DNA from: Thermanaerosceptrum fracticalcis
GTDB lineage: Bacteria > Bacillota > Peptococcia > DRI-13
Assembly: GCF_000746025.2 (NCBI RefSeq)
Contig: NZ_CP045798.1
Span: 3,703,501 to 3,767,500, forward strand
Direction: 5' to 3'
DNA: 64,000 nucleotides
Shown here: piece by piece, positions 1 to 64,000 of the stretch
How the letters are laid out: each line of letters opens with the position of its first letter
Numbering within the stretch: position 1 is the first letter of the stretch
Position numbers and translations under genes: made by a program
The notes under the pieces: model-generated
The model's database searches: none
Told to the model about the DNA's origin: nothing
The model's input: the letters and a program-made list of their open reading frames with translations, nothing else

Positions 1-20
1 GTATTATCTAATAAATCGTT

Positions 21-52
21 ACTAGTAACTAGCAACTAGCAACTAGTAACTT
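21..52. repeat. 7-bp-period array, ACTAGTA/ACTAGCA family
   Basis: Four in-phase heptamers (ACTAGTA, ACTAGCA, ACTAGCA, ACTAGTA) and a partial fifth lie in non-coding DNA upstream of the flavoprotein gene. This is the first of the heptameric arrays described in the findings. A weak hairpin (ACACTG...CAGTGT, 90-110) follows; nothing else is visible before 190. Confidence 0.85.
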
Positions 53-214
53 ACAGCAGGCCTTCATGGTCCTGTTAAATTTAAATATAACACTGGTGAG
101 AAAACAGTGTCAATCTTATTCCTATTTTTTTCAGAATAGTACTACTTGCACCTTGTCAAAAGGGGGCCAGTTCATATACTCTTAAAAATAAAGAATATGT
201 AATGGAGGAGTGCT

Positions 215-1069
215 ATGGGTAAGAAAGTCTTAGGCCTGGTGGCTTCACCCCGAAGGATGGGGAACTGTGAAATGCTCCTGAAAGAAATCATGCTGGCGGG
301 AGAGGATTGGGAGAAAGAGATTATTTATTTACATGAGCTGGAGATCAAGCCTTGTAAAGCCTGCTATCGCTGTTTGCCCAGTGGCGCCCTCTGCCCGGAG
401 AAGGATGATTTCAATTATCTCCTGGACAAAATAGCCCAGTCCGATGGTATTATTCTGGCCGCACCCTGTTATTTCTTAGGCCCTAACGCTATCCTGAAAA
501 ATATCATGGATAGATTTATTTCCGTGGGGAATGAAGCAGACAGGTTTAAGGGGAAGCCTTGTTTCACCGTCACTACCTACGGTGTAGAGGGGTGGCAGGG
601 GTTTAGCAGGGAATTTACCAATCTCTTTGCCCGTTTTCTCCACTTAGACCTGAAAGACAGTTTCCTTATTAAGTCATCCTATCCCGGTGAATGCTTTACT
701 GATGAAAAATTGCTGCAGGCTTTAAGAGAAGCAGGAAGAAACCTTTTTAAACCCGGCTATATCTCGCAACCTCCTTCCCTGGCCTGCCCTGTTTGCTGGA
801 ACCCTTATCTTTCCCTGCAGGCCGAGGGGGTGGTATGGTGTCCTGTCTGCGGCAGCCGGGGTAAAATAGACCTGAAAGAGGGCAATATTTTTCTTGAATT
901 TACAGATGCAGGGGAACACCGTTTTACGCCTGAGGCCATGGGCCACCATTTTGGAGAGGTCTTGCCCGCTACCATGGAGACCTTTTTAGCCCGGCGCCAG
1001 GAAGTCAAGGAATTGCAAAAAAAATACCGCCAGTTTAACTGGGATGTAGAAAAACCCGCTCAAAAATAA
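215..1069 (+). CDS. NADPH-dependent FMN reductase / iron-sulfur flavoprotein family with zinc ribbon
   Basis: This is a flavodoxin-fold oxidoreductase of about 284 residues. The N-terminus (GLVASPRRMGN) is the FMN-phosphate loop of the NADPH-dependent FMN reductase fold. A cysteine cluster follows at about residues 47-61 (CKACYRC then a further Cys before EKDDF), as in Isf-type proteins that bind an Fe-S cluster next to FMN. Near residues 190-217 there is a zinc-ribbon-like pair of CPxC knuckles, which is an addition to the basic family. The ATG follows a strong GGAGGAG ribosome binding site. The gene stands alone and ends inside its own terminator. An electron-transfer or reductase role is inferred; the substrate is unknown. 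Confidence 0.8.
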   Translation: MGKKVLGLVASPRRMGNCEMLLKEIMLAGEDWEKEIIYLHELEIKPCKACYRCLPSGALCPEKDDFNYLLDKIAQSDGIILAAPCYFLGPNAILKNIMDRFISVGNEADRFKGKPCFTVTTYGVEGWQGFSREFTNLFARFLHLDLKDSFLIKSSYPGECFTDEKLLQALREAGRNLFKPGYISQPPSLACPVCWNPYLSLQAEGVVWCPVCGSRGKIDLKEGNIFLEFTDAGEHRFTPEAMGHHFGEVLPATMETFLARRQEVKELQKKYRQFNWDVEKPAQK

Positions 1070-1082
1070 GAGCGGGTTTTTA
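1051..1082 (+). terminator. Intrinsic terminator overlapping a stop codon
   Basis: An 11-bp perfect stem (AAAACCCGCTC / GAGCGGGTTTT) with an 8-nt loop contains the flavoprotein TAA codon in the loop. The flanking A and T runs make it usable from both strands, so it could also end transcription of the convergent GerC relic. Confidence 0.9.
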
Positions 1083-1328
1083 GCGTTTAAGGCCGATACG
1101 GGTAATACGGGCATCGACCCGGACTCCCACTGGGACCTGGGGAAAGATCTCTTCCCACTTGATATTCCGATAAACTGCAGGATAGGTGTTAAACAAACTC
1201 TGGCCAATGTGCAGATAGTCAATCAGGTCTTTAATACCCTTCCGGCCGAAATCCTCCCCGATGATGACCGCTCGCAGGTGAGCCAGGCTGATTTTGCGTT
1301 CGATTTGTCCTTGGGCCGGCCGTAAAGG
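1080..1328 (-). pseudogene. Ger(x)C germination lipoprotein relic, internally deleted
   Basis: On the minus strand an open frame of about 83 codons without a start reads LAHLRAVIIGEDFGRKGIKD, a typical segment from the N-terminal part of Ger(x)C proteins. It then passes within a few residues to NIKWEEIFPQVPVGV and an ARITRIGLKR end, which is the usual extreme C-terminus of the same family. More than 200 residues between these parts are missing, and in-frame TAA TAA codons lie just upstream, so the signal peptide and start are gone. It lies next to the intact germination cluster on the opposite strand, suggesting a former second gerC. The identification rests on recognisable family signatures; no alignment was run. 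Confidence 0.75.
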
Positions 1329-1422
1329 TTATTAAAATTGTTTATTCTTGTTATGCCTGAGGGAAATATTTCTTATTTTTCTAAGACATACTAAGTGTAG
1401 GCTGGAAAAACGGGGGATTGCT

Positions 1423-2988
1423 GTGTTCTGGCAGAAGAAAAAGAAACCGCAGGCACAAGAAAATAAAAGTGAACAAGAAAAGCAAAAAAGGAAAGTTAAC
1501 CAGCCTGAGGAGTTTACACTATGCCTGGAGGCCAATATTAAAGCCTTGCAAGACATTTTGCATAATTGCTCCGACGTAGTCTTTCGCTGTCTGACCGTAG
1601 CCAGGCGCCAGGCTTATCTTGTCTATGCCCAGGGGATGATTAACACCGACCTGCTAAGTAAAGGCATCCTGCAGATATGTTTTGAAGACTTCACCCAGGA
1701 AGCCCGTGACCTCCTGGAAGAGTTAAAATACCGGGGGCTGGCCATCGGTCGCATCACCCAATCCAACAAAGTGGACTCCTGTATCAAAGACCTGCTCGCC
1801 GGGAAGGCCCTGCTCTTACTAGAGGGTTACCGGGATGTTTTAGTGTTAGATATCCCTGGCGGGGAAAAACGCAGCATCGATACGCCCCAGGCCGAACCCA
1901 GCGTACGGGGGCCCATGGACAGTTTTGTTGAAGCCCTGGAGGTCAATATTTCTCTCCTGCGGCGCCGCCTGGCCACCCCTGATTTTAAAGTGGTTTCCCT
2001 GGTCCTGGGAAAAAGAAGCCATACCAATGTCCGGGTCTGTTATATGGAATCTATTGCCCACCCCAAACTCCTGGAGGAAGTCCTGCGCCGCCTCCACTTG
2101 ATCAATATCGATGCCCTCCTGGAATCTTCATATATCGAAGAACTTATCGATGATGAACCATACTCACCTTTCCCCACCATCCAGACTACGGAAAGGCCCG
2201 ATAAAGCGGTGGCCTCTCTCCTGGAAGGCCGTATTGTCATTATTCAGGAAAATACATCCTTTGTCTTAATCATGCCCGCCTTTTTCCAGCAGTTTTTTCA
2301 GGCCGCCGATGATTACTATAACCGCTATTTCTTTGCCACTTTTATACGAATTCTCCGTATTGCTGCTGTCCTTATTTCCGTTTATGCCCCGGCCCTGTAT
2401 GTAGCCTTTACCACTTTTCACCAGGAGATGCTGCCTACTTCCCTCTTGATTAGCCTGCAGACCCAGAGGGAGGGTGTGCCCTTTCCCGCTGTCTTGGAAG
2501 CTATTTTAATGGGGATTGCCTTTGAAATTTTGCGGGAAGGGGGTCTGCGCCTGCCCCGTCCCATAGGCCAGGCTGTCAGCATTGTAGGGGCTTTGATCAT
2601 TGGGGAGGCGGCCGTGAGAGCCAGCCTTGTTTCCGCCGCCATGGTCATTGTGACTGCCCTAACGGCCATTACTTTTTTTACCGTACCCACCTTAATTATT
2701 GGCGAGGCTTTTTTAATCATCCGCATTATCCTTGTTATGGCTGCAGGTGTTCTGGGCCTGTGGGGTATCTTGATCATCACCCTCCTGTTCTTAGCCCATC
2801 TTACCTCCCTGCGTTCTTTTGGCATTCCTTATCTCAGCCCCGCGGGGTCTTTAATTAACCTTAACCTTGATGAGTTCCTGGTGAGGGCTCCCCTCTGGGC
2901 CATGCGCAAGCGGCCCAAACTATTAGGCCAAAGAAATCCCACCCGCCAGGGCAGACGTCCTTCTCCCCAAAATACAGGCAAAAAGTAG
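1423..2988 (+). CDS. GerA family spore germination protein (GerAA/GerKA type)
   Basis: This is the A subunit of a Ger-type nutrient germinant receptor of the spore inner membrane. A hydrophilic N-terminal domain of about 290 residues contains the family signatures LVYAQGMINTDLL and LFxGxx-like VSLVLGKRSHTNVRVCYM. It is followed by hydrophobic segments including PAALYVAFTTFHQEMLPTSL and the conserved PRPIGQAVSIVGALIIGEAAV stretch. The GTG at 1423 is preferred because GGGGG lies 6 nt upstream; an ATG at 1348 in the same frame has no good ribosome binding site and adds 25 residues. The C-terminus is basic. The gerC gene follows after 9 bp. Sigma-G control is expected from the family, but no promoter was assigned. 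Confidence 0.93.
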   Translation: MFWQKKKKPQAQENKSEQEKQKRKVNQPEEFTLCLEANIKALQDILHNCSDVVFRCLTVARRQAYLVYAQGMINTDLLSKGILQICFEDFTQEARDLLEELKYRGLAIGRITQSNKVDSCIKDLLAGKALLLLEGYRDVLVLDIPGGEKRSIDTPQAEPSVRGPMDSFVEALEVNISLLRRRLATPDFKVVSLVLGKRSHTNVRVCYMESIAHPKLLEEVLRRLHLINIDALLESSYIEELIDDEPYSPFPTIQTTERPDKAVASLLEGRIVIIQENTSFVLIMPAFFQQFFQAADDYYNRYFFATFIRILRIAAVLISVYAPALYVAFTTFHQEMLPTSLLISLQTQREGVPFPAVLEAILMGIAFEILREGGLRLPRPIGQAVSIVGALIIGEAAVRASLVSAAMVIVTALTAITFFTVPTLIIGEAFLIIRIILVMAAGVLGLWGILIITLLFLAHLTSLRSFGIPYLSPAGSLINLNLDEFLVRAPLWAMRKRPKLLGQRNPTRQGRRPSPQNTGKK

Positions 2989-2997
2989 AGGTGAACT

Positions 2998-4182
2998 ATG
3001 CGGATGAGGAAATTGTCAGCCATGGTTTTATTGTTTGTTCTGGCCCTGATCACGGTTTCCGGCTGCTGGAGCAGGAGAGAATTGAACCACCTTACCATCA
3101 TCCTGGGGGCTGCCTTGGACCTAAAAAATGATCATCATTACATCACGGTGATGGGCACGGACCCTACACAAGGAGGCGGCGGCAAGGAAAGGAGTCAGGG
3201 TAGTGGGCAGGGCAGCCCTTTTGTTGTCACCTCCGCCGAGGGGAAAACAATCTTCGAGGCCGCCCGCAACCTTAGTTTAATTATGCCGCGGCGCAACTAC
3301 TGGGCCCACTGTGAAGTTGTGCTGGTCAGTGAAGGCTATGCCAGGGAAAAGGGCCTAAGGGAACTCCTGGATTTTTTTACACGGGACCATGAGCGTAGGC
3401 GGGAAACCTATCTCATAGTAACCAGGGGGCAGGCAGGAGAGATGTTAAAAGTGATGCCAACCTTAAGCCAGTACCCGGCCAGGGAAATCATCGAACAGAT
3501 TCGTCTGACCAGGATTTCCGCTAAAGGTTTAGTTACGATACTGAACGATTTTATTGCCCAATCCGAGGGAGTTACCCGGACCAGTCTGGTCAACTATATG
3601 GATATCCGTAATTACGGGGGGAATCCGGAAATACCGGGTCAAGGGGAGGAAAAGGTTCAGGCCGGGGCAGGCGTGTTTTATAACTATAAGCTGATAGGTC
3701 TTCTCAATACCAGGGAGACCCGGGGGGCCAACTGGCTGCGTGATAATATCAAGACAGGGGTGATCTCCTTTGCTCCGGAAGGGGAAAGGGAAAAAAATAC
3801 CGTCCTGCAGATTGACAGGGTCAAGACAAAAATGAAACCCCTGCTCAAGGAGGAAGGGGGACAGGTGAAGTATACCATTGAGGTTACAGGGTCCCTGGTG
3901 GAATATGGGGGAAAAGCGGATATTACTAAAAAGGAAACGGTAAAGATGCTGGAAAAGGCCTGCAGTGAAGAAATAGAAAAAGAAATCCGGGAAATCTGGA
4001 AAAAGGCACAAAGGGAGTTGAAGACGGATATCTTTTTACTGGGGGACAAATTCGCTCATGCTTATCCCTTTTTATTAAAAACAGATCCCTCGGAATGGCA
4101 GGAATTCTTTATGGCTTTGGAACTGGAGCTGGAGGTCAAAACCAAGATTAACAGTGCCGGCGTGCGGGGGAAACCGGTATAG
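2998..4182 (+). CDS. Ger(x)C family spore germination lipoprotein
   Basis: This is the C subunit of the germinant receptor, a lipoprotein on the outer face of the spore inner membrane. The first 22 residues form a lipoprotein signal peptide ending in the lipobox VSGC, followed by WSRREL, as in most GerC proteins (CWdxrEl). The N-terminal domain carries the motif ARNLSLIMPRRNYWAHCEVVLVSEGYAREKGLRELLDFF (positions about 90-130, key residues only in part). The C-terminal domain ends with EWQEFFMALELELEVKTKI, the family's final strand. It directly follows the gerA gene and probably forms an operon with it and the next small gene. Length (394) is normal. Confidence 0.92.
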   Translation: MRMRKLSAMVLLFVLALITVSGCWSRRELNHLTIILGAALDLKNDHHYITVMGTDPTQGGGGKERSQGSGQGSPFVVTSAEGKTIFEAARNLSLIMPRRNYWAHCEVVLVSEGYAREKGLRELLDFFTRDHERRRETYLIVTRGQAGEMLKVMPTLSQYPAREIIEQIRLTRISAKGLVTILNDFIAQSEGVTRTSLVNYMDIRNYGGNPEIPGQGEEKVQAGAGVFYNYKLIGLLNTRETRGANWLRDNIKTGVISFAPEGEREKNTVLQIDRVKTKMKPLLKEEGGQVKYTIEVTGSLVEYGGKADITKKETVKMLEKACSEEIEKEIREIWKKAQRELKTDIFLLGDKFAHAYPFLLKTDPSEWQEFFMALELELEVKTKINSAGVRGKPV

Positions 4183-4205
4183 GAGGTGAGGGGGTTATCT
4201 TTTAT

Positions 4206-4427
4206 GTGGTTTTAATTGTTTCAATCTTAATTATGGCTGTGGAACTGCCGCCCTTATGGAAACATAAGCAATGGCTGAATCTCATATTGGCCGGGGTGTT
4301 TATTTCAATGGGGTTTTTTCTCACTCTGCTTTTCCACTTAGGCATAGAACCCCCTTCTCAGGCGGCCATATTAAATACGGCGGTAGAAAGGCTTTTCCCC
4401 TTTATCCCGGCTTTTTTTGGATTCTGA
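4206..4427 (+). CDS. Small membrane protein of the germination operon
   Basis: A 73-residue protein with two predicted membrane helices (residues about 1-13 and 23-43) starts from GTG, 23 bp after gerC. An AGGAGG sequence lies at 4182-4187 and a second purine stretch is closer to the start. Its last 26 bp overlap the 3' end of the convergent GerB gene. Small two-helix proteins of this kind are found in germinant receptor operons of clostridia and bacilli and have been linked to modulating receptor function, so that role is a reasonable inference. No specific family was recognised, and the start codon is uncertain. Confidence 0.6.
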   Translation: MVLIVSILIMAVELPPLWKHKQWLNLILAGVFISMGFFLTLLFHLGIEPPSQAAILNTAVERLFPFIPAFFGF

Positions 4428-5553
4428 GGAACTTTTGGCGTTTTTTTAACTGTTCCCTTTTCTTTTTGCCTGGTTTTAACCTGGACAGGAGGAGTAAAAA
4501 GGGTAAGAGGACAAAAACCTGGGGCAGGGTCAAAAGGGGCCATACAGAAGCTACCAGCGGTTCAACTTCTGTATGATCGGCATAAGCCCTTAGGCCTAGG
4601 GGAAAAAGGAAAAGGCTGAAGGGATAAACCAAACCCTTAATGTCTTTTAAATTAAATAAATAGGCTAACCCCCATAAGCTGGCCAGCATGCAGACAGCCA
4701 GTTTGATGAAAGTCGTAAAAAACCAGGCAAATACCAGGAGGATTTCAACTCTTTCCACGAATTCACCCAGGACGATGCTGCGGGCCACAAAGTAGACAGG
4801 AAAATTGAGCTGAGCGGCCTCATGGGCGCCGAAAATGCCGATGGCGTAGACAGGCCGTAAAATAAGAAAAAAACCGGATAAAGCCGTGCCGGACAGCAGT
4901 GCTGGGAGTATCTTTTTTGTGTCCTGCACCTGGGGAGCGAGAAAGGAAAGTAAAATCATTTCTCCATAGGGGAAGGCCGTAATAATGATCACTACTTTAC
5001 TTATATTTACAAAGCCTGCGGCAAAAAAGGGCCGTAAGTAATTAAAATTCAACTGGGGGGCAGCGGCCAGGACCATAAAAGAAAAGGCTAAAACCACCAG
5101 GGGAGTAACCACGTGACAGCAGCGGGCCGCAACTTCCAGGCCTTTAGCCACCACAAACCCGGTAGCCAGGGACATGGTTAAGGCAAAAACCCATCGGGGT
5201 GTTTCGGGGATAATGACCGTACTAAAAAGAGACTCAATGTTGTTAAGCACAAAAGCACCTAACAGGATGGCGTAGAGAATAAAACCACTGAGAATTACCT
5301 TGCCTAACAGGGGACCTAAAAGGGCAGTAAGGATTTCCCCCAGGTTTTTACCCGGAAATTTACTAATCAGAAGATAAAGCATGAGGGAGATAATCATACC
5401 GAGACCTGTGGCAATGGTATTTCCCAGCCAGGCATCTCTTTCGCCGTAACGGATGGCAGGGGTTAAGATAATGGCAGTTCCCAGGTTAAAGCTTATGGTT
5501 AAACAAAATAACTGTAAGGAAGAGATGTGCTCCTTTTGCATAGTCCGGGGCAC
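4402..5553 (-). CDS. GerB family spore germination permease
   Basis: This is an integral membrane protein of 383 residues with about ten helices, belonging to the APC-superfamily GerB (endospore germination permease) family, which forms the nutrient-binding subunit of Ger receptors. Supporting segments are the N-terminal ISSLQLFCLTISFNLGTAII and the conserved GERDAWLGNTIATGLGM region, both typical of GerB. The GTG at 5553 is the outermost start; an ATG four codons in is possible. It lies on the strand opposite to gerA and gerC and overlaps the end of the small gene, whereas classical operons carry A, B and C on one strand. The C-terminus is strongly basic (LKPGKKKREQLKKR). Confidence 0.92.
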   Translation of the reverse strand: MPRTMQKEHISSLQLFCLTISFNLGTAIILTPAIRYGERDAWLGNTIATGLGMIISLMLYLLISKFPGKNLGEILTALLGPLLGKVILSGFILYAILLGAFVLNNIESLFSTVIIPETPRWVFALTMSLATGFVVAKGLEVAARCCHVVTPLVVLAFSFMVLAAAPQLNFNYLRPFFAAGFVNISKVVIIITAFPYGEMILLSFLAPQVQDTKKILPALLSGTALSGFFLILRPVYAIGIFGAHEAAQLNFPVYFVARSIVLGEFVERVEILLVFAWFFTTFIKLAVCMLASLWGLAYLFNLKDIKGLVYPFSLFLFPLGLRAYADHTEVEPLVASVWPLLTLPQVFVLLPFLLLLSRLKPGKKKREQLKKRQKFLRIQKKPG

Positions 5554-5652
5554 CAGCCTTTAATACATGGTATGGAAATTTTATCCTTCCAAAGGGTAGT
5601 TGTTTCCCGGGAAGGATTTTTTATGCATCATTCGACTTCAGAATCGTCAGTA

Positions 5653-5793
5653 ATGAGTCATGAGTAGCGAGTATTTAGTGACCAGAGTCCAGTTAAAAAG
5701 CCGGTCACAGGTCACGGGTCACCGGTCACTGAAAAAGTGTTTACTCGCTACTTTTCTAAATGCTACGAACTGCCAACTGTGAACTGTGCACTA
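5653..5793. repeat. Three 7-bp-period arrays in one intergenic region
   Basis: The 5554-5846 gap between the divergent GerB and Amj genes contains three arrays. At 5653-5680 the units are ATGAGTC, ATGAGTA, GCGAGTA, TTTAGTG. At 5703-5730 there are four perfect GGTCAC-N units (N = A, G, C, T). At 5766-5793 the units are CGAACTG, CCAACTG, TGAACTG, TGCACTA. The three families differ in sequence but share the same period. Confidence 0.85.
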
Positions 5794-5846
5794 CTACACG
5801 GGAATGATATAATTATCTAAGTAAAATTCAAAGAGGGGGGAGAATC

Positions 5847-6647
5847 ATGTATCTCCGCCTTGGTGTCGTGATGGTTCTCGTCGCCTTTATTAATATGATT
5901 GATACCCTGGCCTTTGGTGCACGCCTGGCGGGAGTGCGAACCCATAGCCCTTCGCTGGCCATGTCACTGTATAATATTGTGGCCCTGACCGCCCGTACGG
6001 CTAATTTGATCCAGCTTCCCCTGGTGGCCAGTATCGTAGATAAGTCGTTACAGGCGGGAGAGGGGGCTCCGCTCCTTTTTGTCTTCCGCTTTATTATTTT
6101 TGCCAATTCTCTAGGGACCCTCGTTGGTATTCTTTTCCTACCTTTATCTGTAAGAACTTTTACCTGGGGCATCGGTAAAATGGAGAAATTCCACTCTGTT
6201 CCGGTAGTGGCCATTGAATTTTTACGTCCCGCCAATATCAAGAAAGCTGTCCATGTGCCCCTGGCCAGCCTGCGGCATTTAAAATCCATAGAGTGGTCCA
6301 GGATACCTCTTACCTTTATTTTTACTAACCCCATCCTCGTTTCTTTTTATTCTGTAGGCGTATTGGCTTCCATCTATGCAGGATATTTAATCCCGGAATA
6401 CCGCCTGACTGCCAGTCAATTGTCCGGCATTATTAATGGTATTGCCACTGTTTTACTGGTAGTTATCGTGGACCCCATATCGGCCTTAATTTTGGACGAG
6501 ACGCTGAAAGGAAAGCGGGAGGAAGCGGAATTAAAATCGGCTATTGGTCTTTTGGCTGGCGGAAAATTCCTGGGAACACTTCTTGCCCAGATTCTCTTAG
6601 TTCCTGCCGCACAGATAATCGCTTTTATAACCAGGGTGATTACCTGA
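5847..6647 (+). CDS. amj: Lipid II flippase Amj (DUF2837)
   Basis: This 266-residue membrane protein matches Bacillus subtilis Amj (YdaH), the alternate lipid II flippase that can replace MurJ in moving the peptidoglycan precursor across the membrane. Recognisable features are the N-terminal INMIDTLAFGARLAGVRTHS and the NLIQLPLVASIVDKS loop, followed by several further helices; length is close to the 270 residues of the family. The ATG is preceded by a strong GAGGGGGGAG site. In B. subtilis amj is induced by cell-envelope stress through sigma-M; no such promoter was assigned here. The gene is isolated and flanked on both sides by heptameric arrays. Confidence 0.9.
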   Translation: MYLRLGVVMVLVAFINMIDTLAFGARLAGVRTHSPSLAMSLYNIVALTARTANLIQLPLVASIVDKSLQAGEGAPLLFVFRFIIFANSLGTLVGILFLPLSVRTFTWGIGKMEKFHSVPVVAIEFLRPANIKKAVHVPLASLRHLKSIEWSRIPLTFIFTNPILVSFYSVGVLASIYAGYLIPEYRLTASQLSGIINGIATVLLVVIVDPISALILDETLKGKREEAELKSAIGLLAGGKFLGTLLAQILLVPAAQIIAFITRVIT

Positions 6648-6658
6648 CGGTAAATAGT

Positions 6659-6728
6659 TAGTTGATAGTTGATAGTTGTTAGTTGTTAGTTGATAGTTGA
6701 TAGTTGAATTCGGAAAACGGAAGTCGAA
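6659..6728. repeat. 7-bp-period array, TAGTTGA family plus CGGAAAA units
   Basis: Seven consecutive in-phase units (TAGTTGA, TAGTTGA, TAGTTGT, TAGTTGT, then TAGTTGA three times) occupy 6659-6707, the longest array in the window. After 3 bp, CGGAAAA and CGGAAGT units of another family follow at 6711-6724. Confidence 0.92.
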
Positions 6729-6749
6729 CTATGGAAGTAGGTGTAAAGG

Positions 6750-7532
6750 TTGTTTATCAGTGAAACCTATGCTTATTGCAATGGCCTGCGCCATGTACAC
6801 CCCGGTGAAAAAGGGCTCTTTTTCATCCTTACCCTGTTTATAGCTTTGGTTAACAAATCTTTATTGATTTCCCTGGTCTTGGCAGGTTTTATTATGGCAG
6901 TACTGGTGGCGAAAGCCCGGATACCGCTCTTAACCATCCTGGGGTTTATGCTGATACCCGCGGGTTTTGTTTTTTTAAGCCTTGTCATGCTGGTTCTCTC
7001 TATAACGAGAGAAGCTTCCGGGGGGTTAGTCCTGGGGGCATGGGCAGGATATTACCTTGTTATTTCCTATTCCGGTATATGGTTAGCCAAGACAGTCTTG
7101 GCTAAGGTAATAGGCTCGTTAACCTCTATGATCTTTTTGCTCTTTACTACACCTTTGGTGGATCTTATGGCCCTTTTACACCGTTTGAAAGTGCCGGGGA
7201 TCTTTCTGGAACTTATGGTGTTAACTTACCGTTTCATTTTTGTTTTCCTGGAAACTGCGGGGCAGATTTACCGGGCCCAGGAAGCCCGCTGTGGGTTTAC
7301 TACCAGGTCAAGTGCTTTCCGTGCCTTACGGCTTTTGATCGTTAACCTTTTTACTAAAACTTTACATCGCTCCCGCCAGCTTACTTTAGGTTTAGCCGGC
7401 CGTGGCTATAGAGGTGTACTTCTTGTGCCTAAAGAGCTTCCGCCCCTTTCTGTAAGTCATCTTTTAGGTATTGTGGTTTTCGTTTTGGTGCTGGGCATAA
7501 TCGTGCTGGGGGCAGCAGGAGGTGTTTTGTGA
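6750..7532 (+). CDS. ECF transporter T component, CbiQ family
   Basis: This is the transmembrane coupling (T) subunit of an energy-coupling factor transporter, 260 residues with about five helices. The signature ARCGFTT...LIVNLFTKTLHRSRQLTLGLAGRGYRG contains the coupling-helix type motif (AxxxRGY) that contacts the ATPase. The TTG at 6750 is the only start that keeps the conserved N-terminal HVHPGEKGLFF region; a TAGGTG site lies upstream. It overlaps the following ATPase by 4 bp (ATGA-type coupling). No substrate-binding CbiM/CbiN gene is adjacent, so the substrate is not evident; it may serve unlinked S components. Confidence 0.88.
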   Translation: MFISETYAYCNGLRHVHPGEKGLFFILTLFIALVNKSLLISLVLAGFIMAVLVAKARIPLLTILGFMLIPAGFVFLSLVMLVLSITREASGGLVLGAWAGYYLVISYSGIWLAKTVLAKVIGSLTSMIFLLFTTPLVDLMALLHRLKVPGIFLELMVLTYRFIFVFLETAGQIYRAQEARCGFTTRSSAFRALRLLIVNLFTKTLHRSRQLTLGLAGRGYRGVLLVPKELPPLSVSHLLGIVVFVLVLGIIVLGAAGGVL

Positions 7533-8362
7533 TGAGTGACTACATCATGAGAGCGGACAAACTGGAATATACATATCCCGATGGTACCAAGGCCCTCAGA
7601 GGACTTACCCTGGCCCTGCCGCGGGGGAAGAGAATTGCCTTTCTGGGACCCAATGGGGCGGGAAAATCCACATTCTTCCTTCATTTGAACGGCCTTAACC
7701 GTCCCAGCAGGGGCAGTCTGTTCTTCCAAGACCAGCCCTACCGGTATGACGGGAAATCTCTAAAGCAACTTCGCCAGCAGGTGGGGTTAGTTTTTCAGGA
7801 CCCCGATAATCAGTTGTTTTCCGCCAGTGTAAGCGAGGATGTGGCGTTCGGGCCTTTTAACTTAGAGTTGCCGGCTCAGGAAATTACCCGGAGAGTAGAG
7901 ACTGCCCTTAGAATAACAAATTTATGGGAATTGAAAGATAAACCTACCCATTTTCTAAGTGTTGGACAAAAAAAGCGTGTTGCCCTGGCTGGAGTCCTGG
8001 CTATGAAGCCTGAGGTTATTGTATTGGATGAGCCCACAGCCAACCTTGATCCTAAACATACGGGCATCATTATGAATATTTTAACGGAGTTAAATAACGC
8101 CGGTAAAACAATCATTATTTCCACCCATGACCTGGATATTGCCCTCTCCTGGGCTGATTACCTCTTTGTATTAAAGAATGGCGGACTGCTCGCAGAAGGT
8201 ACGCCCCGGGAGATTTTTGCCAATGAGGCGGTATTACAGGAGGCCGAACTGGAAAAACCCCTCATCTGGAGAGTGTACCAGGAACTTCTGCGTAAGGGTT
8301 ATCTGGAGGAGGGTAAAAGAATTCCTCATAGTATACATGAGTTGCTGACAATCTTAAGGTAG
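7529..8362 (+). CDS. ECF transporter ATPase, CbiO family
   Basis: This is a 277-residue ABC ATPase that would energise the preceding CbiQ-type subunit at the membrane. Walker A is GPNGAGKST (about residue 39), the Q-loop is VFQDPDNQLF, a hallmark of ECF/CbiO ATPases, the signature is LSVGQKKR (V in place of the usual G), and Walker B is VIVLDEPTANLD, followed by the switch histidine in STHD. The gene overlaps cbiQ by 4 bp, consistent with translational coupling. It is a second copy relative to the cobalt/nickel system at the right end of the window. Confidence 0.92.
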   Translation: MMSDYIMRADKLEYTYPDGTKALRGLTLALPRGKRIAFLGPNGAGKSTFFLHLNGLNRPSRGSLFFQDQPYRYDGKSLKQLRQQVGLVFQDPDNQLFSASVSEDVAFGPFNLELPAQEITRRVETALRITNLWELKDKPTHFLSVGQKKRVALAGVLAMKPEVIVLDEPTANLDPKHTGIIMNILTELNNAGKTIIISTHDLDIALSWADYLFVLKNGGLLAEGTPREIFANEAVLQEAELEKPLIWRVYQELLRKGYLEEGKRIPHSIHELLTILR

Positions 8363-8421
8363 TCCGGTATGAATCCTTTCCTTTATATTACATAATAATA
8401 AGTGTGAAAGGAGAGGATGGT

Positions 8422-8727
8422 ATGGACAAATTCCTGGAAGCATTATTTAGGGGAGCGCTTGTGTACATGACCCTTTTGCTTGTATTGATTTTTGCTATTT
8501 TGACTATATCTACGGGATATTTATCCTTAAAGAACAGGACTTTTCGCCGGGTTGTGCTGGTAGCAGACGGCGAAATCATCCATAAAAATTTGCATGCTCT
8601 AGGCCTTGATGAAACTTTTGTCTGGGAGACCATCCAGGATCTGGGTATGGAGGACCTCTCCCAGATAGATGTGTTGGAAATGTCAGAGGATGGGTCTATT
8701 TACCTCAATAAAAAGAAGAATCTGTAA
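8422..8727 (+). CDS. Single-pass membrane protein with YetF-like C-terminal domain
   Basis: A protein of about 101 residues has one N-terminal helix (residues about 12-32) followed by a small soluble domain (VVLVADGEIIHKNLHALGL ... VLEMSEDGSIYL). That domain resembles the beta-rich C-terminal domain of DUF421/YetF proteins in the order basic-strand, DGxII, long helix, DGSI strand. The ATG at 8422 is chosen because GGAGAGGAT lies just upstream; a GTG at 8404 is in frame but sits at the ribosome binding site. Function is unknown. It may be cotranscribed with the CbiQO pair and the following deacetylase. Confidence 0.65.
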   Translation: MDKFLEALFRGALVYMTLLLVLIFAILTISTGYLSLKNRTFRRVVLVADGEIIHKNLHALGLDETFVWETIQDLGMEDLSQIDVLEMSEDGSIYLNKKKNL

Positions 8728-8770
8728 TAAGACATGATAACTCTGGCAAACCTATCATTGAGGTGAGAAC

Positions 8771-9631
8771 ATGAAAAAAACACTGCTTATAGGATCATTG
8801 CTGGTGATAGGTTTGTTTGTTTTTTGGGCATATAACAATGAATATGAATTACGCTTTGTCCCTAATAAACCGGAATTACGCCCGCCCCAGAACACTTCGC
8901 CTTCTCCCAAAGAAATGACTGAGGATTTCGAACTGGCGGGAGGGTCGGAGCGAGATAACCGGGGATTTCCACAGCGGAAGATTGTGGATTTGAGCAGTAT
9001 GTTTCCCGAACTTTTTTTCCGGGAAGGGTCCAAAAATGTAAAAAGAGCGGCCTTAACTTTTGATGATGGACCCGATTCCCTTTATACCCCGCAAATGCTG
9101 GATATATTGAAAGAACAAAACGTAAAGGCAACCTTTTTTTTAATTGGGAAACGGGCAGACCTTTTTCCCGATGTGGTGAAAAGAATGGTCAATGAAGGAC
9201 ATATTGTCGGGAATCATACCTGGAGCCATCCCAATATCGTTAAGTTAGACAATGCTGCAATGCTTAAAGAGATACTGGATGCAGAAGAGGCTTTAAGTAA
9301 ATTGACAGGATACCGTACTGCCCTTTTCCGTTCACCTTATGGTTCCATTGACGAGAAAAGAATTAAAGAAATAAGAAAGTTAAATTATAAGATTATTGCC
9401 TGGAACGTGGATTCCCTTGACTGGAAGAGCTTAACGGCGGAACAGGTAAAATACAATATTCTGGAAAATGTGAAAGAAGGCAGTGTGATTTTGCAGCATT
9501 CCTCGGGCAGCAAAGAGGAGAACCTTACAGGTTCTGTAGCTGCCCTGCGGGATATCATTGTTACTTTAAAGAAAGAAGGTTACCAGTTTGTAACCATACC
9601 GGAAATGTTCAATATCCCCTATAAAAAGTGA
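8771..9631 (+). CDS. Polysaccharide deacetylase (NodB domain), membrane-anchored
   Basis: This is a carbohydrate esterase family 4 protein that would remove N-acetyl groups from cell-wall or cortex glycans outside the membrane. A hydrophobic signal anchor (residues about 4-19) is followed by a linker and the NodB homology domain. Motif 1 is LTFDDGPD with the catalytic Asp, motif 2 is NHTWSHP with the zinc histidines, motif 3 is FRSPYGS, and motif 4 includes WNVDSLDW. All expected catalytic residues are visible. The start has a good GAGGTGAG site. Related proteins in spore formers act on peptidoglycan or cortex (PdaA, PgdA); the sequence does not say which. Confidence 0.9.
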   Translation: MKKTLLIGSLLVIGLFVFWAYNNEYELRFVPNKPELRPPQNTSPSPKEMTEDFELAGGSERDNRGFPQRKIVDLSSMFPELFFREGSKNVKRAALTFDDGPDSLYTPQMLDILKEQNVKATFFLIGKRADLFPDVVKRMVNEGHIVGNHTWSHPNIVKLDNAAMLKEILDAEEALSKLTGYRTALFRSPYGSIDEKRIKEIRKLNYKIIAWNVDSLDWKSLTAEQVKYNILENVKEGSVILQHSSGSKEENLTGSVAALRDIIVTLKKEGYQFVTIPEMFNIPYKK

Positions 9632-9650
9632 GACTAGTTCATGGTATGAT

Positions 9651-9741
9651 TATCCCCTTTAGGTAGACAGTAATTAAGAAAGAACATCACTGTATACTTG
9701 GAGGGGATAGTTTTATGTTATAAAACTCGACTTGTATCGAG
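9651..9741. other. Three consecutive hairpins, possible structured RNA or small repeat element
   Basis: The 9632-9847 gap holds three adjacent stems. A long one pairs 9651-9671 with 9689-9709 (seven perfect pairs, eight more including G-U, one mismatch, five perfect pairs, 17-nt loop). A 7-bp perfect stem, GTTTTAT/ATAAAAC, spans 9710-9726, and CTCGA/TCGAG spans 9726-9741. The first stem is followed by TTTT and might end the deacetylase transcript. Confidence 0.6.
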
Positions 9742-9847
9742 CCAATTAATTGTTACAATTGCAAACAAATATTTTTCTGCAGGCATGATAAGAATAGGTT
9801 ACAATCATAATTAATAATAAGCATAAAAGTTGTAAGGAGCGACTGTC

Positions 9848-10831
9848 TTGATAAGGGCGTTAGGGATTGGCCGCGATAAAAATGTATATTTTACGGAATC
9901 GCTAGAACAAATCCGGCAGGTACAGGAAAAACACCAGGTACTCCTCTGGCTGGACGTATTGGACCCTACCCCGGAGGATTTGGAGTTTTTAGGCAGCACT
10001 TTTGGTTTTGCTGAAATCTGCCTTAAGGACTGCGGGGAATATACCAAAAATCCCAAGCTGGATGAGTACGATGATTATTTGTTTATTGTTACCCACGTTC
10101 TCCACGAAGCGAAGGAACTCATGTTCCCGGAAATGGATATTTTTTTGTCCCACAATTATCTTGTAACGGTGCACTACTATCATGTAGACGAACTGGAACA
10201 GTACTGGCACCGTCTTTTACAGCGTCTCTATGACGGACCTATGCGTACGGATTTTCTCCTATATCACGTTATAACGGCGGTGGCAGACAGTTTCCATAAA
10301 GTAGTGGAAGAAATAGCTGCCCAGATCGAAGACTTAGAGGAAGATATTATTGTAGGAAATTTGGATAATATCTTACCCCAGATCACAACGTTACGGCGAA
10401 GACTGATTTATTTCCGACGCCAGCTTAGCTCCGAAGTGGCTATGCTGGAAAAACTTACCCAGCCTGATATTGAATTTTTTACAGAAGAAAGCAGGGCTTA
10501 TCTCCGGGATGCCATGGAACGTTTCCAACGGGTGCTCCATTTTGTAGATGTTAACAGGGAATTGATCGCGGCTCTCTTTGAAACCTATTTATCCGTCATA
10601 TCCCTGAGAATGACAGAGACTTCGGCAGAGCAAAACAGGATTATGCAGCGGCTCACTGTAATCACGGCGGTATTTATGCCTTTAACCCTGCTTGCCGGTA
10701 TCTACGGTATGAATTTCGAGTTTATGCCCGAGTTGGACTGGAAATATGGGTATTTTGCTGTGCTCCTGGTTATGTTACTCCTGGGGCTTGGATTGTACAG
10801 GCATTTTAAAAAGAGAGGCTGGCTGGATTGA
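9848..10831 (+). CDS. corA: CorA family magnesium/divalent cation transporter
   Basis: This is a 327-residue CorA-type channel. The long acidic cytoplasmic N-terminal domain leads to two C-terminal helices, the first ending in the YGMN signature that forms the selectivity filter (IYGMNFEFMPELDW), and the C-terminus is basic (HFKKRGW), as in the family. The start is TTG at 9848, preceded by AAGGAG at a suitable distance. Substrate is Mg2+ or Co2+ by family knowledge. It lies downstream of the multi-hairpin region, but no known magnesium riboswitch consensus was recognised there. Confidence 0.93.
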   Translation: MIRALGIGRDKNVYFTESLEQIRQVQEKHQVLLWLDVLDPTPEDLEFLGSTFGFAEICLKDCGEYTKNPKLDEYDDYLFIVTHVLHEAKELMFPEMDIFLSHNYLVTVHYYHVDELEQYWHRLLQRLYDGPMRTDFLLYHVITAVADSFHKVVEEIAAQIEDLEEDIIVGNLDNILPQITTLRRRLIYFRRQLSSEVAMLEKLTQPDIEFFTEESRAYLRDAMERFQRVLHFVDVNRELIAALFETYLSVISLRMTETSAEQNRIMQRLTVITAVFMPLTLLAGIYGMNFEFMPELDWKYGYFAVLLVMLLLGLGLYRHFKKRGWLD

Positions 10832-10837
10832 GTAACG

Positions 10838-10865
10838 ATATCCGTTATCCAACTTCCGATATCCG
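10838..10865. repeat. 7-bp-period array, ATATCCG family
   Basis: Four in-phase units (ATATCCG, TTATCCA, ACTTCCG, ATATCCG) begin 7 bp after the corA stop codon. The family is related, in reverse orientation, to the CGGAAAT units at 10979. Confidence 0.85.
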
Positions 10866-10978
10866 AAACAAAAGGAAAATTCAGTAGGGGGACTTGAAAT
10901 AATCTTAAGAAAAGATACAATAGAAAAAAGTATATATCCCTTAAGGTAATAACTAGGCCGTAAAACCTGAATATATTC

Positions 10979-11006
10979 CGGAAATCGGAAAACGGAAGAC
11001 GGAAAT
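10979..11006. repeat. 7-bp-period array, CGGAAAT family
   Basis: Four in-phase units (CGGAAAT, CGGAAAA, CGGAAGA, CGGAAAT) lie directly before the ribosome binding site of threonine synthase. Confidence 0.88.
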
Positions 11007-11030
11007 CGTTAATATAAAGGAGCTTGAGTT

Positions 11031-12527
11031 ATGTATATCAGTACTAGAGATAATTATGAGAAAGTATCAGCCGCCCAGGCTATTAAACTGGGCATGGTTC
11101 CGGCAGGCGGGCTCTTTGTCCCGGAACAAATTCCCACGCTTTCCCTGGAGAAGATATTTGCTTTAAAAGGGTGCAGCTATCAGGCGGTGGCCGAGAAAAT
11201 TATTTCCCTTTTCCTTGAGGATTTTTCCTCGGAAGAAATAAAAGGGTGCGTAGCCAGGGCCTATAACGGAGAGAATTTTACCCACCCTGAGATAGCCCCT
11301 CTTTCTAAACTTGATGACCGCACTTTTATCCTGGAACTTTGGCACGGGCCTACGGCAGCTTTTAAAGATATGGCCTTACAGATTATGCCCCATTTCTTGT
11401 CCCTGGCCGTAAGAAAAGTGGAAGCCCACAAAGAAATCGTCATCCTGGTGGCAACTTCGGGAGATACGGGTAAAGCTGCTCTGGAAGGGTTTAAAAATGT
11501 TCCGGGCATTAAAATTATCGTTTTCTACCCGCACCAGGGGGTAAGCCGGGTGCAGGAACTGCAGATGAGCACTACCGATGGCAGTAATACTTATGTAGTG
11601 GCTGTCAGAGGCAATTTTGATGACTGCCAGAGCGCTGTCAAAAATATTTTTGCCGATGAAGAGTTTAAGGCTGTCCTGGCAGGGCATGACTATGAATTAT
11701 CTTCGGCTAATTCCATCAACTGGGGTCGGCTCCTTCCCCAGATTGTCTACTATTTCTATGCTTACCTGAACCTTTTAACTCAAGGTGAAATAAAAGCAGG
11801 GGAAAAAATTAATTTTGTCGTTCCTACCGGTAACTTTGGCAATATCCTGGCCGGCTGGTATGCCCAGAAAATGGGCTTACCTGTATATAAATTTGTCTGT
11901 GCTTCCAATGAAAACAAAGTCCTTACTGATTTCTTCAATACCGGGATTTACGACCGGAACCGGGAGTTTAAACAAACTAACAGCCCCTCTATGGACATCC
12001 TCATTTCCAGCAATTTGGAGAGATTTCTCTTTGAGCTGACAGGTCACGATGGGAAAAAGATAAAAACATGGATGGATGAGCTCAATAAGACGGGTCGTTT
12101 TCAGGTTGATGCAGATACCAAAAAAGCCATGGATGAGATCATGGCCGCAGGTTTTGCCACAGAAAGAGAGACTCTGGACACAATCAAAGAAGTTTTTGCA
12201 GCCGCCGGCTATACCCTGGATACTCATACAGCCGTGGCGGTTAAGGTTTATGAAGATTACCGTAAAGAAAGCGGTGACATGCACAAAACAGTGATTGATG
12301 CTACTGCCAGCCCCTTCAAATTTAATACCAGTGTCCTGGAGGCCATTAAAGGTGAGCAAACTACTGATTGTAAGGATGAGTTTGAAGTTTTGCAGGAATT
12401 GAGTAAAGTGAGCGGTATGCCCCTTCACCCTGCTCTGAAAGACCTGGATAAGAAGCCGGTCCTCCACAAGCGGGTTTGTGACAAAGGGGAAATCAAAGAG
12501 GTTATTGGGGAGATACTGGGAATCTAA
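11031..12527 (+). CDS. thrC: Threonine synthase
   Basis: This PLP enzyme converts O-phosphohomoserine to threonine and phosphate in the cytoplasm. At 498 residues it belongs to the long (E. coli/yeast-like) class. The N-terminus YISTRDN...AIKLGMVPAGGLFVPE is diagnostic. The PLP-binding lysine lies in HGPTAAFKDMALQ (about residue 112), and the glycine-rich phosphate loop is PTGNFGNILAG. The start has AAAGGAG upstream. No T-box or other leader was recognised. It is a single gene ended by a strong terminator at 12612; homoserine pathway genes are not in the window. Confidence 0.95.
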   Translation: MYISTRDNYEKVSAAQAIKLGMVPAGGLFVPEQIPTLSLEKIFALKGCSYQAVAEKIISLFLEDFSSEEIKGCVARAYNGENFTHPEIAPLSKLDDRTFILELWHGPTAAFKDMALQIMPHFLSLAVRKVEAHKEIVILVATSGDTGKAALEGFKNVPGIKIIVFYPHQGVSRVQELQMSTTDGSNTYVVAVRGNFDDCQSAVKNIFADEEFKAVLAGHDYELSSANSINWGRLLPQIVYYFYAYLNLLTQGEIKAGEKINFVVPTGNFGNILAGWYAQKMGLPVYKFVCASNENKVLTDFFNTGIYDRNREFKQTNSPSMDILISSNLERFLFELTGHDGKKIKTWMDELNKTGRFQVDADTKKAMDEIMAAGFATERETLDTIKEVFAAAGYTLDTHTAVAVKVYEDYRKESGDMHKTVIDATASPFKFNTSVLEAIKGEQTTDCKDEFEVLQELSKVSGMPLHPALKDLDKKPVLHKRVCDKGEIKEVIGEILGI

Positions 12528-12539
12528 GAGGACTGTCCG

Positions 12540-12560
12540 CTTTCCGAATTCCGACATCAG
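12540..12560. repeat. Short 7-bp-period array
   Basis: Three in-phase units (CTTTCCG, AATTCCG, ACATCAG) lie just after thrC; the third is degenerate. Confidence 0.55.
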
Positions 12561-12611
12561 ATAATTTCCTTAAAAATTAAAGAGGGGATATTCCTTTAGT
12601 AATTAAATAGC

Positions 12612-12642
12612 AAACCCAGGTTTAAGACCTGGGTTTTACTGT
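12612..12642 (+). terminator. Intrinsic terminator between thrC and a convergent gene
   Basis: A 10-bp perfect stem (AAACCCAGGT / ACCTGGGTTT) with a 5-nt loop is followed by TTTTACTGTTTTT. It ends thrC and may work in both directions. Confidence 0.88.
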
Positions 12643-12649
12643 TTTTATT

Positions 12650-12670
12650 CGGATGTCGGGTGTCTCCTAC
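12650..12670. repeat. Short 7-bp-period array crossing a stop codon
   Basis: The units CGGATGT, CGGGTGT and CTCCTAC are in phase. The last one contains the stop codon of the minus-strand coiled-coil gene. Confidence 0.5.
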
Positions 12671-12954
12671 TTATTGGCTATTTTTTTCTCAAGAGCGGTA
12701 ATCCGTCTTTCATGATCATTGATTCCTTCGTCAAGGGCAGCAACAAAAGATTTAATAATTTTTACATCAGACTTGACTTTTTTCATATCACTTTTAAGTT
12801 CTTGTACGTCTGATTCTATGTTATCAAGCCTTTTTTCAATACCTTCGAATCTTTTTTCAAAACGTTCTTCCATACTTTTTTGGCCTTCGGCAATAGCATT
12901 TACTTTGTCGAGAATATTTTCCAAAAGCACACCAAATTGATTTTCATTCATCAT
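12667..12954 (-). CDS. Coiled-coil protein of unknown function
   Basis: A 95-residue, highly charged protein shows continuous heptad-like spacing of hydrophobic residues (ERFEGIEKRLDNIESDVQEL then repeated SDMKKVKSDVKIIKSF), indicating one long coiled coil from about residue 10 to the end. No signal peptide or membrane segment is visible. The ATG at 12954 follows AAGGGGG; a longer in-frame reading back to 13017 lacks a ribosome binding site. Similar short coiled-coil proteins are common in clostridial genomes without known function. It stands alone. Confidence 0.65.
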   Translation of the reverse strand: MMNENQFGVLLENILDKVNAIAEGQKSMEERFEKRFEGIEKRLDNIESDVQELKSDMKKVKSDVKIIKSFVAALDEGINDHERRITALEKKIANK

Positions 12955-13076
12955 GAGAACCCCCTTATCCGCGCTCCGGCTAAAATCAGGATATCTAATG
13001 GATACACTTGGCTCCAACCATATTATACCTTTTACCGTTGCCCGTACACAAGGAAGTTGAAAAAAACTTGTGTATT

Positions 13077-13097
13077 CGGCAATCGGAGATCGAACCG
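13077..13097. repeat. Short 7-bp-period array, CGGxxAT family
   Basis: In-phase units CGGCAAT, CGGAGAT and CGAACCG lie between the coiled-coil gene and the GDYXXLXY gene. Confidence 0.55.
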
Positions 13098-13105
13098 CGC
13101 TGCGG

Positions 13106-13645
13106 CTACTTGCTTACCAGTCCCATTACCCGGGCCTTTCCTTTATAAACAGAGACCTGGGCGTAAACGACACCTTCCTGGATCTGTTTTTCTATTTCTT
13201 TGCCTTTACCCTCGGGGACAAAGAAGTTTTCTATGTTGAATTTGAGGTGCAGTATGGGCTGGGGTTCCGGGCGGAGATAGAGAACCTTGCCGGTTAAATA
13301 AGTTTTATCCTTAACTCTGGCAGGGTTCTGGGTAGCCAGGACAGGTTCCCAGGCCTCTCCTTTGGGTTCCAGGGCCAGGTAAATATCCTGCTGGTAATTG
13401 ATTTTGTCCAGGTCCAGGTCGTGTTCTACTTTATTGAGGTTCAGGTTATTAAAGGGATAACTCAGGATAACGTAATCTCCCTGGAAGAGGCTGCGGGGAT
13501 CCAATGGCTCTACCTTCAGGGTAACTTTGTCACCCCGGGCGATAATCTGGTAGCTGTTTACCACCATAGCTGTCAGGATGCCGATCTGCAGGAGAATTAC
13601 CAGGATCAACAAATATTTTTTATTACCGGCTAATGTTTTAAGCAT
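13106..13645 (-). CDS. GDYXXLXY domain protein
   Basis: A 179-residue protein has an N-terminal signal anchor (residues about 9-31) followed by an extracytoplasmic beta-rich domain with the family-defining motif QGDYVILSYPF (GDYxxLxY). This family is regularly encoded next to DUF2157 membrane proteins, as here, where it lies 11 bp downstream of one. The GAGGTG site before ATG 13645 supports the start. The family's biochemical function is unknown; a joint role with the DUF2157 protein in the cell envelope is inferred from conserved linkage. Confidence 0.88.
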   Translation of the reverse strand: MLKTLAGNKKYLLILVILLQIGILTAMVVNSYQIIARGDKVTLKVEPLDPRSLFQGDYVILSYPFNNLNLNKVEHDLDLDKINYQQDIYLALEPKGEAWEPVLATQNPARVKDKTYLTGKVLYLRPEPQPILHLKFNIENFFVPEGKGKEIEKQIQEGVVYAQVSVYKGKARVMGLVSK

Positions 13646-13656
13646 TTCTTTTCACC

Positions 13657-14919
13657 TCACTCCATGGTCTTAATGAGCTTACGTCTTTTGTGTTCCAAAA
13701 GGATACTGCCCAACAAAAGGAGTAAGCCTCCGGACATGAAAAAGACGGAGCGGGGGAGAAGAGCGAAGAAGAAGTCAAAATATTTAAGGATCACGGCCAC
13801 AGCAAACATCACCATGCTGAGATTGAAGATAAGGGGACGTTTCAGCCAGTAACCGTAGTAGATGGCCAGTAAAGTGTAAACAAAGAAAAAGATGTTATTG
13901 AAAATGAGTAAGAAGCTGTTCCTGGCAGTTTCCGGGAAAAAGGGAAAAACTAAAAGGTACAGTAAGCCCAGGGGTAAATCACGTACAGTAAGGGATTTCT
14001 CCTTGAATTTCATCACGCCTATAACCAGCAAGACGGCAGCCACAAGATATGGGAAGTTATAGAGCGGGTGTTTATCGAGAAATTCATGGAGAAAATCGTT
14101 AAAACTAAAGGCTGCCAGGGCAGTGAACATACCAACCAGGGAGAGGGAGAAGAGTAAGTTTTCCCCAAAGATCGATTTTTCCTCCCGGAACAGCTGGAGC
14201 AGAAAGTAGAGAAGCAGGCTGAAAAGGAGGAGGCTGATGATCCCCAGTTGGAAACTAAAGTTTACACGGGCCAGTTTCACTCCCAGGGGGATAAACCAGA
14301 TATAACCTGCGATGACGGCAGCAGTAAAATTGAATTGATCTTTCTTGCGCAGGGCCAGGGGCAGGATGGTGCCTGCCAGGAGCAAGGGGTAAAGGAGGAA
14401 CGCCCAGTTCAAGGGGTATTTTCCGGCGATAAACCAGGAAGTCAAGGTGGCCAGGGCCAGGAAGAGGTTAAAGGAAGAATGAAAAAGATAGGCTATGGGA
14501 ATCACACCCACATACCAGAGCATAAAGCCTAAACCTCTCTCCGCTTCAATATGGAAAATCTGGGCAATGAGCCAGATGCCCGAGCCATAGAGTAGAGAAC
14601 CCAGGCAAATCAGGGCATACCCTACCTTGGGGTAAGTGCCTTTCGTATAGCGCAGGTAATACCCTCCCAGGTAGGCCAGAGTAAAAGATGAAACCACTAC
14701 AGCCACCTTAAGGGTACGGGACATGCTTTCCCAGTTGGCTGCAAAAAACAGAATAACGCCAATACCCAGAAGGATACTGCCCAGTAAAGCCAGGGTCTGG
14801 GTCATGCTGGTTTTGGTTACAGGGTAACGCTGCCTCAAAGCATCCCCTGTCTCGGGAGTAATGAGGCCTTCTTTTACCCAGCGGTCCACTTCCCGCTGCA
14901 GGTTGCTGTTAAAAGACAT
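13657..14919 (-). CDS. DUF2157 membrane protein
   Basis: A protein of about 420 residues begins with the soluble DUF2157 region (VDRWVKEGLITPETGDALRQRYP, positions about 10-33) followed by roughly 12-14 hydrophobic helices. The conserved GIGVILFFAANWE motif of the family is present. The ATG at 14919 is chosen because GGAGGAGG lies 5 nt upstream; an ATG at 14940 is part of that region. Together with the following GDYXXLXY gene it forms a conserved two-gene unit. No transport or enzymatic activity can be read from the sequence. Confidence 0.88.
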   Translation of the reverse strand: MSFNSNLQREVDRWVKEGLITPETGDALRQRYPVTKTSMTQTLALLGSILLGIGVILFFAANWESMSRTLKVAVVVSSFTLAYLGGYYLRYTKGTYPKVGYALICLGSLLYGSGIWLIAQIFHIEAERGLGFMLWYVGVIPIAYLFHSSFNLFLALATLTSWFIAGKYPLNWAFLLYPLLLAGTILPLALRKKDQFNFTAAVIAGYIWFIPLGVKLARVNFSFQLGIISLLLFSLLLYFLLQLFREEKSIFGENLLFSLSLVGMFTALAAFSFNDFLHEFLDKHPLYNFPYLVAAVLLVIGVMKFKEKSLTVRDLPLGLLYLLVFPFFPETARNSFLLIFNNIFFFVYTLLAIYYGYWLKRPLIFNLSMVMFAVAVILKYFDFFFALLPRSVFFMSGGLLLLLGSILLEHKRRKLIKTME

Positions 14920-15005
14920 GGTTCCTCCTCCAAAAAACATATTCTTTGGCTAACTATATCAGAAAGAAGCGGAAGGCGTAAGCCTCTCTTTTATGGAAAA
15001 ACAAT

Positions 15006-17312
15006 TTAAGGTTCGGGCACATCACGGCAGGCATTGACGATCTGACAAAAGCAGCAGAACTGGCCCGTTGGTCCTTCCTTGACGAAAACAGACCCTTTGA
15101 TGCTTTTGGCATATTTTTTGGCTTTGGCTGCATGTTCCGCCAGTTCCAGGTGGTTTTTAAAGCGGCCGGGAGTTGCTGCTATAACAGCCAGTGAAGTAGA
15201 AACCGTATCTTTCTTTAACTTATGCATGATTTTGATGATTTTGGTATTAATCAGGTCGGAATACTGAGGAGGTGTAATTAGAATAAAATCATCCCCTCCG
15301 ATATGACCCAGGAAACACTCATCATTGCCGTAATTTCTTACCACATGCTTTAATACTTTGCTTAAGAGAAGGAGAATCTCATCCCCCCACTCGAAACCAT
15401 AAGTATCATTTAATTGTTTGAAATTATCAATATCAGCGTAGGTTACTTCCATAGTTCTATCACCGCTGATTATCTTGTTCAGTTCTTCCTGGATCCTGAT
15501 ATTGCCGGGGAGCCCGGTAAGGGGATTGGCATACTGGGCCATCTGGATTTTGCTTTGGGTAATTACTTCTAGAAGGTGTCTGATGGAAACTATCCCCAGA
15601 ATATTGCCGTTCTTAGTAACCAAAATGTGGTCGTAAAGTTTTTCCTGAGTCCTGTTGGTGGCTATTTGTGAGGCTTTTTCCAGGGTGGTTTCATCTTCCA
15701 CCATCAGGGGGAAGTGGTCCATCACAACGGTAACGGGTTTTTTATAATACAAGGCCACACCGTAGCGGGAACTGAGGAAATTGAAGAAGTGGCTGCGCAT
15801 GACCAGTCCCAGGGGGATCATTTCTTTGGTCACGATGATGCCTTCCAGATTTTTGTCACGCTGGAAATACCGCAAAACTTCTTCCACCGAGGTTTCGGGA
15901 GCAACCATAAGGGCAGGTTGCACAATGCTTCCGATGGTGATGGTGTTGTGGGGAAGTTTTTCTTCATTTTTTTTGCCAAATTTGCGAATCAGGCTGGTAA
16001 TACTTGGAGAAACCTGAGAAGCGGGAAAGTGGGGTTTCCCCAAAAGATAGCCCTGGCCGTAATGGACTCCTAATTTGATAAGGGTTATCAGTTCTTCTCT
16101 GGTTTCAATGCCTTCGGCGATCAGGGAACAGTTTATTTTTTTGGCAAAAGTCACAAAAGTATCTACTAAGGCCTGTTTAACGGGATCTTTGTGAATATTG
16201 CGCACAATGGACATATCCAGTTTAATATAATTGGGTTCAAGTTCGGCCACGGCCTGCAGGCTCGAGTAACCTGCCCCCGTATCGTCCAGGGCCAGGGAAA
16301 ATCCCAGGTTTCTCATATTCTGCAGGGATTTTTTGAATTTCTGGAAATTAAGGATGGAAGTGCGTTCGGTAAGTTCCAGCACCACATTTTGGGGTTTCAG
16401 ACCCTTTTCTTCCAGGACAGAGAGCAGATTCTCCCTGGTAAATTCCAGGGTGTGGGCAGTTTGGGCATTGATGTTGAGAAAAAGCTTTTGCCTGGCCTTA
16501 AGTTCACCTGCATTGGCCAGGGCTTTGCGCTGAGAAATGTTTTCCAGGGTAAGCAGGGTTCCTGTTTCTTCGGCATAAGGGAAAAGAGTAACCGGAGCAT
16601 AAAAATAGGAATTCAGGGGACCCCGGGCCAGGGCTTCCCAACCGAGAAGGGAGCCACTGCGCAGGGAAAGGATGGGTTGGTATAAATGGGAGATCTTTTC
16701 CTCGCTTAAGATGTTCTCAAACTGGGCAATCATGGAAGCATTGAGTGATTTTTCCTGGTTTTTGGCGTTTTTTAAGGCGTATTTTAAGGCAGGAAAAAGC
16801 TCTTTATGGATATTACCCAAATTTTCCTTAGATAAAAAATGACCAGTGTGCACTACCAGGTATTCATGACTGATCATAGGAAAGATTTCTTCCAGTTTGC
16901 GGTGAATATGGAGGCGAATTTTCATGTCCAGGTCATAAAGCTCCTGGAGGGGCGGTATTTCTTCTAAAGCACTGAAAATGGCAATATCATCCGTTAATAA
17001 TAATCGGATTTGCCTGCAATTGATATAAGAAGGGAATAGTTGGACATATTCTTTTGCCGCCAAGACGGCCGTTTTTACCGCCTGGCTGTAGTAAACCGGA
17101 CCGTAGTTATGTTCTATTTCATAAAGATTGGAAAGATCGATGTAGTGGATCAGGAGGCCCCTGGATTTGGTCAGTGTTTTGCGCATTTCTTTCAGAAATT
17201 CTGTGTTGTCAGTGGGGGATAGGGATTGGGTACCGTTACCCAGATTCAAATTAAGTTTTTCCAGCAGTATTTTGGCTGCTTTGTCAAGTTTCCAGCCTTC
17301 CATATTTTTCAA
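15006..17312 (-). CDS. EAL - CBS pair - GGDEF signalling protein
   Basis: This 768-residue cytoplasmic protein is built for cyclic-di-GMP turnover. After an N-terminal region of about 190 residues comes an EAL phosphodiesterase domain (about 195-445) with the intact signatures GWEALARGP, ELTER, DDTGAGYSSL, IAEGIET and QGYLLGKP. Two CBS repeats follow (about 465-590), then a GGDEF-type domain (about 600-750) whose active site reads GGDDF. The EAL domain therefore looks catalytic, while the cyclase site is altered conservatively (E to D). The start is TTG at 17312 after AAGGAGG, or ATG three codons later. CBS domains suggest control by an adenine nucleotide or similar ligand. No neighbour indicates its target. 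Confidence 0.92.
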   Translation of the reverse strand: MKNMEGWKLDKAAKILLEKLNLNLGNGTQSLSPTDNTEFLKEMRKTLTKSRGLLIHYIDLSNLYEIEHNYGPVYYSQAVKTAVLAAKEYVQLFPSYINCRQIRLLLTDDIAIFSALEEIPPLQELYDLDMKIRLHIHRKLEEIFPMISHEYLVVHTGHFLSKENLGNIHKELFPALKYALKNAKNQEKSLNASMIAQFENILSEEKISHLYQPILSLRSGSLLGWEALARGPLNSYFYAPVTLFPYAEETGTLLTLENISQRKALANAGELKARQKLFLNINAQTAHTLEFTRENLLSVLEEKGLKPQNVVLELTERTSILNFQKFKKSLQNMRNLGFSLALDDTGAGYSSLQAVAELEPNYIKLDMSIVRNIHKDPVKQALVDTFVTFAKKINCSLIAEGIETREELITLIKLGVHYGQGYLLGKPHFPASQVSPSITSLIRKFGKKNEEKLPHNTITIGSIVQPALMVAPETSVEEVLRYFQRDKNLEGIIVTKEMIPLGLVMRSHFFNFLSSRYGVALYYKKPVTVVMDHFPLMVEDETTLEKASQIATNRTQEKLYDHILVTKNGNILGIVSIRHLLEVITQSKIQMAQYANPLTGLPGNIRIQEELNKIISGDRTMEVTYADIDNFKQLNDTYGFEWGDEILLLLSKVLKHVVRNYGNDECFLGHIGGDDFILITPPQYSDLINTKIIKIMHKLKKDTVSTSLAVIAATPGRFKNHLELAEHAAKAKKYAKSIKGSVFVKEGPTGQFCCFCQIVNACRDVPEP

Positions 17313-17504
17313 TTAACCTCCTTCAAGGCGGGTTAATATGGAAAAAATCTCATGAAAATACTCTGGGAAAATTATATCAAGAGGAAGTTAATTTCTGTCG
17401 GATTTTGTGTAAATATTGTAAATTATAAAGAAGTAAAAAACATTATGCCGGATGGAACTTTTTACTAGTTTTACCGTCTATAATTTAGTTAAGGAGGTGT
17501 ACAA

Positions 17505-18203
17505 GTGGCCGCTTTCATTGAAATCAAAAATCTCACGAAAAAATATCGTCTGGGGCAGGAAATTATCACTGCCCTGGATAATGTGAATTTGAGTATAGTG
17601 CAAGGTGAGTTCCTCTGCATCCTGGGGACATCGGGTTCGGGAAAAACCACCCTTTTACATATCATGGCGGGCCTGGAGAAACCTGTACGCGGTGAAGTGC
17701 TGGTTAAAGGAGTATCGCTGACGAAAATGAAAGAAAAAGACATGGCTTATTTCCGTAGAAAACATATGGGGTTTATTTTCCAGTCCTATAATCTGATACC
17801 CACCCTCACTGCCGTGGAGAATGTGGCTTTACCCCTCATATTTGACGGCGTGGAGAAAAGGGAACGGGAGAAACGTGCCCGGGATCTTTTAATTCAACTG
17901 GGTCTAAAAGAGCGCCTGAAGAACAAACCCACGGAGATGAGCGGAGGGCAGCAGCAGCGCGTCAGTATTGCCAGGGCTCTGGTTAATAACCCTAAAATCA
18001 TTTTTGCTGATGAACCCACGGGGAACCTGGACAGTAAAACGACCAAAGAAATCATGGATATCCTGTACGAAAGGGTGAAAGCTTCCGGGGTAACCCTCAT
18101 CATGGTTACCCATGACCTGGATTTGGCCCACTATGCAGACAGGGTAATCCATATGGTTGACGGGCAAATAACGAAAATAGTAGAAAAAGGAGTGTCGGCA
18201 TGA
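17505..18203 (+). CDS. ABC transporter ATPase, MacB/LolD type
   Basis: This 232-residue ATPase has Walker A GTSGSGKTT, Q-loop FQSYNLIPTLTAVENV, signature MSGGQQQRV and Walker B IIFADEPTGNLDS, the pattern of the LolD/FtsE/MacB group that works with FtsX-like permeases rather than in import. The GTG at 17505 follows a perfect AAGGAGGTG site. It overlaps the next gene by 4 bp (ATGA). With the CARDB-like protein and the permease it forms a three-gene exporter or mechanotransmission unit. Confidence 0.93.
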   Translation: MAAFIEIKNLTKKYRLGQEIITALDNVNLSIVQGEFLCILGTSGSGKTTLLHIMAGLEKPVRGEVLVKGVSLTKMKEKDMAYFRRKHMGFIFQSYNLIPTLTAVENVALPLIFDGVEKREREKRARDLLIQLGLKERLKNKPTEMSGGQQQRVSIARALVNNPKIIFADEPTGNLDSKTTKEIMDILYERVKASGVTLIMVTHDLDLAHYADRVIHMVDGQITKIVEKGVSA

Positions 18204-19978
18204 AAACCCAGGGGAAAAAGGAGATTTTCGGGAGTCTGATGATTGTATTGTTTTTAAGTTTCATTCTTATTCAGGCGCCGCTGCCCGCTAGGGCTGGGAC
18301 CATAACCATCGATTCTATTGATCCTGTTCTTTTAATCGAAAAGGTAAGCAGTGAACAGGCTGTAGCCGGAAGTGACTTTAACCTGACTCTGTCTATTCGC
18401 AATATTAGTAATAATCCGGGATTTAACCTCAATCTCTCTTTTAAAGTAGAAGGCACGGACAGCCTTGATCCCTTTACCGTTAAAGACAGTCAGGCCACCA
18501 CCATTGATAAAATAGACGGCAATGCCACCAGGACTGTGATGGTAGCCTTTACGGTAAAACCGGAAGCCCAAAACAAAGATTATAAGCTTATTGTGAACTT
18601 AAGCGGGCAGAATGCCTCTTTCCAGAACACAGTAAATGCCTCCACCACTATTACCATACCTGTTACTTATGATCTGACCAAACCGGTTCTCCTGGTAAAA
18701 TCAGCTTCCATCAGCCCCGAGAATCCCGACCTGGTGGAAGGCTTTGATGTTCACCTGCAGATTTGGAACATGAGTAAAACGACGGATGCCAGGAACGTGA
18801 CACTTCTCCTGGACGGTACCGATAATTTTGAGGTCATGGAAATTTCTAATAAAAAGAATATTGTCAAATTGGAGAAGAATACTTACGAAACAGTGACCTA
18901 CCGGCTGCGGGCCAAGGATACCCGGGCTAATAATACAATGAAACTGACCCTTAAATTTGACTACCTGGGTGATAAAACAGAAAGTGTAGAGGAAACCATT
19001 AATCTGCCTTTACCCCGGGAAGATGTGGGGATAGGGGCCACCCCCTGGGTCATTATCAATAAATATACTCTTTCGGCGGAAAGAGTGCTGGCCGGCAATA
19101 CTGTTACCCTGCGCCTTTATATTGAAAACACCAACCAGCGGCCCGTGAAGAACGTAAAGATTTCCCTGGGAGTAATTAAGATTGAAGATTCTTCCTCTAC
19201 CGGTACTACGGGCGGCAAAACCACGGGGGGGACCGTCTTTTCCCCAGTGAACAGCAGTAACAGCTTCTTTATTGACTATATACCGGGAAAAACCGTCCTG
19301 GAGAAAGATATTGACCTTTATGTAGATCCCAATGCGGCGGCGAAAACATACATCGTTCCGGTGGAAATAAAGTACGAGGACAGAAAAGGCACTACTCTGA
19401 CCAGTGAAGAACTGGTGAATATCCCCGTCACCCAGGAGTGCAAACTGCAGATCCTTTCTGTTCAGGTACCCCCCACGGGTTTTATGGGCCAGCCCATTCC
19501 TGTGACGGCGGAATTTGTCAATGTGGGTAAAGTAGCCCTGGGAAATTTCATAGTTACTTTAGAGGGCGATTTCGAAAAAGATAACGGGACTTATTACATC
19601 GGGAATTTCGATATCGGTGTCAGTGACATGTTCCAGGGCGGGGTCATCGCCAGGGATGAAGGCAAAGTTGAAGGAAAGCTAGTCTTTTCCTATATCGACA
19701 ATAACAACAAAGATGTACGGGTAGAACACCCCTTTACCATCGAGGTACAGGGAAGGCCTGTGCCGCCTCCCGGTCAGGAAGGGGAAATGATGGGGCCTGA
19801 CGGACTGGTGAAACCGGGGATGCCTGTTAAAGGGATGCCGCTCCAAAAGGGGAGCTTTCTTAATACGGTAAAAACCAAGTGGCCTACCTTCCTTTTAGGC
19901 CTGGTGATCATCCTGGAAGGCATCTATATCTGGCGTTTAAAGAGAAAGAAAGCAAGTGAGGAATTCTTTAATGAATAA
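18200..19978 (+). CDS. Secreted, membrane-anchored protein with CARDB/S-layer-like repeats
   Basis: This 592-residue protein has a signal peptide (cleavage probably after ARA at about residue 33) and a single C-terminal helix (about 560-580) followed by a basic tail. Between them are at least three repeats of a beta-sandwich type: each contains a stretch like VLAGNTVTLRLYIENTNQRPVKNVKISL or VVAGSDFNLTLSIRNISNNPGFNLNL, typical of CARDB/COG1361 adhesion-like domains. It sits between the ATPase and the permease, overlapping both, where a membrane-fusion protein (MacA) would be in Gram-negative systems. It is inferred to be the extracytoplasmic partner of the transporter. A low-complexity Gly/Thr/Ser stretch lies near residue 335. 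Confidence 0.8.
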   Translation: MKTQGKKEIFGSLMIVLFLSFILIQAPLPARAGTITIDSIDPVLLIEKVSSEQAVAGSDFNLTLSIRNISNNPGFNLNLSFKVEGTDSLDPFTVKDSQATTIDKIDGNATRTVMVAFTVKPEAQNKDYKLIVNLSGQNASFQNTVNASTTITIPVTYDLTKPVLLVKSASISPENPDLVEGFDVHLQIWNMSKTTDARNVTLLLDGTDNFEVMEISNKKNIVKLEKNTYETVTYRLRAKDTRANNTMKLTLKFDYLGDKTESVEETINLPLPREDVGIGATPWVIINKYTLSAERVLAGNTVTLRLYIENTNQRPVKNVKISLGVIKIEDSSSTGTTGGKTTGGTVFSPVNSSNSFFIDYIPGKTVLEKDIDLYVDPNAAAKTYIVPVEIKYEDRKGTTLTSEELVNIPVTQECKLQILSVQVPPTGFMGQPIPVTAEFVNVGKVALGNFIVTLEGDFEKDNGTYYIGNFDIGVSDMFQGGVIARDEGKVEGKLVFSYIDNNNKDVRVEHPFTIEVQGRPVPPPGQEGEMMGPDGLVKPGMPVKGMPLQKGSFLNTVKTKWPTFLLGLVIILEGIYIWRLKRKKASEEFFNE

Positions 19979-21386
19979 GCTGGACATCTTAAAACTAGCC
20001 CATAGAAACCTCTGGCGGAGAAAGGCCCGTACCATCCTTACCGTCGTGGGTGTGATGATTGGCACCACGGCTATCGTGGTCATGCTCTCCCTGGGTATAG
20101 GGCTGAAGGAGAGCCAGCGTAAGAGCATGGAACGCTGGGGGGATCTGAATATGATTCGGGTCCAGCAGGGCATCAACTTTGACCGGGAAGGCAAGCCTTT
20201 GGGGGAAGCAAAAAAATTGGATGATGCAGCGGTAGCAGAGATAAAAGCCATTGAGGGGGTTATGGCCGTTTCTCCTGCTTATGAATCCGGTGGCGAAGCT
20301 AAGTTTGGCCGGAAACGGGGACATATCCAGTTGATTGGCATCGACCCCGAAGAAATGGTGAACCTGGAATTCACCGCTTCCCTGGGCCGTCTTTTAAAAG
20401 CCGGGGACCGCAACGTCATGGTAGTAGGCAGCCAGGTCATCAACAATTTCCGGGATGAAGCGGAGATCCGCAAGATGCAGCGCGGGATGATGTTTTACGA
20501 AGGTCCCCGACGCCTGGAAAGAAAGGACCCCGGGGAAATGATGGACCAGCGCATTGCTATGGAAATCCGTAACAACAGCAACCATGAGAAAAAAAGGATT
20601 TTCAACTTCCAGGTAGTGGGTGTGCTGGAAGGGGAGTTTAAACAACATGCCTACCAGGCCTATGCGCCTATCGAAGATATTAAGAGGATGCGCAAATTCA
20701 TGATGGAGGGAACCCAGAACGGTGGTGGCGATCCTCGTATGATGCGGGAGATAGCCATGAAAACCGGAGGTGAAGTACGTGCCACCAGCAGCAGTAGGCG
20801 GCCTATGCAGGGCTATGATCCCGACGACTATAACTTCTTATTGGTGCGGACTGAAGATGTGACGAAAACCCGGGAAGTTTCCGATATCCTAAGAGAGCGG
20901 GGCTACAATACCTATTCTATTGCCGACCAGCTGGAAGGCATCGAAAAAACTTCCCGCACCATTCAGGCTATCCTGGGTGGCATTGGCGGGATAACCTTGC
21001 TGGTAGCGGCTATTGGGATTACCAATACTATGATTATGTCCATCTACGAGCGCACCAAAGAAATAGGGATTATGAAGGTTATAGGGGCGACTTTCCAGGA
21101 CATTCATGCTATGTTTTTGGCCGAAGCCGGTCTCATCGGTCTTATGGGAGGAACCATCGGCCTGGGGCTCAGCTATCTGGTTTCTTACATTATTAATCAT
21201 TTCAGCCGCAATTTTATGAGCCGGGGGCTGCCCCCGGGGGAAGAAGTCATGGGAATTTCCCTGATACCGCCTTATCTTGCGCTCTTTGCCATGGCTTTTG
21301 CCTTTCTGATCGGCGTTATCGCCGGGCTTTATCCCGCCAACCGGGCTGTACGTCTAAGCCCCATCAATGCCATCAGGAACGAGTAA
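19971..21386 (+). CDS. ABC transporter permease, MacB/FtsX type
   Basis: This permease of about 471 residues has the MacB topology: one N-terminal helix (RTILTVVGVMIGTTAIVVMLS), a large extracytoplasmic domain of about 270 residues, and three C-terminal helices (about 340-465) ending with the FtsX-family LYPANRAVRLSPINAIR. ATG 19971 is preferred over the in-frame GTG at 19956 because GAGGAA precedes it; it overlaps the preceding gene by 8 bp. The external domain contains an unusual Met/Arg-rich stretch (about 170-190 and 250-290). MacB-type proteins move or couple force across the membrane rather than form a classical channel. Confidence 0.9.
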   Translation: MNKLDILKLAHRNLWRRKARTILTVVGVMIGTTAIVVMLSLGIGLKESQRKSMERWGDLNMIRVQQGINFDREGKPLGEAKKLDDAAVAEIKAIEGVMAVSPAYESGGEAKFGRKRGHIQLIGIDPEEMVNLEFTASLGRLLKAGDRNVMVVGSQVINNFRDEAEIRKMQRGMMFYEGPRRLERKDPGEMMDQRIAMEIRNNSNHEKKRIFNFQVVGVLEGEFKQHAYQAYAPIEDIKRMRKFMMEGTQNGGGDPRMMREIAMKTGGEVRATSSSRRPMQGYDPDDYNFLLVRTEDVTKTREVSDILRERGYNTYSIADQLEGIEKTSRTIQAILGGIGGITLLVAAIGITNTMIMSIYERTKEIGIMKVIGATFQDIHAMFLAEAGLIGLMGGTIGLGLSYLVSYIINHFSRNFMSRGLPPGEEVMGISLIPPYLALFAMAFAFLIGVIAGLYPANRAVRLSPINAIRNE

Positions 21387-21406
21387 CCTTCCAGGGACGA
21401 CATCTG

Positions 21407-21441
21407 CTTTCCGATATCCGACTTCCATTTACGATCACCGT
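21407..21441. repeat. 7-bp-period array, ATATCCG family
   Basis: Five in-phase units (CTTTCCG, ATATCCG, ACTTCCA, TTTACGA, TCACCGT) decay gradually to the right, 20 bp after the permease stop. Confidence 0.7.
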
Positions 21442-21476
21442 GTTCTTTGACCTGTTAACCGAATAATAATACTTAC

Positions 21477-21505
21477 ACCCGGGAATACCCGGGTTTATAT
21501 TTTTA
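21477..21505 (+). terminator. Intrinsic terminator after the ABC operon
   Basis: The stem ACCCGGG/CCCGGGT with a 4-nt loop is followed by TTATATTTTT. Confidence 0.8.
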
Positions 21506-21575
21506 ATGAGTACTGGACACATCATTCACTTACAGCTATCATAATTACATCGAAGAAATGAAAGGATGGTATTAG

Positions 21576-22682
21576 TTGCTGCAGCGAATTGTTGCTCCCG
21601 GCCACTATTTGCGTGAAGCGGGAATGATAAAAAAGGCGGGCAGCCATTGCCGCCAGGTAGGAAAGAAGGCTTTTATCATCGGCGGTAAAACTGCTCTTTC
21701 CATAGTAGAAAAAGACTTGACCGGCAGTCTGGAAGAGAAGGGCGTAGAAACGGCAGCCGTTAGTTGGTACGGTGGTGAATGCTGTTGGGAAAATATTGAG
21801 GCTCTTGCCCAACAGGTGAAGAAAAAGGGCGCCGATTTTATTATTGGCGTGGGCGGAGGCAAAGCCCTGGATACGGCCAAGGCCGTTGCTTTTGCTTTGG
21901 GTTTACCCGTAATTACCATTCCCACCATTGCCGCGACCTGTGCGGCCTGGACGCCGTTAGCGGTAGTGTATACCCTGGAGGGGATGTACCTGGAGTTATC
22001 CTCTAAAGCCCAGAATCCGGCAAAAGTTCTGGTTGATACCGAGGTTATCGCCCAGGCGCCCATCGCTTTTTTAAGAGCGGGTATCGGTGATACACTGGCA
22101 AAATGGTTCGAGTCGGAGATTTCCAGCCGTAATACTGGGGGCAATGCAGCGGTTTCTGCTGCCCTAAGCCTGGGAAACCTGTGTTATCAAATTTTATTAG
22201 AATATGGCACTGGGGCCTGTCTTAGTGGGGAAAAAGGCCAGGTATCACCTGCTTTGGAACAGGTTGTGGATGCCAATATCATGCTAAGTGGTTTAGTCAG
22301 CGGGTTAGGCGGTGATGAATGCCGGACCGGGGCTGCCCATTCCATTTATAACGGGCTCACGGTCTTAGAAAATGCCCACCGGCGTTATCATGGGGAAATT
22401 GTGGCATACGGTATTTTATGCCAGTTGGTTTTGGATAAAAAAGAGGATGAATTAGTTAAACTATTGACTTTCTACCATAAGACGGGACTGCCCATGACCC
22501 TGGAGGAACTGGGAATTCATAGCCTGAGTAAAGAAGAGGAACTTGCTGTGGGAAAGGCTTCCGCCGAAGTGGAAGACATGGCGAATATGCCTTTTACGGT
22601 AACAGCGGAAATGGTTGTCGATGCTCTTTATCGCGTAGACCAACTGGGAAGACGTTACAGGGGAGGTGAAAATCTTGTTTAA
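21576..22682 (+). CDS. Iron-type alcohol / glycerol dehydrogenase family protein
   Basis: This 368-residue protein belongs to the GldA branch of metal-dependent polyol dehydrogenases. The NAD-binding GGG motif is IIGVGGGKALDTAK (about residue 95), and the metal-site segments are present: an Asp in the GIGDTLAKWFE helix, AAHSIYNGLT and HGEIVAYG, which carry the conserved histidines. The start is TTG with AAAGGATGG upstream. The 3' end overlaps the aminotransferase gene, implying joint expression. A role in glycerol oxidation is possible, but the pairing with a HisC-like enzyme suggests a dehydrogenation-transamination sequence on an unidentified substrate. Confidence 0.85.
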   Translation: MLQRIVAPGHYLREAGMIKKAGSHCRQVGKKAFIIGGKTALSIVEKDLTGSLEEKGVETAAVSWYGGECCWENIEALAQQVKKKGADFIIGVGGGKALDTAKAVAFALGLPVITIPTIAATCAAWTPLAVVYTLEGMYLELSSKAQNPAKVLVDTEVIAQAPIAFLRAGIGDTLAKWFESEISSRNTGGNAAVSAALSLGNLCYQILLEYGTGACLSGEKGQVSPALEQVVDANIMLSGLVSGLGGDECRTGAAHSIYNGLTVLENAHRRYHGEIVAYGILCQLVLDKKEDELVKLLTFYHKTGLPMTLEELGIHSLSKEEELAVGKASAEVEDMANMPFTVTAEMVVDALYRVDQLGRRYRGGENLV

Positions 22683-23784
22683 CAGTTTTACAAGAATGAG
22701 AAAGGAAGCCAGGGGACTACAGCCTTTTATTCCAGAGCTGCCGGATATGGCCCTGGAGCAGATTAAAGCCCTTACCGGGTTGGAGAAAATCGTGAAATTA
22801 TCTTTTAATGAAAATCCTTTTGGCCCCAGTCCCAAAGCTGTGGAAGCCATCAGGGAAGCAGCGTCTCAGCTTAATTTATACCCGGATGCCGTGGCCAATG
22901 GACTGCGGGATGTTTTGGCCCAGGGCTATGGTTTAACAAAAGACCACATTGTCCTGTCTAATGGTGCCGATGAAATGATTGTTTTAACAGCCCAGGCCTT
23001 TTTGGAAGAAGGAGACCACGTCTTAATACCTTTTCCCACCTTCGGTCAGTATTTTGCTTCCACCATTTTAATGGGGGCAGTGCCTGAAAAAGTTGCCCTG
23101 AACAATTTTAAAGTGGACATTGGGAACATCCTGTCTTCACTTACGCCCCGGAGCAAGCTGATTTTCCTGTGTAACCCCAATAACCCCACAGGTACTTATC
23201 TCAGTAAGGATGAGCTCATAAACCTCTTGGAAAACTTACCTCCGGAAGTTCTTCTGGTGCTAGATGAAGCCTATGGGGAGTATGTAGAAGCCCCTGATTA
23301 TATTTCCGGTGTCAGCTTTTTATCTGCCTATCCTAATGTCCTGGTGATTCGAACTTTTTCCAAAATATATGCACTGGCCGGGGCCAGGGTGGGCTACGCT
23401 TTGGCCAATCCCGCCATTATCCAGGCCATAAACAAAGTGAGGCCGCCTTTTAACCTTAATGCCCTGGGGCAGGTGGCAGCTCTTGCGTCTTTCTGCGATC
23501 GAGAGTACATTTTAACGGCAAAAGCCCATAACGCCCGGGTTAAAAAAGAGTTGTATGATTTTTTACAGGGGCACGGGTTATCTTTTGTACCCTCAGAAAC
23601 TAATTTTGTGTTAATTGACGTGGGACAGGATGCCATTAAACTTTGCTCCCGGTTGGCGGAAAAAGGGATTATGGTACGCTGCGGTTCTGCCTGGGGACTG
23701 GATTCCTATATCAGGGTTAGCCTGGGCAGTGTTGAGGATATGGCTTATTTCCAGGATCAGCTGAAGAAGTTGATAAATATTTAG
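22675..23784 (+). CDS. HisC-like PLP aminotransferase (histidinol-phosphate aminotransferase family)
   Basis: This class I/II aminotransferase of about 369 residues converts an amino-phosphate or related amine with 2-oxoglutarate. HisC signatures are KLSFNENPFGPSPKA near the N-terminus, LFLCNPNNPTGTY, LVLDEAYGEY, and the PLP lysine in RTFSKIYALAGARVGY. TTG 22675 is chosen because GGAGG ends 9 nt upstream; a GTG at 22666 lies within that site. It overlaps the dehydrogenase gene by 8 bp. No other histidine genes are present, so the true substrate may not be histidinol phosphate; paralogues act in cobalamin (CobD) and other pathways. Confidence 0.85.
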   Translation: MFNSFTRMRKEARGLQPFIPELPDMALEQIKALTGLEKIVKLSFNENPFGPSPKAVEAIREAASQLNLYPDAVANGLRDVLAQGYGLTKDHIVLSNGADEMIVLTAQAFLEEGDHVLIPFPTFGQYFASTILMGAVPEKVALNNFKVDIGNILSSLTPRSKLIFLCNPNNPTGTYLSKDELINLLENLPPEVLLVLDEAYGEYVEAPDYISGVSFLSAYPNVLVIRTFSKIYALAGARVGYALANPAIIQAINKVRPPFNLNALGQVAALASFCDREYILTAKAHNARVKKELYDFLQGHGLSFVPSETNFVLIDVGQDAIKLCSRLAEKGIMVRCGSAWGLDSYIRVSLGSVEDMAYFQDQLKKLINI

Positions 23785-23851
23785 TATTGCATAAATATAC
23801 AGAGTTGCTTATACTTATTGCTATAAAAGAAAAATTTGCGAGGGAATAAGA

Positions 23852-24859
23852 ATGAGAAAATTTCTATCAGTGTTTTTGCTTATCTTATTAATTTTGACTC
23901 TTGTCACCGGTTGTAGTGGTTCTAAACCGGCTCCTGCACCGGCTCCCCAAGCTAAAGAAGAACCGAAACCTGTAAAACTTGTTATTACCTTACCTACCTG
24001 GGTAGGATATGGACCTTTGTATTTGGCGAAAGAAAAGGGTTTCTTTAAAGAACAGGGCTTAGATGTGGAGTTAACAAAAATCGAGGGTCTGGCTGAGCGC
24101 AAACAAGCCCTGGCCGGGAAAAAGGTAGACGGCATGGCTACGGCCCAGGATGTCCAGGTTACCATTGCCGCAGCAGGAATCCCAGTAAAAGTTGTCTGGG
24201 CTCTGGATGACTCTTATGGCGGTGACGGCATGCTGGCTAAAAATGAGATCAAAGATATAAAAGACCTTAAGGGTAAAACAGTAGCCCTGGAAACAGGTAC
24301 AACCAGTCACTTTTTTGCCCTGACCGTACTGCAAAAAGTGGGTCTTACGGAAAAAGACATTAAGATTACCAACATGAAAGCCGGCGATGCCGGAGCAGCT
24401 TTTGTGGCCGGACAGGTTGATGCCGCTGTAACCTGGGAACCCTGGCTCAGCAAAGGAAAAGCCAAGGGTAAAGTCTTGGCTTCCACCAAGGAATATCCCG
24501 GTATCATTGTGGATACCGTCAGTTTCCGTGCCGATGTAGTGGAGAACAATCCAAAAGCCATGGAAGGTTTTGTCAGGGCCATGAGTAAGGCTATGGATTA
24601 CTGGAAACAAAACAAACAGGAATCCGAAGAAATCATGGCCAAAGGTTTAGGGATGGAAGTGAAAGACTTCCAGGCTGTGTTGCCTGACTTAAAATTCTTC
24701 GACCTGGAAGGCAATAAGAAGTTCTTCGGTACTGCAAGCAGCCCGGGACTTCTCTATGAAACCACACAAAAAGCTGTGGATTTCTATGCCAGTCTCAAAG
24801 TCATTGATACGAAACCCAAAGCTACGGACATTGTTGATTCTACCTACGTAAACAAGTAA
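23852..24859 (+). CDS. ABC transporter substrate-binding lipoprotein, SsuA/THI5 type
   Basis: This 335-residue lipoprotein has a signal peptide ending in the lipobox VTGC and a Pro/Ala-rich linker. The periplasmic-binding fold starts with VITLPTWVGYGPLYLAKEKGFFKEQGLDVEL, the signature of the nitrate/sulfonate/taurine/THI5-like group. It delivers substrate to the permease and ATPase that follow. Candidate substrates are alkanesulfonates, taurine, or a thiamine pyrimidine precursor; nearness to tenI and the thi operon makes the last attractive, but no riboswitch precedes this gene. Confidence 0.88.
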   Translation: MRKFLSVFLLILLILTLVTGCSGSKPAPAPAPQAKEEPKPVKLVITLPTWVGYGPLYLAKEKGFFKEQGLDVELTKIEGLAERKQALAGKKVDGMATAQDVQVTIAAAGIPVKVVWALDDSYGGDGMLAKNEIKDIKDLKGKTVALETGTTSHFFALTVLQKVGLTEKDIKITNMKAGDAGAAFVAGQVDAAVTWEPWLSKGKAKGKVLASTKEYPGIIVDTVSFRADVVENNPKAMEGFVRAMSKAMDYWKQNKQESEEIMAKGLGMEVKDFQAVLPDLKFFDLEGNKKFFGTASSPGLLYETTQKAVDFYASLKVIDTKPKATDIVDSTYVNK

Positions 24860-24875
24860 GATAATAATTAAGCTC

Positions 24876-24901
24876 AAAGGGAGCCCGCCAAGGCTCCCTT
24901 T
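24876..24901 (+). terminator. Intercistronic stem-loop after the binding-protein gene
   Basis: A perfect 10-bp stem (AAAGGGAGCC / GGCTCCCTTT) with a 6-nt loop has only a weak T tract. Such hairpins between binding-protein and permease genes commonly stabilise the upstream mRNA or act as partial terminators so that binding protein is made in excess. Confidence 0.75.
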
Positions 24902-24933
24902 CCCTGCGAGTACTGAAATTTTTTCAATGGGGG

Positions 24934-25767
24934 TTGTTCTTTTTGCCACGCTTCAGCACAAAATTAATTACACCAAAAGCGGAAATAGACAGAAAACTAT
25001 ATTTCTATACCGGTATTTTCTCTTTCATTTTTGTGTTTCTAGTATGGGCAGCGGCGGCAGTGATAAAAAATGATGCCAGTTTTATCCCTACTCCGGCCAA
25101 AGTACTTTCTATAGGGCTTAACATGCTGACACGGGGGGAACTGGCAGAACATGCTGCCTACAGCATCATGCGGGTAGCTGGTGGTTTTCTGCTGGCTTCC
25201 ATTATTGCTGTACCCCTGGGCATTTTGATGGGGACTTTGAAAATAGCGGAGGCTTTTTTTGAGCCCATTATCGGCTTTATTCGCTATATGCCTGCTTCAG
25301 CCTTTATACCCCTCTTTATTCTCTGGTTTGGCCTGGGTGAAAGTGAAAAAATTGCTGTCATCTTTTTCGGAACTTTCTTCCAGCAGACCCTGATGGTGAT
25401 GGATGTTACCAAGAACGTACCGGTAGACTTGATTGACGTCTCTTATACCCTGGGAGCTTCCCGGAAGGCAGTCTTCCGGAAGGTAATTTTACCTGCTTCA
25501 CTGCCGGGAATTGTTGATACTTTACGGATTACTTTCGGCTGGGCCTGGACTTACCTGGTGGTAGCTGAAATTGTGGGTGCCAGTGAAGGCCTGGGCTATC
25601 TCATTATGCAAGCAAGCCGTTTTTTACGTACAGATAAAATTTTTGTAGGTATCCTGGTAATTGGGCTTTTGGGAATTATCTCTGATTACCTGTTTAAAGT
25701 TCTTTACCGCGCGCTCTTCCCCTATTTGCGGAGCCAAGGAGGTACAAGTACCAATGATAAAGAGTGA
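24934..25767 (+). CDS. ABC transporter permease, SsuC/TauC type
   Basis: This 277-residue permease has about six helices and the cytoplasmic EAA-type loop DVSYTLGASRKAVFRKVILPASLPGI that contacts the ATPase. The helix order and the ending WTYLVVAEIVGASEGLGYLI are typical of nitrate/sulfonate/taurine permeases. The start is TTG at 24934 after GGGGG. It overlaps the ATPase gene by 14 bp. It is part of the same import system as the lipoprotein before it. Confidence 0.92.
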   Translation: MFFLPRFSTKLITPKAEIDRKLYFYTGIFSFIFVFLVWAAAAVIKNDASFIPTPAKVLSIGLNMLTRGELAEHAAYSIMRVAGGFLLASIIAVPLGILMGTLKIAEAFFEPIIGFIRYMPASAFIPLFILWFGLGESEKIAVIFFGTFFQQTLMVMDVTKNVPVDLIDVSYTLGASRKAVFRKVILPASLPGIVDTLRITFGWAWTYLVVAEIVGASEGLGYLIMQASRFLRTDKIFVGILVIGLLGIISDYLFKVLYRALFPYLRSQGGTSTNDKE

Positions 25768-26551
25768 GACGCCCAACATTAAATTAAGCATTCAAAATGT
25801 CTCCAAGGTCTTCGGTCAGGGTGCAAACAGGGTTACGGCCCTGGAAAAGACCTCTTTTGATGTGAAAGCAGGAGAATTTGTGACCATTCTGGGGCCCTCC
25901 GGCTGCGGCAAGTCAACGATCCTGCGTATTGTGGCCGGTTTGACGGAGACTTCTTCCGGCCAGGCGCTGTTAGATGGGAAAGAGATTAAAGCGCCGGGGG
26001 CTGACCGGGGCATGGTGTTCCAGTCCTATACTTTGTTTCCCTGGCTAACAGTGCAAAAGAACATTGAATTTGGCCTGGAACTCAAGGGTATTCCCAAAGC
26101 AGAAAGGGAAAAAACAGCCTTGCACCAGTTGGAGTTAATAGGTTTAAAAGGCTTTGAAAATGCTTATCCCCAGAATCTCTCGGGAGGGATGAAACAAAGG
26201 GTGGCTATTGCCAGGGCTTTGGCCAACAATCCCGAGATACTTTTGATGGATGAACCCTTTGGGGCCCTGGACGCTCAGACCCGTTCCATTATGCAGGAAA
26301 ACCTCTTAAATGCCTGGCAGGAGACCCAGAAAACCATTCTCTTTGTCACCCATGATGTAGAAGAAGCCATTTTCTTAGGGGATACGGTTTACGTGATGAC
26401 GGCCAGACCGGGCCGGGTTAAAGCCACTATTGCTGTGCCTCTTCCCAGACCCCGGCACTTTACCATGAAAAACTCTCCCGAATTTAGTGCCTTAAAACAG
26501 GAAATCCTGGAATTGATCAGGGAAGAGAGCATGAAAGCCTGTAATATGTAA
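25754..26551 (+). CDS. ABC transporter ATPase, SsuB/TauB type
   Basis: This 265-residue ATPase has Walker A GPSGCGKST, Q-loop VFQSYTLFPWLTV, signature LSGGMKQRV and Walker B ILLMDEPFGALDAQ, exactly the pattern of nitrate/sulfonate/taurine import ATPases. ATG 25754 is chosen because AAGGAGGT lies 11 nt upstream within the end of the permease gene; a longer in-frame reading starts inside that gene and is not credible. It completes a three-gene importer. The gene ends just before a dense cluster of heptameric repeats. Confidence 0.93.
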   Translation: MIKSETPNIKLSIQNVSKVFGQGANRVTALEKTSFDVKAGEFVTILGPSGCGKSTILRIVAGLTETSSGQALLDGKEIKAPGADRGMVFQSYTLFPWLTVQKNIEFGLELKGIPKAEREKTALHQLELIGLKGFENAYPQNLSGGMKQRVAIARALANNPEILLMDEPFGALDAQTRSIMQENLLNAWQETQKTILFVTHDVEEAIFLGDTVYVMTARPGRVKATIAVPLPRPRHFTMKNSPEFSALKQEILELIREESMKACNM

Positions 26552-26554
26552 CTT

Positions 26555-26677
26555 CGGTGACCGGAGACCAGTGTCCGGTGACCCGTTAATGATTATTCCT
26601 GTGTATTACAAAATTGATTACGGTGATCGGTGATCGAGTCGTGGTATATACTACCAACTATCAACTATCAACTAACA
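26555..26677. repeat. Cluster of three 7-bp-period arrays
   Basis: At 26555-26589 the units are CGGTGAC, CGGAGAC, CAGTGTC, CGGTGAC, CCGTTAA. At 26614-26641 they are TTGATTA, CGGTGAT, CGGTGAT, CGAGTCG. At 26650-26677 they are ACTACCA, ACTATCA, ACTATCA, ACTAACA. The last array ends 2 bp before the ribosome binding site of tenI. Confidence 0.9.
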
Positions 26678-26696
26678 ACCAGGAGTGAGTGCATTC

Positions 26697-27314
26697 ATGG
26701 AAATCCACCTGGTGACCAACCGGCATCTCTGTGGTGAGAACAGGTTATTGTGGGTCATCGAAGAAGCCCTCAAAGGTGGCGTAGACGTTGTACAGCTGCG
26801 GGAGAAAGACCTGTTGCCGCGGGATTTATATGCTTTAGCTGTACAGGTTAAGGCCCTGACCGATAAATACGGGAAAAAACTTTTCATCAACAGGAGTGTA
26901 GAGGTAGCCCTGGCAGTAGATGCCCATGGTGTTAACCTGAGCTTTGGCAGTTTACCGTTGCCTCGAGTTAGAGAGATTTTAGGAACGGCAAAACTTGCAG
27001 GGGTATCCATTCATTCCGTAGCCGAAGGGCAAACTGCCGAAAGGGAGGGAGCCGGTTACTGTTTAGCCGGCCACATTTTCCCAAGCATGTGCAAACCGGG
27101 ACAGGAAGCCCGGGGCCTTGTCTTTTTACAGAAATTAAAAGAAGCAGTATCTATCCCCATCATCGCTATCGGCGGTATTGATGAAGAGACCATAGAAGCG
27201 GTAGCCCCCCTTGGTGTAGCAGGAGTGGCTGTAATGTCCCGCTTTTTATTAGCTGATAATCCCCGGGCTGTAGCCGAAAAACTAAAAAGTTTCAGCTTTA
27301 CAAAAAGAAATTAA
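26697..27314 (+). CDS. tenI: Thiazole tautomerase TenI (ThiE-like)
   Basis: This TIM-barrel protein of about 205 residues is a paralogue of thiamine phosphate synthase. Instead of the ThiE signature GPVYxTxSK it has AGHIFPSMCKPGQEARG, matching the GHVFETDCKKG segment of B. subtilis TenI whose histidine aromatises the thiazole carboxylate made by ThiG. The residues needed for ThiE activity are thus altered, and the second barrel gene at 31054 is the true ThiE. ATG 26697 aligns with the N-terminus of TenI; a GTG at 26685 abuts the AGGAG site. It lies upstream of the TPP riboswitch and so is not controlled by it directly. Confidence 0.85.
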   Translation: MEIHLVTNRHLCGENRLLWVIEEALKGGVDVVQLREKDLLPRDLYALAVQVKALTDKYGKKLFINRSVEVALAVDAHGVNLSFGSLPLPRVREILGTAKLAGVSIHSVAEGQTAEREGAGYCLAGHIFPSMCKPGQEARGLVFLQKLKEAVSIPIIAIGGIDEETIEAVAPLGVAGVAVMSRFLLADNPRAVAEKLKSFSFTKRN

Positions 27315-27342
27315 AGTAATATTATTAATCTAATAGAATAGT

Positions 27343-27432
27343 TGGGATGCTAGGGGTGCCGCAAGGCTGAGAAAGAGTGTTCACTCTTAACCCTTTGAAC
27401 CTGTTGGATAATGCCAGTGAAGGGAAGCGTAA
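27343..27432 (+). promoter_or_regulatory. TPP riboswitch (THI element)
   Basis: The conserved blocks occur in order: GGGGTGC at 27353, GGCTGAGA at 27365, a variable P3 hairpin (AGAGTGTTCACTCTT), ACCCTTTGAACCTG at 27390, GGATAATGCCAG and GAAGGGAAGC. A terminator follows at 27455. This aptamer binds thiamine pyrophosphate and would repress the thiS-thiE operon by premature termination. Confidence 0.96.
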
Positions 27433-27454
27433 GACGAAGGAAATGGTTATTTCA

Positions 27455-27485
27455 GGGCTTACCCCTTGCGGGTAGGCTTTTTTAG
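27455..27485 (+). terminator. Riboswitch-controlled attenuator terminator
   Basis: GGGCTTACCC (27455-27464) pairs with GGGTAGGCTT (27470-27479) including G-U pairs, followed by a T run. It lies between the TPP aptamer and thiS and is the expected expression platform. Confidence 0.88.
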
Positions 27486-27506
27486 TTGGCAGTTGGTAGT
27501 TGGTAG
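27486..27506. repeat. 7-bp-period array, TTGGTAG family
   Basis: Three in-phase units (TTGGCAG, TTGGTAG, TTGGTAG) fill the space between the attenuator and the AAGGAGG site of thiS. Confidence 0.8.
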
Positions 27507-27520
27507 AAGGAGGCAAAGAA

Positions 27521-27721
27521 ATGCAGATACGTGTCAATGGAAGCTTAGAAACCATTCCTTTTTCCCTCAGTATTAAAGAGTATCTTTTAAACAAAGGACT
27601 TAAGCCGGAAAGTGTGGTCATTGAGTTGAACGGCCAGGTGGTGAAGCGAGAGCAATGGGAAAAGATTGTGCTAAAAGAAAATGATGAATTAGAAGTACTG
27701 CGTTTTGTGGGAGGAGGTTGA
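27521..27721 (+). CDS. thiS: Sulfur carrier protein ThiS
   Basis: A 66-residue ubiquitin-like protein ends in Gly-Gly-Gly (RFVGGG); the terminal glycine is adenylated by ThiF and then carries sulfur as a thiocarboxylate to the thiazole synthase ThiG. The fold is shown by [20 protein letters not shown] and [17 protein letters not shown] 27521 follows AAGGAGG. It is the first gene behind the TPP riboswitch, and thiG starts 4 bp later. Confidence 0.95.
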
Positions 27722-27725
27722 GATT

Positions 27726-28496
27726 ATGGAAGATAAATTGATTATTGGCGGACAGGAATTGGAAAGCAGGCTTTTTATCGGCACCGGCAAGTTTTCCAGC
27801 CATGAAATCATCCCTAAGGTGATTGCCGCCTCAGGCAGCCAGGTCATCACCATGGCCTTACGAAGAGTAAATTTTTCCAACGAACAGGATAATGTCTTAA
27901 ATTACATAGACAAGAAATGCATCCTTTTACCCAATACTTCAGGGGCCCGTAACGCCGAGGAAGCGGTAAGGATAGCCCGTATTGCCCGGGAAGCGGGCTG
28001 TGGCCACTGGGTCAAAATTGAAGTTATCTCCGACAATAAATACCTGCTGCCGGATAACTACGAGACCATCAGGGCTACGGAAATACTGGCCAAGGAAGGT
28101 TTTGTGGTGCTTCCTTATATGAGCCCTGATCTAATGGCCGCCAAAAGGTTGGAAGAGGCGGGAGCGGCGGCAGTCATGCCCCTGGGGGCCCCTATCGGCA
28201 CAAACCGGGGCCTCATGACCAGGGAATTGCTTCGCATCCTCATTGCCGAGATCAAAGTGCCTATTATTGTTGATGCAGGCATAGGCCGGCCCTCCCAGGC
28301 AGCGGAAGCCATGGAAATGGGAGCAGCAGCAGTGCTGGTGAATACGGCCATTGCTACGGCCCAGGATCCCGTACAAACGGCCCGGGCCTTCAGCCTGGCT
28401 GTGCAGGCCGGAAGAATGGCGTTTCTTTCGGGACCGGGAGCCGTGCAGGAATATGCTGTGGCTTCTTCGCCCTTAACGGGATTTTTGCATAAGTAA
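27726..28496 (+). CDS. thiG: Thiazole synthase ThiG
   Basis: This cytoplasmic TIM-barrel enzyme of about 256 residues joins 1-deoxy-xylulose 5-phosphate, ThiS thiocarboxylate and dehydroglycine into the thiazole phosphate ring. Signatures are [39 protein letters not shown], the Schiff-base lysine in WVKIEVI, and APIGTNRGL with [10 protein letters not shown] in the phosphate-binding part. ATG 27726 follows GGAGGTTG; upstream in-frame starts lie within thiS. Second gene of the operon. Confidence 0.97.
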
Positions 28497-28507
28497 GGTG
28501 GAGAATA

Positions 28508-29608
28508 ATGAGTTTTGCTGACAAACTCCTTAAGTATCAGGAATTTCCCTTTGCTTCGTACCTGGCCGGTGTGACCGGGGCGGATATTGAGAGAACACTG
28601 ACTAAAGAGGCCCTTGTTGAAAGGGATTTCTTAAACCTGTTATCGGAGCAAGCCGTACCTTATTTGGAAAGAATGGCCCAAAAGGCCCACCAGCTGACCG
28701 TACAGCATTTCGGCAGGGTAATCCTGTTATATACCCCCCTGTATCTGGCCAATTACTGTGTGAACCAGTGTGCTTACTGTGGTTTTAAGGTAACCAACAG
28801 GATTACCAGGAAAAAGCTTACCCTGGAGGAAGTGGAGAAAGAAGCCCGGGCCATTGCCCAGACGGGTTTACGCCATATTCTCATCCTAACGGGAGAGTCC
28901 CGCCAGCATACTCCCGTATCTTACATAGAGGAATGTGTTCGTATACTAAAAAATTATTTTGATTCCATTTCCATCGAGATTTACCCTTTGACGGAAGAGG
29001 AATATGGGCAACTGGTGGCAGCGGGTGTAGATGGGCTCACCCTTTACCAGGAGGTTTACGACCCCGTAACTTATGATGCAATCCACCTGGCCGGGCCCAA
29101 AAAGGATTATCGCTTTCGTCTCGATGCCCCGGAGCGGGCCTGCCGGGCCCGCATGAGAGCGGTGAATATCGGCGCCCTCTTAGGCCTTCAGGACTGGCGC
29201 AAGGAAGCCTTTTTCACAGGACTGCATGCCGCTTACCTGCAAGATAAATACCTGGATACGGAAATCAGCGTGTCCCTGCCCAGGCTGCGTCCTCACGTGG
29301 GGAATTTTGCACCCTGTTCTGTAGTCAGCGACAGGGACCTGGTCCAGATTCTCTTGGCTTTACGACTCTTCCTGCCCAGAGCGGGCATCACCATTTCCAC
29401 CCGGGAACGGGCAGAGTTTCGTGATAACCTCTTACCCTTAGGTGTCACCAAGATGTCGGCAGGCTCGTGTACCTCGGTGGGGGGACACCTGGAAGAGGCC
29501 ACGGAAGGCCAGTTTGATATTGCTGACCAGCGCAGCGTCCGGGAGATGCATGACATGCTGGTAAGCCGGGGCTACCAGCCCCTATATAAAGACTGGCACC
29601 ACCTGTAG
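28508..29608 (+). CDS. thiH: 2-iminoacetate synthase ThiH (radical SAM)
   Basis: This 366-residue radical SAM enzyme cleaves tyrosine to dehydroglycine (2-iminoacetate) for ThiG. The cluster-binding motif C-x3-C-x2-C is in [12 protein letters not shown] (about residue 83), and the ThiH-specific segments [25 protein letters not shown] and [11 protein letters not shown] are visible. Presence of ThiH rather than glycine oxidase ThiO fits an anaerobic organism. Third gene of the operon; ThiF follows after 9 bp. Confidence 0.96.
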
Positions 29609-29617
29609 GAGGAAGCT

Positions 29618-30265
29618 ATGAATATTTTTGAACATGCCCTTACTGCTTACCTGGGACCCGACAATCTTGCCCTGATCCAGAGGTATCATGTGGGTATTGC
29701 CGGAGCGGGCGGCCTGGGTTCCAACTGTGCCTTTAATTTAGTACGCTCGGGTTTTAAACGATTTACCCTGGTGGATTTTGACCGGGTAGAGATAAGTAAT
29801 CTCAACCGCCAGTTCTACTTTTTGGACCAGGTGGGCCAGTATAAAGTGGAAGCTCTGAAAAACAATTTGTTGCGAATTAACCCTGATCTGGAGATTACTG
29901 CCCATGTGGTCCGTGTAGACACCACCAATGTGTTAAGCCTATTCTCTTCCTGTGATATCATAGTGGAGGCCTTTGACAAGGTGGAAGCCAAGACACTTCT
30001 GGTAGAAACCTTTCTTTCCAGTGAAAAGCTCCTGGTGGCAGCCTCCGGCCTGGCAGGCTGGGGTAACAGTGATGAAATCAAAACGAGGAAGATTAAGGAA
30101 AGCTTTTACCTGGTGGGAGATGGAAAGCGTGATGTGGCGGAAGGGCATCCTCCCCTTTCCCCCCGGGTGAATATTGCTGCGGCTAAGGAAGCGGACCTGG
30201 TGCTGGCCTGGGTCCTGGGAAAGATAAGATGTGAAAAGGGAGGGTCTTTATGCGAAAAGTGTTGA
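29618..30265 (+). CDS. thiF: ThiS adenylyltransferase ThiF
   Basis: This 215-residue E1-like enzyme adenylates the ThiS C-terminus. The nucleotide-binding loop is GIAGAGGLGSN, followed by VDFDRVEISNLNRQFYF with the conserved Arg and Asp of the MoeB/ThiF fold. It is of the short class found with ThiH in Firmicutes; the C-terminal zinc-cysteine pair of longer ThiF/MoeB proteins is not obvious apart from a final CEKC. The 3' end overlaps thiD by 16 bp. Confidence 0.93.
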   Translation: MNIFEHALTAYLGPDNLALIQRYHVGIAGAGGLGSNCAFNLVRSGFKRFTLVDFDRVEISNLNRQFYFLDQVGQYKVEALKNNLLRINPDLEITAHVVRVDTTNVLSLFSSCDIIVEAFDKVEAKTLLVETFLSSEKLLVAASGLAGWGNSDEIKTRKIKESFYLVGDGKRDVAEGHPPLSPRVNIAAAKEADLVLAWVLGKIRCEKGGSLCEKC

Positions 30266-31032
30266 CCATAGCCGGTTCCGATTCCTGCGGCGGGGCCGGG
30301 ATCCAGGCTGATTTAAAAACCTTTGCCGCCTTAGGTACTTACGGCATGAGTGTGATTACCGCGGTGACAGCGCAAAATACCCAGGGCGTTTTTGCTGTTC
30401 AGGAAATTGCGCCGGAAATGGTGGCCAAACAGATTTCCTGCCTTTATGAGGATATTGTTATTGACGCAGTGAAGATTGGCATGGTTTCCAAGACGGAAAT
30501 CATTAAAACCATTGCCAGGAAACTAAAGGAATACCAGGCCAAAAACATTGTGGTGGATCCAGTTATGATTTCCAAAAGCGGTTATGATTTGATGCATCCC
30601 GAAGCCAAAGAGGAGCTTATCCGGACCCTTCTCCCTGTGGCCGATGTGGTGACACCCAACCTTTATGAAGCACAAGTAATCCTGGAAAGGGAAATCACAA
30701 CTGTGGAAGATATGGAAAAAGCGGCCCGGGATATTGTGGCCCTTGGCCCTAAAAGCGCTTTAGTTAAGGGAGGTCATCTCCGGGGCAATGCTGTGGATGT
30801 ACTTTACGATGGGGAAAGTTTTACCTACTATGACCAGGAACGAATTGCTACAACCAATACCCATGGGACGGGCTGTACATATTCCTCGGCCATTGCCGCC
30901 CACCTGGCCAGGGGATTATCGCTGAAAGAAGCTGTACAGGGGGCGAAAGAGTACATCACCGGTGCTATTCTTAATTCTTTTTCCATAGGCAAAGGGGTAG
31001 GGCCTACCCACCATTTTTATAAGTATTATTAG
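30250..31032 (+). CDS. thiD: Hydroxymethylpyrimidine (phosphate) kinase ThiD
   Basis: This 260-residue ribokinase-fold enzyme phosphorylates HMP and HMP-P to HMP-PP. Family marks are the N-terminal AGSDSCGGAGIQADLKTFAALGTYG region, MVSKTEI, VVDPVMISKSG, and TNTHGTGCTYSSAIAA with the catalytic Cys/anion hole near residue 210. It overlaps thiF, and thiE follows after 21 bp. No thiC (pyrimidine synthase) is in the window, so HMP is made or imported through genes elsewhere. Confidence 0.96.
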   Translation: MRKVLTIAGSDSCGGAGIQADLKTFAALGTYGMSVITAVTAQNTQGVFAVQEIAPEMVAKQISCLYEDIVIDAVKIGMVSKTEIIKTIARKLKEYQAKNIVVDPVMISKSGYDLMHPEAKEELIRTLLPVADVVTPNLYEAQVILEREITTVEDMEKAARDIVALGPKSALVKGGHLRGNAVDVLYDGESFTYYDQERIATTNTHGTGCTYSSAIAAHLARGLSLKEAVQGAKEYITGAILNSFSIGKGVGPTHHFYKYY

Positions 31033-31053
31033 GGGTTAAGGGGGCGAAAAAAA

Positions 31054-31695
31054 GTGAAGCCTAAAGTAGATTATTCTCTTTACCTGGTAACGGACCGGCT
31101 CATAACGAAGGGCCGGGACCTGCTTCAGGCTGTAGAAGAGGCCATCCGGGGTGGTGTTACCTTAGTACAGCTGCGGGAAAAAAGTATTTCTTCCCGTGAT
31201 TTCTATACCCTTGCTCTGGAGATGAAGGCCTTAACCCAAAAATACCGGATTCCCCTCATTATCAATGACCGCCTGGACATTATGCTGGCCGTAGATGCTG
31301 ACGGGCTTCATGTGGGCGAAGATGATTTGCCTTTAGCGACGGCGCGGCGCCTCTTAGGGCCTGAAAAAATACTGGGTTATTCTGCCGGAAATATCACCGA
31401 AGCCCTCCGGGGGCAGGAGGAAGGAGCTGACTATCTGGGCTCGGGACCTGTCTACCTTACGGGGAGCAAGGCCGATGCGGGAGAACCCATTGGGCTCACC
31501 GGGCTGCAAGCTATTAAAGAGAGTGTAAAAATCCCCGTTGTGGCCATTGGCGGCATTGATTTGGCCAGGATCCCTAAAGTACGGGAAACGGGCGTAGACG
31601 GAATTGCCGTCATCTCGGCCATTTTGGGCCAGCCTGATCCTAAAGAAACAAGCAGGGCTTTAGCAGAGGCTTGGCGCGGGAAGGCTAACTTATAA
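31054..31695 (+). CDS. thiE: Thiamine phosphate synthase ThiE
   Basis: This 213-residue TIM barrel couples HMP-PP with thiazole phosphate to give thiamine phosphate. Diagnostic parts are LYLVTDR, VTLVQLREKS, LIINDRLDIMLAVDADGLHVGEDDLP and SGPVYLTGSKADAGEPIGL, the last distinguishing it from the TenI paralogue at 26697. The start is GTG with GGGGGCG upstream. It is the last gene of the riboswitch-controlled operon, followed by a strong terminator. Confidence 0.96.
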   Translation: MKPKVDYSLYLVTDRLITKGRDLLQAVEEAIRGGVTLVQLREKSISSRDFYTLALEMKALTQKYRIPLIINDRLDIMLAVDADGLHVGEDDLPLATARRLLGPEKILGYSAGNITEALRGQEEGADYLGSGPVYLTGSKADAGEPIGLTGLQAIKESVKIPVVAIGGIDLARIPKVRETGVDGIAVISAILGQPDPKETSRALAEAWRGKANL

Positions 31696-31699
31696 AACA

Positions 31700-31741
31700 A
31701 AACCCTGGAAACAGTACTGTACAACTGTTCCAGGGTTTTTA
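31700..31741 (+). terminator. Terminator of the thi operon
   Basis: AAACCCTGGAA-ACAGT pairs with ACTGT-TCCAGGGTTT, followed by TTTTTATA. Confidence 0.92.
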
Positions 31742-31750
31742 TATTAGTTT

Positions 31751-31778
31751 ACTACCAACTATCAACTACCAACTATTT
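31751..31778. repeat. 7-bp-period array reaching into the ykuK stop codon
   Basis: The units ACTACCA, ACTATCA, ACTACCA and ACTATTT are in phase. The last unit contains the stop codon of the minus-strand YkuK-like gene, so the array touches coding sequence. This is the last heptameric array seen in the window. Confidence 0.88.
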
Positions 31779-32309
31779 AGTATACCTGTTGGCCAAGCTG
31801 GTGGCGGCTGTGGCGTAAGGCTTAATCTTTACGTCAAAACCCAGGCCTGTCACCCGGTTCACCATTTCTTTGATTAACTCTTTGGTGGGACCATGGGGGC
31901 CAATGTCTAAATGTATTTCCAGATCCAGATGGATATCCTGGTAGCCGTTAGCCGTTATCACGTCTAAAATCATATCGATATGGCCGGGCGTAAACATATA
32001 AGCGATTTCCTGGGTAAAAGCTGTTTCCAGGCTGATTTTCTCCCGAAGTGATTTGATGTTACGGGGAACCACCACTTCTCTTAAAAACCCAAGGGCACCC
32101 TTACCTACCCGGTGCACCAGAATACCGGTTACGAAAGAGGTTTTGCTTCTTACCTGGGAATCGGTGCCAATGGCAATACGGTAGGCACTCCGGGGATCCT
32201 CTTTAATAAAGTTCAGAATACGCGCGAACATCTCGGGGAAAGTAAGAACTTCCTGCCTGGTGTTGTGGAAAACCAGTTGAGGAGAAAAGCTTACGGCAGC
32301 TTGGATAAT
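31773..32309 (-). CDS. YkuK-like RNase H fold protein (DUF458)
   Basis: This protein matches the YkuK/DUF458 family. Signatures are FPEMFARILNFIKEDP, RIAIGTDSQVRSKTSFVTGI, REKISLETAFTQEIAYMF, and DIHLDLEIHLDIGPHGPTKELI, with acidic residues in an RNase H-like arrangement. The family is about 170-180 residues. The frame stays open to an ATG at 32420, but that extension contains two strong hairpins and reads as unlike the family. A start near 32309 (ATT after GAAGGTG) or at the following codons gives about 178 residues, the expected size. Function is unknown; family members are linked to sporulating Firmicutes. Confidence 0.8.
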   Translation of the reverse strand: MIQAAVSFSPQLVFHNTRQEVLTFPEMFARILNFIKEDPRSAYRIAIGTDSQVRSKTSFVTGILVHRVGKGALGFLREVVVPRNIKSLREKISLETAFTQEIAYMFTPGHIDMILDVITANGYQDIHLDLEIHLDIGPHGPTKELIKEMVNRVTGLGFDVKIKPYATAATSLANRYTK

Positions 32310-32328
32310 ATCACCTTCTTTTTGATAA

Positions 32329-32403
32329 TTACAGAAGGTATAACTTTCTGTAATTAGGGGTGTTAGGGAACCAAGCATCAACGGGAACGCTAGTGTCCCG
32401 TTG
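32329..32403 (-). promoter_or_regulatory. Two-hairpin leader upstream of the ykuK-like gene
   Basis: Two perfect 8-bp stems lie in the leader: CAACGGGA/TCCCGTTG with a 9-nt loop (32379-32403), and TTACAGAA/TTCTGTAA with a 9-nt loop (32329-32353), the latter about 10 nt before the ribosome binding site. No known riboswitch class was recognised. Confidence 0.6.
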
Positions 32404-32603
32404 CAGAACAAAGTGCACATAAGTGCCTTTCTTCTTTAGGGATAGCATAGCATAGATGTGTTGCCCATTGCAAAAAGTTTCAATCAAAATATTTTTAATT
32501 TTCTTTATTACTTCCTTTATTATAGTATATACCCAAGAAGTTATAATTTCTCTTGCATACGGGGAAATAAAAACAAAAGCATGCACTTTTACATGCTTTT
32601 AAC

Positions 32604-33386
32604 TTAAGTTGATTTCTTTTTTCCCTCAGATAAAATATTACCTTCCTGCAGCCAGTCCCAGTATTTTTGGGGTATGGCTTTTTGCGCCAGGCGGATATTC
32701 TTACGGTCCTCGATATATTGGGATTTATAGTATTTCTCCCAGAGGGTGCTGTAGTCATCCTTTTTTGCGAGAAATTCCCGGAAAGGGCAGGCGTCCAGAG
32801 AGAAAATTTTACCCTGATAGAAGCAGAGTGCCTGTGTGTCCAGGACAAGAACCACTTTATAGTGGGGATAACGGGGGGCAAATCTTTTTAGGATAAGGTC
32901 TGCCGTATCATGGTACAGTTTGGGGCGTGCCACGAGAGTCTCCTCATCCAGGGCGGAGAAACGGATGAACCCTAACATACGATGGACTTCATGGTGTACT
33001 TCCCGGGCCAGAAGAGCCAGTCTCCGGCAGGAGGAAGAAACATTGCTCAGGCAGTACTCCAGGCCCTTTTCAAAAGCTACAAGCAGGGCCTTTTCCATAA
33101 TGACATATTTTTGCGGTGTAGAATGGCGCAGGGCGTAAAAGAGTCGTTGATACAGGGGGGATGCCGCCTGCTTCTTGAGCCAGGATACATCTTTAGCATA
33201 AATAGTTAACACCTGGGTGATGAGGGCATCCAGGCTAAAAGTATCGGCATCCAGGGACTCGTGGCTGTCAAATAAGGTATTCTGTGAGGGATGGGCAGCC
33301 TTCACCCGGCAGCCGGTTTTATGAATATAAGCCAGTAAAGTTCCCTTAATTAGAGAAGGAACCTGGGGGGAATACTGTATCATCAT
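32604..33386 (-). CDS. Putative DNA repair protein (TIGR03915 family), partner of the radical SAM gene
   Basis: A 260-residue protein with an N-terminal region resembling the start of this family (SLIKGTLLAYIHK) continues with a helical middle part and the conserved ending in which the protein binds a nucleic acid or acts with its partner (RKNIRLAQKAIPQKYWDWLQEG, related to family C-termini RxNpkl...MPxrYwkhLpE). Genes of this family are nearly always next to the TIGR03916 radical SAM gene, as here (12 bp apart). The pair resembles a fused archaeal/bacterial arrangement annotated as DNA modification or repair. The LexA-box promoter at 34612 supports a repair role. Confidence 0.85.
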   Translation of the reverse strand: MMIQYSPQVPSLIKGTLLAYIHKTGCRVKAAHPSQNTLFDSHESLDADTFSLDALITQVLTIYAKDVSWLKKQAASPLYQRLFYALRHSTPQKYVIMEKALLVAFEKGLEYCLSNVSSSCRRLALLAREVHHEVHRMLGFIRFSALDEETLVARPKLYHDTADLILKRFAPRYPHYKVVLVLDTQALCFYQGKIFSLDACPFREFLAKKDDYSTLWEKYYKSQYIEDRKNIRLAQKAIPQKYWDWLQEGNILSEGKKKST

Positions 33387-33398
33387 TTTTTGTGCCTC

Positions 33399-34568
33399 CT
33401 ACCAGAAGCTGAGCTGGGTAAATTTCTGGGGCCGGGGATTGTACAGCCAGTTTAAATCCCCCTGTTTTTTCCCGTTGATGGTGATGAAGGGGCTGGCCCG
33501 TTTGATGACCACACCCACATTTTTTAACTCTTCCAGGGAAGTAAAACGATGCCGACGGCGTACAACCAGGAGGCGCTGGGCCGATTTGGGGCCAATACCG
33601 GGAACGCGCAAGAGGTCATAAAGACTGGCACGGTTAATCTCCATCGGAAAAAGCTGGGGGTTTTTAACGGCGAACATCAGCTTAGGGTCCAGGGTCAAAT
33701 CCAGATTACCCGTGGGGTCAAATACCAAATCATCCAGGGTGAATTTATACAGGCGGAAAAGAAATTCCGCCTGGTAGAGACGGTTTTCCCGTTTAATGGG
33801 TACAGGTTTAAGATTTTCCAGGGGTGTCTGGGGCACAGGCTGAAAAGCGCTGAAATAGGAGCGTTTTACCCTGTAATCCTTGTAGAGAGACATAACGGTG
33901 GTGAGGATTTCCTGGTCCGATTCCTGGGCCGCCCCCACAATAAACTGGGTAGTCTGGGTTGTTCCAGGGTTATAGGGCAAATCAGCGGCAATAGCTTTGA
34001 GGGGAGTTAACAACTCTTTATGGTAATTTTTCGTTTTGCTGATGGCCTGGAGGCGATTCTCGTTAGGAACTTCCAGGTTAAGGGAAACCCGGTTGGCCAG
34101 TTTAACAGCCTGGGCGATGAGATCAGGAGAACTCCCCGGCAGAATTTTTAAATGTATGTACCCGCCAAAACGATACTTTTCCCGTAAGATTTCTGCGGCT
34201 TTGATCATTTCTTCCATAGACTGGGTAGTACTCTGTTTAATCCCGGAACTTAAGAAAAGGCCTTCCACATAGTTGCGCCGGTAGAGTTCAATAAAGATTT
34301 TGCTAAGTTCGGGGGCGGTAAAGCTTGTTCGTTCAATATCCCTTTGAACCCGGTTGGCGCAGTAACTGCAGTCTTTTTGACACTCATTGGTCATGAGGAC
34401 TTTGAGAAGGGAGACACAGCGCCCGTCGGGGGTAAAGGAATGACAGATACCCGAGGCTACGGGACTGCCCATGAGGGGATTTTTTACTTTACTCACGCCG
34501 GAAGAGGTGGAAGCGCAGATATCATATTTTGCGGCGGCACCCAACAGGGCCAGCTTGTCTATATCCAT
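33399..34568 (-). CDS. Putative DNA modification/repair radical SAM protein (TIGR03916 family)
   Basis: A protein of about 389 residues has the radical SAM motif C-x3-C-x2-C in TNECQKDCSYCANR (about residue 65) and the preceding family signature GICHSFTPDGRCVSLLKVL. A helix-hairpin-helix DNA-binding motif (LLRVPGIGPKSAQRLLVVRR) lies near residue 330. The combination of a radical SAM core and HhH is the mark of this putative DNA repair family. ATG 34568 is preferred over TTG 34574 because of spacing to GGGAAG. It is cotranscribed with the TIGR03915 gene from an SOS-type promoter. Confidence 0.9.
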   Translation of the reverse strand: MDIDKLALLGAAAKYDICASTSSGVSKVKNPLMGSPVASGICHSFTPDGRCVSLLKVLMTNECQKDCSYCANRVQRDIERTSFTAPELSKIFIELYRRNYVEGLFLSSGIKQSTTQSMEEMIKAAEILREKYRFGGYIHLKILPGSSPDLIAQAVKLANRVSLNLEVPNENRLQAISKTKNYHKELLTPLKAIAADLPYNPGTTQTTQFIVGAAQESDQEILTTVMSLYKDYRVKRSYFSAFQPVPQTPLENLKPVPIKRENRLYQAEFLFRLYKFTLDDLVFDPTGNLDLTLDPKLMFAVKNPQLFPMEINRASLYDLLRVPGIGPKSAQRLLVVRRRHRFTSLEELKNVGVVIKRASPFITINGKKQGDLNWLYNPRPQKFTQLSFW

Positions 34569-34611
34569 TAGCAATCACTTCCCGGGGGTTGTTTTTATCA
34601 TCTTTACCTTT

Positions 34612-34651
34612 AGTATAACAAGAATAAAAGAAAAATACAAACATACGTTCG
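34612..34651 (-). promoter_or_regulatory. SOS promoter: LexA (DinR) box overlapping -35
   Basis: Read on the minus strand, 34651-34638 is CGAACGTATGTTTG, a full match to the Firmicute LexA consensus CGAACRNRYGTTYG. It overlaps a -35 hexamer TTGTAT (34640-34635), and after 17 bp comes TATACT (34617-34612). Repressor binding would block the promoter of the radical SAM/TIGR03915 pair. Confidence 0.85.
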
Positions 34652-34658
34652 GTTGTGT

Positions 34659-34675
34659 TAAGCAAAAATTGCTTA
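34659..34675. promoter_or_regulatory. Inverted repeat, possible operator upstream of fabK
   Basis: TAAGCAA-AAA-TTGCTTA is a perfect 7-bp inverted repeat about 60 bp before the fabK start and next to a GGTAAAAT sequence that could be part of its promoter. It does not match the FapR or FabT consensus known to me. Confidence 0.4.
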
Positions 34676-34732
34676 GTAAAGCTATTTTTGGTAAAATCTT
34701 AACCATACAAAGACTAAACACAGGAGGGTACT

Positions 34733-35674
34733 ATGAAAACTAGATTAACTGAATTGTTAGGGATTGAATATCCCATTATTCAAGGGGGTATGGCCTGGAT
34801 CTCCGAGGCTATCTTAGCCGGGGCCGTTTCCCAGGCCGGCGGCGCCGGGGTCATTGCCACCGGCGGGCGTGACATTGCCTGGGTAAGAGAGGAAATCAGA
34901 AAAGTTAAAGCCATGACCGACAAACCCTTTGGGGTCAACATCGCCCTGCTTTGGAAAAACAAAGAAGAAATCATCGATGTAGTGTGTGAGGAAGGCGTGA
35001 GCTTTGTTACCCTGGGAGCGGGAAACCCCGTACCTTATATTGAAAAGCTCCATAAAGCAGGAATCAAAGTCTTGCCTGTAATCCCCAACGTAAAACTGGC
35101 CAAACGGGTAGAGGAAAACGGCGCCGATGCCATCATCATTGAAGGCATGGAAGCAGGGGGTCACATCGGAACCCTAACCACCATGGCCTTAATGACCCAG
35201 GTTATACCGGCAGTAAAAATTCCTGTCGTTGTGGCCGGGGGTATTGTGGACGGTCGTGGTTTAGCCGCTGCCCTGATCATGGGAGGAGAAGGGATTCAAA
35301 TGGGGACACGTTTCCTGGCTTCCAAAGAGTGTCAGGCCCACCCCAACTTTAAGAAGCGTTTGTTGGAAGCCGTAGATACTGATTCGGTAGTGACCGGGTA
35401 TTCCCGGGGACACGGTGTGCGAGGCTTAAAAAATGAGTTTACGGAAAAGTACCTGGCTTTGGAACGGGCCGGAGCGCCCCAGGAAGAGCTGGACAGGCTG
35501 GCTACCGGGACCAATCGCCTGGCTGCCGTAGAAGGTGATGTTGTCAATGGGTTCGTCCAGGCAGGGCAAAGCCTCACCCCCCTCACCGAAATCCTACCCG
35601 TGAAGGGAATCATTGAGGCTACCATTCGGGAAGCTAGGGAGCTGCTCTTAAATGCACCTAAACTGGTGAGATAG
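34733..35674 (+). CDS. fabK: Enoyl-ACP reductase II FabK (nitronate monooxygenase-like flavoprotein)
   Basis: This 313-residue FMN TIM-barrel enzyme reduces the enoyl-ACP double bond in fatty acid elongation. The start LTELLGIEYPIIQGGMAWIS, then KPFGVNIALL, EGMEAGGHIG, VAGGIVDGRG and QMGTRFLASKE follow streptococcal FabK closely, including the His in EAGGHIG. Related nitronate monooxygenases share the fold, but the overall match is to FabK. The gene stands alone, not in a fab operon. AGGAGGG precedes the ATG. Confidence 0.85.
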   Translation: MKTRLTELLGIEYPIIQGGMAWISEAILAGAVSQAGGAGVIATGGRDIAWVREEIRKVKAMTDKPFGVNIALLWKNKEEIIDVVCEEGVSFVTLGAGNPVPYIEKLHKAGIKVLPVIPNVKLAKRVEENGADAIIIEGMEAGGHIGTLTTMALMTQVIPAVKIPVVVAGGIVDGRGLAAALIMGGEGIQMGTRFLASKECQAHPNFKKRLLEAVDTDSVVTGYSRGHGVRGLKNEFTEKYLALERAGAPQEELDRLATGTNRLAAVEGDVVNGFVQAGQSLTPLTEILPVKGIIEATIREARELLLNAPKLVR

Positions 35675-35712
35675 GTACCGGGGAAAGTTGTAACTACAAA
35701 TTGTCGGTAAGG

Positions 35713-35742
35713 TGATTGGGAGGCCATTCCCAATCATTTTTT
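35713..35742 (+). terminator. Terminator of fabK
   Basis: The 9-bp stem TGATTGGGA/TCCCAATCA is followed by six T. Confidence 0.93.
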
Positions 35743-35759
35743 CTTTTCAAGTATTCTAT

Positions 35760-35797
35760 ATGTTTCAATGTGCTTTATAAAAAGAGAAATGAAACAT
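35760..35797. promoter_or_regulatory. Upstream activator sequence, promoter 1
   Basis: The perfect inverted repeat ATGTTTCA (35760-35767) / TGAAACAT (35790-35797) has half-site centres 30 bp apart and ends 40 bp before the -24 GG of a sigma-54 promoter. The same arrangement recurs at 40071. It is the probable binding site of the regulator at 38153. Confidence 0.8.
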
Positions 35798-35836
35798 GAC
35801 ATTTAAAAGAATACCTGATTTTTCAATCTTTTTTTT

Positions 35837-35852
35837 TGGCACAATCCTTGCA
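35837..35852 (+). promoter_or_regulatory. Sigma-54 promoter 1 (-24/-12)
   Basis: TGGCAC-AATCC-TTGCA gives the required GG and GC dinucleotides with 10 bp between them. It lies about 80 bp upstream of the CoA-transferase ribosome binding site and downstream of an activator repeat. Confidence 0.93.
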
Positions 35853-35930
35853 ATATTAAAAAGGCAAGTAATCATATCTCTATGCAGTATGGTTGGAAAA
35901 ATAATTTATCGTCAAGAGGGGAGAGAACAT

Positions 35931-37124
35931 ATGTCAAAAGGTGCATTAACAGGTGTTAAAGTTCTTGATTTAACAAGAGTACTGGCAGGGCCGTTTTGTA
36001 CCATGATGCTGGCCGATATGGGGGCCGATGTCATCAAAATCGAGGAACCCCAAAAAGGTGATGACAGCAGGCAGTTTGGTCCCTTTGTCAATGGGGAAAG
36101 TGCCTATTATATGAATTTAAATAGAAACAAGAGGGGAGTTACTCTCAATTTAAAACACCCCGAAGGGAAAGAAATCTTTTTGGAAATGGTGAAAAAGGCG
36201 GATATTGTCGTGGAGAATTACAGACCAGGTACTATGGAAAAGTTAGGATTAGGATATGAGGACCTGGCAAAAGTTAATCCGGGTATCATCTATGCCTGCG
36301 TTTCAGGTTTTGGGCATTATGGGCCCTACAAAGACAGGGCAGGTTATGATATCATAGGTCAGGCCATGGGAGGATTGATGAGCACTACCGGCTGGCCGGA
36401 TGGTGAGCCTACGAGAACTGGAACGGCCATGGCAGATGTGCTGGCGGGTCTTTCCGTAACGGTAGCTGTTCTTGCCGCCTTAAAATACAGGGATAATACG
36501 GGAAAAGGACAAAAGGTGGATGTGGCCTTGGTTGACTCTGTGGTGGCCAGCCTGGAGATTATTAATCAAATCTATTTAGTTGAAGGAAGGAACCCCGAAA
36601 GAATTGGCAATCGTTATGAATCTGTCTATCCCTATGATTCTTTCAAAGCCAGTGATGGCAGCCTGGTTATCGGCTGTGGCAATGATAAACTTTTTGAGCA
36701 GTTGTGTAAAGTTATAGGAAAACCTGAACTGGCCAAAGACCAGCGTTTTGACAGGAATCCCAAACGTGTCCAAAGGCATGCTGAATTAAAACCTGTTATT
36801 GAGGAATGGACTATGATGAAGACAGTGGATGAGATCGTAGATATGTTGTTGGAGGCCGGGATCCCCGCAGCCCCTATTAACACCATAGAGAGAGTAGTGA
36901 AAGATTCCCATATTGCAGGAGCCCGGGAGATGTTTGTAGAACTGGAACATCCTAAAGCCGGCAAGTTAAAGATAACGGGTTCTCATTTGAAATTCAGTGA
37001 AACAAAGGTTGCCTTTAGAAAACCGTCGCCTCTTCTTGGACAACATAACCAGGAAATATACGGAGAGGAATTGAATATCCCGGAAGAACAACTTAAATCT
37101 CTTAAGGAAAAAGGAGTAATTTAG
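35931..37124 (+). CDS. CaiB/BaiF family (class III) CoA-transferase
   Basis: This 397-residue enzyme moves CoA between carboxylic acids. Family signatures are VLDLTRVLAGPFCTMMLADMGADVIKIE at the N-terminus, SAYYMNLNRNKRGVTLNLK, VENYRPGTMEKLGLGYE with the conserved catalytic-region Asp further on (GYDIIGQAMGG), and AAPINTIERVVKD near the C-terminus. ATG 35931 follows GAGGGGAGAG; the frame is open further upstream but that part contains the sigma-54 promoter. With the lyase that follows it probably activates an imported hydroxy- or dicarboxylic acid as a CoA thioester. Expression should depend on sigma-54 and the regulator at 38153. Confidence 0.93.
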   Translation: MSKGALTGVKVLDLTRVLAGPFCTMMLADMGADVIKIEEPQKGDDSRQFGPFVNGESAYYMNLNRNKRGVTLNLKHPEGKEIFLEMVKKADIVVENYRPGTMEKLGLGYEDLAKVNPGIIYACVSGFGHYGPYKDRAGYDIIGQAMGGLMSTTGWPDGEPTRTGTAMADVLAGLSVTVAVLAALKYRDNTGKGQKVDVALVDSVVASLEIINQIYLVEGRNPERIGNRYESVYPYDSFKASDGSLVIGCGNDKLFEQLCKVIGKPELAKDQRFDRNPKRVQRHAELKPVIEEWTMMKTVDEIVDMLLEAGIPAAPINTIERVVKDSHIAGAREMFVELEHPKAGKLKITGSHLKFSETKVAFRKPSPLLGQHNQEIYGEELNIPEEQLKSLKEKGVI

Positions 37125-37137
37125 GGGTGGTATTAAT

Positions 37138-38034
37138 ATGGAATTGCCAGAAAGTGTGATGATCGTAGAGGTAGGGCCGCGCGACGGTTTTCAAAACATT
37201 AAGAAATGGATCCCTACAGATGTGAAGTTAGAAGTGATAGAATCTTTAATCGCCGCCAATATTCAAAAAATAGAAGTTACTTCCTTTGTTTCTCCCAAAG
37301 CCATCGCCCAGATGCAGGATGCAAAAGACATAGTTTCTAAGCTGTTAGAAAAAAAAGTAAATATAGAATTAAATGCTTTGGTGCCAAATCTTACGGGAGC
37401 CGTTGCAGCCTGGAACGCGGGAATAAAAGAAATAACTTACGTAATTTCGGCTAGTGAGAAACATAACATGGAAAATGTGAGAAGGACCATCGAAGAATCC
37501 TTCGGAGAACTCGCAAAGTTAAAAGAGTCGCTCCCTGATATGAAAATAAAATTAGATATAGCTACTGCTTTTGGCTGCCCGTTTCTAGGTGATATCCCTG
37601 TTGAGCAGGTGATTAAGATAATTGAACAGGGCTTGACCTTGGAAGTGGAAGAAATTTGTCTTTGCGATACCATCGGTGTGGCCAATCCCAGGCAGACTGG
37701 CAGTCTGCTGAAAGAGGTCTTAGAACGTTATCCCGGCGTTGAGTTTGGCCTGCATTTTCATGATACCAGGGGTATGGGGTTAGCTAATGTTTTAGTGGCT
37801 TTACAGAACGGCATGACAAAGTTTGAAGCAGCCATTGGTGGCCTGGGCGGCTGTCCCTTTGCTCCCGGTGCAGCCGGGAATATAGCGACAGAAGACCTTG
37901 TCAACATGTTGGAAAGAATGAATGTGAAAACTGGCATTGATCTCGGAAAATTATTGGAAACAGCCAAGCTTGTTAAGGCCAAGATCATGTCGGAGCTGAC
38001 GGGCCATATGGTGAATGTGTGTAGTGTTTTGTGA
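37138..38034 (+). CDS. Hydroxymethylglutaryl-CoA lyase family protein
   Basis: This 298-residue DRE-TIM metallolyase has VEVGPRDGFQNIKKWIPTD at the N-terminus, EVTSFVSPKAIAQM, LHFHDTRGMGLAN with metal-binding His residues, and GGLGGCPFAPGAAGNIATED with the active-site cysteine of HMG-CoA lyases. It would split HMG-CoA to acetyl-CoA and acetoacetate, or a close analogue such as citramalyl-CoA. It follows the CoA-transferase by 13 bp and shares the sigma-54 promoter. The pair makes a transfer-then-cleave pathway. Confidence 0.93.
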   Translation: MELPESVMIVEVGPRDGFQNIKKWIPTDVKLEVIESLIAANIQKIEVTSFVSPKAIAQMQDAKDIVSKLLEKKVNIELNALVPNLTGAVAAWNAGIKEITYVISASEKHNMENVRRTIEESFGELAKLKESLPDMKIKLDIATAFGCPFLGDIPVEQVIKIIEQGLTLEVEEICLCDTIGVANPRQTGSLLKEVLERYPGVEFGLHFHDTRGMGLANVLVALQNGMTKFEAAIGGLGGCPFAPGAAGNIATEDLVNMLERMNVKTGIDLGKLLETAKLVKAKIMSELTGHMVNVCSVL

Positions 38035-38084
38035 GAAAAGGGAATCCTTGGTTTACCATTTTTTTATTACTAAAATCTTTGTTT

Positions 38085-38110
38085 AATCACCCGTTGGGGT
38101 GATTTTTTTA
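38085..38110 (+). terminator. Terminator between lyase and regulator genes
   Basis: AATCACCC/GGGTGATT with a short loop is followed by T7. It separates the catabolic operon from the regulator gene. Confidence 0.92.
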
Positions 38111-38152
38111 TGATAAAATTTGAGCAAGGAAGAATCCCGGGAGGGATCAAAC

Positions 38153-40051
38153 ATGGAGAAAATCAAGATTGGCTGCTTGACCTATAAGCATCTAGATGCG
38201 TTGGCTCGGAGTGCCATTAATAAAATCAACGATGACTCGATAGAGGTTGTCCTCATCGAGGGTTTAATGGAAAATTTAATAGAGAAAGTCAAGGAAGCTT
38301 TTACGGATAGCGTGGAAATATTCGTGGGCGGTGGGGCCAATGCCGAAACGATTATGCAGGCCACCCAATACCCGGTGTTGAGAATACACTTGACAGGTTT
38401 GGATTATTTAGAGGCTTTATTAAAAGCTAAAGAACTTGGTAAAAATGTGGGGATAGTGAGCTATAAATATCCTGTTTCTTTTGATTTAAATAAGCTAGAG
38501 AAAATGTCCGGAATGAAAATTGTCCCTGTCATTTTTCATGATACGGATGAGCTGGAACAAAAACTCTTATCGTCAAACATTGAAGTCGTTATTGGTGCCA
38601 GTTTATCTATTGAGATTGCAACAAAGCTGGGCCTAGGCACAGTTTTGATCTATCCCGGCGAAGATGCCATTATATCTACCATACGAGAAGCAAAAAACGT
38701 AGCTATTGCTTTGCGTAAAGAAAGAGAAAAGTCGAAAATCTCCCAGGCTATTCTCGATTTTTCTTTGAGTGGTGTGATTGCTACAGACGCTAAAGGCCAG
38801 ATTAATATCTATAATCCATCCGCCGAGAGAATACTTGGTATCAGTTCCCAGCAAGTTCTGGGTAAACCTTTGAAAAGCACATTCCCGGAACTTAACATGG
38901 AGGATGTTTTAAAAACAGGGATGCCGCAAATAGAAAGTGTTGAACAGGTAAATGGCACAGAAATAGTCATAAACCGGGTTCCCATTGAAAATGGCGGGAA
39001 AATATTCGGTTCGGTAGCCACTTTCCAAAAGGTTTCCGATATTCAAAGAACGGAACATAAAATTCGCTTATTAAACAAATTGAAGGGCTTCTCGGCGAAG
39101 GCTAATTTTTCGGATATCATAGGCAGTTCTAAAATTATGCAGTCTATAATTGAAAAGGCCAAGATCTATGCCAAAACCAATTCCAACATCCTGATTTATG
39201 GTGAGACAGGTGTAGGTAAAGAAATCTTTGCCCAGAGTATTCATAATTACAGCTTCCGGCAGAATGGTCCTTTTGTGGCCATCAATTGTGCTGCTTTACC
39301 CGAAAATCTCCTGGAAAGCGAACTCTTTGGGTATGATGAGGGGGCCTTTACGGGCAGTCGTAAAGGAGGTAAAGCTGGGCTCTTTGAACTCGCCCATAAA
39401 GGGACCATCTTTTTAGATGAGATCGGCGAAATTTCTCTGGCTTTACAGGCCCGGCTGCTCAGGGTTATACAAGAAAAAGAAGTCATTAGGATAGGGGGTG
39501 ATGCTGTAATCCCGGTCGATATCCGGATTATTGCCGCCACCAATAAAAAACTGGAAGATAAGATGCCTTATGAGTTTCGTGATGACCTCTATTACAGGTT
39601 AAATGTCTTGCAATTGACAATTCCGGCGCTCCGGCAGCGTAAAGAAGATATTCGAGACTTGTTTTTGCGGTTTCTCAAAAAACATCTTAATATAAATCAA
39701 CTTAGCGAAGACATGATTGAGCATATACTCCCTGTATTAACATTATATTCCTGGCCCGGGAACATCCGGGAGCTGCAAAATGTTGTGGAACGCTTTGCTG
39801 TTCTTTTTAATAACACCATTAGGCTTAACAATTATTTAATTAGGGAACTGCTGGTTACTTCTATTGGTGAGGATAAATTGGTTAATGATCTTTTGCGGCA
39901 GTTTAACTATCATTCAACTGATAAAATAAAAGGGAAAGAAATATCCAGCGAGTTAATAGAAAAACTTGAGTTGGTTTTCCCGGATAACAAAAGTAAAATT
40001 GCAGAAAAACTGGGGATTAGCAGGACTACTTTATGGAGAAGCACAAAATAG
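38153..40051 (+). CDS. Sigma-54-dependent enhancer-binding regulator with PrpR_N sensor
   Basis: A 632-residue regulator has an N-terminal PrpR_N-type sensor (about 1-190; the first part IKIGCLTYKHLDALARSAI and VGGGANAETIMQ are characteristic), a PAS domain (about 195-300), the AAA+ domain with Walker A GETGVGKE (about 350), the sigma-54 contact motif GAFTGS (about 396) and Walker B TIFLDEIGEI, and a C-terminal Fis-type HTH (SKIAEKLGISRTTLWR). ATG 38153 follows GGGAGGGAT. PrpR_N domains bind small organic acid-type ligands. It lies between the two sigma-54 promoters and is the natural activator of both. Confidence 0.95.
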   Translation: MEKIKIGCLTYKHLDALARSAINKINDDSIEVVLIEGLMENLIEKVKEAFTDSVEIFVGGGANAETIMQATQYPVLRIHLTGLDYLEALLKAKELGKNVGIVSYKYPVSFDLNKLEKMSGMKIVPVIFHDTDELEQKLLSSNIEVVIGASLSIEIATKLGLGTVLIYPGEDAIISTIREAKNVAIALRKEREKSKISQAILDFSLSGVIATDAKGQINIYNPSAERILGISSQQVLGKPLKSTFPELNMEDVLKTGMPQIESVEQVNGTEIVINRVPIENGGKIFGSVATFQKVSDIQRTEHKIRLLNKLKGFSAKANFSDIIGSSKIMQSIIEKAKIYAKTNSNILIYGETGVGKEIFAQSIHNYSFRQNGPFVAINCAALPENLLESELFGYDEGAFTGSRKGGKAGLFELAHKGTIFLDEIGEISLALQARLLRVIQEKEVIRIGGDAVIPVDIRIIAATNKKLEDKMPYEFRDDLYYRLNVLQLTIPALRQRKEDIRDLFLRFLKKHLNINQLSEDMIEHILPVLTLYSWPGNIRELQNVVERFAVLFNNTIRLNNYLIRELLVTSIGEDKLVNDLLRQFNYHSTDKIKGKEISSELIEKLELVFPDNKSKIAEKLGISRTTLWRSTK

Positions 40052-40070
40052 TTTTCCGCATAAATCGAAT

Positions 40071-40108
40071 ATGTTTCATTTTTTATGAGGAAAGGGCATT
40101 TGAAACAC
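40071..40108. promoter_or_regulatory. Upstream activator sequence, promoter 2
   Basis: ATGTTTCA (40071-40078) and TGAAACAC (40101-40108) repeat the half-sites found at 35760 with the same 30-bp centre spacing, and end 42 bp before the -24 GG at 40151. The intervening 22 bp differ, so the similarity is confined to the half-sites. Confidence 0.8.
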
Positions 40109-40149
40109 AATGTTCTTTCTTTTTTCTTAATTAATGGGGATTTTTTTGT

Positions 40150-40165
40150 TGGCATGAATGTTGCA
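40150..40165 (+). promoter_or_regulatory. Sigma-54 promoter 2 (-24/-12)
   Basis: TGGCAT-GAATG-TTGCA has GG and GC with 10 bp between them. It reads toward the LeuC and CoA-transferase relics and the TRAP transporter genes. Confidence 0.92.
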
Positions 40166-40251
40166 ATTATATAAAGTGGGATGAACCGCGGAGTCCCTTG
40201 AAGTACTTCTAGATGGAAAATTGAGAAAGTTACAAAAGGGGTGAGTTTTCG

Positions 40252-40329
40252 GTGGGAATGACCTTAGCAGAAAAAATTCTGGCCCGGAAGGCAGGAAAAG
40301 CATCGGTTTGGAGAGAAAAAGATGACTAA
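40252..40329 (+). pseudogene. LeuC/aconitase-family dehydratase relic (N-terminal 25 residues)
   Basis: A GTG start with an AAGGGGTGAG site opens a 25-codon frame beginning VGMTLAEKILARKAGKASV, the characteristic N-terminus of 3-isopropylmalate dehydratase/homoaconitase large subunits (MTxAEKILARxAGxxxVxPGEIV). The frame then loses similarity and stops. It is the first reading frame after sigma-54 promoter 2, so this dehydratase probably belonged to the original pathway. Confidence 0.75.
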
Positions 40330-40337
40330 ATTTATTG

Positions 40338-40720
40338 CAAGGTTTCTTGGATGGCCTTAGGCTGCTTGAACTGACAAGGGTACTGGAGGAGCTGTTCAAT
40401 AGTATGATGTTGGCTGATATGGGAGCTGAAGTCATTATAAAAATAAAGCACTTGTTCCGCGAGGTGATAGCATGCAGTTAGGGCCGTTTATAAATGGAAA
40501 AATTTTACTAGATGAACCTAAATGGGAATGGTCTAAGACAATTTAGTCAAAACGTTATGTAAAGTTATAGGTAAACTGGTTTCAAACGAGGGTTTAGACA
40601 AAAACTAAAACGATCTAGAGGTATACGAGCTAAAGTCCATCCATAGAAGAATGGACAAATCAAAGAACTGTGGATGAAATTGTGGACCTGCTTTTAGGAT
40701 AGGGAGTGACGGCATCCATA
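40338..40720 (+). pseudogene. CaiB/BaiF CoA-transferase relic
   Basis: Pieces similar to the intact gene at 35931 occur in order with stops and frame changes. LDGLRLLELTRVLEELFNSM then MLADMGAEVIIKI matches its N-terminus, GPFINGK follows, then LCKVIGK matches the middle-to-late part, then TVDEIVDLLLG the later part. The stretch corresponding to about residues 60-245 is deleted. The 40720-40924 interval holds no further recognisable coding sequence. Confidence 0.85.
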
Positions 40721-40924
40721 AAATTCTGCGGATTTAATTAAAATAAAAATAAACAGAATTCAACGGAAATTTAGTTCATGTTTGCAGTTAGTGTAAGTTC
40801 CTGATTTATAGGAGATTCTTAAATGTCAAGTGCACGGGATATATTCATATAGGGGAGACAGGAAAGTTTTACTGATATTATTTGAATCTTTTAGAAAAAT
40901 ATTTTAATAGAGGAGGAGAATAGT

Positions 40925-41941
40925 TTGAAGAATATTAAGTCGTTAACCTTATTTATGATCTTTATCCTGATGTTTACACTCTTTACGGGTTGTTCTTCGG
41001 GCGGCAATCAGGATACAAATTCAAGCGCCAAGGGTAAAGTTGTCCTAAAACTTGGTCATACCGGCGCCCCTGACCATCATTACCAGGAAGCTTCACTGAT
41101 GTTTGCCAAGAAAGTAGCTGAAAAAACCAATAATCTGGTGGAGATTAAGGTTTTCCCGTCAGATCAGTTGGGTAAACAAAATGAACTAATAGAGGGTGCT
41201 CAACTGGGAACAGTAGATATGGTCTTAACCTCCGATGTACAACTATCTAGTTTTGAACCACTGCTGGGCGTTGTAAACCTGCCCTTTCTCTTTAAGGATT
41301 TTGACCATGTAACCAAAGTATTTAATGGACCTGTAGGGGATAAACTTGCTGCCGCTCTTGATAAGAAAGGCTTAACGGTTCTTGGCTGGTGGGAAAATGG
41401 ATTCCGGCATATCACCAACTCAAAGCGACCAATCAATACGCCCGCTGATTTGAAAGGATTAAAAATCAGAACCCCAAACGGTGCCGTTTTCGTGGATACC
41501 TTTAATATGCTGGGGGCCAGCGCAACTCCTATGTCTTTTGGTGAGCTATATTCAGCGCTGCAACTGAAGACCGTGGACGGACAGGAAAACCCGACTACCC
41601 ACATTTTGACGCAGAAATACTATGAAGTTCAGTCTTATTTATCATTATCAAATCACATACATGTTGTGGAGCCATTGTTAATAAGCAAAGTAGTGTATGA
41701 AAAACTAAGTTCTGAATACCAGAAGGCCCTGAAAGAAGCTGCAAAAGAAGTATCCATATGGGAATTTGAGAAAGTTAAAACAATGGAAGCGGGCGAAATT
41801 GAAGAGCTTAAGAAAAAGGGTATGAAGGTTAACACGGTAAACCTTCAGGCATTCCAGGAAGCCACAAAAGAAATATATGCAAAATACGAGCCTAAGTTTA
41901 CAAAGGAACTTATTGAAGAAATCCGGGCAGCAGGTAAATAA
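40925..41941 (+). CDS. dctP: TRAP transporter substrate-binding lipoprotein DctP
   Basis: This 338-residue lipoprotein has a signal peptide ending in the lipobox FTGC. The mature part shows the DctP pattern: LKLGHTGAPDHHYQEASLMFAKKV, VFPSDQLGKQNELIEGAQLGTVDM, the segment containing the ligand-binding Arg (LKGLKIRTPNGAVFVD), and VDGQENPTTHILTQKYYEVQ. It captures an organic acid outside the cell for the DctQM permease. TTG 40925 follows AGGAGGAG. It is the first intact gene after sigma-54 promoter 2. The substrate is probably the acid activated by the CoA-transferase. Confidence 0.93.
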   Translation: MKNIKSLTLFMIFILMFTLFTGCSSGGNQDTNSSAKGKVVLKLGHTGAPDHHYQEASLMFAKKVAEKTNNLVEIKVFPSDQLGKQNELIEGAQLGTVDMVLTSDVQLSSFEPLLGVVNLPFLFKDFDHVTKVFNGPVGDKLAAALDKKGLTVLGWWENGFRHITNSKRPINTPADLKGLKIRTPNGAVFVDTFNMLGASATPMSFGELYSALQLKTVDGQENPTTHILTQKYYEVQSYLSLSNHIHVVEPLLISKVVYEKLSSEYQKALKEAAKEVSIWEFEKVKTMEAGEIEELKKKGMKVNTVNLQAFQEATKEIYAKYEPKFTKELIEEIRAAGK

Positions 41942-41987
41942 CCTTACAAGTAAAGCATTAGACCGCAATATCATTTTAAAAAACGGA

Positions 41988-42013
41988 TACCAGGCAGCGT
42001 ACGCTGCCTGGTA
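41988..42013. other. Perfect 26-bp palindrome between dctP and dctQ
   Basis: Positions 41988-42000 and 42001-42013 are exact reverse complements (TACCAGGCAGCGT / ACGCTGCCTGGTA) with no T tract after it. It probably forms a stabilising hairpin at the 3' end of the dctP message, allowing more binding protein than permease. Confidence 0.85.
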
Positions 42014-42038
42014 ATCCCTCAAGGTGGGTGACAGAAAA

Positions 42039-42551
42039 ATGTACCAGGCATTTAAGAATTTCAATCGTTTAGCGAATGAGGGTGCAAAAGTTATTATAAT
42101 TTTTTCTCTAATTATAATGACTATTCTTGTTTTTTCCCAGGTTGTTTTTCGCTATGTCTTGAAGGAGTCTTTATCATGGTCAGAGGAATTGGCACGATAC
42201 TTTTTTATTTGGCTTACATTCATAGGAGCAAGTGTTGCGGCCCGGGAAAAATCCCATATATGTGTTGCGGAATTTATAGCTAGGATAAAACAAAATAAAC
42301 TCCGCAAAATGTTGATGGTATTTGCCAATTTACTCAGCATATCTTTTCTCGCCATATTAATTCGCTACGGAGTACCCATAGCGCAGAGAATTATAAAACT
42401 TAAACAGGTGTCTCCCTCCATGCCGTTTCTCTATGTGGGTATCGTTTATATTGCGATACCTATTGGAAGTCTACTTATGTTATTTAATTTGCTGGAAATT
42501 TTTATCGAGACCTGGTTTGACAGGGAAGGGCAAAAAGGAGGGGAACATTAA
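42039..42551 (+). CDS. dctQ: TRAP transporter small permease DctQ
   Basis: A protein of about 170 residues has four helices and the DctQ features VVFRYVLKESLSWSEELARYFFIWLTFIGASVAAREKSHI. It forms the small membrane subunit linking DctP to DctM. ATG 42039 is preferred because AAGGTGGGTG precedes it at good distance; a GTG at 42024 is inside that site. Its stop codon overlaps the dctM ATG. Confidence 0.92.
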   Translation: MYQAFKNFNRLANEGAKVIIIFSLIIMTILVFSQVVFRYVLKESLSWSEELARYFFIWLTFIGASVAAREKSHICVAEFIARIKQNKLRKMLMVFANLLSISFLAILIRYGVPIAQRIIKLKQVSPSMPFLYVGIVYIAIPIGSLLMLFNLLEIFIETWFDREGQKGGEH

Positions 42552-43825
42552 TGGGTGTAACATTGTTTATTGTATTTGCTGCGCTTGTTTTACTAAGCGT
42601 ACCAATTGCCATATCCCTGGGGTTAGCTTCCATGATAGCCATTTTTCTTCACAGTAAACTTTCCTTAATGGTAGTAGTGCAAAAAATATTCGGCGGAGTC
42701 GATTCTTTTACCCTTATGGCAATTCCTTTCTTTATACTAGCCGGAAATATCATGTCAGTAGGAGGGGTCTCCAATCGCCTTGTGGATCTTGCAGGTTCCA
42801 TATTGGGGAGAATTACCGGTGGTTTAGCCCTTGTCTCTACAGTAGCCTGTACTTTTTTTGGGGCCATATCTGGGTCGGCCCCTGCTACCACAGCAGCTAT
42901 TGGTTCTGTTATGGTTGGACCAATGGTTAAAAGGGGTTATGACAAAGAATTTGCCGCCGCTACTGTGGCTGCATCGGGTACCATAGGTCTGTTGATTCCT
43001 CCCAGTATTACTATGGTACTCTACGGTGTTATCGCTGGGGTCTCCATCGGAAAACTGTTTTTAGGAGGAATTATTCCGGGGTTATTGATGTGTGTTGTCT
43101 TAATGGTTGTTGAATATCTAATTTCAAAAAAGAAAAGATATCACGGTGATGAGCCTGCTAACTTAAGTTCTATAGTAAAAGCATTTAAGAGGAGTACTCT
43201 TGCTCTTCTCATGCCTGTAATAATTTTGGGCGGCATATACGGAGGTATTTTTACACCAACGGAAGCTGCAGTTGTTGCAGTAGTATACGGTATTATTGTA
43301 GGTGTATTTGTTTATAAAGAACTAAAATTAAAAGATCTGCCTGCAATCTTTTTAAGCTCAGGTAAAAGTACGGCAATCATCATGTATCTGGTTGCAACGG
43401 CTCATATATTCAGTTATCTCCTAGCCAGTGAAGAAATTCCTCAACAGTTTACCCAACTAATGTTAGGATTTTCAACAAATCCGACAATAATATTAATAAT
43501 AATTATTTTCTCTCTATTGATAGTTGGCACATTTTTAGACAATGCGGTAGCTATGGTTCTATTAACACCCATATTCTATCCGGTTATCAGCCAGATAGGG
43601 ATTGATCCGGTATTCTTCGGGATTATTATGGTATTTGGGTTGGCTATAGGTCAGGTTACCCCGCCCGTAGGTTTGTGCTTATTTGTAGCATGTAATATCT
43701 CGGGTGTTTCTATTGAGAAACTCTCCAAGGCTGTAGTTCCCTCTATAGTAGCATTAATCATACTACTGCTAACACTTTCTTTTTTCCCGGAAGTAATTCT
43801 TTATATACCAAATAAAGTAATGTAA
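42551..43825 (+). CDS. dctM: TRAP transporter large permease DctM
   Basis: This 424-residue permease with about 12 helices is the sodium-coupled translocation subunit. Signatures are FFILAGNIMSVGGVSNRLVDLA, TFFGAISGSAPATTAAIGSVM, GTIGLLIPPSITMVLYGV, FTPTEAAVVAVVYG and GQVTPPVGLCLFVACNISG. It overlaps dctQ by 1 bp. The group has no other genes after it; 195 bp of non-coding DNA follows. Confidence 0.95.
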   Translation: MGVTLFIVFAALVLLSVPIAISLGLASMIAIFLHSKLSLMVVVQKIFGGVDSFTLMAIPFFILAGNIMSVGGVSNRLVDLAGSILGRITGGLALVSTVACTFFGAISGSAPATTAAIGSVMVGPMVKRGYDKEFAAATVAASGTIGLLIPPSITMVLYGVIAGVSIGKLFLGGIIPGLLMCVVLMVVEYLISKKKRYHGDEPANLSSIVKAFKRSTLALLMPVIILGGIYGGIFTPTEAAVVAVVYGIIVGVFVYKELKLKDLPAIFLSSGKSTAIIMYLVATAHIFSYLLASEEIPQQFTQLMLGFSTNPTIILIIIIFSLLIVGTFLDNAVAMVLLTPIFYPVISQIGIDPVFFGIIMVFGLAIGQVTPPVGLCLFVACNISGVSIEKLSKAVVPSIVALIILLLTLSFFPEVILYIPNKVM

Positions 43826-44020
43826 TTCTCGTGATGTCTATGGATTAAATAGCAATAAGCAGAACTTACCTTAACTCCTGATACTAACTTGTTATATTCA
43901 ATAAACTACACTGTCAGTATACCACCCGGGGTCAGTAAAAGTTTTAGAAGGGATCTTAACATTGGATTATACCTTTAGCTTGCTATAATGCCGGAGACAA
44001 TTAAATCACGAATGCCAGTA
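43826..44020. other. Intergenic stretch after dctM
   Basis: No coding sequence is apparent. A TTGGAT (43962) and TATAAT (43984) pair with 16-bp spacing points toward the terminator at 44021, which would give only a very short RNA; it is not claimed as a gene. Confidence 0.5.
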
Positions 44021-44056
44021 AAAAACCTGTCATCGCTTAAGATGACAGGTTTTTCT
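44021..44056. terminator. Strong bidirectional terminator
   Basis: A 14-bp perfect stem, AAAAACCTGTCATC/GATGACAGGTTTTT, with a 6-nt loop is flanked by A and T runs. It is placed to end dctM and the minus-strand permease. Confidence 0.93.
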
Positions 44057-44071
44057 TTCTCGATACTACAT

Positions 44072-44221
44072 AATCAGTACGCCTACGATGAGGGTAGCAA
44101 CAAAGCCTATGATAACAGGGATAAAGTTCTTCTGGCCAGTTCCAGGGGGTCAACCCACAGATAGCGGCTACAGGGATTAAACCCCAGGGAATAATGGTCC
44201 GCCTCCGGTCCAGACTCCGGC
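44072..44221 (-). pseudogene. Degenerate duplicate of the permease 3' end
   Basis: This segment is about 75-80% identical by eye to 44224-44373, the C-terminal end of the adjacent permease gene. For instance TTCTGGCCAGTTCCAGGGGG and ACAGATAGCGGCTACAGG occur in both. Single-base losses (at the GTTC-TTCT and CAACC-CACAG junctions) break the frame. It is the remnant of a tandem duplicate whose 5' part has been deleted. Confidence 0.88.
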
Positions 44222-44224
44222 AAT

Positions 44225-45598
44225 TTAGATGAGAAAGATCGCGACAATGGTTGTGGCCAAAAAACCAATAATTACCGGTATAAAGTTCCTTCTGGCCAGT
44301 TCCAGGGGGTCAACACCACAGATAGCGGCTACAGGAATTAATCCCCAGGGTATGATGGTTCCTCCTCCTACCCAGATGGCAGAAATTTGCCCCAAGGCTG
44401 CTAAAACTCCAATATTACCGTTAATGGCCTTGCCGAAGGTTTGGGCCAGAGAGCCTACAAGGGGCAAGCCGGAAAACCCGGAGCCGTCCAAACCCGTAAT
44501 GCCGCCGATAATGAGCTGGAGAAAAGCCACAGGAGCTGCAGATAAGGGCGCTCGTTGTGATAAAAACAATCCAATATCTGTCAAAAGACCGGTGGCGTTT
44601 TCACCCAGGATGGCTTTGGCAGTACCTTCAGAGCCTAAGAAGAAAAAGGCGCCGATCACGATTACGGGGGAAAAAATTTTGATTCCGAACATAAAACCGT
44701 CCCGTACAAAATCTGTAACTTTTTCCAGAGCTTCTCCCTTAAATTCCACGATAGAGATTAAGGCCATGATGGCCAGGGCTGTACCCCCGATGAGGGCTGT
44801 AGCGTCACCGCCTTTAAGGTCCAGAGCCAACATGGCAATAACGTCAATGATAAAGAGGGCGGGAATAAGAAAAGCAAAGATTTTGGCGGTCTCACTAGCC
44901 TTTATGGGCGTTCCTTCGGTATAAGCCAGGGCTTCCTTGGCATATTTTCCTTGATTGGTCTTCAGGTCTTTTTGCAGCATAAAATATGCCGTTACCGTAG
45001 TAACCACAGCCATCACAATGAACAGGGGGGCACCCGGATAGGTAACCATAGTTGCATCAGCTAAACCTGCTGCTTTGGCGGTAACACCAGGAGCGCCCTG
45101 AATAATCCAGTCACTGGAAAGACCTACCCCGTGACCAAAAAGGTTCATGGCAATGGCAGCCCCGATAGCAGGAAGTCCGGCCTTGACAGCTACGGGGAGG
45201 AGCAAGGCACCGATCAGGGCTACGGCAGGGGATGGCCACACAAACCAGGAAACAATGAGCATACCCAGACCTAATACCCAAAAGGCAACGGCAGGATTAA
45301 CCATAAGTTTTGAAGCTGGTCTGGCAATCAAAGCATCGATTCCTGTAGCTGACATGGCTTTAGACATGGCTACAACAAGAGAAATAACCGTAATGATGCC
45401 TAAAAATTCATTGCCTGCTGCCACCAAGGCGTTGAACATAATTTGGATAGTGGTAACCAGTTTGCCACTGAATACAAAACCGATGATAAAGAGCCCCACA
45501 ATACAGGGTAATACTGTATCGCGGCGCATGACCATGGTTGCGATCACTATTCCCACCATTAACAGATAGATCCAGTGAATTGCAGTTAATGTAACCAT
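44225..45598 (-). CDS. GntP/ion-transporter-superfamily permease, substrate unknown
   Basis: A permease of about 457 residues with 11-12 helices has conserved-looking loops (WFVWPSPAVALIGALLLPVA, MNLFGHGVGLSSDWIIQGAPGV, GLDGSGFSGLPLVGSLA, GGGTIIPWGLIPVAA) in a pattern of two inverted halves like the gluconate/C4-dicarboxylate (ion transporter) superfamily. The specific family was not recognised with certainty. ATG 45598 follows AGGAGGT; the frame extends 15 codons further without a site. It is a single gene. The neighbouring degenerate copy of its 3' end shows it was once duplicated. Confidence 0.75.
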   Translation of the reverse strand: MVTLTAIHWIYLLMVGIVIATMVMRRDTVLPCIVGLFIIGFVFSGKLVTTIQIMFNALVAAGNEFLGIITVISLVVAMSKAMSATGIDALIARPASKLMVNPAVAFWVLGLGMLIVSWFVWPSPAVALIGALLLPVAVKAGLPAIGAAIAMNLFGHGVGLSSDWIIQGAPGVTAKAAGLADATMVTYPGAPLFIVMAVVTTVTAYFMLQKDLKTNQGKYAKEALAYTEGTPIKASETAKIFAFLIPALFIIDVIAMLALDLKGGDATALIGGTALAIMALISIVEFKGEALEKVTDFVRDGFMFGIKIFSPVIVIGAFFFLGSEGTAKAILGENATGLLTDIGLFLSQRAPLSAAPVAFLQLIIGGITGLDGSGFSGLPLVGSLAQTFGKAINGNIGVLAALGQISAIWVGGGTIIPWGLIPVAAICGVDPLELARRNFIPVIIGFLATTIVAIFLI

Positions 45599-45737
45599 TT
45601 TATACCTCCTGTATAGAACATTGATTAAAATAATGGAGGACAATCCTATTTAACTTAAGACATGTCTTAGTTTTCCACAGAAATAGCAAATTATGTCTAA
45701 TAGGCAAGGGAAAATTTATTAAGATAGTTTTCTGGCA

Positions 45738-45768
45738 TAATAAAAGGGCCGGTGTTGGACCGGCCCTG
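45738..45768 (-). terminator. Terminator of the NSS transporter gene
   Basis: AGGGCCGGT/ACCGGCCCT with a 5-nt loop is followed on the minus strand by TTTTATTAT. Confidence 0.9.
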
Positions 45769-45776
45769 AACAAAGG

Positions 45777-47153
45777 TTATATTTTAATAAAGCCTAAACC
45801 GTTCAGGAGAATAAGGGTGATGGCTATAGGAGCCAGGTATCTGACGATAAAGAAGTAGATGTTAATGACTGGTTGGTTTGACAGAGACCCATTGTTTGAA
45901 GCCTCTCGGGCGATGTTTTTAAGACCCCATTTCCAGGCAATGAAATAGGTAATCAAGAGTCCACCCACAGGCAGAAGAATATTAGAAGTGAGAAAATCAT
46001 ATAAATCGAAAAATGTTTTATCAAAGAATTTCGTATCACCCAGGGTGCTGAAAGATAGAGTAGCAGTAGTGCCTACCAGGGCAATGGAGATAATGGTTAC
46101 CAGGGTCGCTTTTAAGCGGGACCATTTGAGTTCTTCAGTAAAGTAAGCCACAGGGACTTCCAGGAGGGAGATCATGGCTCCGGTAGCAGCAATGGAGACA
46201 AGAAGGAAGAATAGGACCATGAAGATGTTGCCTAAAGGCATGGAAGCGAAAACTGTGGGAATAGTAATGAAAAGCAAGGAAGGACCGGCATCAGGTTTAA
46301 ATCCGAAAGCAAAGACAGCCGGGAAGATAGCCATACCCGCCAGGATAGATACGAGAGTATCGGAAAGCATTACTTTTACCGCGGTATAGGGGATATTTTC
46401 CCTAAAGCCAAAATAACTTCCATAGGTAATCATGGTTCCCATACCCACAGACAATTTGAAGAAGGAAAGACCCATAGCTGTAAGAATGGTGGCGCCAGTT
46501 ATTTTGGAAAAATCGGGTCTAAACAGGAATTTTAACCCTTCACTGGCTCCGGGTAAGGTTAAAGCCCTAATAACACAAATCAATAAGAGCAGAAAAAGGA
46601 TGGGCATAAGGGTTTTTGTAATCCGTTCAATGCCTTTGGTTACTCCCAGCATGATAATAGAACCTGTAAAGAGGAGGACAAACCATTGCCATAAGAGAGG
46701 GCTCCACACGGCAGACATTGATGTCTTGAAGACTTGAGTCGTTACTTCAGGGTCAGTGGTAGAAATTACCCCGGAGGCAGCTTTGAAGATATAAGAGAAA
46801 ACCCAGCCGGCTACAGTTGTGTAGAAGGCCATAATGAGGAAAGAGGCCGCTGTCCCGGAAACACCCACCAAATACCAGGGCCTATTTGGCGCTAATCTTT
46901 TAAAGGCCGTAATGGCATTAGCCTGGGTAGTACGACCAATGATGAGTTCTGAAATCATGACAGGCAGGCCAACCAGTATGACGCAAAGTAAATATACAAG
47001 AATAAAAGCGGCTCCCCCGTTTTCGCCCGTCATGTAAGGGAATTTCCATATATTACCCAAGCCTACTGCTGAACCTAAGGTAGCGGTAATGACACCGAGG
47101 CTGGTAGCAAACCCCTCACGTGGTTTGTGTTGTTCTTTTTGTACAATGCTCAC
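45777..47153 (-). CDS. Neurotransmitter:sodium symporter (NSS/SNF) family transporter
   Basis: This LeuT-fold transporter of about 458 residues imports an amino acid or related amine with sodium. The N-terminal signature TATLGSAVGLGNIWKFPYMTGENGGAAFILVYLLCV includes the unwound TM1 sodium/substrate site, and MISELIIGR follows. GTG 47153 is chosen because GGAGG ends 7 nt upstream; a longer frame to 47198 has no site. A 28-codon MetS-like gene lies upstream on the same strand, suggesting a MetPS-type (methionine/alanine) transporter; the substrate is inferred. Confidence 0.93.
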   Translation of the reverse strand: MSIVQKEQHKPREGFATSLGVITATLGSAVGLGNIWKFPYMTGENGGAAFILVYLLCVILVGLPVMISELIIGRTTQANAITAFKRLAPNRPWYLVGVSGTAASFLIMAFYTTVAGWVFSYIFKAASGVISTTDPEVTTQVFKTSMSAVWSPLLWQWFVLLFTGSIIMLGVTKGIERITKTLMPILFLLLLICVIRALTLPGASEGLKFLFRPDFSKITGATILTAMGLSFFKLSVGMGTMITYGSYFGFRENIPYTAVKVMLSDTLVSILAGMAIFPAVFAFGFKPDAGPSLLFITIPTVFASMPLGNIFMVLFFLLVSIAATGAMISLLEVPVAYFTEELKWSRLKATLVTIISIALVGTTATLSFSTLGDTKFFDKTFFDLYDFLTSNILLPVGGLLITYFIAWKWGLKNIAREASNNGSLSNQPVINIYFFIVRYLAPIAITLILLNGLGFIKI

Positions 47154-47261
47154 ACAAATACCTCCAATGCTATGCTTCATGAATGCTTGAACAGTCACAA
47201 TGAATATGATAATACAGAAAACAGCATAAAAGCAAAGGCATTTTAAGGTAACCCAAGAAAG

Positions 47262-47296
47262 AAAAATAGCCTTTGCCGGAAGGCAAAAGCTATCTT
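47262..47296. terminator. Hairpin between the MetS-like and NSS genes
   Basis: ATAGCCTTTGCC (47266-47277) pairs with GGCAAAAGCTAT (47282-47293) with one mismatch and a GGAA loop. T runs follow on both strands, so it could partly terminate the minus-strand transcript before the transporter gene. Confidence 0.7.
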
Positions 47297-47315
47297 TTTA
47301 ACTTTAAGCTGTTCT

Positions 47316-47402
47316 TTATTCTGTAGCTTCGTTACTACGTGCCCTTTTAGCCACGTAAGTTAAGACTAAAAATATAACAACTATATTCAATAAAATAATC
47401 AT
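47316..47402 (-). CDS. MetS-like small subunit of the NSS transporter (28 residues)
   Basis: A 28-codon gene encodes one helix and a basic tail (MIILLNIVVIFLVLTYVAKR then ARSNEATE). Start support is AAAGGAG about 9 nt upstream. Tiny single-helix proteins with a hydrophobic N-terminus and charged end are encoded next to many bacterial NSS transporters and were described as MetS, required with MetP for methionine uptake in Corynebacterium. Here the small gene is upstream of the transporter on the same strand, with a hairpin between. The identification rests on size, topology and neighbourhood. Confidence 0.75.
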   Translation of the reverse strand: MIILLNIVVIFLVLTYVAKRARSNEATE

Positions 47403-47620
47403 CTTCTGCGCTCCTTTCCTACTCCTAGACAGATTATAGACGAAAGATATGTAGAAATTGTTTCTATCAATTTAAGAAATTGTTAAATATTATATGGCAA
47501 AATAGTACAAATAATATTATTATTGATAATTATTATACACTTATCCAGAAGTGAGCACAAGGAAAAGTTGTTTCCATATGTTATTTATTTACAATTTCCC
47601 GTATTTATTCTTTTTAAGAT
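47403..47620. other. AT-rich intergenic stretch
   Basis: This gap separates the MetS-like gene from the terminator of the DUF2225 gene. It is very AT-rich (about 47460-47560), probably holds the promoter of the metS-NSS pair, and shows no further coding sequence. Confidence 0.6.
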
Positions 47621-47657
47621 AAAAACGGGCAGTCTAATCGGCTGATTAGACTGCCCG
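47621..47657 (-). terminator. Terminator of the DUF2225 gene
   Basis: The 14-bp perfect stem CGGGCAGTCTAATC/GATTAGACTGCCCG has a GGCT loop, with T5 following on the minus strand, and directly abuts the stop codon. Confidence 0.95.
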
Positions 47658-48335
47658 CTAAATTCCTATTTCTTTAATCTGTTCCTTATAATCATACCAG
47701 CGTTCCCGGGCCATTTTTACTACTCTCGGTTCGGCATTTTTCTCCGCAAAGAGTCTGCTAAACCATTTTCTGGTCTCTTCGTATTTTTTGAGCCTACCGT
47801 TAAGTTCGGCAAGTAAATAAAATAACGTGGCTTTGCCCATAGCCAGGTGATTAAGGTCTTCAAATTCGTAAACACTGAGGTAAGCATTTAACGCATTGGC
47901 TAAAAATCTTTCTTCCTCCTGAGGATTATTTTGAAAACGGTAAAGCCAGGAGAGCCTTAAGCAAAGACTGGCCGTCATTAAATATTGCTCTTCTAAAAGG
48001 GTAGAAAAAATTAAGGCCAGTTTGTAACTTGTAATGGCATCCTCCATGTTGCGGGGGCCGCACAGGTTAATTTTATTCAGGCGTTCGATATAGTTCTTAC
48101 GCAGGATTTCTTTTTCACTATTTCGTAATTCCGGTGTATTACCTAAAAAAGCGTACCCGCAGTGGGGACAAACGTTTACATCATAAAAATAGGGATTTAT
48201 TTCGCCCTCATAATGGGTGCAGAAGTCATGATCTTTATGTTTAACGATTAGCTTGCTTTGTTTGACCTTTGTAGTTTTAAAGGGTAAATTGCAGTATAGA
48301 CAGGTTACTTGTTTTTCGTACAGTATATTGTCCAA
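47658..48335 (-). CDS. DUF2225 family protein
   Basis: A protein of about 225 residues starts with two zinc-knuckle-like Cys pairs (VTCLYCNLPF at about residue 12 and NVCPHCGYAF at about 60), followed by an all-helical TPR-like region (about 95-215). This layout is the DUF2225 family, widespread in Firmicutes and of unknown function. TTG 48335 is chosen because AAGGAGGT lies 7 nt upstream; a longer in-frame reading begins inside that region. It is transcribed alone. No partner is evident. Confidence 0.88.
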   Translation of the reverse strand: MDNILYEKQVTCLYCNLPFKTTKVKQSKLIVKHKDHDFCTHYEGEINPYFYDVNVCPHCGYAFLGNTPELRNSEKEILRKNYIERLNKINLCGPRNMEDAITSYKLALIFSTLLEEQYLMTASLCLRLSWLYRFQNNPQEEERFLANALNAYLSVYEFEDLNHLAMGKATLFYLLAELNGRLKKYEETRKWFSRLFAEKNAEPRVVKMARERWYDYKEQIKEIGI

Positions 48336-48494
48336 GTTCTTGACCTCCTTCTTTTTGTATAATAGCATTAGTCCCAGAAAAATTCTACCTATAGTCCTAA
48401 TTTCTTCATGTTATTTACAAGATATTACTATTTTCTTGTTTCTTCTGTGTTTTATATATTGAAAAATATAGACAAATCGGGGGAGGATATGGAC

Positions 48495-48687
48495 ATGGAA
48501 CAGGATAAAAAGAATATACTCGCCCACAAACTTAAAGAAATAGAACGGTTAAGGACAGATTTAATTAAACTTGTAGTCGATAAGGGAGGTAACTTTCAGG
48601 ATAGGGAGGTTATCCGCTTAGGAGGTTATCCGCTTAAGTGAATTATTAGATGAATCGATAGTAGAATATTTAAAGATATTAAACTGA
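48495..48687 (+). pseudogene. Spo0E-like phosphatase gene broken by a 16-bp tandem duplication
   Basis: The frame from ATG 48495 (GGGGAGG site) encodes KLKEIERLRTDLIKLV then GGNFQDREVIRL, the start of a Spo0E-family aspartyl-phosphate phosphatase. An exact 16-bp duplication (48605-48620 and 48621-48636) then shifts the frame, and the product ends as GGYPLK. Removing one copy restores SELLDESIVEYLKILN and a stop at 48685, giving a 58-residue protein with the family motif S-x-x-L-D. Spo0E proteins dephosphorylate Spo0A and delay sporulation, so this allele is probably inactive. Confidence 0.88.
48605..48636 (+). repeat. Exact 16-bp tandem duplication inside the Spo0E-like gene
   Basis: The unit GGAGGTTATCCGCTTA occurs twice without a gap. 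Because 16 is not a multiple of three, it changes the reading frame. Confidence 0.97.
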
Positions 48688-48810
48688 TACAAGGTGGAAG
48701 AATGTTCAGAAAATATAGTATAATGTTTAATAGATTTGAAGAGTAGAGTAGATATTGTTCATATACTTTAGGCAGGTCCCCGGTATTCCATTAAGGAGGG
48801 AATTCGGTTC

Positions 48811-49365
48811 ATGGCTAATACTTTTGGCGTTCACGCAGTCTTTTATTACTACGAATTAGAACACCTCATGGTAAATCTTTGTCATTATATTCATAACGCC
48901 GCCGTTAATAGAGAAGCAGTCTTCCTCTCCCTTGACCCTGATTTATTGAAGCGTTTACACTACTTTCTCAAGGTTAACGGTATACCGACAGAAGGTGTGA
49001 TGAGCCATTCAATGAATGAACTTCTCGAATGTTTACGGAGGAGCGGAAGCAAGGGAGTACACGAAAAAATTTGTAATTTGGCTTCTTCCGTAACTTCTGC
49101 GGGATATCAGGGAATAAGATGGATATGCCAGCCTTTCTTTTTTCTTGAGGAAACACCCAGAGAAGAAATCTATCATTTCGAAAAAGACCTGGGAGAAGCA
49201 TTAATAGGAACAAACTGTTCATTTCTCTGTGCGTATGATTTCGGGGTAGTTGTCAATTCAGACGCCAGACATATCGAGATTTTACAGGACTCACTTCTTA
49301 CCCACGAGATGATCCTCAATAAATTTACGCTGCAAAAGTGTGATGAGGTGCTAAAAGTAAAATAA
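48811..49365 (+). CDS. MEDS (DcmR-like sensory) domain protein
   Basis: This 184-residue soluble protein resembles the MEDS domain (methanogen/methylotroph DcmR sensory domain): HAVFYYYELEHLMVNLCHYI at the N-terminus corresponds to the HxxxxYxxxxxLxxxxxxFI start of that family, and RWICQPFFF, EKDLGEAL and SFLCAYDFG follow in the family order (a degenerate RecA-like fold). The DNA-binding part of DcmR is missing, so it is a stand-alone sensor. A neighbouring Spo0E-like gene suggests a link with sporulation control. GGAGGG precedes the ATG. Confidence 0.7.
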   Translation: MANTFGVHAVFYYYELEHLMVNLCHYIHNAAVNREAVFLSLDPDLLKRLHYFLKVNGIPTEGVMSHSMNELLECLRRSGSKGVHEKICNLASSVTSAGYQGIRWICQPFFFLEETPREEIYHFEKDLGEALIGTNCSFLCAYDFGVVVNSDARHIEILQDSLLTHEMILNKFTLQKCDEVLKVK

Positions 49366-49392
49366 AATACCCTGTAGTTTTCTGTGCACTAA

Positions 49393-49812
49393 CTAGAGAT
49401 TCGTGGAGCTGCAAGTAAAAGCATCAGGGTCGCTAAAGGTATAAATATCGTTTTCTTCCGGGTCTTTTCTACCATTGTCATTGGTATCTTTAAGTAAGTA
49501 GATAATCCCGTCTTTATCCACTACATAGCTATATCCGGGTATATGTGAGGAAGGAAGTTTAAAAAAATACAAATCTCCCAAGGAGTTTATACTGTCAGGA
49601 TAAGTTCCCCGTGCTAATTTATAGGTTTCGCAGGCTGTGGCTATGTTTTTTAAGTCGCTTTTTACTTTGACTAAATTTGCTTTGGCCGTCACATTCTGAA
49701 AAGCGGAAAGAAACGTTGTGGCCAGTATACCAATGATTACCGTCACAATCATAAGTTCGATAAGGGTTGTTCCCATTGCAGTTTTCATTACCATTCCTAT
49801 GGTCTTACGCAC
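49393..49812 (-). CDS. Type IV pilin-like protein with prepilin signal and Ca-type loop
   Basis: This 139-residue protein has a class III signal sequence: a short basic leader ending in MG, then TTLIELMIVTVIIGILAT, the hydrophobic N-terminal helix with Glu at position +5 as in type IV pilins and type II pseudopilins. The C-terminal domain contains DTNDNGRKDPEEND, matching a calcium-binding loop (DxNxNGxxDxxE) like those stabilising PulG/GspG-type major pseudopilins. The GTG at 49812 follows GGAGGG. No assembly ATPase, prepilin peptidase or other pilin gene is nearby. Confidence 0.85.
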   Translation of the reverse strand: MRKTIGMVMKTAMGTTLIELMIVTVIIGILATTFLSAFQNVTAKANLVKVKSDLKNIATACETYKLARGTYPDSINSLGDLYFFKLPSSHIPGYSYVVDKDGIIYLLKDTNDNGRKDPEENDIYTFSDPDAFTCSSTNL

Positions 49813-49927
49813 AGGCTAACCCTCCGGAGAAGTCACTCTATCTAGTATTTAACCAATTTCTTCAAAGCCTAACTGGATAAAGAACATATAATTTAAAAAT
49901 ATACCCGCAAGCCTTGGGTACACACCA

Positions 49928-49966
49928 GAAAAAAAGGAATGCACTGTCAAAAAGTGCATTCCTTAT
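49928..49966 (-). terminator. Terminator of glutamate dehydrogenase
   Basis: AAGGAATGCACT pairs with AGTGCATTCCTT. On the minus strand TTTTT follows. Confidence 0.92.
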
Positions 49967-49971
49967 AAGTA

Positions 49972-51231
49972 TTACGGGAAAATACCCCTGATCTTTTTAG
50001 CTTTCGCTACTCTATCCAAGGCTACCATATAAGCAGCCATCCTTAAGGTCACGTTTTTCTCCTTATGGACCTGCCAGACTTCTTCAAACGTTTTCTTCAT
50101 AACCTTTTCCAGGTTGCTGTTAATATAGTCTTCATCCCACATGAAAGATTGTTCATTCTGAACCCACTCAAAGTAGGAGACTACCACACCGCCGGCATTG
50201 GCCAGGATATCCGGTACCAGGATTATATTACGTTCCTCTAAAATTTTATCGGCCATATTGGTAGTAGGACCGTTAGCGGCTTCAACGATGATTTTGGCAC
50301 CCATTTCTGTGGCGATATCTTCCGTGATCTGGTTTTCCAGAGCGGCAGGAATCAGGATATCCACGTCAAGGGTTAGGAGTTCCTTATTTGTAATTACGGA
50401 GAGCCCTTCCTCCGTATAGCCTTGTAAAAGGTTTTGGTTGTTCTTGGCATAGAAAATAGCTTTATCTATATCAATACCCTCTTTTTTATACAGGGCACAG
50501 GAGACATCACTGATGGCCACGATTTTAAAGCCCTGATCCTTGAGGAGTTTGGCTGCAATACTGCCTACATTTCCAAACCCCTGTACGGCTACCGTCATGT
50601 TTTCTTTAGCAAGTCTTAGTTTTTCAATGAGATTGAGAACTGTAAACATGACACCCCTGCCGGTCGCTTCCGTTCTACCCAGTGAACCACCTATTTCCAG
50701 GGGTTTACCGGTAACAACTTCCGGGACGGCGTATCCTTTAAACATACTGTATGTATCCATGATCCAGGCCATGATTTGGGCATTGGTACCCACATCGGGG
50801 GCAGGTATGTCCTTTTCCGGGCCTAAAATTGGCAGGATCATGGCCGTATATCTTCTGGTGAGTCTCCTAATTTCATCAATACTCATTTTAGAGGGATCAC
50901 ATTTTACGGCACCCTTGGCCCCACCGTAGGGTATATTAACCAGGGCACATTTCCAGGTCATCCAGGCCGCCAGCGCTTTTACCTCATCGAGGTTAACATC
51001 GGGGTGGAACCGGATTCCGCCTTTGCAGGGACCTCTGGAACTGCTGTGCTGGATTCTATAGCCGGTAAAAACTTCGGTACGGCCGTCATCCATGACCACA
51101 GGAATAGATACAGTTAATTCTCTTTCCGGGTATCGTAGAGTAACATAGTCGTTGTACTTGAGTCCGATTTTCTTTGCTGCTTCATCCAGGACGTTGAGCA
51201 TAGTTTGATAAGGATTATACGCTTCAGACAT
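49972..51231 (-). CDS. Glutamate dehydrogenase (Glu/Leu/Phe/Val family)
   Basis: This 419-residue hexameric-type dehydrogenase interconverts glutamate and 2-oxoglutarate plus ammonia. Signatures are GYRIQHSSSRGPCKGGIRFHPDVNLDEVKALAAWMTWKCA with the catalytic-region lysines, IPYGGAKGAVKCDP, and the NAD-binding loop VQGFGNVGSIAA. The C-terminal KKIRGIFP is usual for GudB/RocG-like enzymes of Firmicutes. A strong AGGAGG site (RC at 51237-51242) precedes ATG 51231. It stands alone; it may feed amino-acid fermentation or ammonia assimilation. Confidence 0.95.
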   Translation of the reverse strand: MSEAYNPYQTMLNVLDEAAKKIGLKYNDYVTLRYPERELTVSIPVVMDDGRTEVFTGYRIQHSSSRGPCKGGIRFHPDVNLDEVKALAAWMTWKCALVNIPYGGAKGAVKCDPSKMSIDEIRRLTRRYTAMILPILGPEKDIPAPDVGTNAQIMAWIMDTYSMFKGYAVPEVVTGKPLEIGGSLGRTEATGRGVMFTVLNLIEKLRLAKENMTVAVQGFGNVGSIAAKLLKDQGFKIVAISDVSCALYKKEGIDIDKAIFYAKNNQNLLQGYTEEGLSVITNKELLTLDVDILIPAALENQITEDIATEMGAKIIVEAANGPTTNMADKILEERNIILVPDILANAGGVVVSYFEWVQNEQSFMWDEDYINSNLEKVMKKTFEEVWQVHKEKNVTLRMAAYMVALDRVAKAKKIRGIFP

Positions 51232-51474
51232 GTTGCTACCTCCTTTAAGCTAATAGAAGAATTAGCCAAGCATTATGTATACAGGATACATTATACACAG
51301 GCCGTTATAAATTGTAAATATATTCTTTACCCTATTGGTGTTTTTATTTTCGCAAAGAAAAAGGCTTTACGCGACCTAAGAATTTAATACTGAGAGAGAG
51401 GAGCAGGTCTGGACAATTGTCAAATTCATGGTAAGATAAATAACGTTTAATGAATTACGAAAGGTGACGGAGTA

Positions 51475-52581
51475 ATGCGCCAGTATCTTCAGGCTATATG
51501 GACTAAAGAACCCCTTTTTGTTACGGCATCTTTTCTCGTGGCGGCGTCTTCCTTTTTTGTCAAACCCAGTGTAGCAGCAATTGACTGGAAAGTAATTATC
51601 ATTCTCTTCAACTTGATGGCAGTGATTATAGCCCTGGAAAAGTACAGGGTCTTAGATGAGCTATCTTTAAAACTCCTCGAACGATTCCGTTCTTTAAGAC
51701 TCTTAAGTATCTGTTTAGTGCTTATGACGGGTTTTTTTGCCATGTTTATCACCAATGATGTGGCTCTACTGACCCTGGTTCCTTTAAGCCTTTTAATTGC
51801 CAAACGCTGCAGCTTTAATCCTGCCTGGTTAGTCATTTTACAGACTTTAGCCGCCAACATAGGAAGCAGTTTGACACCTATGGGAAACCCCCAAAACCTC
51901 TTTCTCTACGAATACTATAAAATCAGTCCCACATCTTTCATAAACATGATGGCTCCTTTTGTCATAGGGGGACTGATCTCGTTAATTATATTAGCCTTTA
52001 AAATTCCCCCAGAGCCTGTCCAGTATAAATGTGACGTCAGTTTTACACCTTCAGAATCCAAACGACAATTGATGTATCTTATTTTTTTTGGTCTGGTTGT
52101 ATTATCTGTGTTGCGTGCAATTGATTACAGGTTCATTTTTTTCTTTACTTTACTTGTACTCATTATTTTTGACAGGGAACTACTCCTGAAGATTGATTAT
52201 TATTTACTTGGTACTTTTATTGCCTTTTTTCTTTTGGTCGATAACCTAGCGAGATTGCCGGGACTTATGGAAAGTATCACCGTTTTTTTAAACGGCGAAG
52301 GCAATACTTTCCTTTTAGGTGCAATCCTTTCCCAGTTTATCAGCAATGTCCCTGCCGCTATTCTTTTGGCTAATTTCACCGGTCATTATCGGGAACTTCT
52401 CTGGGGAGTTAATGTAGGCGGTATGGGCACACTAATTGCTTCCCTGGCCAGCCTTATTTCCTACAAGCTTTACGCAAAAGAATATCCCGGTAAAGACTAT
52501 CTTGTAAAGTTTCATATCGTAAATCTGGGAGGACTATTATTTTTTACGGGTCTTGTGTGGATTTATCTTATAAAACTATAA
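51475..52581 (+). CDS. SLC13/ArsB-like anion permease (CitMHS group)
   Basis: This 368-residue permease has about 10-11 helices. The conserved ion-transporter loop NIGSSLTPMGNPQNLFLYEYYKISP is diagnostic of the CitM/ArsB/SLC13 group, and VLMTGFFAMFITNDVALLTLVPL and SQFISNVPAAILLANFTG mark the two hairpin regions. It is shorter than the usual 400-430 residues, mainly in the first half. Substrate could be a dicarboxylate, arsenite-like anion or sulfate; the sequence does not decide. It is a single gene with its own terminator. Confidence 0.85.
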   Translation: MRQYLQAIWTKEPLFVTASFLVAASSFFVKPSVAAIDWKVIIILFNLMAVIIALEKYRVLDELSLKLLERFRSLRLLSICLVLMTGFFAMFITNDVALLTLVPLSLLIAKRCSFNPAWLVILQTLAANIGSSLTPMGNPQNLFLYEYYKISPTSFINMMAPFVIGGLISLIILAFKIPPEPVQYKCDVSFTPSESKRQLMYLIFFGLVVLSVLRAIDYRFIFFFTLLVLIIFDRELLLKIDYYLLGTFIAFFLLVDNLARLPGLMESITVFLNGEGNTFLLGAILSQFISNVPAAILLANFTGHYRELLWGVNVGGMGTLIASLASLISYKLYAKEYPGKDYLVKFHIVNLGGLLFFTGLVWIYLIKL

Positions 52582-52596
52582 TACGATAGAATTTTA

Positions 52597-52627
52597 TGGT
52601 TGCAGCCCTGGCTTCAACCATTTTTTA
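52597..52627 (+). terminator. Terminator after the SLC13-like gene
   Basis: TGGTTGCAGCC pairs with GGCTTCAACCA with one mismatch, followed by T6. Confidence 0.85.
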
Positions 52628-52745
52628 TAGAGAAAATTTCCCAGGAGATTAATTGCTGAAACTTGCAAAGAAATGGATTATTTTGTATAATATCCATGAA
52701 ATTAGGTCGATGGTCCTATATTGTGCCGCAGAAAGGCGTGGAAAC

Positions 52746-53327
52746 GTGATTTTAGCTAGTGTCCAATCAGATTCATTAAAGGCAATGGTAAAATTAATGG
52801 AGTTACGGGATATATCAACATATATTCACTGCAACAAGGTAGCGCAATATAGCAAGATATTAGCGGCGAAAATCAGTTTATCGGAAAGTGAAGTGGAGCT
52901 AGTTACTAAATCAGCTTTAATACATGATATTGGTAAAATGGGTATTCCCGAGAAAATTCTGTATAAACCGGGAAAACTAACGGATATTGAGTATGAAATC
53001 ATTAAAAAGCATACAGTGCTGGCCATCGATACTTTATCTTCTACCGGCTTAAATGATTTGATTCCCTCAGTTGTACACCATCATGAGTGGTATAACGGTC
53101 AGGGGTATCCTACCGGGCTTAAAGGCCCGAATATACCTCTCTATGCCAGAATCATTGCTGTGGCCGATGTCTACGATGCTCTGACTTCCCCACGTGTATA
53201 CCGGCCAACGCTTACCGTAGAAGAGGCAAAAAAAGAACTGCTTAGAGTGGCAGGAAGCCAGTTGGATCCTGAACTGGTTCGAGAATTTCTAGAAATGGAG
53301 CAAATATTAAGTCAAAATACAGATTGA
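52746..53327 (+). CDS. HD-GYP domain protein
   Basis: This protein of about 193 residues is essentially a complete HD-GYP domain: ALIHDIGKMGIPEKILYKPGKLTDIEYEIIKKHT, HHHEWYNGQGYPTGLKGPNIPLYARIIAVADVYDALTSPRVYRP. The key motifs are HDIGK and the GYP triad (GQGYP). Such enzymes hydrolyse cyclic-di-GMP or related dinucleotides. GTG 52746 is chosen for the AAAGGCG site; the frame opens further upstream to 52653 without one. It is an isolated domain without a receiver or sensor and may complement the EAL and GGDEF proteins of this window. Confidence 0.9.
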   Translation: MILASVQSDSLKAMVKLMELRDISTYIHCNKVAQYSKILAAKISLSESEVELVTKSALIHDIGKMGIPEKILYKPGKLTDIEYEIIKKHTVLAIDTLSSTGLNDLIPSVVHHHEWYNGQGYPTGLKGPNIPLYARIIAVADVYDALTSPRVYRPTLTVEEAKKELLRVAGSQLDPELVREFLEMEQILSQNTD

Positions 53328-53338
53328 TGAAGCAACAG

Positions 53339-53364
53339 AAAACCCGTCGCTAGGACGGGTTTTG
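53339..53364 (+). terminator. Terminator of the HD-GYP gene
   Basis: AAAACCCGTC pairs with GACGGGTTTT across a short loop; TGTTT follows. Confidence 0.9.
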
Positions 53365-53536
53365 TTTCACCAGTCAGAAAAAGTATAAGTTTTTAGGGGC
53401 ATGGAAAATTTTATTAATTGTGGAGGAAAAATAAAATTTATGGTATAAATATATAAAGTTGCGTTTTGACATAAATTGCTTACATTAGGGCGCGGGGTTC
53501 ATCGGCTGCCTATTATAATACAGGGGAGATAGCAAA

Positions 53537-53884
53537 ATGGAGAATACTACTGCCATAAGAAAAGCGGAAATTAAAATTAAAATGACGGAATTTGAGTTTC
53601 CACCTATGCAGGATGTTGTGTTAATTGGAAATAGGGCGCCTATAGGTGCTGAAGCAGCAAAAAGAATGATTGACGTACTTGCACCTGACCAATACGAAGT
53701 GATTCGTCTTGATCACTTTATGTTTGAAGCATTGGTAATTAGAAAATCATTACTACAGCTAATCCCCAGAGAAAAATTAATTTCCATCATACTTGATGAG
53801 GGGAGTTTAGTAGCCAATGAAGATAATATGGTCAAAGCCCAGGTAAACATCCATGTAGAAATAAATAGGATGATTGATTTATGA
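53537..53884 (+). CDS. Conserved-looking protein of unknown function, coupled to CBS-GGDEF
   Basis: A 115-residue soluble protein with no signal peptide, no membrane helix and no recognised domain. It contains a hydrophobic beta-strand-like stretch (MQDVVLIGNRAPIGAEAAKRM) that resembles a Rossmann-type start, then alternating strands and helices; the overall impression is an alpha/beta fold. It overlaps the next gene by 4 bp (ATGA), so the two are translated together, which suggests it senses a signal for the CBS-GGDEF protein or regulates it. The GGGGAGAT site supports the start. Function is unknown. Confidence 0.7.
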   Translation: MENTTAIRKAEIKIKMTEFEFPPMQDVVLIGNRAPIGAEAAKRMIDVLAPDQYEVIRLDHFMFEALVIRKSLLQLIPREKLISIILDEGSLVANEDNMVKAQVNIHVEINRMIDL

Positions 53885-54747
53885 GTAGATATGTAAAGGA
53901 AATTATGACGATAAGTCTCTATACCATTGGTCCCTATGAAAGTGTAAAAAAAGCTGAAGCAATCATGTGGGAAAATAATATAGGGGGTCTCCCCGTAGTG
54001 CTTGATGACAAATTAGTGGGCATCATCACGTCCAAAGATATTAGAAGAGCCCATCCCAATAGGATTGTTGCAGATGCTATGACCAAAGAGGTTATAACTA
54101 TTACTGCAAATTCAACAATTTGGGAAGCTAAGGAGCTAATGGAGAAAAAAAACATTGAAAGATTGCCTGTTATACATAATGATCAATTAGTGGGCATTAT
54201 CACTAAGGCAAAACTCATTGAAGAAGTGAGTAAACATATCGACATAATGACCAGTTTGCCAAAAAGCCAATTTATTATTGAGAAGGCGGTAGAACTGTTA
54301 CGGAAAGAAAGTGACTTTACTGTTATCTTTATTGATGTAAATAATTTTGGGGTTATTAACAAAGACAATGGGCATATAATTGGTGATCAAATATTATTAC
54401 AATTAGGAATGTTGCTAAAAGATCAAATTGACGAAAATTGTTATTTATGCAGGTTTGGCGGAGACGAATTCCTAATCTTATATGATGGTTCTTTAGAACG
54501 GGCAATTACCTTTGCCAATAAAATCATAAATTCTACTAAAGAATATAAATGGTTGAATGATATAAAGATAGATCTAACAATTGGTATTGCTGGCGGAAGA
54601 AGAACGGGTATTCGCCCTGGTGAAGACTTGAGATATAATATATTAAATTTAATCAATTTAGCCAGCCTGGCCTCATCACAAGGAAAGAGGGAGAATGTAT
54701 CCATTAAAGTGGTTGATTGTGTATCTTGTTTAACCCAATCTGAATAA
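53881..54747 (+). CDS. CBS pair - GGDEF diguanylate cyclase
   Basis: A 288-residue protein has two CBS repeats (about 5-60 and 65-120; IMTISLYTIGPYESVKKAEAIM ... GGLPVVLDDKLVGIITSKDI and a second copy) and a GGDEF domain (about 130-280). The active site is intact: RFGGDEFLILYDG. A typical RxxD inhibitory site is not visible in the expected place. It should synthesise cyclic-di-GMP, with CBS domains sensing a nucleotide. It lacks membrane segments. The upstream coupled gene is a likely partner. Confidence 0.92.
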   Translation: MSRYVKEIMTISLYTIGPYESVKKAEAIMWENNIGGLPVVLDDKLVGIITSKDIRRAHPNRIVADAMTKEVITITANSTIWEAKELMEKKNIERLPVIHNDQLVGIITKAKLIEEVSKHIDIMTSLPKSQFIIEKAVELLRKESDFTVIFIDVNNFGVINKDNGHIIGDQILLQLGMLLKDQIDENCYLCRFGGDEFLILYDGSLERAITFANKIINSTKEYKWLNDIKIDLTIGIAGGRRTGIRPGEDLRYNILNLINLASLASSQGKRENVSIKVVDCVSCLTQSE

Positions 54748-54760
54748 TCTCATCACACCT

Positions 54761-54800
54761 AAAAAGATAGCCCTCCTCAAACAGGGGGGTTGTCTTTTTT
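54761..54800 (+). terminator. Terminator after the CBS-GGDEF gene
   Basis: An imperfect stem (AAAAGA-AGCCC-CCT with AGGGGGGTTGTCTTTT) is followed by T6. Confidence 0.75.
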
Positions 54801-54823
54801 AATTTAGGGATCACCTAATAAAA

Positions 54824-54878
54824 GTTCACAAAAAGTTCACGTTTTTGTTCCTTTTAAGCCACATATATCCCCTATACT
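54824..54878 (+). promoter_or_regulatory. Response-regulator direct-repeat box and -10, promoter of the fusion-protein relic
   Basis: GTTCACAAAAAGTTCAC (54824-54840) is two TTCAC half-sites with 11-bp period, the PhoP/PhoB-type layout. The -10 TATACT begins at 54873, 33 bp from the box. Identical sequence and distance recur at 57928, so both are probably controlled by the OmpR-type regulator at 57178. Confidence 0.8.
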
Positions 54879-54929
54879 CTAAATAACATTTTTAACCGGA
54901 GGTGAGTAAAAGCAGTATGTAACTAACCA

Positions 54930-55200
54930 AGTTTAAAGATTGTTTTTATTTTTATTGCAGTTGTACTAACACTGCTAATTGTGGCATCTGCATTCATCTA
55001 CAACAATACAAACAGGCAAAAGCCAGTACCGGCAATTTCCTTACTGCGCCGGTACAGCGCGGCACTATAGAGTACAGCATTGATGGTACCGGTACACTTA
55101 AGCCCAGCGAACGTTATGCATTAAAAACGTGGGCTGGCGGTACGGTTACGGAGGAGTATTGGGTTATTAGCGCGAGGATTAAGTTGCCCGAGAAAGGAGG
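54930..55200 (+). pseudogene. Membrane-fusion (efflux adaptor, MacA/HlyD-like) protein relic
   Basis: One frame encodes a membrane anchor (KIVFIFIAVVLTLLIVASAF then IYNNTNRQK); a second frame then continues GNFLTAPVQRGTIEYSIDGT and GTLKPSERYALKT, the N-terminal strand pattern of HlyD/MacA-type adaptors. A frame change lies between them at about 55015-55030, and the remaining 250 or more residues, including the lipoyl and barrel domains, are missing. A promoter with a response-regulator box precedes it. The small gene at 55207 follows. Confidence 0.8.
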
Positions 55201-55206
55201 ATTATT

Positions 55207-55329
55207 GTGAAAGGTGACTTTTATTCTGCCATGTCTACTTATAGTCCATTTTGGTTAGCAGTCAGTACGTTAATGGTTATGTGGCCTCTCATAAAGGCTT
55301 ATTTGGCCAAATTAGACTACCATAAATAA
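55207..55329 (+). CDS. Small single-helix membrane protein (40 residues)
   Basis: GTG at 55207 follows AAAGGAGG at 7 nt and opens a 40-codon frame: MKGDFYSAMSTYSPFWLAVS, a helix, then MWPLIKAYLAKLDYHK. One transmembrane helix is predicted. No family recognised. It survives directly behind the adaptor relic and may be expressed from the same response-regulator promoter. Confidence 0.5.
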   Translation: MKGDFYSAMSTYSPFWLAVSTLMVMWPLIKAYLAKLDYHK

Positions 55330-55377
55330 GTAATAAGAAGAGTCTTGATCGGAGATTCCGAGCCAAGGCCTTTTTGC

Positions 55378-57177
55378 TTAGTTCTGTTTTTTTATTTCTA
55401 AAGTAAAGGTACTTCCTTCATGAAGTTTGCTTTCTACCGTCATTTCAGCGTGGTGTAAATCAGCTATTTGTTTGGCTATGGAAAGACCCAAGCCGGTTCC
55501 ATTTTGGTTTTGCCGGTTCCGGGATTTATCCACTTTATAAAACCTCTCCCAAATAAAAGGAAGGTCTTCTTCAGGAATCCCTATTCCAGTATCCTTGATA
55601 CTTAAAAATACTTTTTCCTTCTCATCCCTTAAATCAACTTCGACAGCACCGCCTGAAGGTGTATATTTTATGGCATTATCCAGCAGGATGATTAATAACT
55701 GCTCTATACGGTCGGCATCACAGTATACTATGATATTTTGGTGAGGACGGACGGTGGTAAAAAGGTGAATACCTTTGGTCTTAGCTCTTTGCTGAAATTT
55801 GTTTACTGTTTCATAAATCAATTCACTTAAATTTACTTCCTCCAGGTGTAGTTCAACTTTGCCCGATTCCAGCAGGCTCAAATCCATTAGATCCTTAATG
55901 AGTCTTTCCAGGCGCAGGGTCTCATTCTTGATAATACTGTAGTAATGGTTGGGCGGATGATCTGTCACTCCATCCAGCAAACAGTCTGTATAGCCCCTGA
56001 TCACCGTAACAGGCGCTCGTAATTCATGGGACACATTGGCGATAAAATCACGGCGCAGCTGCTCCACTTTTTCCATCTCACTGATATCCTGCAGAATTCC
56101 TACCGCCCCCAGGAGGTTACCGTTTTCTTGTTTGATGGGGGAAACTACGACTTTAAAAGTGCTGTGCAGTAATTTAAAAGCAGCCGAGGTTGATGTTCCG
56201 TTCACTAATGCAGCTTCGAACGCTTTTGTCAACTCGGGGAGGGGAGAAATATCTGTTAAAAGTCTTCCCAGTATTCTTTTTGCAGTCGTCATAAAAAATT
56301 TTTCAATGATGGGGTTAATAAGGATAATTCTTCCCTCTTTATCGGCGGCAATAAGTCCTTCATTTATACTTAGTACTATTGATTCCAGCTTTCCTTTTTC
56401 TTGCTCAAGGGCAGTAATATTCGAATCTAATTGGCTGGCCAAAAAGTTCATGGAGGTTGCCAGTTCACCAAGCTCGTCGTCACTAACAGGTTTGATGATA
56501 GTCTTGTAATCACCTTTGGCCATGGCGAGAGCTGCTTCGTTCATATTTTTTAAAGGAAGAGAAATTTTTTTTGAGTAGTAATAGGCGATACCGGTGGCCA
56601 GGAGAATCGCGATAACGCTGGAGATACCCAGATAATAATAGGCTTTTTTCACCGTATCGGTAACTAAATAAACAGGTGAAAAGGATAGTACAGCCCCTGA
56701 CACTTCTGGTACACCTTCTGAACTAATCGTCGTAACAGGTAGGGCCACCGAAATCACTGGTGTATTGAAATGAGGCAACATGCCTTCCTTGATAACCATC
56801 TGCCCAGATAGTACCTGTTCAAATTCCTCCCTACTTAAGCGGGAGTCTTTCCGGATAGGAGGTTTTCTGCCTAGTTCGGGTCTTACCTGGGAAGGGGCAA
56901 GGATGCGTCCTTCTTTATCAATGATCAGGAAGCGGGTATCGATAAATCTGTCTAAGGTTTCCACAATCCGGTTGAAGGACTCTTCATCCATTTCTTTATT
57001 GTTATATTTTTGGGTTAGAGTAACTATTTCATTGGCCTTGTACATAAGCTCATTTTTTTTGGCTGTGATTAAATAATTCTTGAAAAGTGGATTCAAAAGG
57101 GACCCCACAATAACCAGGGTAATCACAACAAGAACAATATATGAAGTAAGCAGTTTTACTCCTATTTTCGAGTTCAT
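55378..57177 (-). CDS. Sensor histidine kinase (PhoR/ResE-like)
   Basis: This 599-residue kinase has two helices (about 9-29 and 182-203) enclosing an extracellular region of about 150 residues, then HAMP (about 205-257), PAS (about 265-365), and HisKA/HATPase domains. The phosphoacceptor is in FIANVSHELRAPVTVIRGY; the N-box is LLDNAIKYTPSGG; G-boxes are DTGIGIPEEDLPFIWERFYKV and GTGLGLSI. It is the PhoR/ResE/WalK class of Firmicutes. It follows the response regulator gene with no gap, on the minus strand. Confidence 0.95.
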   Translation of the reverse strand: MNSKIGVKLLTSYIVLVVITLVIVGSLLNPLFKNYLITAKKNELMYKANEIVTLTQKYNNKEMDEESFNRIVETLDRFIDTRFLIIDKEGRILAPSQVRPELGRKPPIRKDSRLSREEFEQVLSGQMVIKEGMLPHFNTPVISVALPVTTISSEGVPEVSGAVLSFSPVYLVTDTVKKAYYYLGISSVIAILLATGIAYYYSKKISLPLKNMNEAALAMAKGDYKTIIKPVSDDELGELATSMNFLASQLDSNITALEQEKGKLESIVLSINEGLIAADKEGRIILINPIIEKFFMTTAKRILGRLLTDISPLPELTKAFEAALVNGTSTSAAFKLLHSTFKVVVSPIKQENGNLLGAVGILQDISEMEKVEQLRRDFIANVSHELRAPVTVIRGYTDCLLDGVTDHPPNHYYSIIKNETLRLERLIKDLMDLSLLESGKVELHLEEVNLSELIYETVNKFQQRAKTKGIHLFTTVRPHQNIIVYCDADRIEQLLIILLDNAIKYTPSGGAVEVDLRDEKEKVFLSIKDTGIGIPEEDLPFIWERFYKVDKSRNRQNQNGTGLGLSIAKQIADLHHAEMTVESKLHEGSTFTLEIKKQN

Positions 57178-57864
57178 TTATTTCACCTCGAATTTATAGC
57201 CGACCCCCCAGATGGTTTTTATATCCCAGGGGTTATGGGGTGCGACCATCAGCTTACGGCGCAGTCTTTTCACATGGGTATCCACCGTTCTGGTTTCTCC
57301 GATATAGTCATAACCCCAAACGTTTTCCAGGAGATTCTCCCGTGTAAAGACCATGTTAGGATGGGAGGCCATAAGGGCAAGCAACTCAATTTCTTTGGGC
57401 GTTAAAGGCACAACTTGATTTTTTACCTTAACCCGGTATTCCGCTAAATTAATTTCAAGATTAGGGAAAGAAAGCGTTTTAATATTCCTGTTTGTATCAC
57501 TGGTACGTCTTAAAACAGCCTTAATCCTGGCTACTACCTCCCTGGGATTAAATGGTTTGGTAATATAGTCGTCAGCCCCCAGCTCCAAGCCTAAAATCTT
57601 ATCGATATCTTCTGATTTAGCCGTAAGCATGATAATGGGGGTAGATTTCACAGCCCGGATCTTCCGGCAGACTTCGATACCGTCCATTTGCGGCATCATC
57701 ACGTCTAATACGATAAGACGCGGGTCTGCCTCCTCTATTTTCTCCAGTGCTTCCATGCCGTTATCTGCTAAGACAACCGGATACTCCTCTTTCTTCAAAT
57801 AAAGGGATAAAACTTCAAGAACATGGGGATCATCATCCACTAAGAGAATCGGCTTATTACTCAT
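57178..57864 (-). CDS. OmpR/PhoP family response regulator
   Basis: This 228-residue protein has a receiver domain with the acidic pocket LVDDD, phosphoacceptor Asp54 in VLDVMMPQMDG, a Thr in IIMLTAKS and Lys in YITKPF, and a C-terminal winged helix of the OmpR type (LTPKEIELLALMASHPNMVF ... VDTHVKRLRRKL). It is followed immediately by its cognate kinase. Two identical 17-bp direct-repeat boxes (54824, 57928) lie beside the operon and are the probable binding sites. Confidence 0.95.
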   Translation of the reverse strand: MSNKPILLVDDDPHVLEVLSLYLKKEEYPVVLADNGMEALEKIEEADPRLIVLDVMMPQMDGIEVCRKIRAVKSTPIIMLTAKSEDIDKILGLELGADDYITKPFNPREVVARIKAVLRRTSDTNRNIKTLSFPNLEINLAEYRVKVKNQVVPLTPKEIELLALMASHPNMVFTRENLLENVWGYDYIGETRTVDTHVKRLRRKLMVAPHNPWDIKTIWGVGYKFEVK

Positions 57865-57927
57865 TTGTTTCCCTCCTTCTAAGAATATACTACAAAAAAA
57901 TTATAAAAAAACCCTGAGAACTTCAAT

Positions 57928-57982
57928 GTTCACAAAAAGTTCACATCTCTGTACTTTTTTTGCCATAATTTCCGGGTATATT
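57928..57982 (+). promoter_or_regulatory. Response-regulator direct-repeat box and -10, promoter of the DUF2680 gene
   Basis: GTTCACAAAAAGTTCAC (57928-57944) is identical over 17 bp to the box at 54824. A TATATT -10 starts at 57977, again 33 bp after the box. It lies between the regulator gene and the divergent DUF2680 gene and so could control both. Confidence 0.85.
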
Positions 57983-58013
57983 AAAACCAACTCAAGAAAG
58001 GAGGTGAAGCAAA

Positions 58014-58400
58014 GTGAAAAAAGCCTTAATTATCATCCTGGTCTTAGTGCTTAGTATAGGTGCGGCTTCTTTGGCTTTGGCCGATGATAATCCTGCAGCA
58101 ACAAATCCCTTTAAGGGCAAGGGGGCGCAATTTAAAAATCTCCCCCAATTGAAAATAACCGATGAGCAAAAAGCGCAAATGACTGCTTTGTTAACGCAAA
58201 TGCTGGAACTTAAAAAACAAATACTCCAGCAAAATGTTGCCGATGGTACCATTACTCAGGAACAGGCAAAATTAATGGAAGAGAGAATGAATGCTAGGCT
58301 TGAGGCAATCAAGTCCGGACAATGGGACCCAAGCAAGAAACCTTATGGTATGGGCCGTGGCTTCCACCGGTTTAAGCAACAGCCTCAAGCTAACTCTTAA
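58014..58400 (+). CDS. DUF2680/YckD-like secreted protein
   Basis: This 128-residue protein has a signal peptide (MKKALIIILVLVLSIGAASLALA, about 23 residues) and a mature helical domain: LKITDEQKAQMTALLTQMLELKKQILQQNVADGTITQEQAKLMEERMNARLEAI, characteristic of the DUF2680 (YckD) family, which loosely resembles Spy-type helical proteins. The C-terminus is basic and Gln-rich. The box at 57928 puts it under the two-component system next to it, which would make it part of an envelope or metal stress response. GGAGGTG precedes the GTG start. Confidence 0.85.
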   Translation: MKKALIIILVLVLSIGAASLALADDNPAATNPFKGKGAQFKNLPQLKITDEQKAQMTALLTQMLELKKQILQQNVADGTITQEQAKLMEERMNARLEAIKSGQWDPSKKPYGMGRGFHRFKQQPQANS

Positions 58401-58455
58401 ATATCAATAAAATCTCCTTTACCTCCCTAACTATATATATTTGGTAAAATGTTTT

Positions 58456-58487
58456 AAGGACCCGTTTTTGGAGTCCTATTCTTTTTT
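58456..58487 (+). terminator. Terminator after the DUF2680 gene
   Basis: AGGAC-CC pairs with GG-GTCCT with one bulged A; a T-rich tract follows. Confidence 0.6.
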
Positions 58488-58928
58488 CATTTTGAAGTTT
58501 TCGTTAACGTCGCAAACAGGAATCTATTAAACTATGTATAAATTTCTATGTATGCCTGAATTCCGCTTTTATTATGCAGAACAGCATGAACGTCTTAAAA
58601 CTCTTTCTACAGCAGTACACCCTTTGTATAACTCTTTCCATTTCTCACTACCACGGGCGGGGGCAGTATACTTACGAAGATCCTCTTCCACATTTATATA
58701 TTAAAATAAAGAACCCTATTATGAACGAGGAGGCTATGCATATACTTACAAATATTAAGAAAGACAAAATATTAACTGCTACATTATGAGTGCTCTTATT
58801 GGCGGGTAACCGCCAACTTATTTTTGAAGTAGTATTAATACTTGTCAGGATAGAAATTTAGGTTTATCATATAAATATTATTAAATATGTTTATATTAAG
58901 TTATATATTAATGTAGAGGAATGATAAT
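58488..58928. other. Intergenic stretch upstream of the permease
   Basis: A 71-codon frame at 58574-58789 has no recognisable features and is not called. A perfect hairpin, TTGGCGG/CCGCCAA, lies at 58799-58816 and may be a terminator. An imperfect AT-rich inverted repeat around 58869-58895 (ATATAAATATT...AATATGTTTATAT) resembles an ArsR/SmtB-type operator just before the permease gene. Confidence 0.5.
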
Positions 58929-59897
58929 ATGTTTATTTGGACACAACAACTTGCCGATTGGTTAGTTTATAATGTGTTTAATATTGCACGAAATTCAAAG
59001 ATCGGCGACGCCCTGAATTTCTTCATCTATGATACCATTAAGATTTTCATCCTGCTGTTAATGATTATCTATGCCATAACCTTTATTAGAAGCTTTTTCC
59101 CACCGGAGAAGACTAAAAAGATCCTGGCCGGAAAAAAGGGGAATACCTTTGTTGCCCATGTTTTTGCGGCAATGTTAGGTATCGTTACACCTTTCTGTTC
59201 CTGCTCGGCAGTACCCCTTTTTATCGGTTTTGTGGAAGCTGGAATTCCTTTAGGTGTAACCTTCTCATACCTTATTGCTGCTCCCATGGTTAACGAAGTG
59301 GCTTTAGGTCTGTTATACGGACTTTTTGGGTGGAAGATTGCCCTCGTTTATATTATTTCCGGTGAGGTCATCGCTATTGTTAGCGGATTAATTCTAGGCA
59401 AACTAGGTCTAGAAAAATACGTGGAAGATTATGTATACCAGATTAAAGTAGGGGATGCAGGTGTTGAGCTACCAAAGCAAACTATTAAAGAAAGGCTCCT
59501 TGATTCTTGGCAATTTACTAAAGATTTGCTTAAGAAAATCTGGCCCTATGTGGTGATTGGTATTGCTATTGGCGGATTTATGCATGGCTGGATTCCGACT
59601 AATTCTCTAGCCAAATATGCTGGAAAAGACAATCCTTTTGCCGTATTTATTGCTGTGGCCTTTGGCATACCTCTGTATTCCAATGCAGCTGGGGTTATAC
59701 CTTTGGTAAGTGAACTAACGAGGGCAGGGGTAGCTATGGGTACAGCTTTGGCCTTCATGATGGCAGTTACTTCCCTAAGTATTCCTGAAATGATTCTATT
59801 ACGAAGAGTTTTAAAACCAAAACTTTTAGCCATCTTTATTGGTATAACTGGAACGGGAATTTTGTTTACAGGATATTTATTCAACATTATTTTATAA
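58929..59897 (+). CDS. UPF0718/ArsP-like permease (DUF318)
   Basis: This 322-residue permease has about eight helices. The pattern TPFCSCSAVPLFIGFVEAGIPLG and AAPMVNEVALGLLYGLFGW, then YSNAAGVIPLVSELTRAGVAMGTALAFMMAVTSLSIPEMILLRRV, is the DUF318/ArsP family, implicated in efflux of organoarsenicals or other metal-thiol compounds. The CSCS cysteines are probable ligand contacts. An ArsR relic, Acr3 and a thioredoxin-like protein follow, which makes an arsenic-resistance group. Confidence 0.9.
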   Translation: MFIWTQQLADWLVYNVFNIARNSKIGDALNFFIYDTIKIFILLLMIIYAITFIRSFFPPEKTKKILAGKKGNTFVAHVFAAMLGIVTPFCSCSAVPLFIGFVEAGIPLGVTFSYLIAAPMVNEVALGLLYGLFGWKIALVYIISGEVIAIVSGLILGKLGLEKYVEDYVYQIKVGDAGVELPKQTIKERLLDSWQFTKDLLKKIWPYVVIGIAIGGFMHGWIPTNSLAKYAGKDNPFAVFIAVAFGIPLYSNAAGVIPLVSELTRAGVAMGTALAFMMAVTSLSIPEMILLRRVLKPKLLAIFIGITGTGILFTGYLFNIIL

Positions 59898-59953
59898 CTG
59901 ACAATAGGAACTTCTACAGCTTTGTGTTTTCCTTTATAGTAGATGGTGGCTAG

Positions 59954-60157
59954 GCAACAATCTTTCATCATCTCAAGGTCTTGGCAGAAGTAGGGCTTAT
60001 CAATGTAGAAAAAAGAGGAAAATGGTGCTTTTACAATTTAAGTCAGCAAAGCATAAGTAACCTGCATGATTTATTAGATAAAGCACTTTTTCATGACGAA
60101 GTTGTGCTCCATCTATGTGACTCTTCTTGCGACGGCTTGAGAAAGCCAAAGGAATAA
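59954..60157 (+). pseudogene. ArsR-family repressor relic (C-terminal half)
   Basis: The frame from a TAG stop at 59951 has no start and reads ATIFHHLKVLAEVGLINVEK then RGKWCFYNLS, the DNA-recognition helix and wing of ArsR/SmtB repressors, and ends after a Cys pair (LCDSSCDG). The N-terminal half, with the dimerisation helix and usual CVC metal box, is missing. It lies between the permease and acr3, the position expected for the arsenic regulator. Confidence 0.85.
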
Positions 60158-60239
60158 AAGGAGGTAAAGTATAAAGCAAAAATATTAAGAAAGTTATATG
60201 GATATTGTGTAAAAATAGATAAATACGAGGAGGTATCAC

Positions 60240-61301
60240 ATGAAAAATTCCGCTTCTGCAAAACTATCTACCTTAGACCGTTTTCTAACTTTATGGATCT
60301 TTCTCGCTATGGCCATTGGAGTAGGGGCAGGATGGGCCTTTCCGGGTGTAGCAACTTGGTTAGATAAGCTCTCTGTTGGTACAACATCTATTCCTATTGC
60401 TATCGGTTTAATTGTTATGATGTATCCTCCGCTGGCGAAAGTTAAGTATGATGAATTAGGCAAGGTGTTTAAAAATCGAACTGTTGTAAAACTATCATTA
60501 GTACAGAACTGGATTATCGGTCCAATCCTCATGTTTGCCCTTGCAATTATCTTTTTACGTAGTTACCCGGAATATATGGTTGGTCTTATCCTCATTGGTT
60601 TAGCCAGATGTATAGCTATGGTTATCGTATGGAACAGCCTGGCTAAAGGTGATAATGAATATGCTGCTGCTTTAGTGGCCCTCAACTCCATCTTTCAGGT
60701 GATCTTTTATTCCATATATTCATATATATTTATCACTCTGTTACCAGATTGGCTTGGTTTACAAGGGATGGAAGTACATGTTTCTATTGGGGAAGTAGCT
60801 ACGAGTGTAGCTATTTATTTGGGAATTCCTTTTGTGGCGGGTTTCCTGACCAGGTATTTTCTTGTTCCTGCTAAAGGTAAGGAATGGTACGAGAAAGTTT
60901 TTGTACCTAAGATCAGTCCATTGGCTCTCATAGCCCTGTTATTTACCATTGTGGTAATGTTTTCCTTAAAAGGTAGTTACATAGTTAAGCTGCCTATGGA
61001 TGTAGTTAGAATCTCCATTCCTTTAATAATTTACTTTGTAGTAATGTTTATTTTATCCTTCTTCCTTAGTAAACAATTTGGTGTTAATTATGAGCAGTCT
61101 ACTACCCTTGCTTTTACTGCTGCCAGCAACAACTTTGAACTTGCTATTGCCGTTGCCGTAGCTGTGTTTGGTATCAATTCCGGGCAAGCTTTTGCCGCTG
61201 TTATAGGTCCTCTTATTGAGGTACCGGTAATGATTGGTCTGGTAAACGTGGCTCTCCCTTTTAAGGAGAAATACTTTAAGGATGATATTTTTAGAGGATA
61301 A
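60240..61301 (+). CDS. acr3: Arsenite efflux permease Acr3
   Basis: This 353-residue permease of the BART superfamily has ten helices and the Acr3 signature: [21 protein letters not shown] near the N-terminus, [27 protein letters not shown], and [19 protein letters not shown] with the conserved cysteine needed for arsenite transport. [20 protein letters not shown] marks the later hairpin. The GAGGAGG site precedes ATG. It exports As(III); control would have come from the truncated ArsR upstream. Confidence 0.94.
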
Positions 61302-61319
61302 AAGAAAGGAGTTATAATT

Positions 61320-61559
61320 ATGAAAATTAAGGTCTATGGTCCAGGCTGTATGAACTGTACTAACCTTGAAAAAGAAGTTATAAATGCCCTTGCTGAGTTG
61401 GATATGGCGGCAAATGTAGAAAAAGTAACAGATATAAAAGCTATTGTAGAAGCCGGTATTATGATGACTCCCGGATTAGTTATTAACGGCAAGGTTAAAT
61501 CTTATGGTCGTGTTCCAAGAAGAGAAGAGATAAAAAAGTTTATTAATGAAGAGCTCTAA
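61320..61559 (+). CDS. Small thioredoxin-like protein (redox-active disulfide protein)
   Basis: A 79-residue thioredoxin-fold protein has an active-site CxxC in GPGCMNCTNLEKEV (about residues 10-13), and MMTPGLVINGKVKSYGRVP with the cis-proline segment. This short class (MTH895/TM0996-like) is often encoded with arsenic or metal permeases. It follows acr3 by 18 bp with AAAGGAG upstream, so it belongs to the same transcript and may reduce or carry metal-thiol substrates. Confidence 0.92.
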   Translation: MKIKVYGPGCMNCTNLEKEVINALAELDMAANVEKVTDIKAIVEAGIMMTPGLVINGKVKSYGRVPRREEIKKFINEEL

Positions 61560-61850
61560 TATATACCGGGGATGGCGGCAACCACGACTTGCAATACCTG
61601 AAATAATATAAATACCAGTACGCTTAAGGAGCCATATGAAAGAAGGAGATTCCTGAAATTATCGGGTTCATGAACCCTCCTCCCCAAAATAATGATACCC
61701 AGGCCCTCCCCCCGATGATGTTGAAACTGATAAAGTGCCGGTAACTCATGGAACCAATACCGGCAACAAAAGGGGCAAAGGTGCGGATAATAGGAATAAA
61801 CCTGCCGATCGCACTCAAAACAATAAACAATTGACGCAATATGCAAGTTA
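61556..61850 (-). pseudogene. VTT-domain (DedA and TVP38-like) relic
   Basis: On the minus strand one frame reads [20 protein letters not shown] then [22 protein letters not shown], the core of DedA-family membrane proteins. Another frame downstream reads [20 protein letters not shown] then VVVAAIPGIY and a stop, the N-terminal part of TVP38/TMEM64-like proteins. Neither has the rest of its gene. The stretch looks like two broken VTT-domain genes fused by deletion. Confidence 0.75.
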
Positions 61851-61921
61851 TGATATATTAATCTTCGTAAATTGAAACCATGAAGGTTTCGTCAAACACA
61901 TTTTCAAAAAGTACGAATTAG

Positions 61922-61966
61922 ACCCATGAAGGGACTGGACTTTTTAGTTTGCCCTTTATGGGTTTA
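61922..61966 (+). promoter_or_regulatory. Long hairpin directly upstream of cbiM
   Basis: ACCCATGAAGGG (61922-61933) pairs completely, with one G-U, with CCCTTTATGGGT (61952-61963), followed by TTATTTT and then the AGAGGAG site of cbiM. A smaller GAAACC/GGTTTC stem lies at 61874-61890. It is placed like an attenuator, but no cobalamin or NiCo riboswitch consensus was seen. Confidence 0.6.
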
Positions 61967-61988
61967 TTTTGTAGAGGAGATGATAAAA

Positions 61989-63041
61989 ATGCATATGGCG
62001 GATGCTTTAATTTCACCTGTTGTAGGTGGAACCATGTGGGCTGCTACAGCAGGAGTTGCAGCTTATTCGATGAAAAAAATCCAGGATGATATGGACGAAA
62101 AGAAAATCCCTTTGATGGGAGTAATGGGAGCTTTTGTTTTTGCTGCCCAGATGATTAATTTTTCAATTCCTGGAACTGGTTCCAGTGGCCACCTTGGAGG
62201 TGGCATGTTGCTCGCTATTTTACTTGGTCCTTATGCCGGATTCCTTACCATGGCCTCAATTCTTGTTATTCAAGCCTTATTTTTTGCAGATGGAGGCTTG
62301 TTGGCATTAGGGTGTAATGTATTCAATCTTGGTTTTTTTACATGTTTTATTGCCTATCCGCTGATATATAAGCGGATCATGGGCAAAGGTTATTCCCCCA
62401 AACGCATTTTTGGAGCAGCAATGCTTTCAGCAATTATAGGCCTTCAGCTTGGAGCCTTCGGCGTCGTACTTGAAACGCTGTTTTCCGGGAAAACAGAATT
62501 ACCGTTTGGCACCTTCGTAATGCTGATGCAACCCATCCATCTTGCGATAGGTGTGGTGGAAGGCCTTATCACTACAGCTATTGTTACATTTGTTTGGAAG
62601 GCACGGCCGGAAATCATTGAGAAAGCTGCTTTGGGAGAAGCACTGGGCAGCATCTCCATAAAAAAGGTTTTAGCTGGTTTTGCTATTGCGGCGGTGATTG
62701 CTGGAGGCGTCTTCTCGTGGTTTGCTTCTACTAATCCTGATGGGCTGGAATGGTCTATGTTTAAGACTGCAGGAAAAGAGGAGCTTGAAGCAACAGATGG
62801 CATTCATCAGAAACTTTCTGAAATCCAGAGCAAAACCGCCTTTTTACCCGATTATAGCTTTAAGACGCCTGAAAACGAGAAGGAACAGAGTGCCGGAGAA
62901 GGCGAAGAGTCCTGGCCTGCTGTGAATAGCGGAACCAGTATTTCAGGGTTAGTTGGCGGCGGTATGACGCTTGCCTTGGCAGCTTTTACTGGGATGACCA
63001 TCAGCATGATCAAAAGAAGGAAGAAAAAAGTAATCGTTTGA
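61989..63041 (+). CDS. cbiM: Cobalt/nickel ECF transporter S component CbiM with PDGLE (CbiN-like) tail
   Basis: A protein of about 350 residues starts MHMADALISPVVGGTMWA, the metal-site N-terminus of CbiM/NikM in which the second-residue His binds Co/Ni; this fixes the start at 61989 (AGAGGAG upstream) and rejects the longer frame. Seven or so helices follow (PGTGSSGHLGGGMLLAILLGPYAGFL). The C-terminal part contains ASTNPDGLEWSMFK, the PDGLE domain normally supplied by CbiN/NikN, and a final helix. It is therefore an M-N fusion. CbiQ and CbiO follow. Confidence 0.93.
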   Translation: MHMADALISPVVGGTMWAATAGVAAYSMKKIQDDMDEKKIPLMGVMGAFVFAAQMINFSIPGTGSSGHLGGGMLLAILLGPYAGFLTMASILVIQALFFADGGLLALGCNVFNLGFFTCFIAYPLIYKRIMGKGYSPKRIFGAAMLSAIIGLQLGAFGVVLETLFSGKTELPFGTFVMLMQPIHLAIGVVEGLITTAIVTFVWKARPEIIEKAALGEALGSISIKKVLAGFAIAAVIAGGVFSWFASTNPDGLEWSMFKTAGKEELEATDGIHQKLSEIQSKTAFLPDYSFKTPENEKEQSAGEGEESWPAVNSGTSISGLVGGGMTLALAAFTGMTISMIKRRKKKVIV

Positions 63042-63089
63042 AAGTTTGAGGCAGTATGGATAACCTCGCCTTTAATTCTTTGTTAGGAT

Positions 63090-63911
63090 ATGATATGTGC
63101 TATGTCAAACATCATGAATTCATTATATAATATGCGGCTTCTGGACGACCTGGCTCGGAAAGAAACCTTCATTCACAGGATACATCCCCTCGTGAAGCTT
63201 CTAACCACAGTCATTTACTTGACTGTGGTTGTATCCTTTAACAGATATGAAATCATCGGACTGTTTCCGCTAATTTTTTATCCTGTGCTGGTGTTGGTAC
63301 TGGCGGAGCTTCCGATAGGACCTATATTTAGAAGAATACTACTTGTCGAACCTTTTATTATCGGAATAGGTATATTAAACCCATTGTTTGACCACCAGGT
63401 CTTTATACTTGGCGGACTGACCATATCAAGAGGATGGGTCACCTTTTTTTCTGTTTTCTTGAAGTGCGGATTCACAGTGGCTGCCGCGCTTCTCCTTATT
63501 GCGACCACAGGGATGGATAGTCTTGCATCGGCTCTGAGGATGCTGAAAATCCCACGTTTGTTTGTATTACAGTTACTATTGACCTACCGGTATATCTCAG
63601 TGCTGATGGAGGAGGTTGCCCGTACATTAAGGGCTTATTCACTACGGGCTCCTCAGCAGAAGGGCGTTCACCGGAGCGCTTGGGGTTCATTGGCAGGACA
63701 GATTATAATACGGACGTTTGAAAGGGCGCAGCGTATTTATCAAGCTATGTGCTTAAGAGGTTTTGCAGGGGAATACAATATAGGAGATTACCGGAAGATT
63801 AAAGCCTCGGATTGGGCCTATCTGGCAGGATGGGTTTTGTTCTTTGCAGTAGCAAGAATTTATAATATCCCTGTAATGATAGGTTCACTGTTAACAGGAG
63901 TGGTAAGATGA
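63090..63911 (+). CDS. cbiQ: Cobalt/nickel ECF transporter T component CbiQ
   Basis: This 273-residue T subunit has about five helices and the coupling motifs TLRAYSLRAP and RTFERAQRIYQAMCLRGFAG. The N-terminal region DLARKETFIHRIHPLVKLLTT is typical. Start at 63090 or the ATG at 63102; neither has an ideal site. It lies 48 bp after cbiM and overlaps cbiO by 4 bp (ATGA), completing the cbiM-Q-O order. It is clearly diverged from the CbiQ-type protein at 6750. Confidence 0.92.
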   Translation: MICAMSNIMNSLYNMRLLDDLARKETFIHRIHPLVKLLTTVIYLTVVVSFNRYEIIGLFPLIFYPVLVLVLAELPIGPIFRRILLVEPFIIGIGILNPLFDHQVFILGGLTISRGWVTFFSVFLKCGFTVAAALLLIATTGMDSLASALRMLKIPRLFVLQLLLTYRYISVLMEEVARTLRAYSLRAPQQKGVHRSAWGSLAGQIIIRTFERAQRIYQAMCLRGFAGEYNIGDYRKIKASDWAYLAGWVLFFAVARIYNIPVMIGSLLTGVVR

Positions 63912-64000
63912 GTCACCATATAACAGAGGTAAAAGATTTGCATTATATTTACCCGGATGGCCACAGGGCAATAAATGGTATGTCCTTCCGAATCCACCAT
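63908..64000 (+). CDS. cbiO: Cobalt/nickel ECF transporter ATPase CbiO (partial, runs off the window)
   Basis: The first 31 codons (MSHHITEVKDLHYIYPDGHR then AINGMSFRIHH) match the N-terminus of CbiO ATPases, including the conserved aromatic A-loop residue in YxYPDG. The Walker A and all later motifs lie beyond the right edge. It overlaps cbiQ by 4 bp. Confidence 0.9.
   Translation, partial: MSHHITEVKDLHYIYPDGHRAINGMSFRIHH

Follow-up and report, generated by a model that had tools for sequence, protein, structure and literature searches.

Spo0E-type genes normally restrain spore formation, and the 64,000-nucleotide stretch of Thermanaerosceptrum fracticalcis DNA analyzed here (the window) contains a Spo0E-like gene whose reading frame is broken by a short duplication. 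The question raised by this locus is whether the break acts as a reversible sporulation switch, as proposed in the initial annotation, or is simply a step in the loss of one member of a gene family. The analysis favors the second answer: a frameshifted, redundant Spo0E-like paralogue undergoing ordinary gene loss, with the broken allele present in both genomes of the genus, a reading to which we assign a probability of about 0.8.

The duplication occupies positions 48605–48636 of the window and consists of two head-to-tail copies of GGAGGTTATCCGCTTA (48605–48620 and 48621–48636, + strand), identified by direct reading and in the tandem-repeat list, with no mismatch between them, exactly as first described. 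It is the sole perfect tandem pair of 16 bp in the tandem-repeat list of the window, whereas the chance expectation for such a pair, at the base composition of the window, is about 2e-5 per 64 kb. The ORF as it stands (48495–48641, + strand) runs from an ATG at 48495 to a TGA at 48639–48641 and encodes 48 residues ending in VIRLGGYPLK, which match the Pfam SpoOE-like profile (PF09388) with a score of 25.6 bits over profile positions 2–29 of 42. On translation, the Spo0E-like frame is lost at the second GGAGGTTATCCGCTTA copy, and the rest of the gene (SELLDESIVEYLKILN, followed by a TGA) lies out of frame at 48637–48687 (+ strand), where it gives a match of its own in the profile search of the genome (profile positions 21–42, with a TAG inside). 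When one copy is removed, the reading becomes a protein of 58 residues, MEQDKK...VIRLSELLDESIVEYLKILN, passing through SELLD to a TGA at 48685–48687 and scoring 44.4 bits over profile positions 2–42 of 42, which bears out the claim that a complete Spo0E-like protein can be recovered in this way. The complete two-helix domain and the SxxxD signature (SELLD) are present in this one-copy reading and absent from the actual ORF, the signature being lost because the duplication shifts the frame and the ORF ends before the motif. SxxxD is the critical signature of the Spo0E-like family, and its aspartate is critical in B. subtilis (PMC11115286). The gene has no frame damage besides the duplication; its start codon and ribosome-binding region are intact, with a Shine-Dalgarno-like GGAGG (48482–48486, + strand) 8 nt 5' of the ATG. 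Hairpin-forming potential near the duplication was not unusual (z-scores of −1.4 and −0.5), and a search of PDB sequences with the one-copy protein yielded chance matches only.

The broken gene lies between a divergent upstream neighbor encoding a DUF2225 protein (47658–48368, − strand; PF09986, 188.8 bits) and an intact downstream gene for a 184-residue protein with a MEDS (DcmR-type sensory) domain (48811–49365, + strand; PF14417, 48.5 bits), which, among 25 genomes of the order, is confined to this genus. No terminator-like site was found between the Spo0E-like and MEDS genes, the promoter/terminator scan being at chance level. Elsewhere in the window, arrays of 7-bp units related to TAGTTGA or its complement TCAACTA occur at 21–51, 6659–6707, 26650–26679, 27483–27506 and 31751–31775; the array at 26650–26679 has about 20 further matching places in the related genome G001, and thus looks like part of a dispersed heptamer repeat family.

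The genome carries genes for Spo0A and SpoIVA, so sporulation genes are present and a target exists for control of the Spo0E type. The profile search of the genome gave eight hits that passed the SpoOE-like cut-off: six near-full domains, one fragment and the gene considered here. The six paralogues (L001–L006) have an essentially full Spo0E-like domain with SxxxD and appear to be intact. The fragment (L007, G000:C1:1968946-1969008) is a second damaged Spo0E-like gene, retaining only the C-terminal half of the domain, and its DNA is 88% identical to that of L001 over 229 bp, from the middle of the domain onward. Among 46 genomes of the class, two adjacent half-domains in different frames were not found for any further Spo0E-like gene; one Spo0E-like gene of the class (in G031) has an internal TAA.

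Two genomes of the genus and family could be compared, the second being an 80%-complete metagenome-assembled genome (MAG), Peptococcaceae MAG M1_7_4_bin.22 (G001), in which the locus lies on contig JAIHAN010000095.1 (L016). The comparison with related strains suggested in the initial annotation, made here with this sole relative, gave the two-copy form again: the MAG has the identical two-copy sequence in the same place (L016 position 5312), so that the disabling duplication is common to both genomes (2/2), and no one-copy allele was found in any genome searched. Searches with the region for a plasmid match and with the exact 32-bp pattern in viral contigs found none. Over the 28.8 kb aligned, the window and the MAG differ by 3.8% overall, with a mosaic of 0–17% per kb, yet a tract of 1,169 bp (47827–48995) is free of differences. 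This tract takes in the entire broken gene, together with roughly three quarters of the DUF2225 gene on one side and the beginning of the MEDS gene on the other. Rfam recognized no known RNA family within 47200–49500, and no such family therefore accounts for the tract. The tract is the second longest of its kind, and difference-free tracts are not special to the Spo0E-like gene, because a longer one, of 1,826 bp, is found at 21586–23411. Divergence from the MAG is strongly mosaic along 20001–55086 of the window, ranging from 0% over 21586–23411 to 17% around 36001–37000.

At the level of sequence, the 1,169-bp tract would fit a broken allele that was either co-inherited by the two lineages or recently recombined between them; recent recombination between lineages appears to be the simplest reading, and the broken allele was probably exchanged between lineages by homologous recombination. 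Since the duplication lies within a recently coalesced tract, it must be older than the recent ancestor that the two copies of the tract share. The identity of the two 16-bp copies had itself been taken as a sign of recency, an argument that loses most of its weight on calculation: it is a weak sign, because at 1.25–2.5% substitution per copy such a pair is still identical in about 45–67% of cases. The difference-free tract is better evidence of recent common ancestry. It had also been suggested that fixation of the duplication across a lineage, with further decay of the gene, would speak against a switch. Fixation is seen as far as two genomes can tell, whereas decay is not: the broken gene has no differences from that of the MAG. 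However, the surrounding 1.17 kb is equally free of differences, and the undecayed state of the gene consequently tells little and cannot serve as an argument for function. With its start, ribosome-binding region and remaining frame undamaged, the event may be too young for the gene to be called dead.

How far the duplication might nevertheless be used by the cell depends on the behavior expected of a switch. Slippage between the 16-bp copies would turn the Spo0E-like phosphatase on or off in some cells, and sporulation timing would vary within the population. The copies are perfect, the gene is otherwise intact and the pair is a repeat tract that alters the frame, as in phase-variable genes; there is also a precedent in the capsule genes of pneumococcus, in which spontaneous short tandem duplications revert and give rise to phase variation (work of Waite et al. 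from 2001 and 2003, cited in PMC4022640); for a 9-bp insertion, the citing paper puts the expected reversion at about 1e-5 at most. Against this, both states would be expected among strains, and the two genomes are both OFF, with the one-copy allele missing from all genomes searched; the other Spo0E-like genes of the class (46 genomes) show no similar arrangement; there are two copies only rather than a run of repeats; and the six intact paralogues would blunt any effect. A search of the open literature for sporulation genes under tandem-repeat phase variation found nothing. Switching of this kind is unlikely, and the fuller version, in which the pair would be a naturally occurring contingency switch that spread recently, acting on a paralogue of the Spo0A phosphatases and conferring heritable variation in sporulation timing within a population, is a little more doubtful still. 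If it were true, bet-hedging in sporulation could arise by simple genetic means. The possibility of reversion is not evidence of its use by the organism, which we consider to be of low probability, since both states of a switch ought to be seen somewhere.

It is very improbable that function survives in the 48-residue protein or in a product of +1 recoding, even though the N-terminal part is intact and direct reading reveals an internal Shine-Dalgarno-like GGAGGT ahead of the stop (followed by CTT AAG TGA), an arrangement loosely similar to the prfB recoding site. The spacing between GGAGGT and CTT and the slip from CTT to TTA presumably depart from those of the known efficient +1 site, and recoding would place GGYPL inside the intended second helix. 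The 48-residue product lacks SxxxD, and direct reading found no start codon in the frame of the C-terminal half ahead of SxxxD, leaving no place for a translation restart. An artefact of assembly or sequencing in the window is scarcely credible: small tandem duplications can be misassembled, but the MAG, which was assembled separately and is 3.8% divergent over the aligned part of the window, has the same two copies at this position.

Gene loss thus remains the preferred explanation, and the initial interpretation is partly supported: the Spo0E-like identity, the exact duplication and the frame break before the catalytic motif hold, whereas the switch is not supported by any positive evidence. 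Under gene loss, the 16-bp segment, whose duplication is observed, was probably duplicated by replication slippage; the resulting frame shift, with a stop soon after, removed the second half of a Spo0E-like phosphatase paralogue. The 48-residue product, which stops after the first part of the domain, lacks the SxxxD needed for action on Spo0A~P, and a loss of activity is expected from what is known of the family. The loss was probably tolerated through redundancy, as six apparently intact Spo0E-like genes remain, and the broken allele, within its recently coalesced tract, was probably spread by homologous recombination. Like any short tandem duplication, this one could collapse to exactly one copy at a low rate, which would repair the gene. 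On present evidence, the locus is an example of multi-copy Spo0E-like families losing members, and also of two genomes having a small broken allele in common through a recently shared tract.

The spontaneous duplications in pneumococcal capsule genes such as cap8E and tts (Waite et al., 2001, 2003, cited in PMC4022640) resemble this one in being exact, ORF-breaking and, in principle, revertible; the Spo0E-like gene differs from them, as they are described there, in being OFF in both known genomes, with neither reversion nor a mixed population nor the one-copy form seen. The gene resembles the Spo0E-like aspartyl-phosphate phosphatases (PF09388) in the N-terminal half of its domain and in length. 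Unlike them, its actual ORF ends before the motif, owing to the 16-bp duplication, whereas in the one-copy reading the likeness extends to a complete domain, with SELLD at the SxxxD position.
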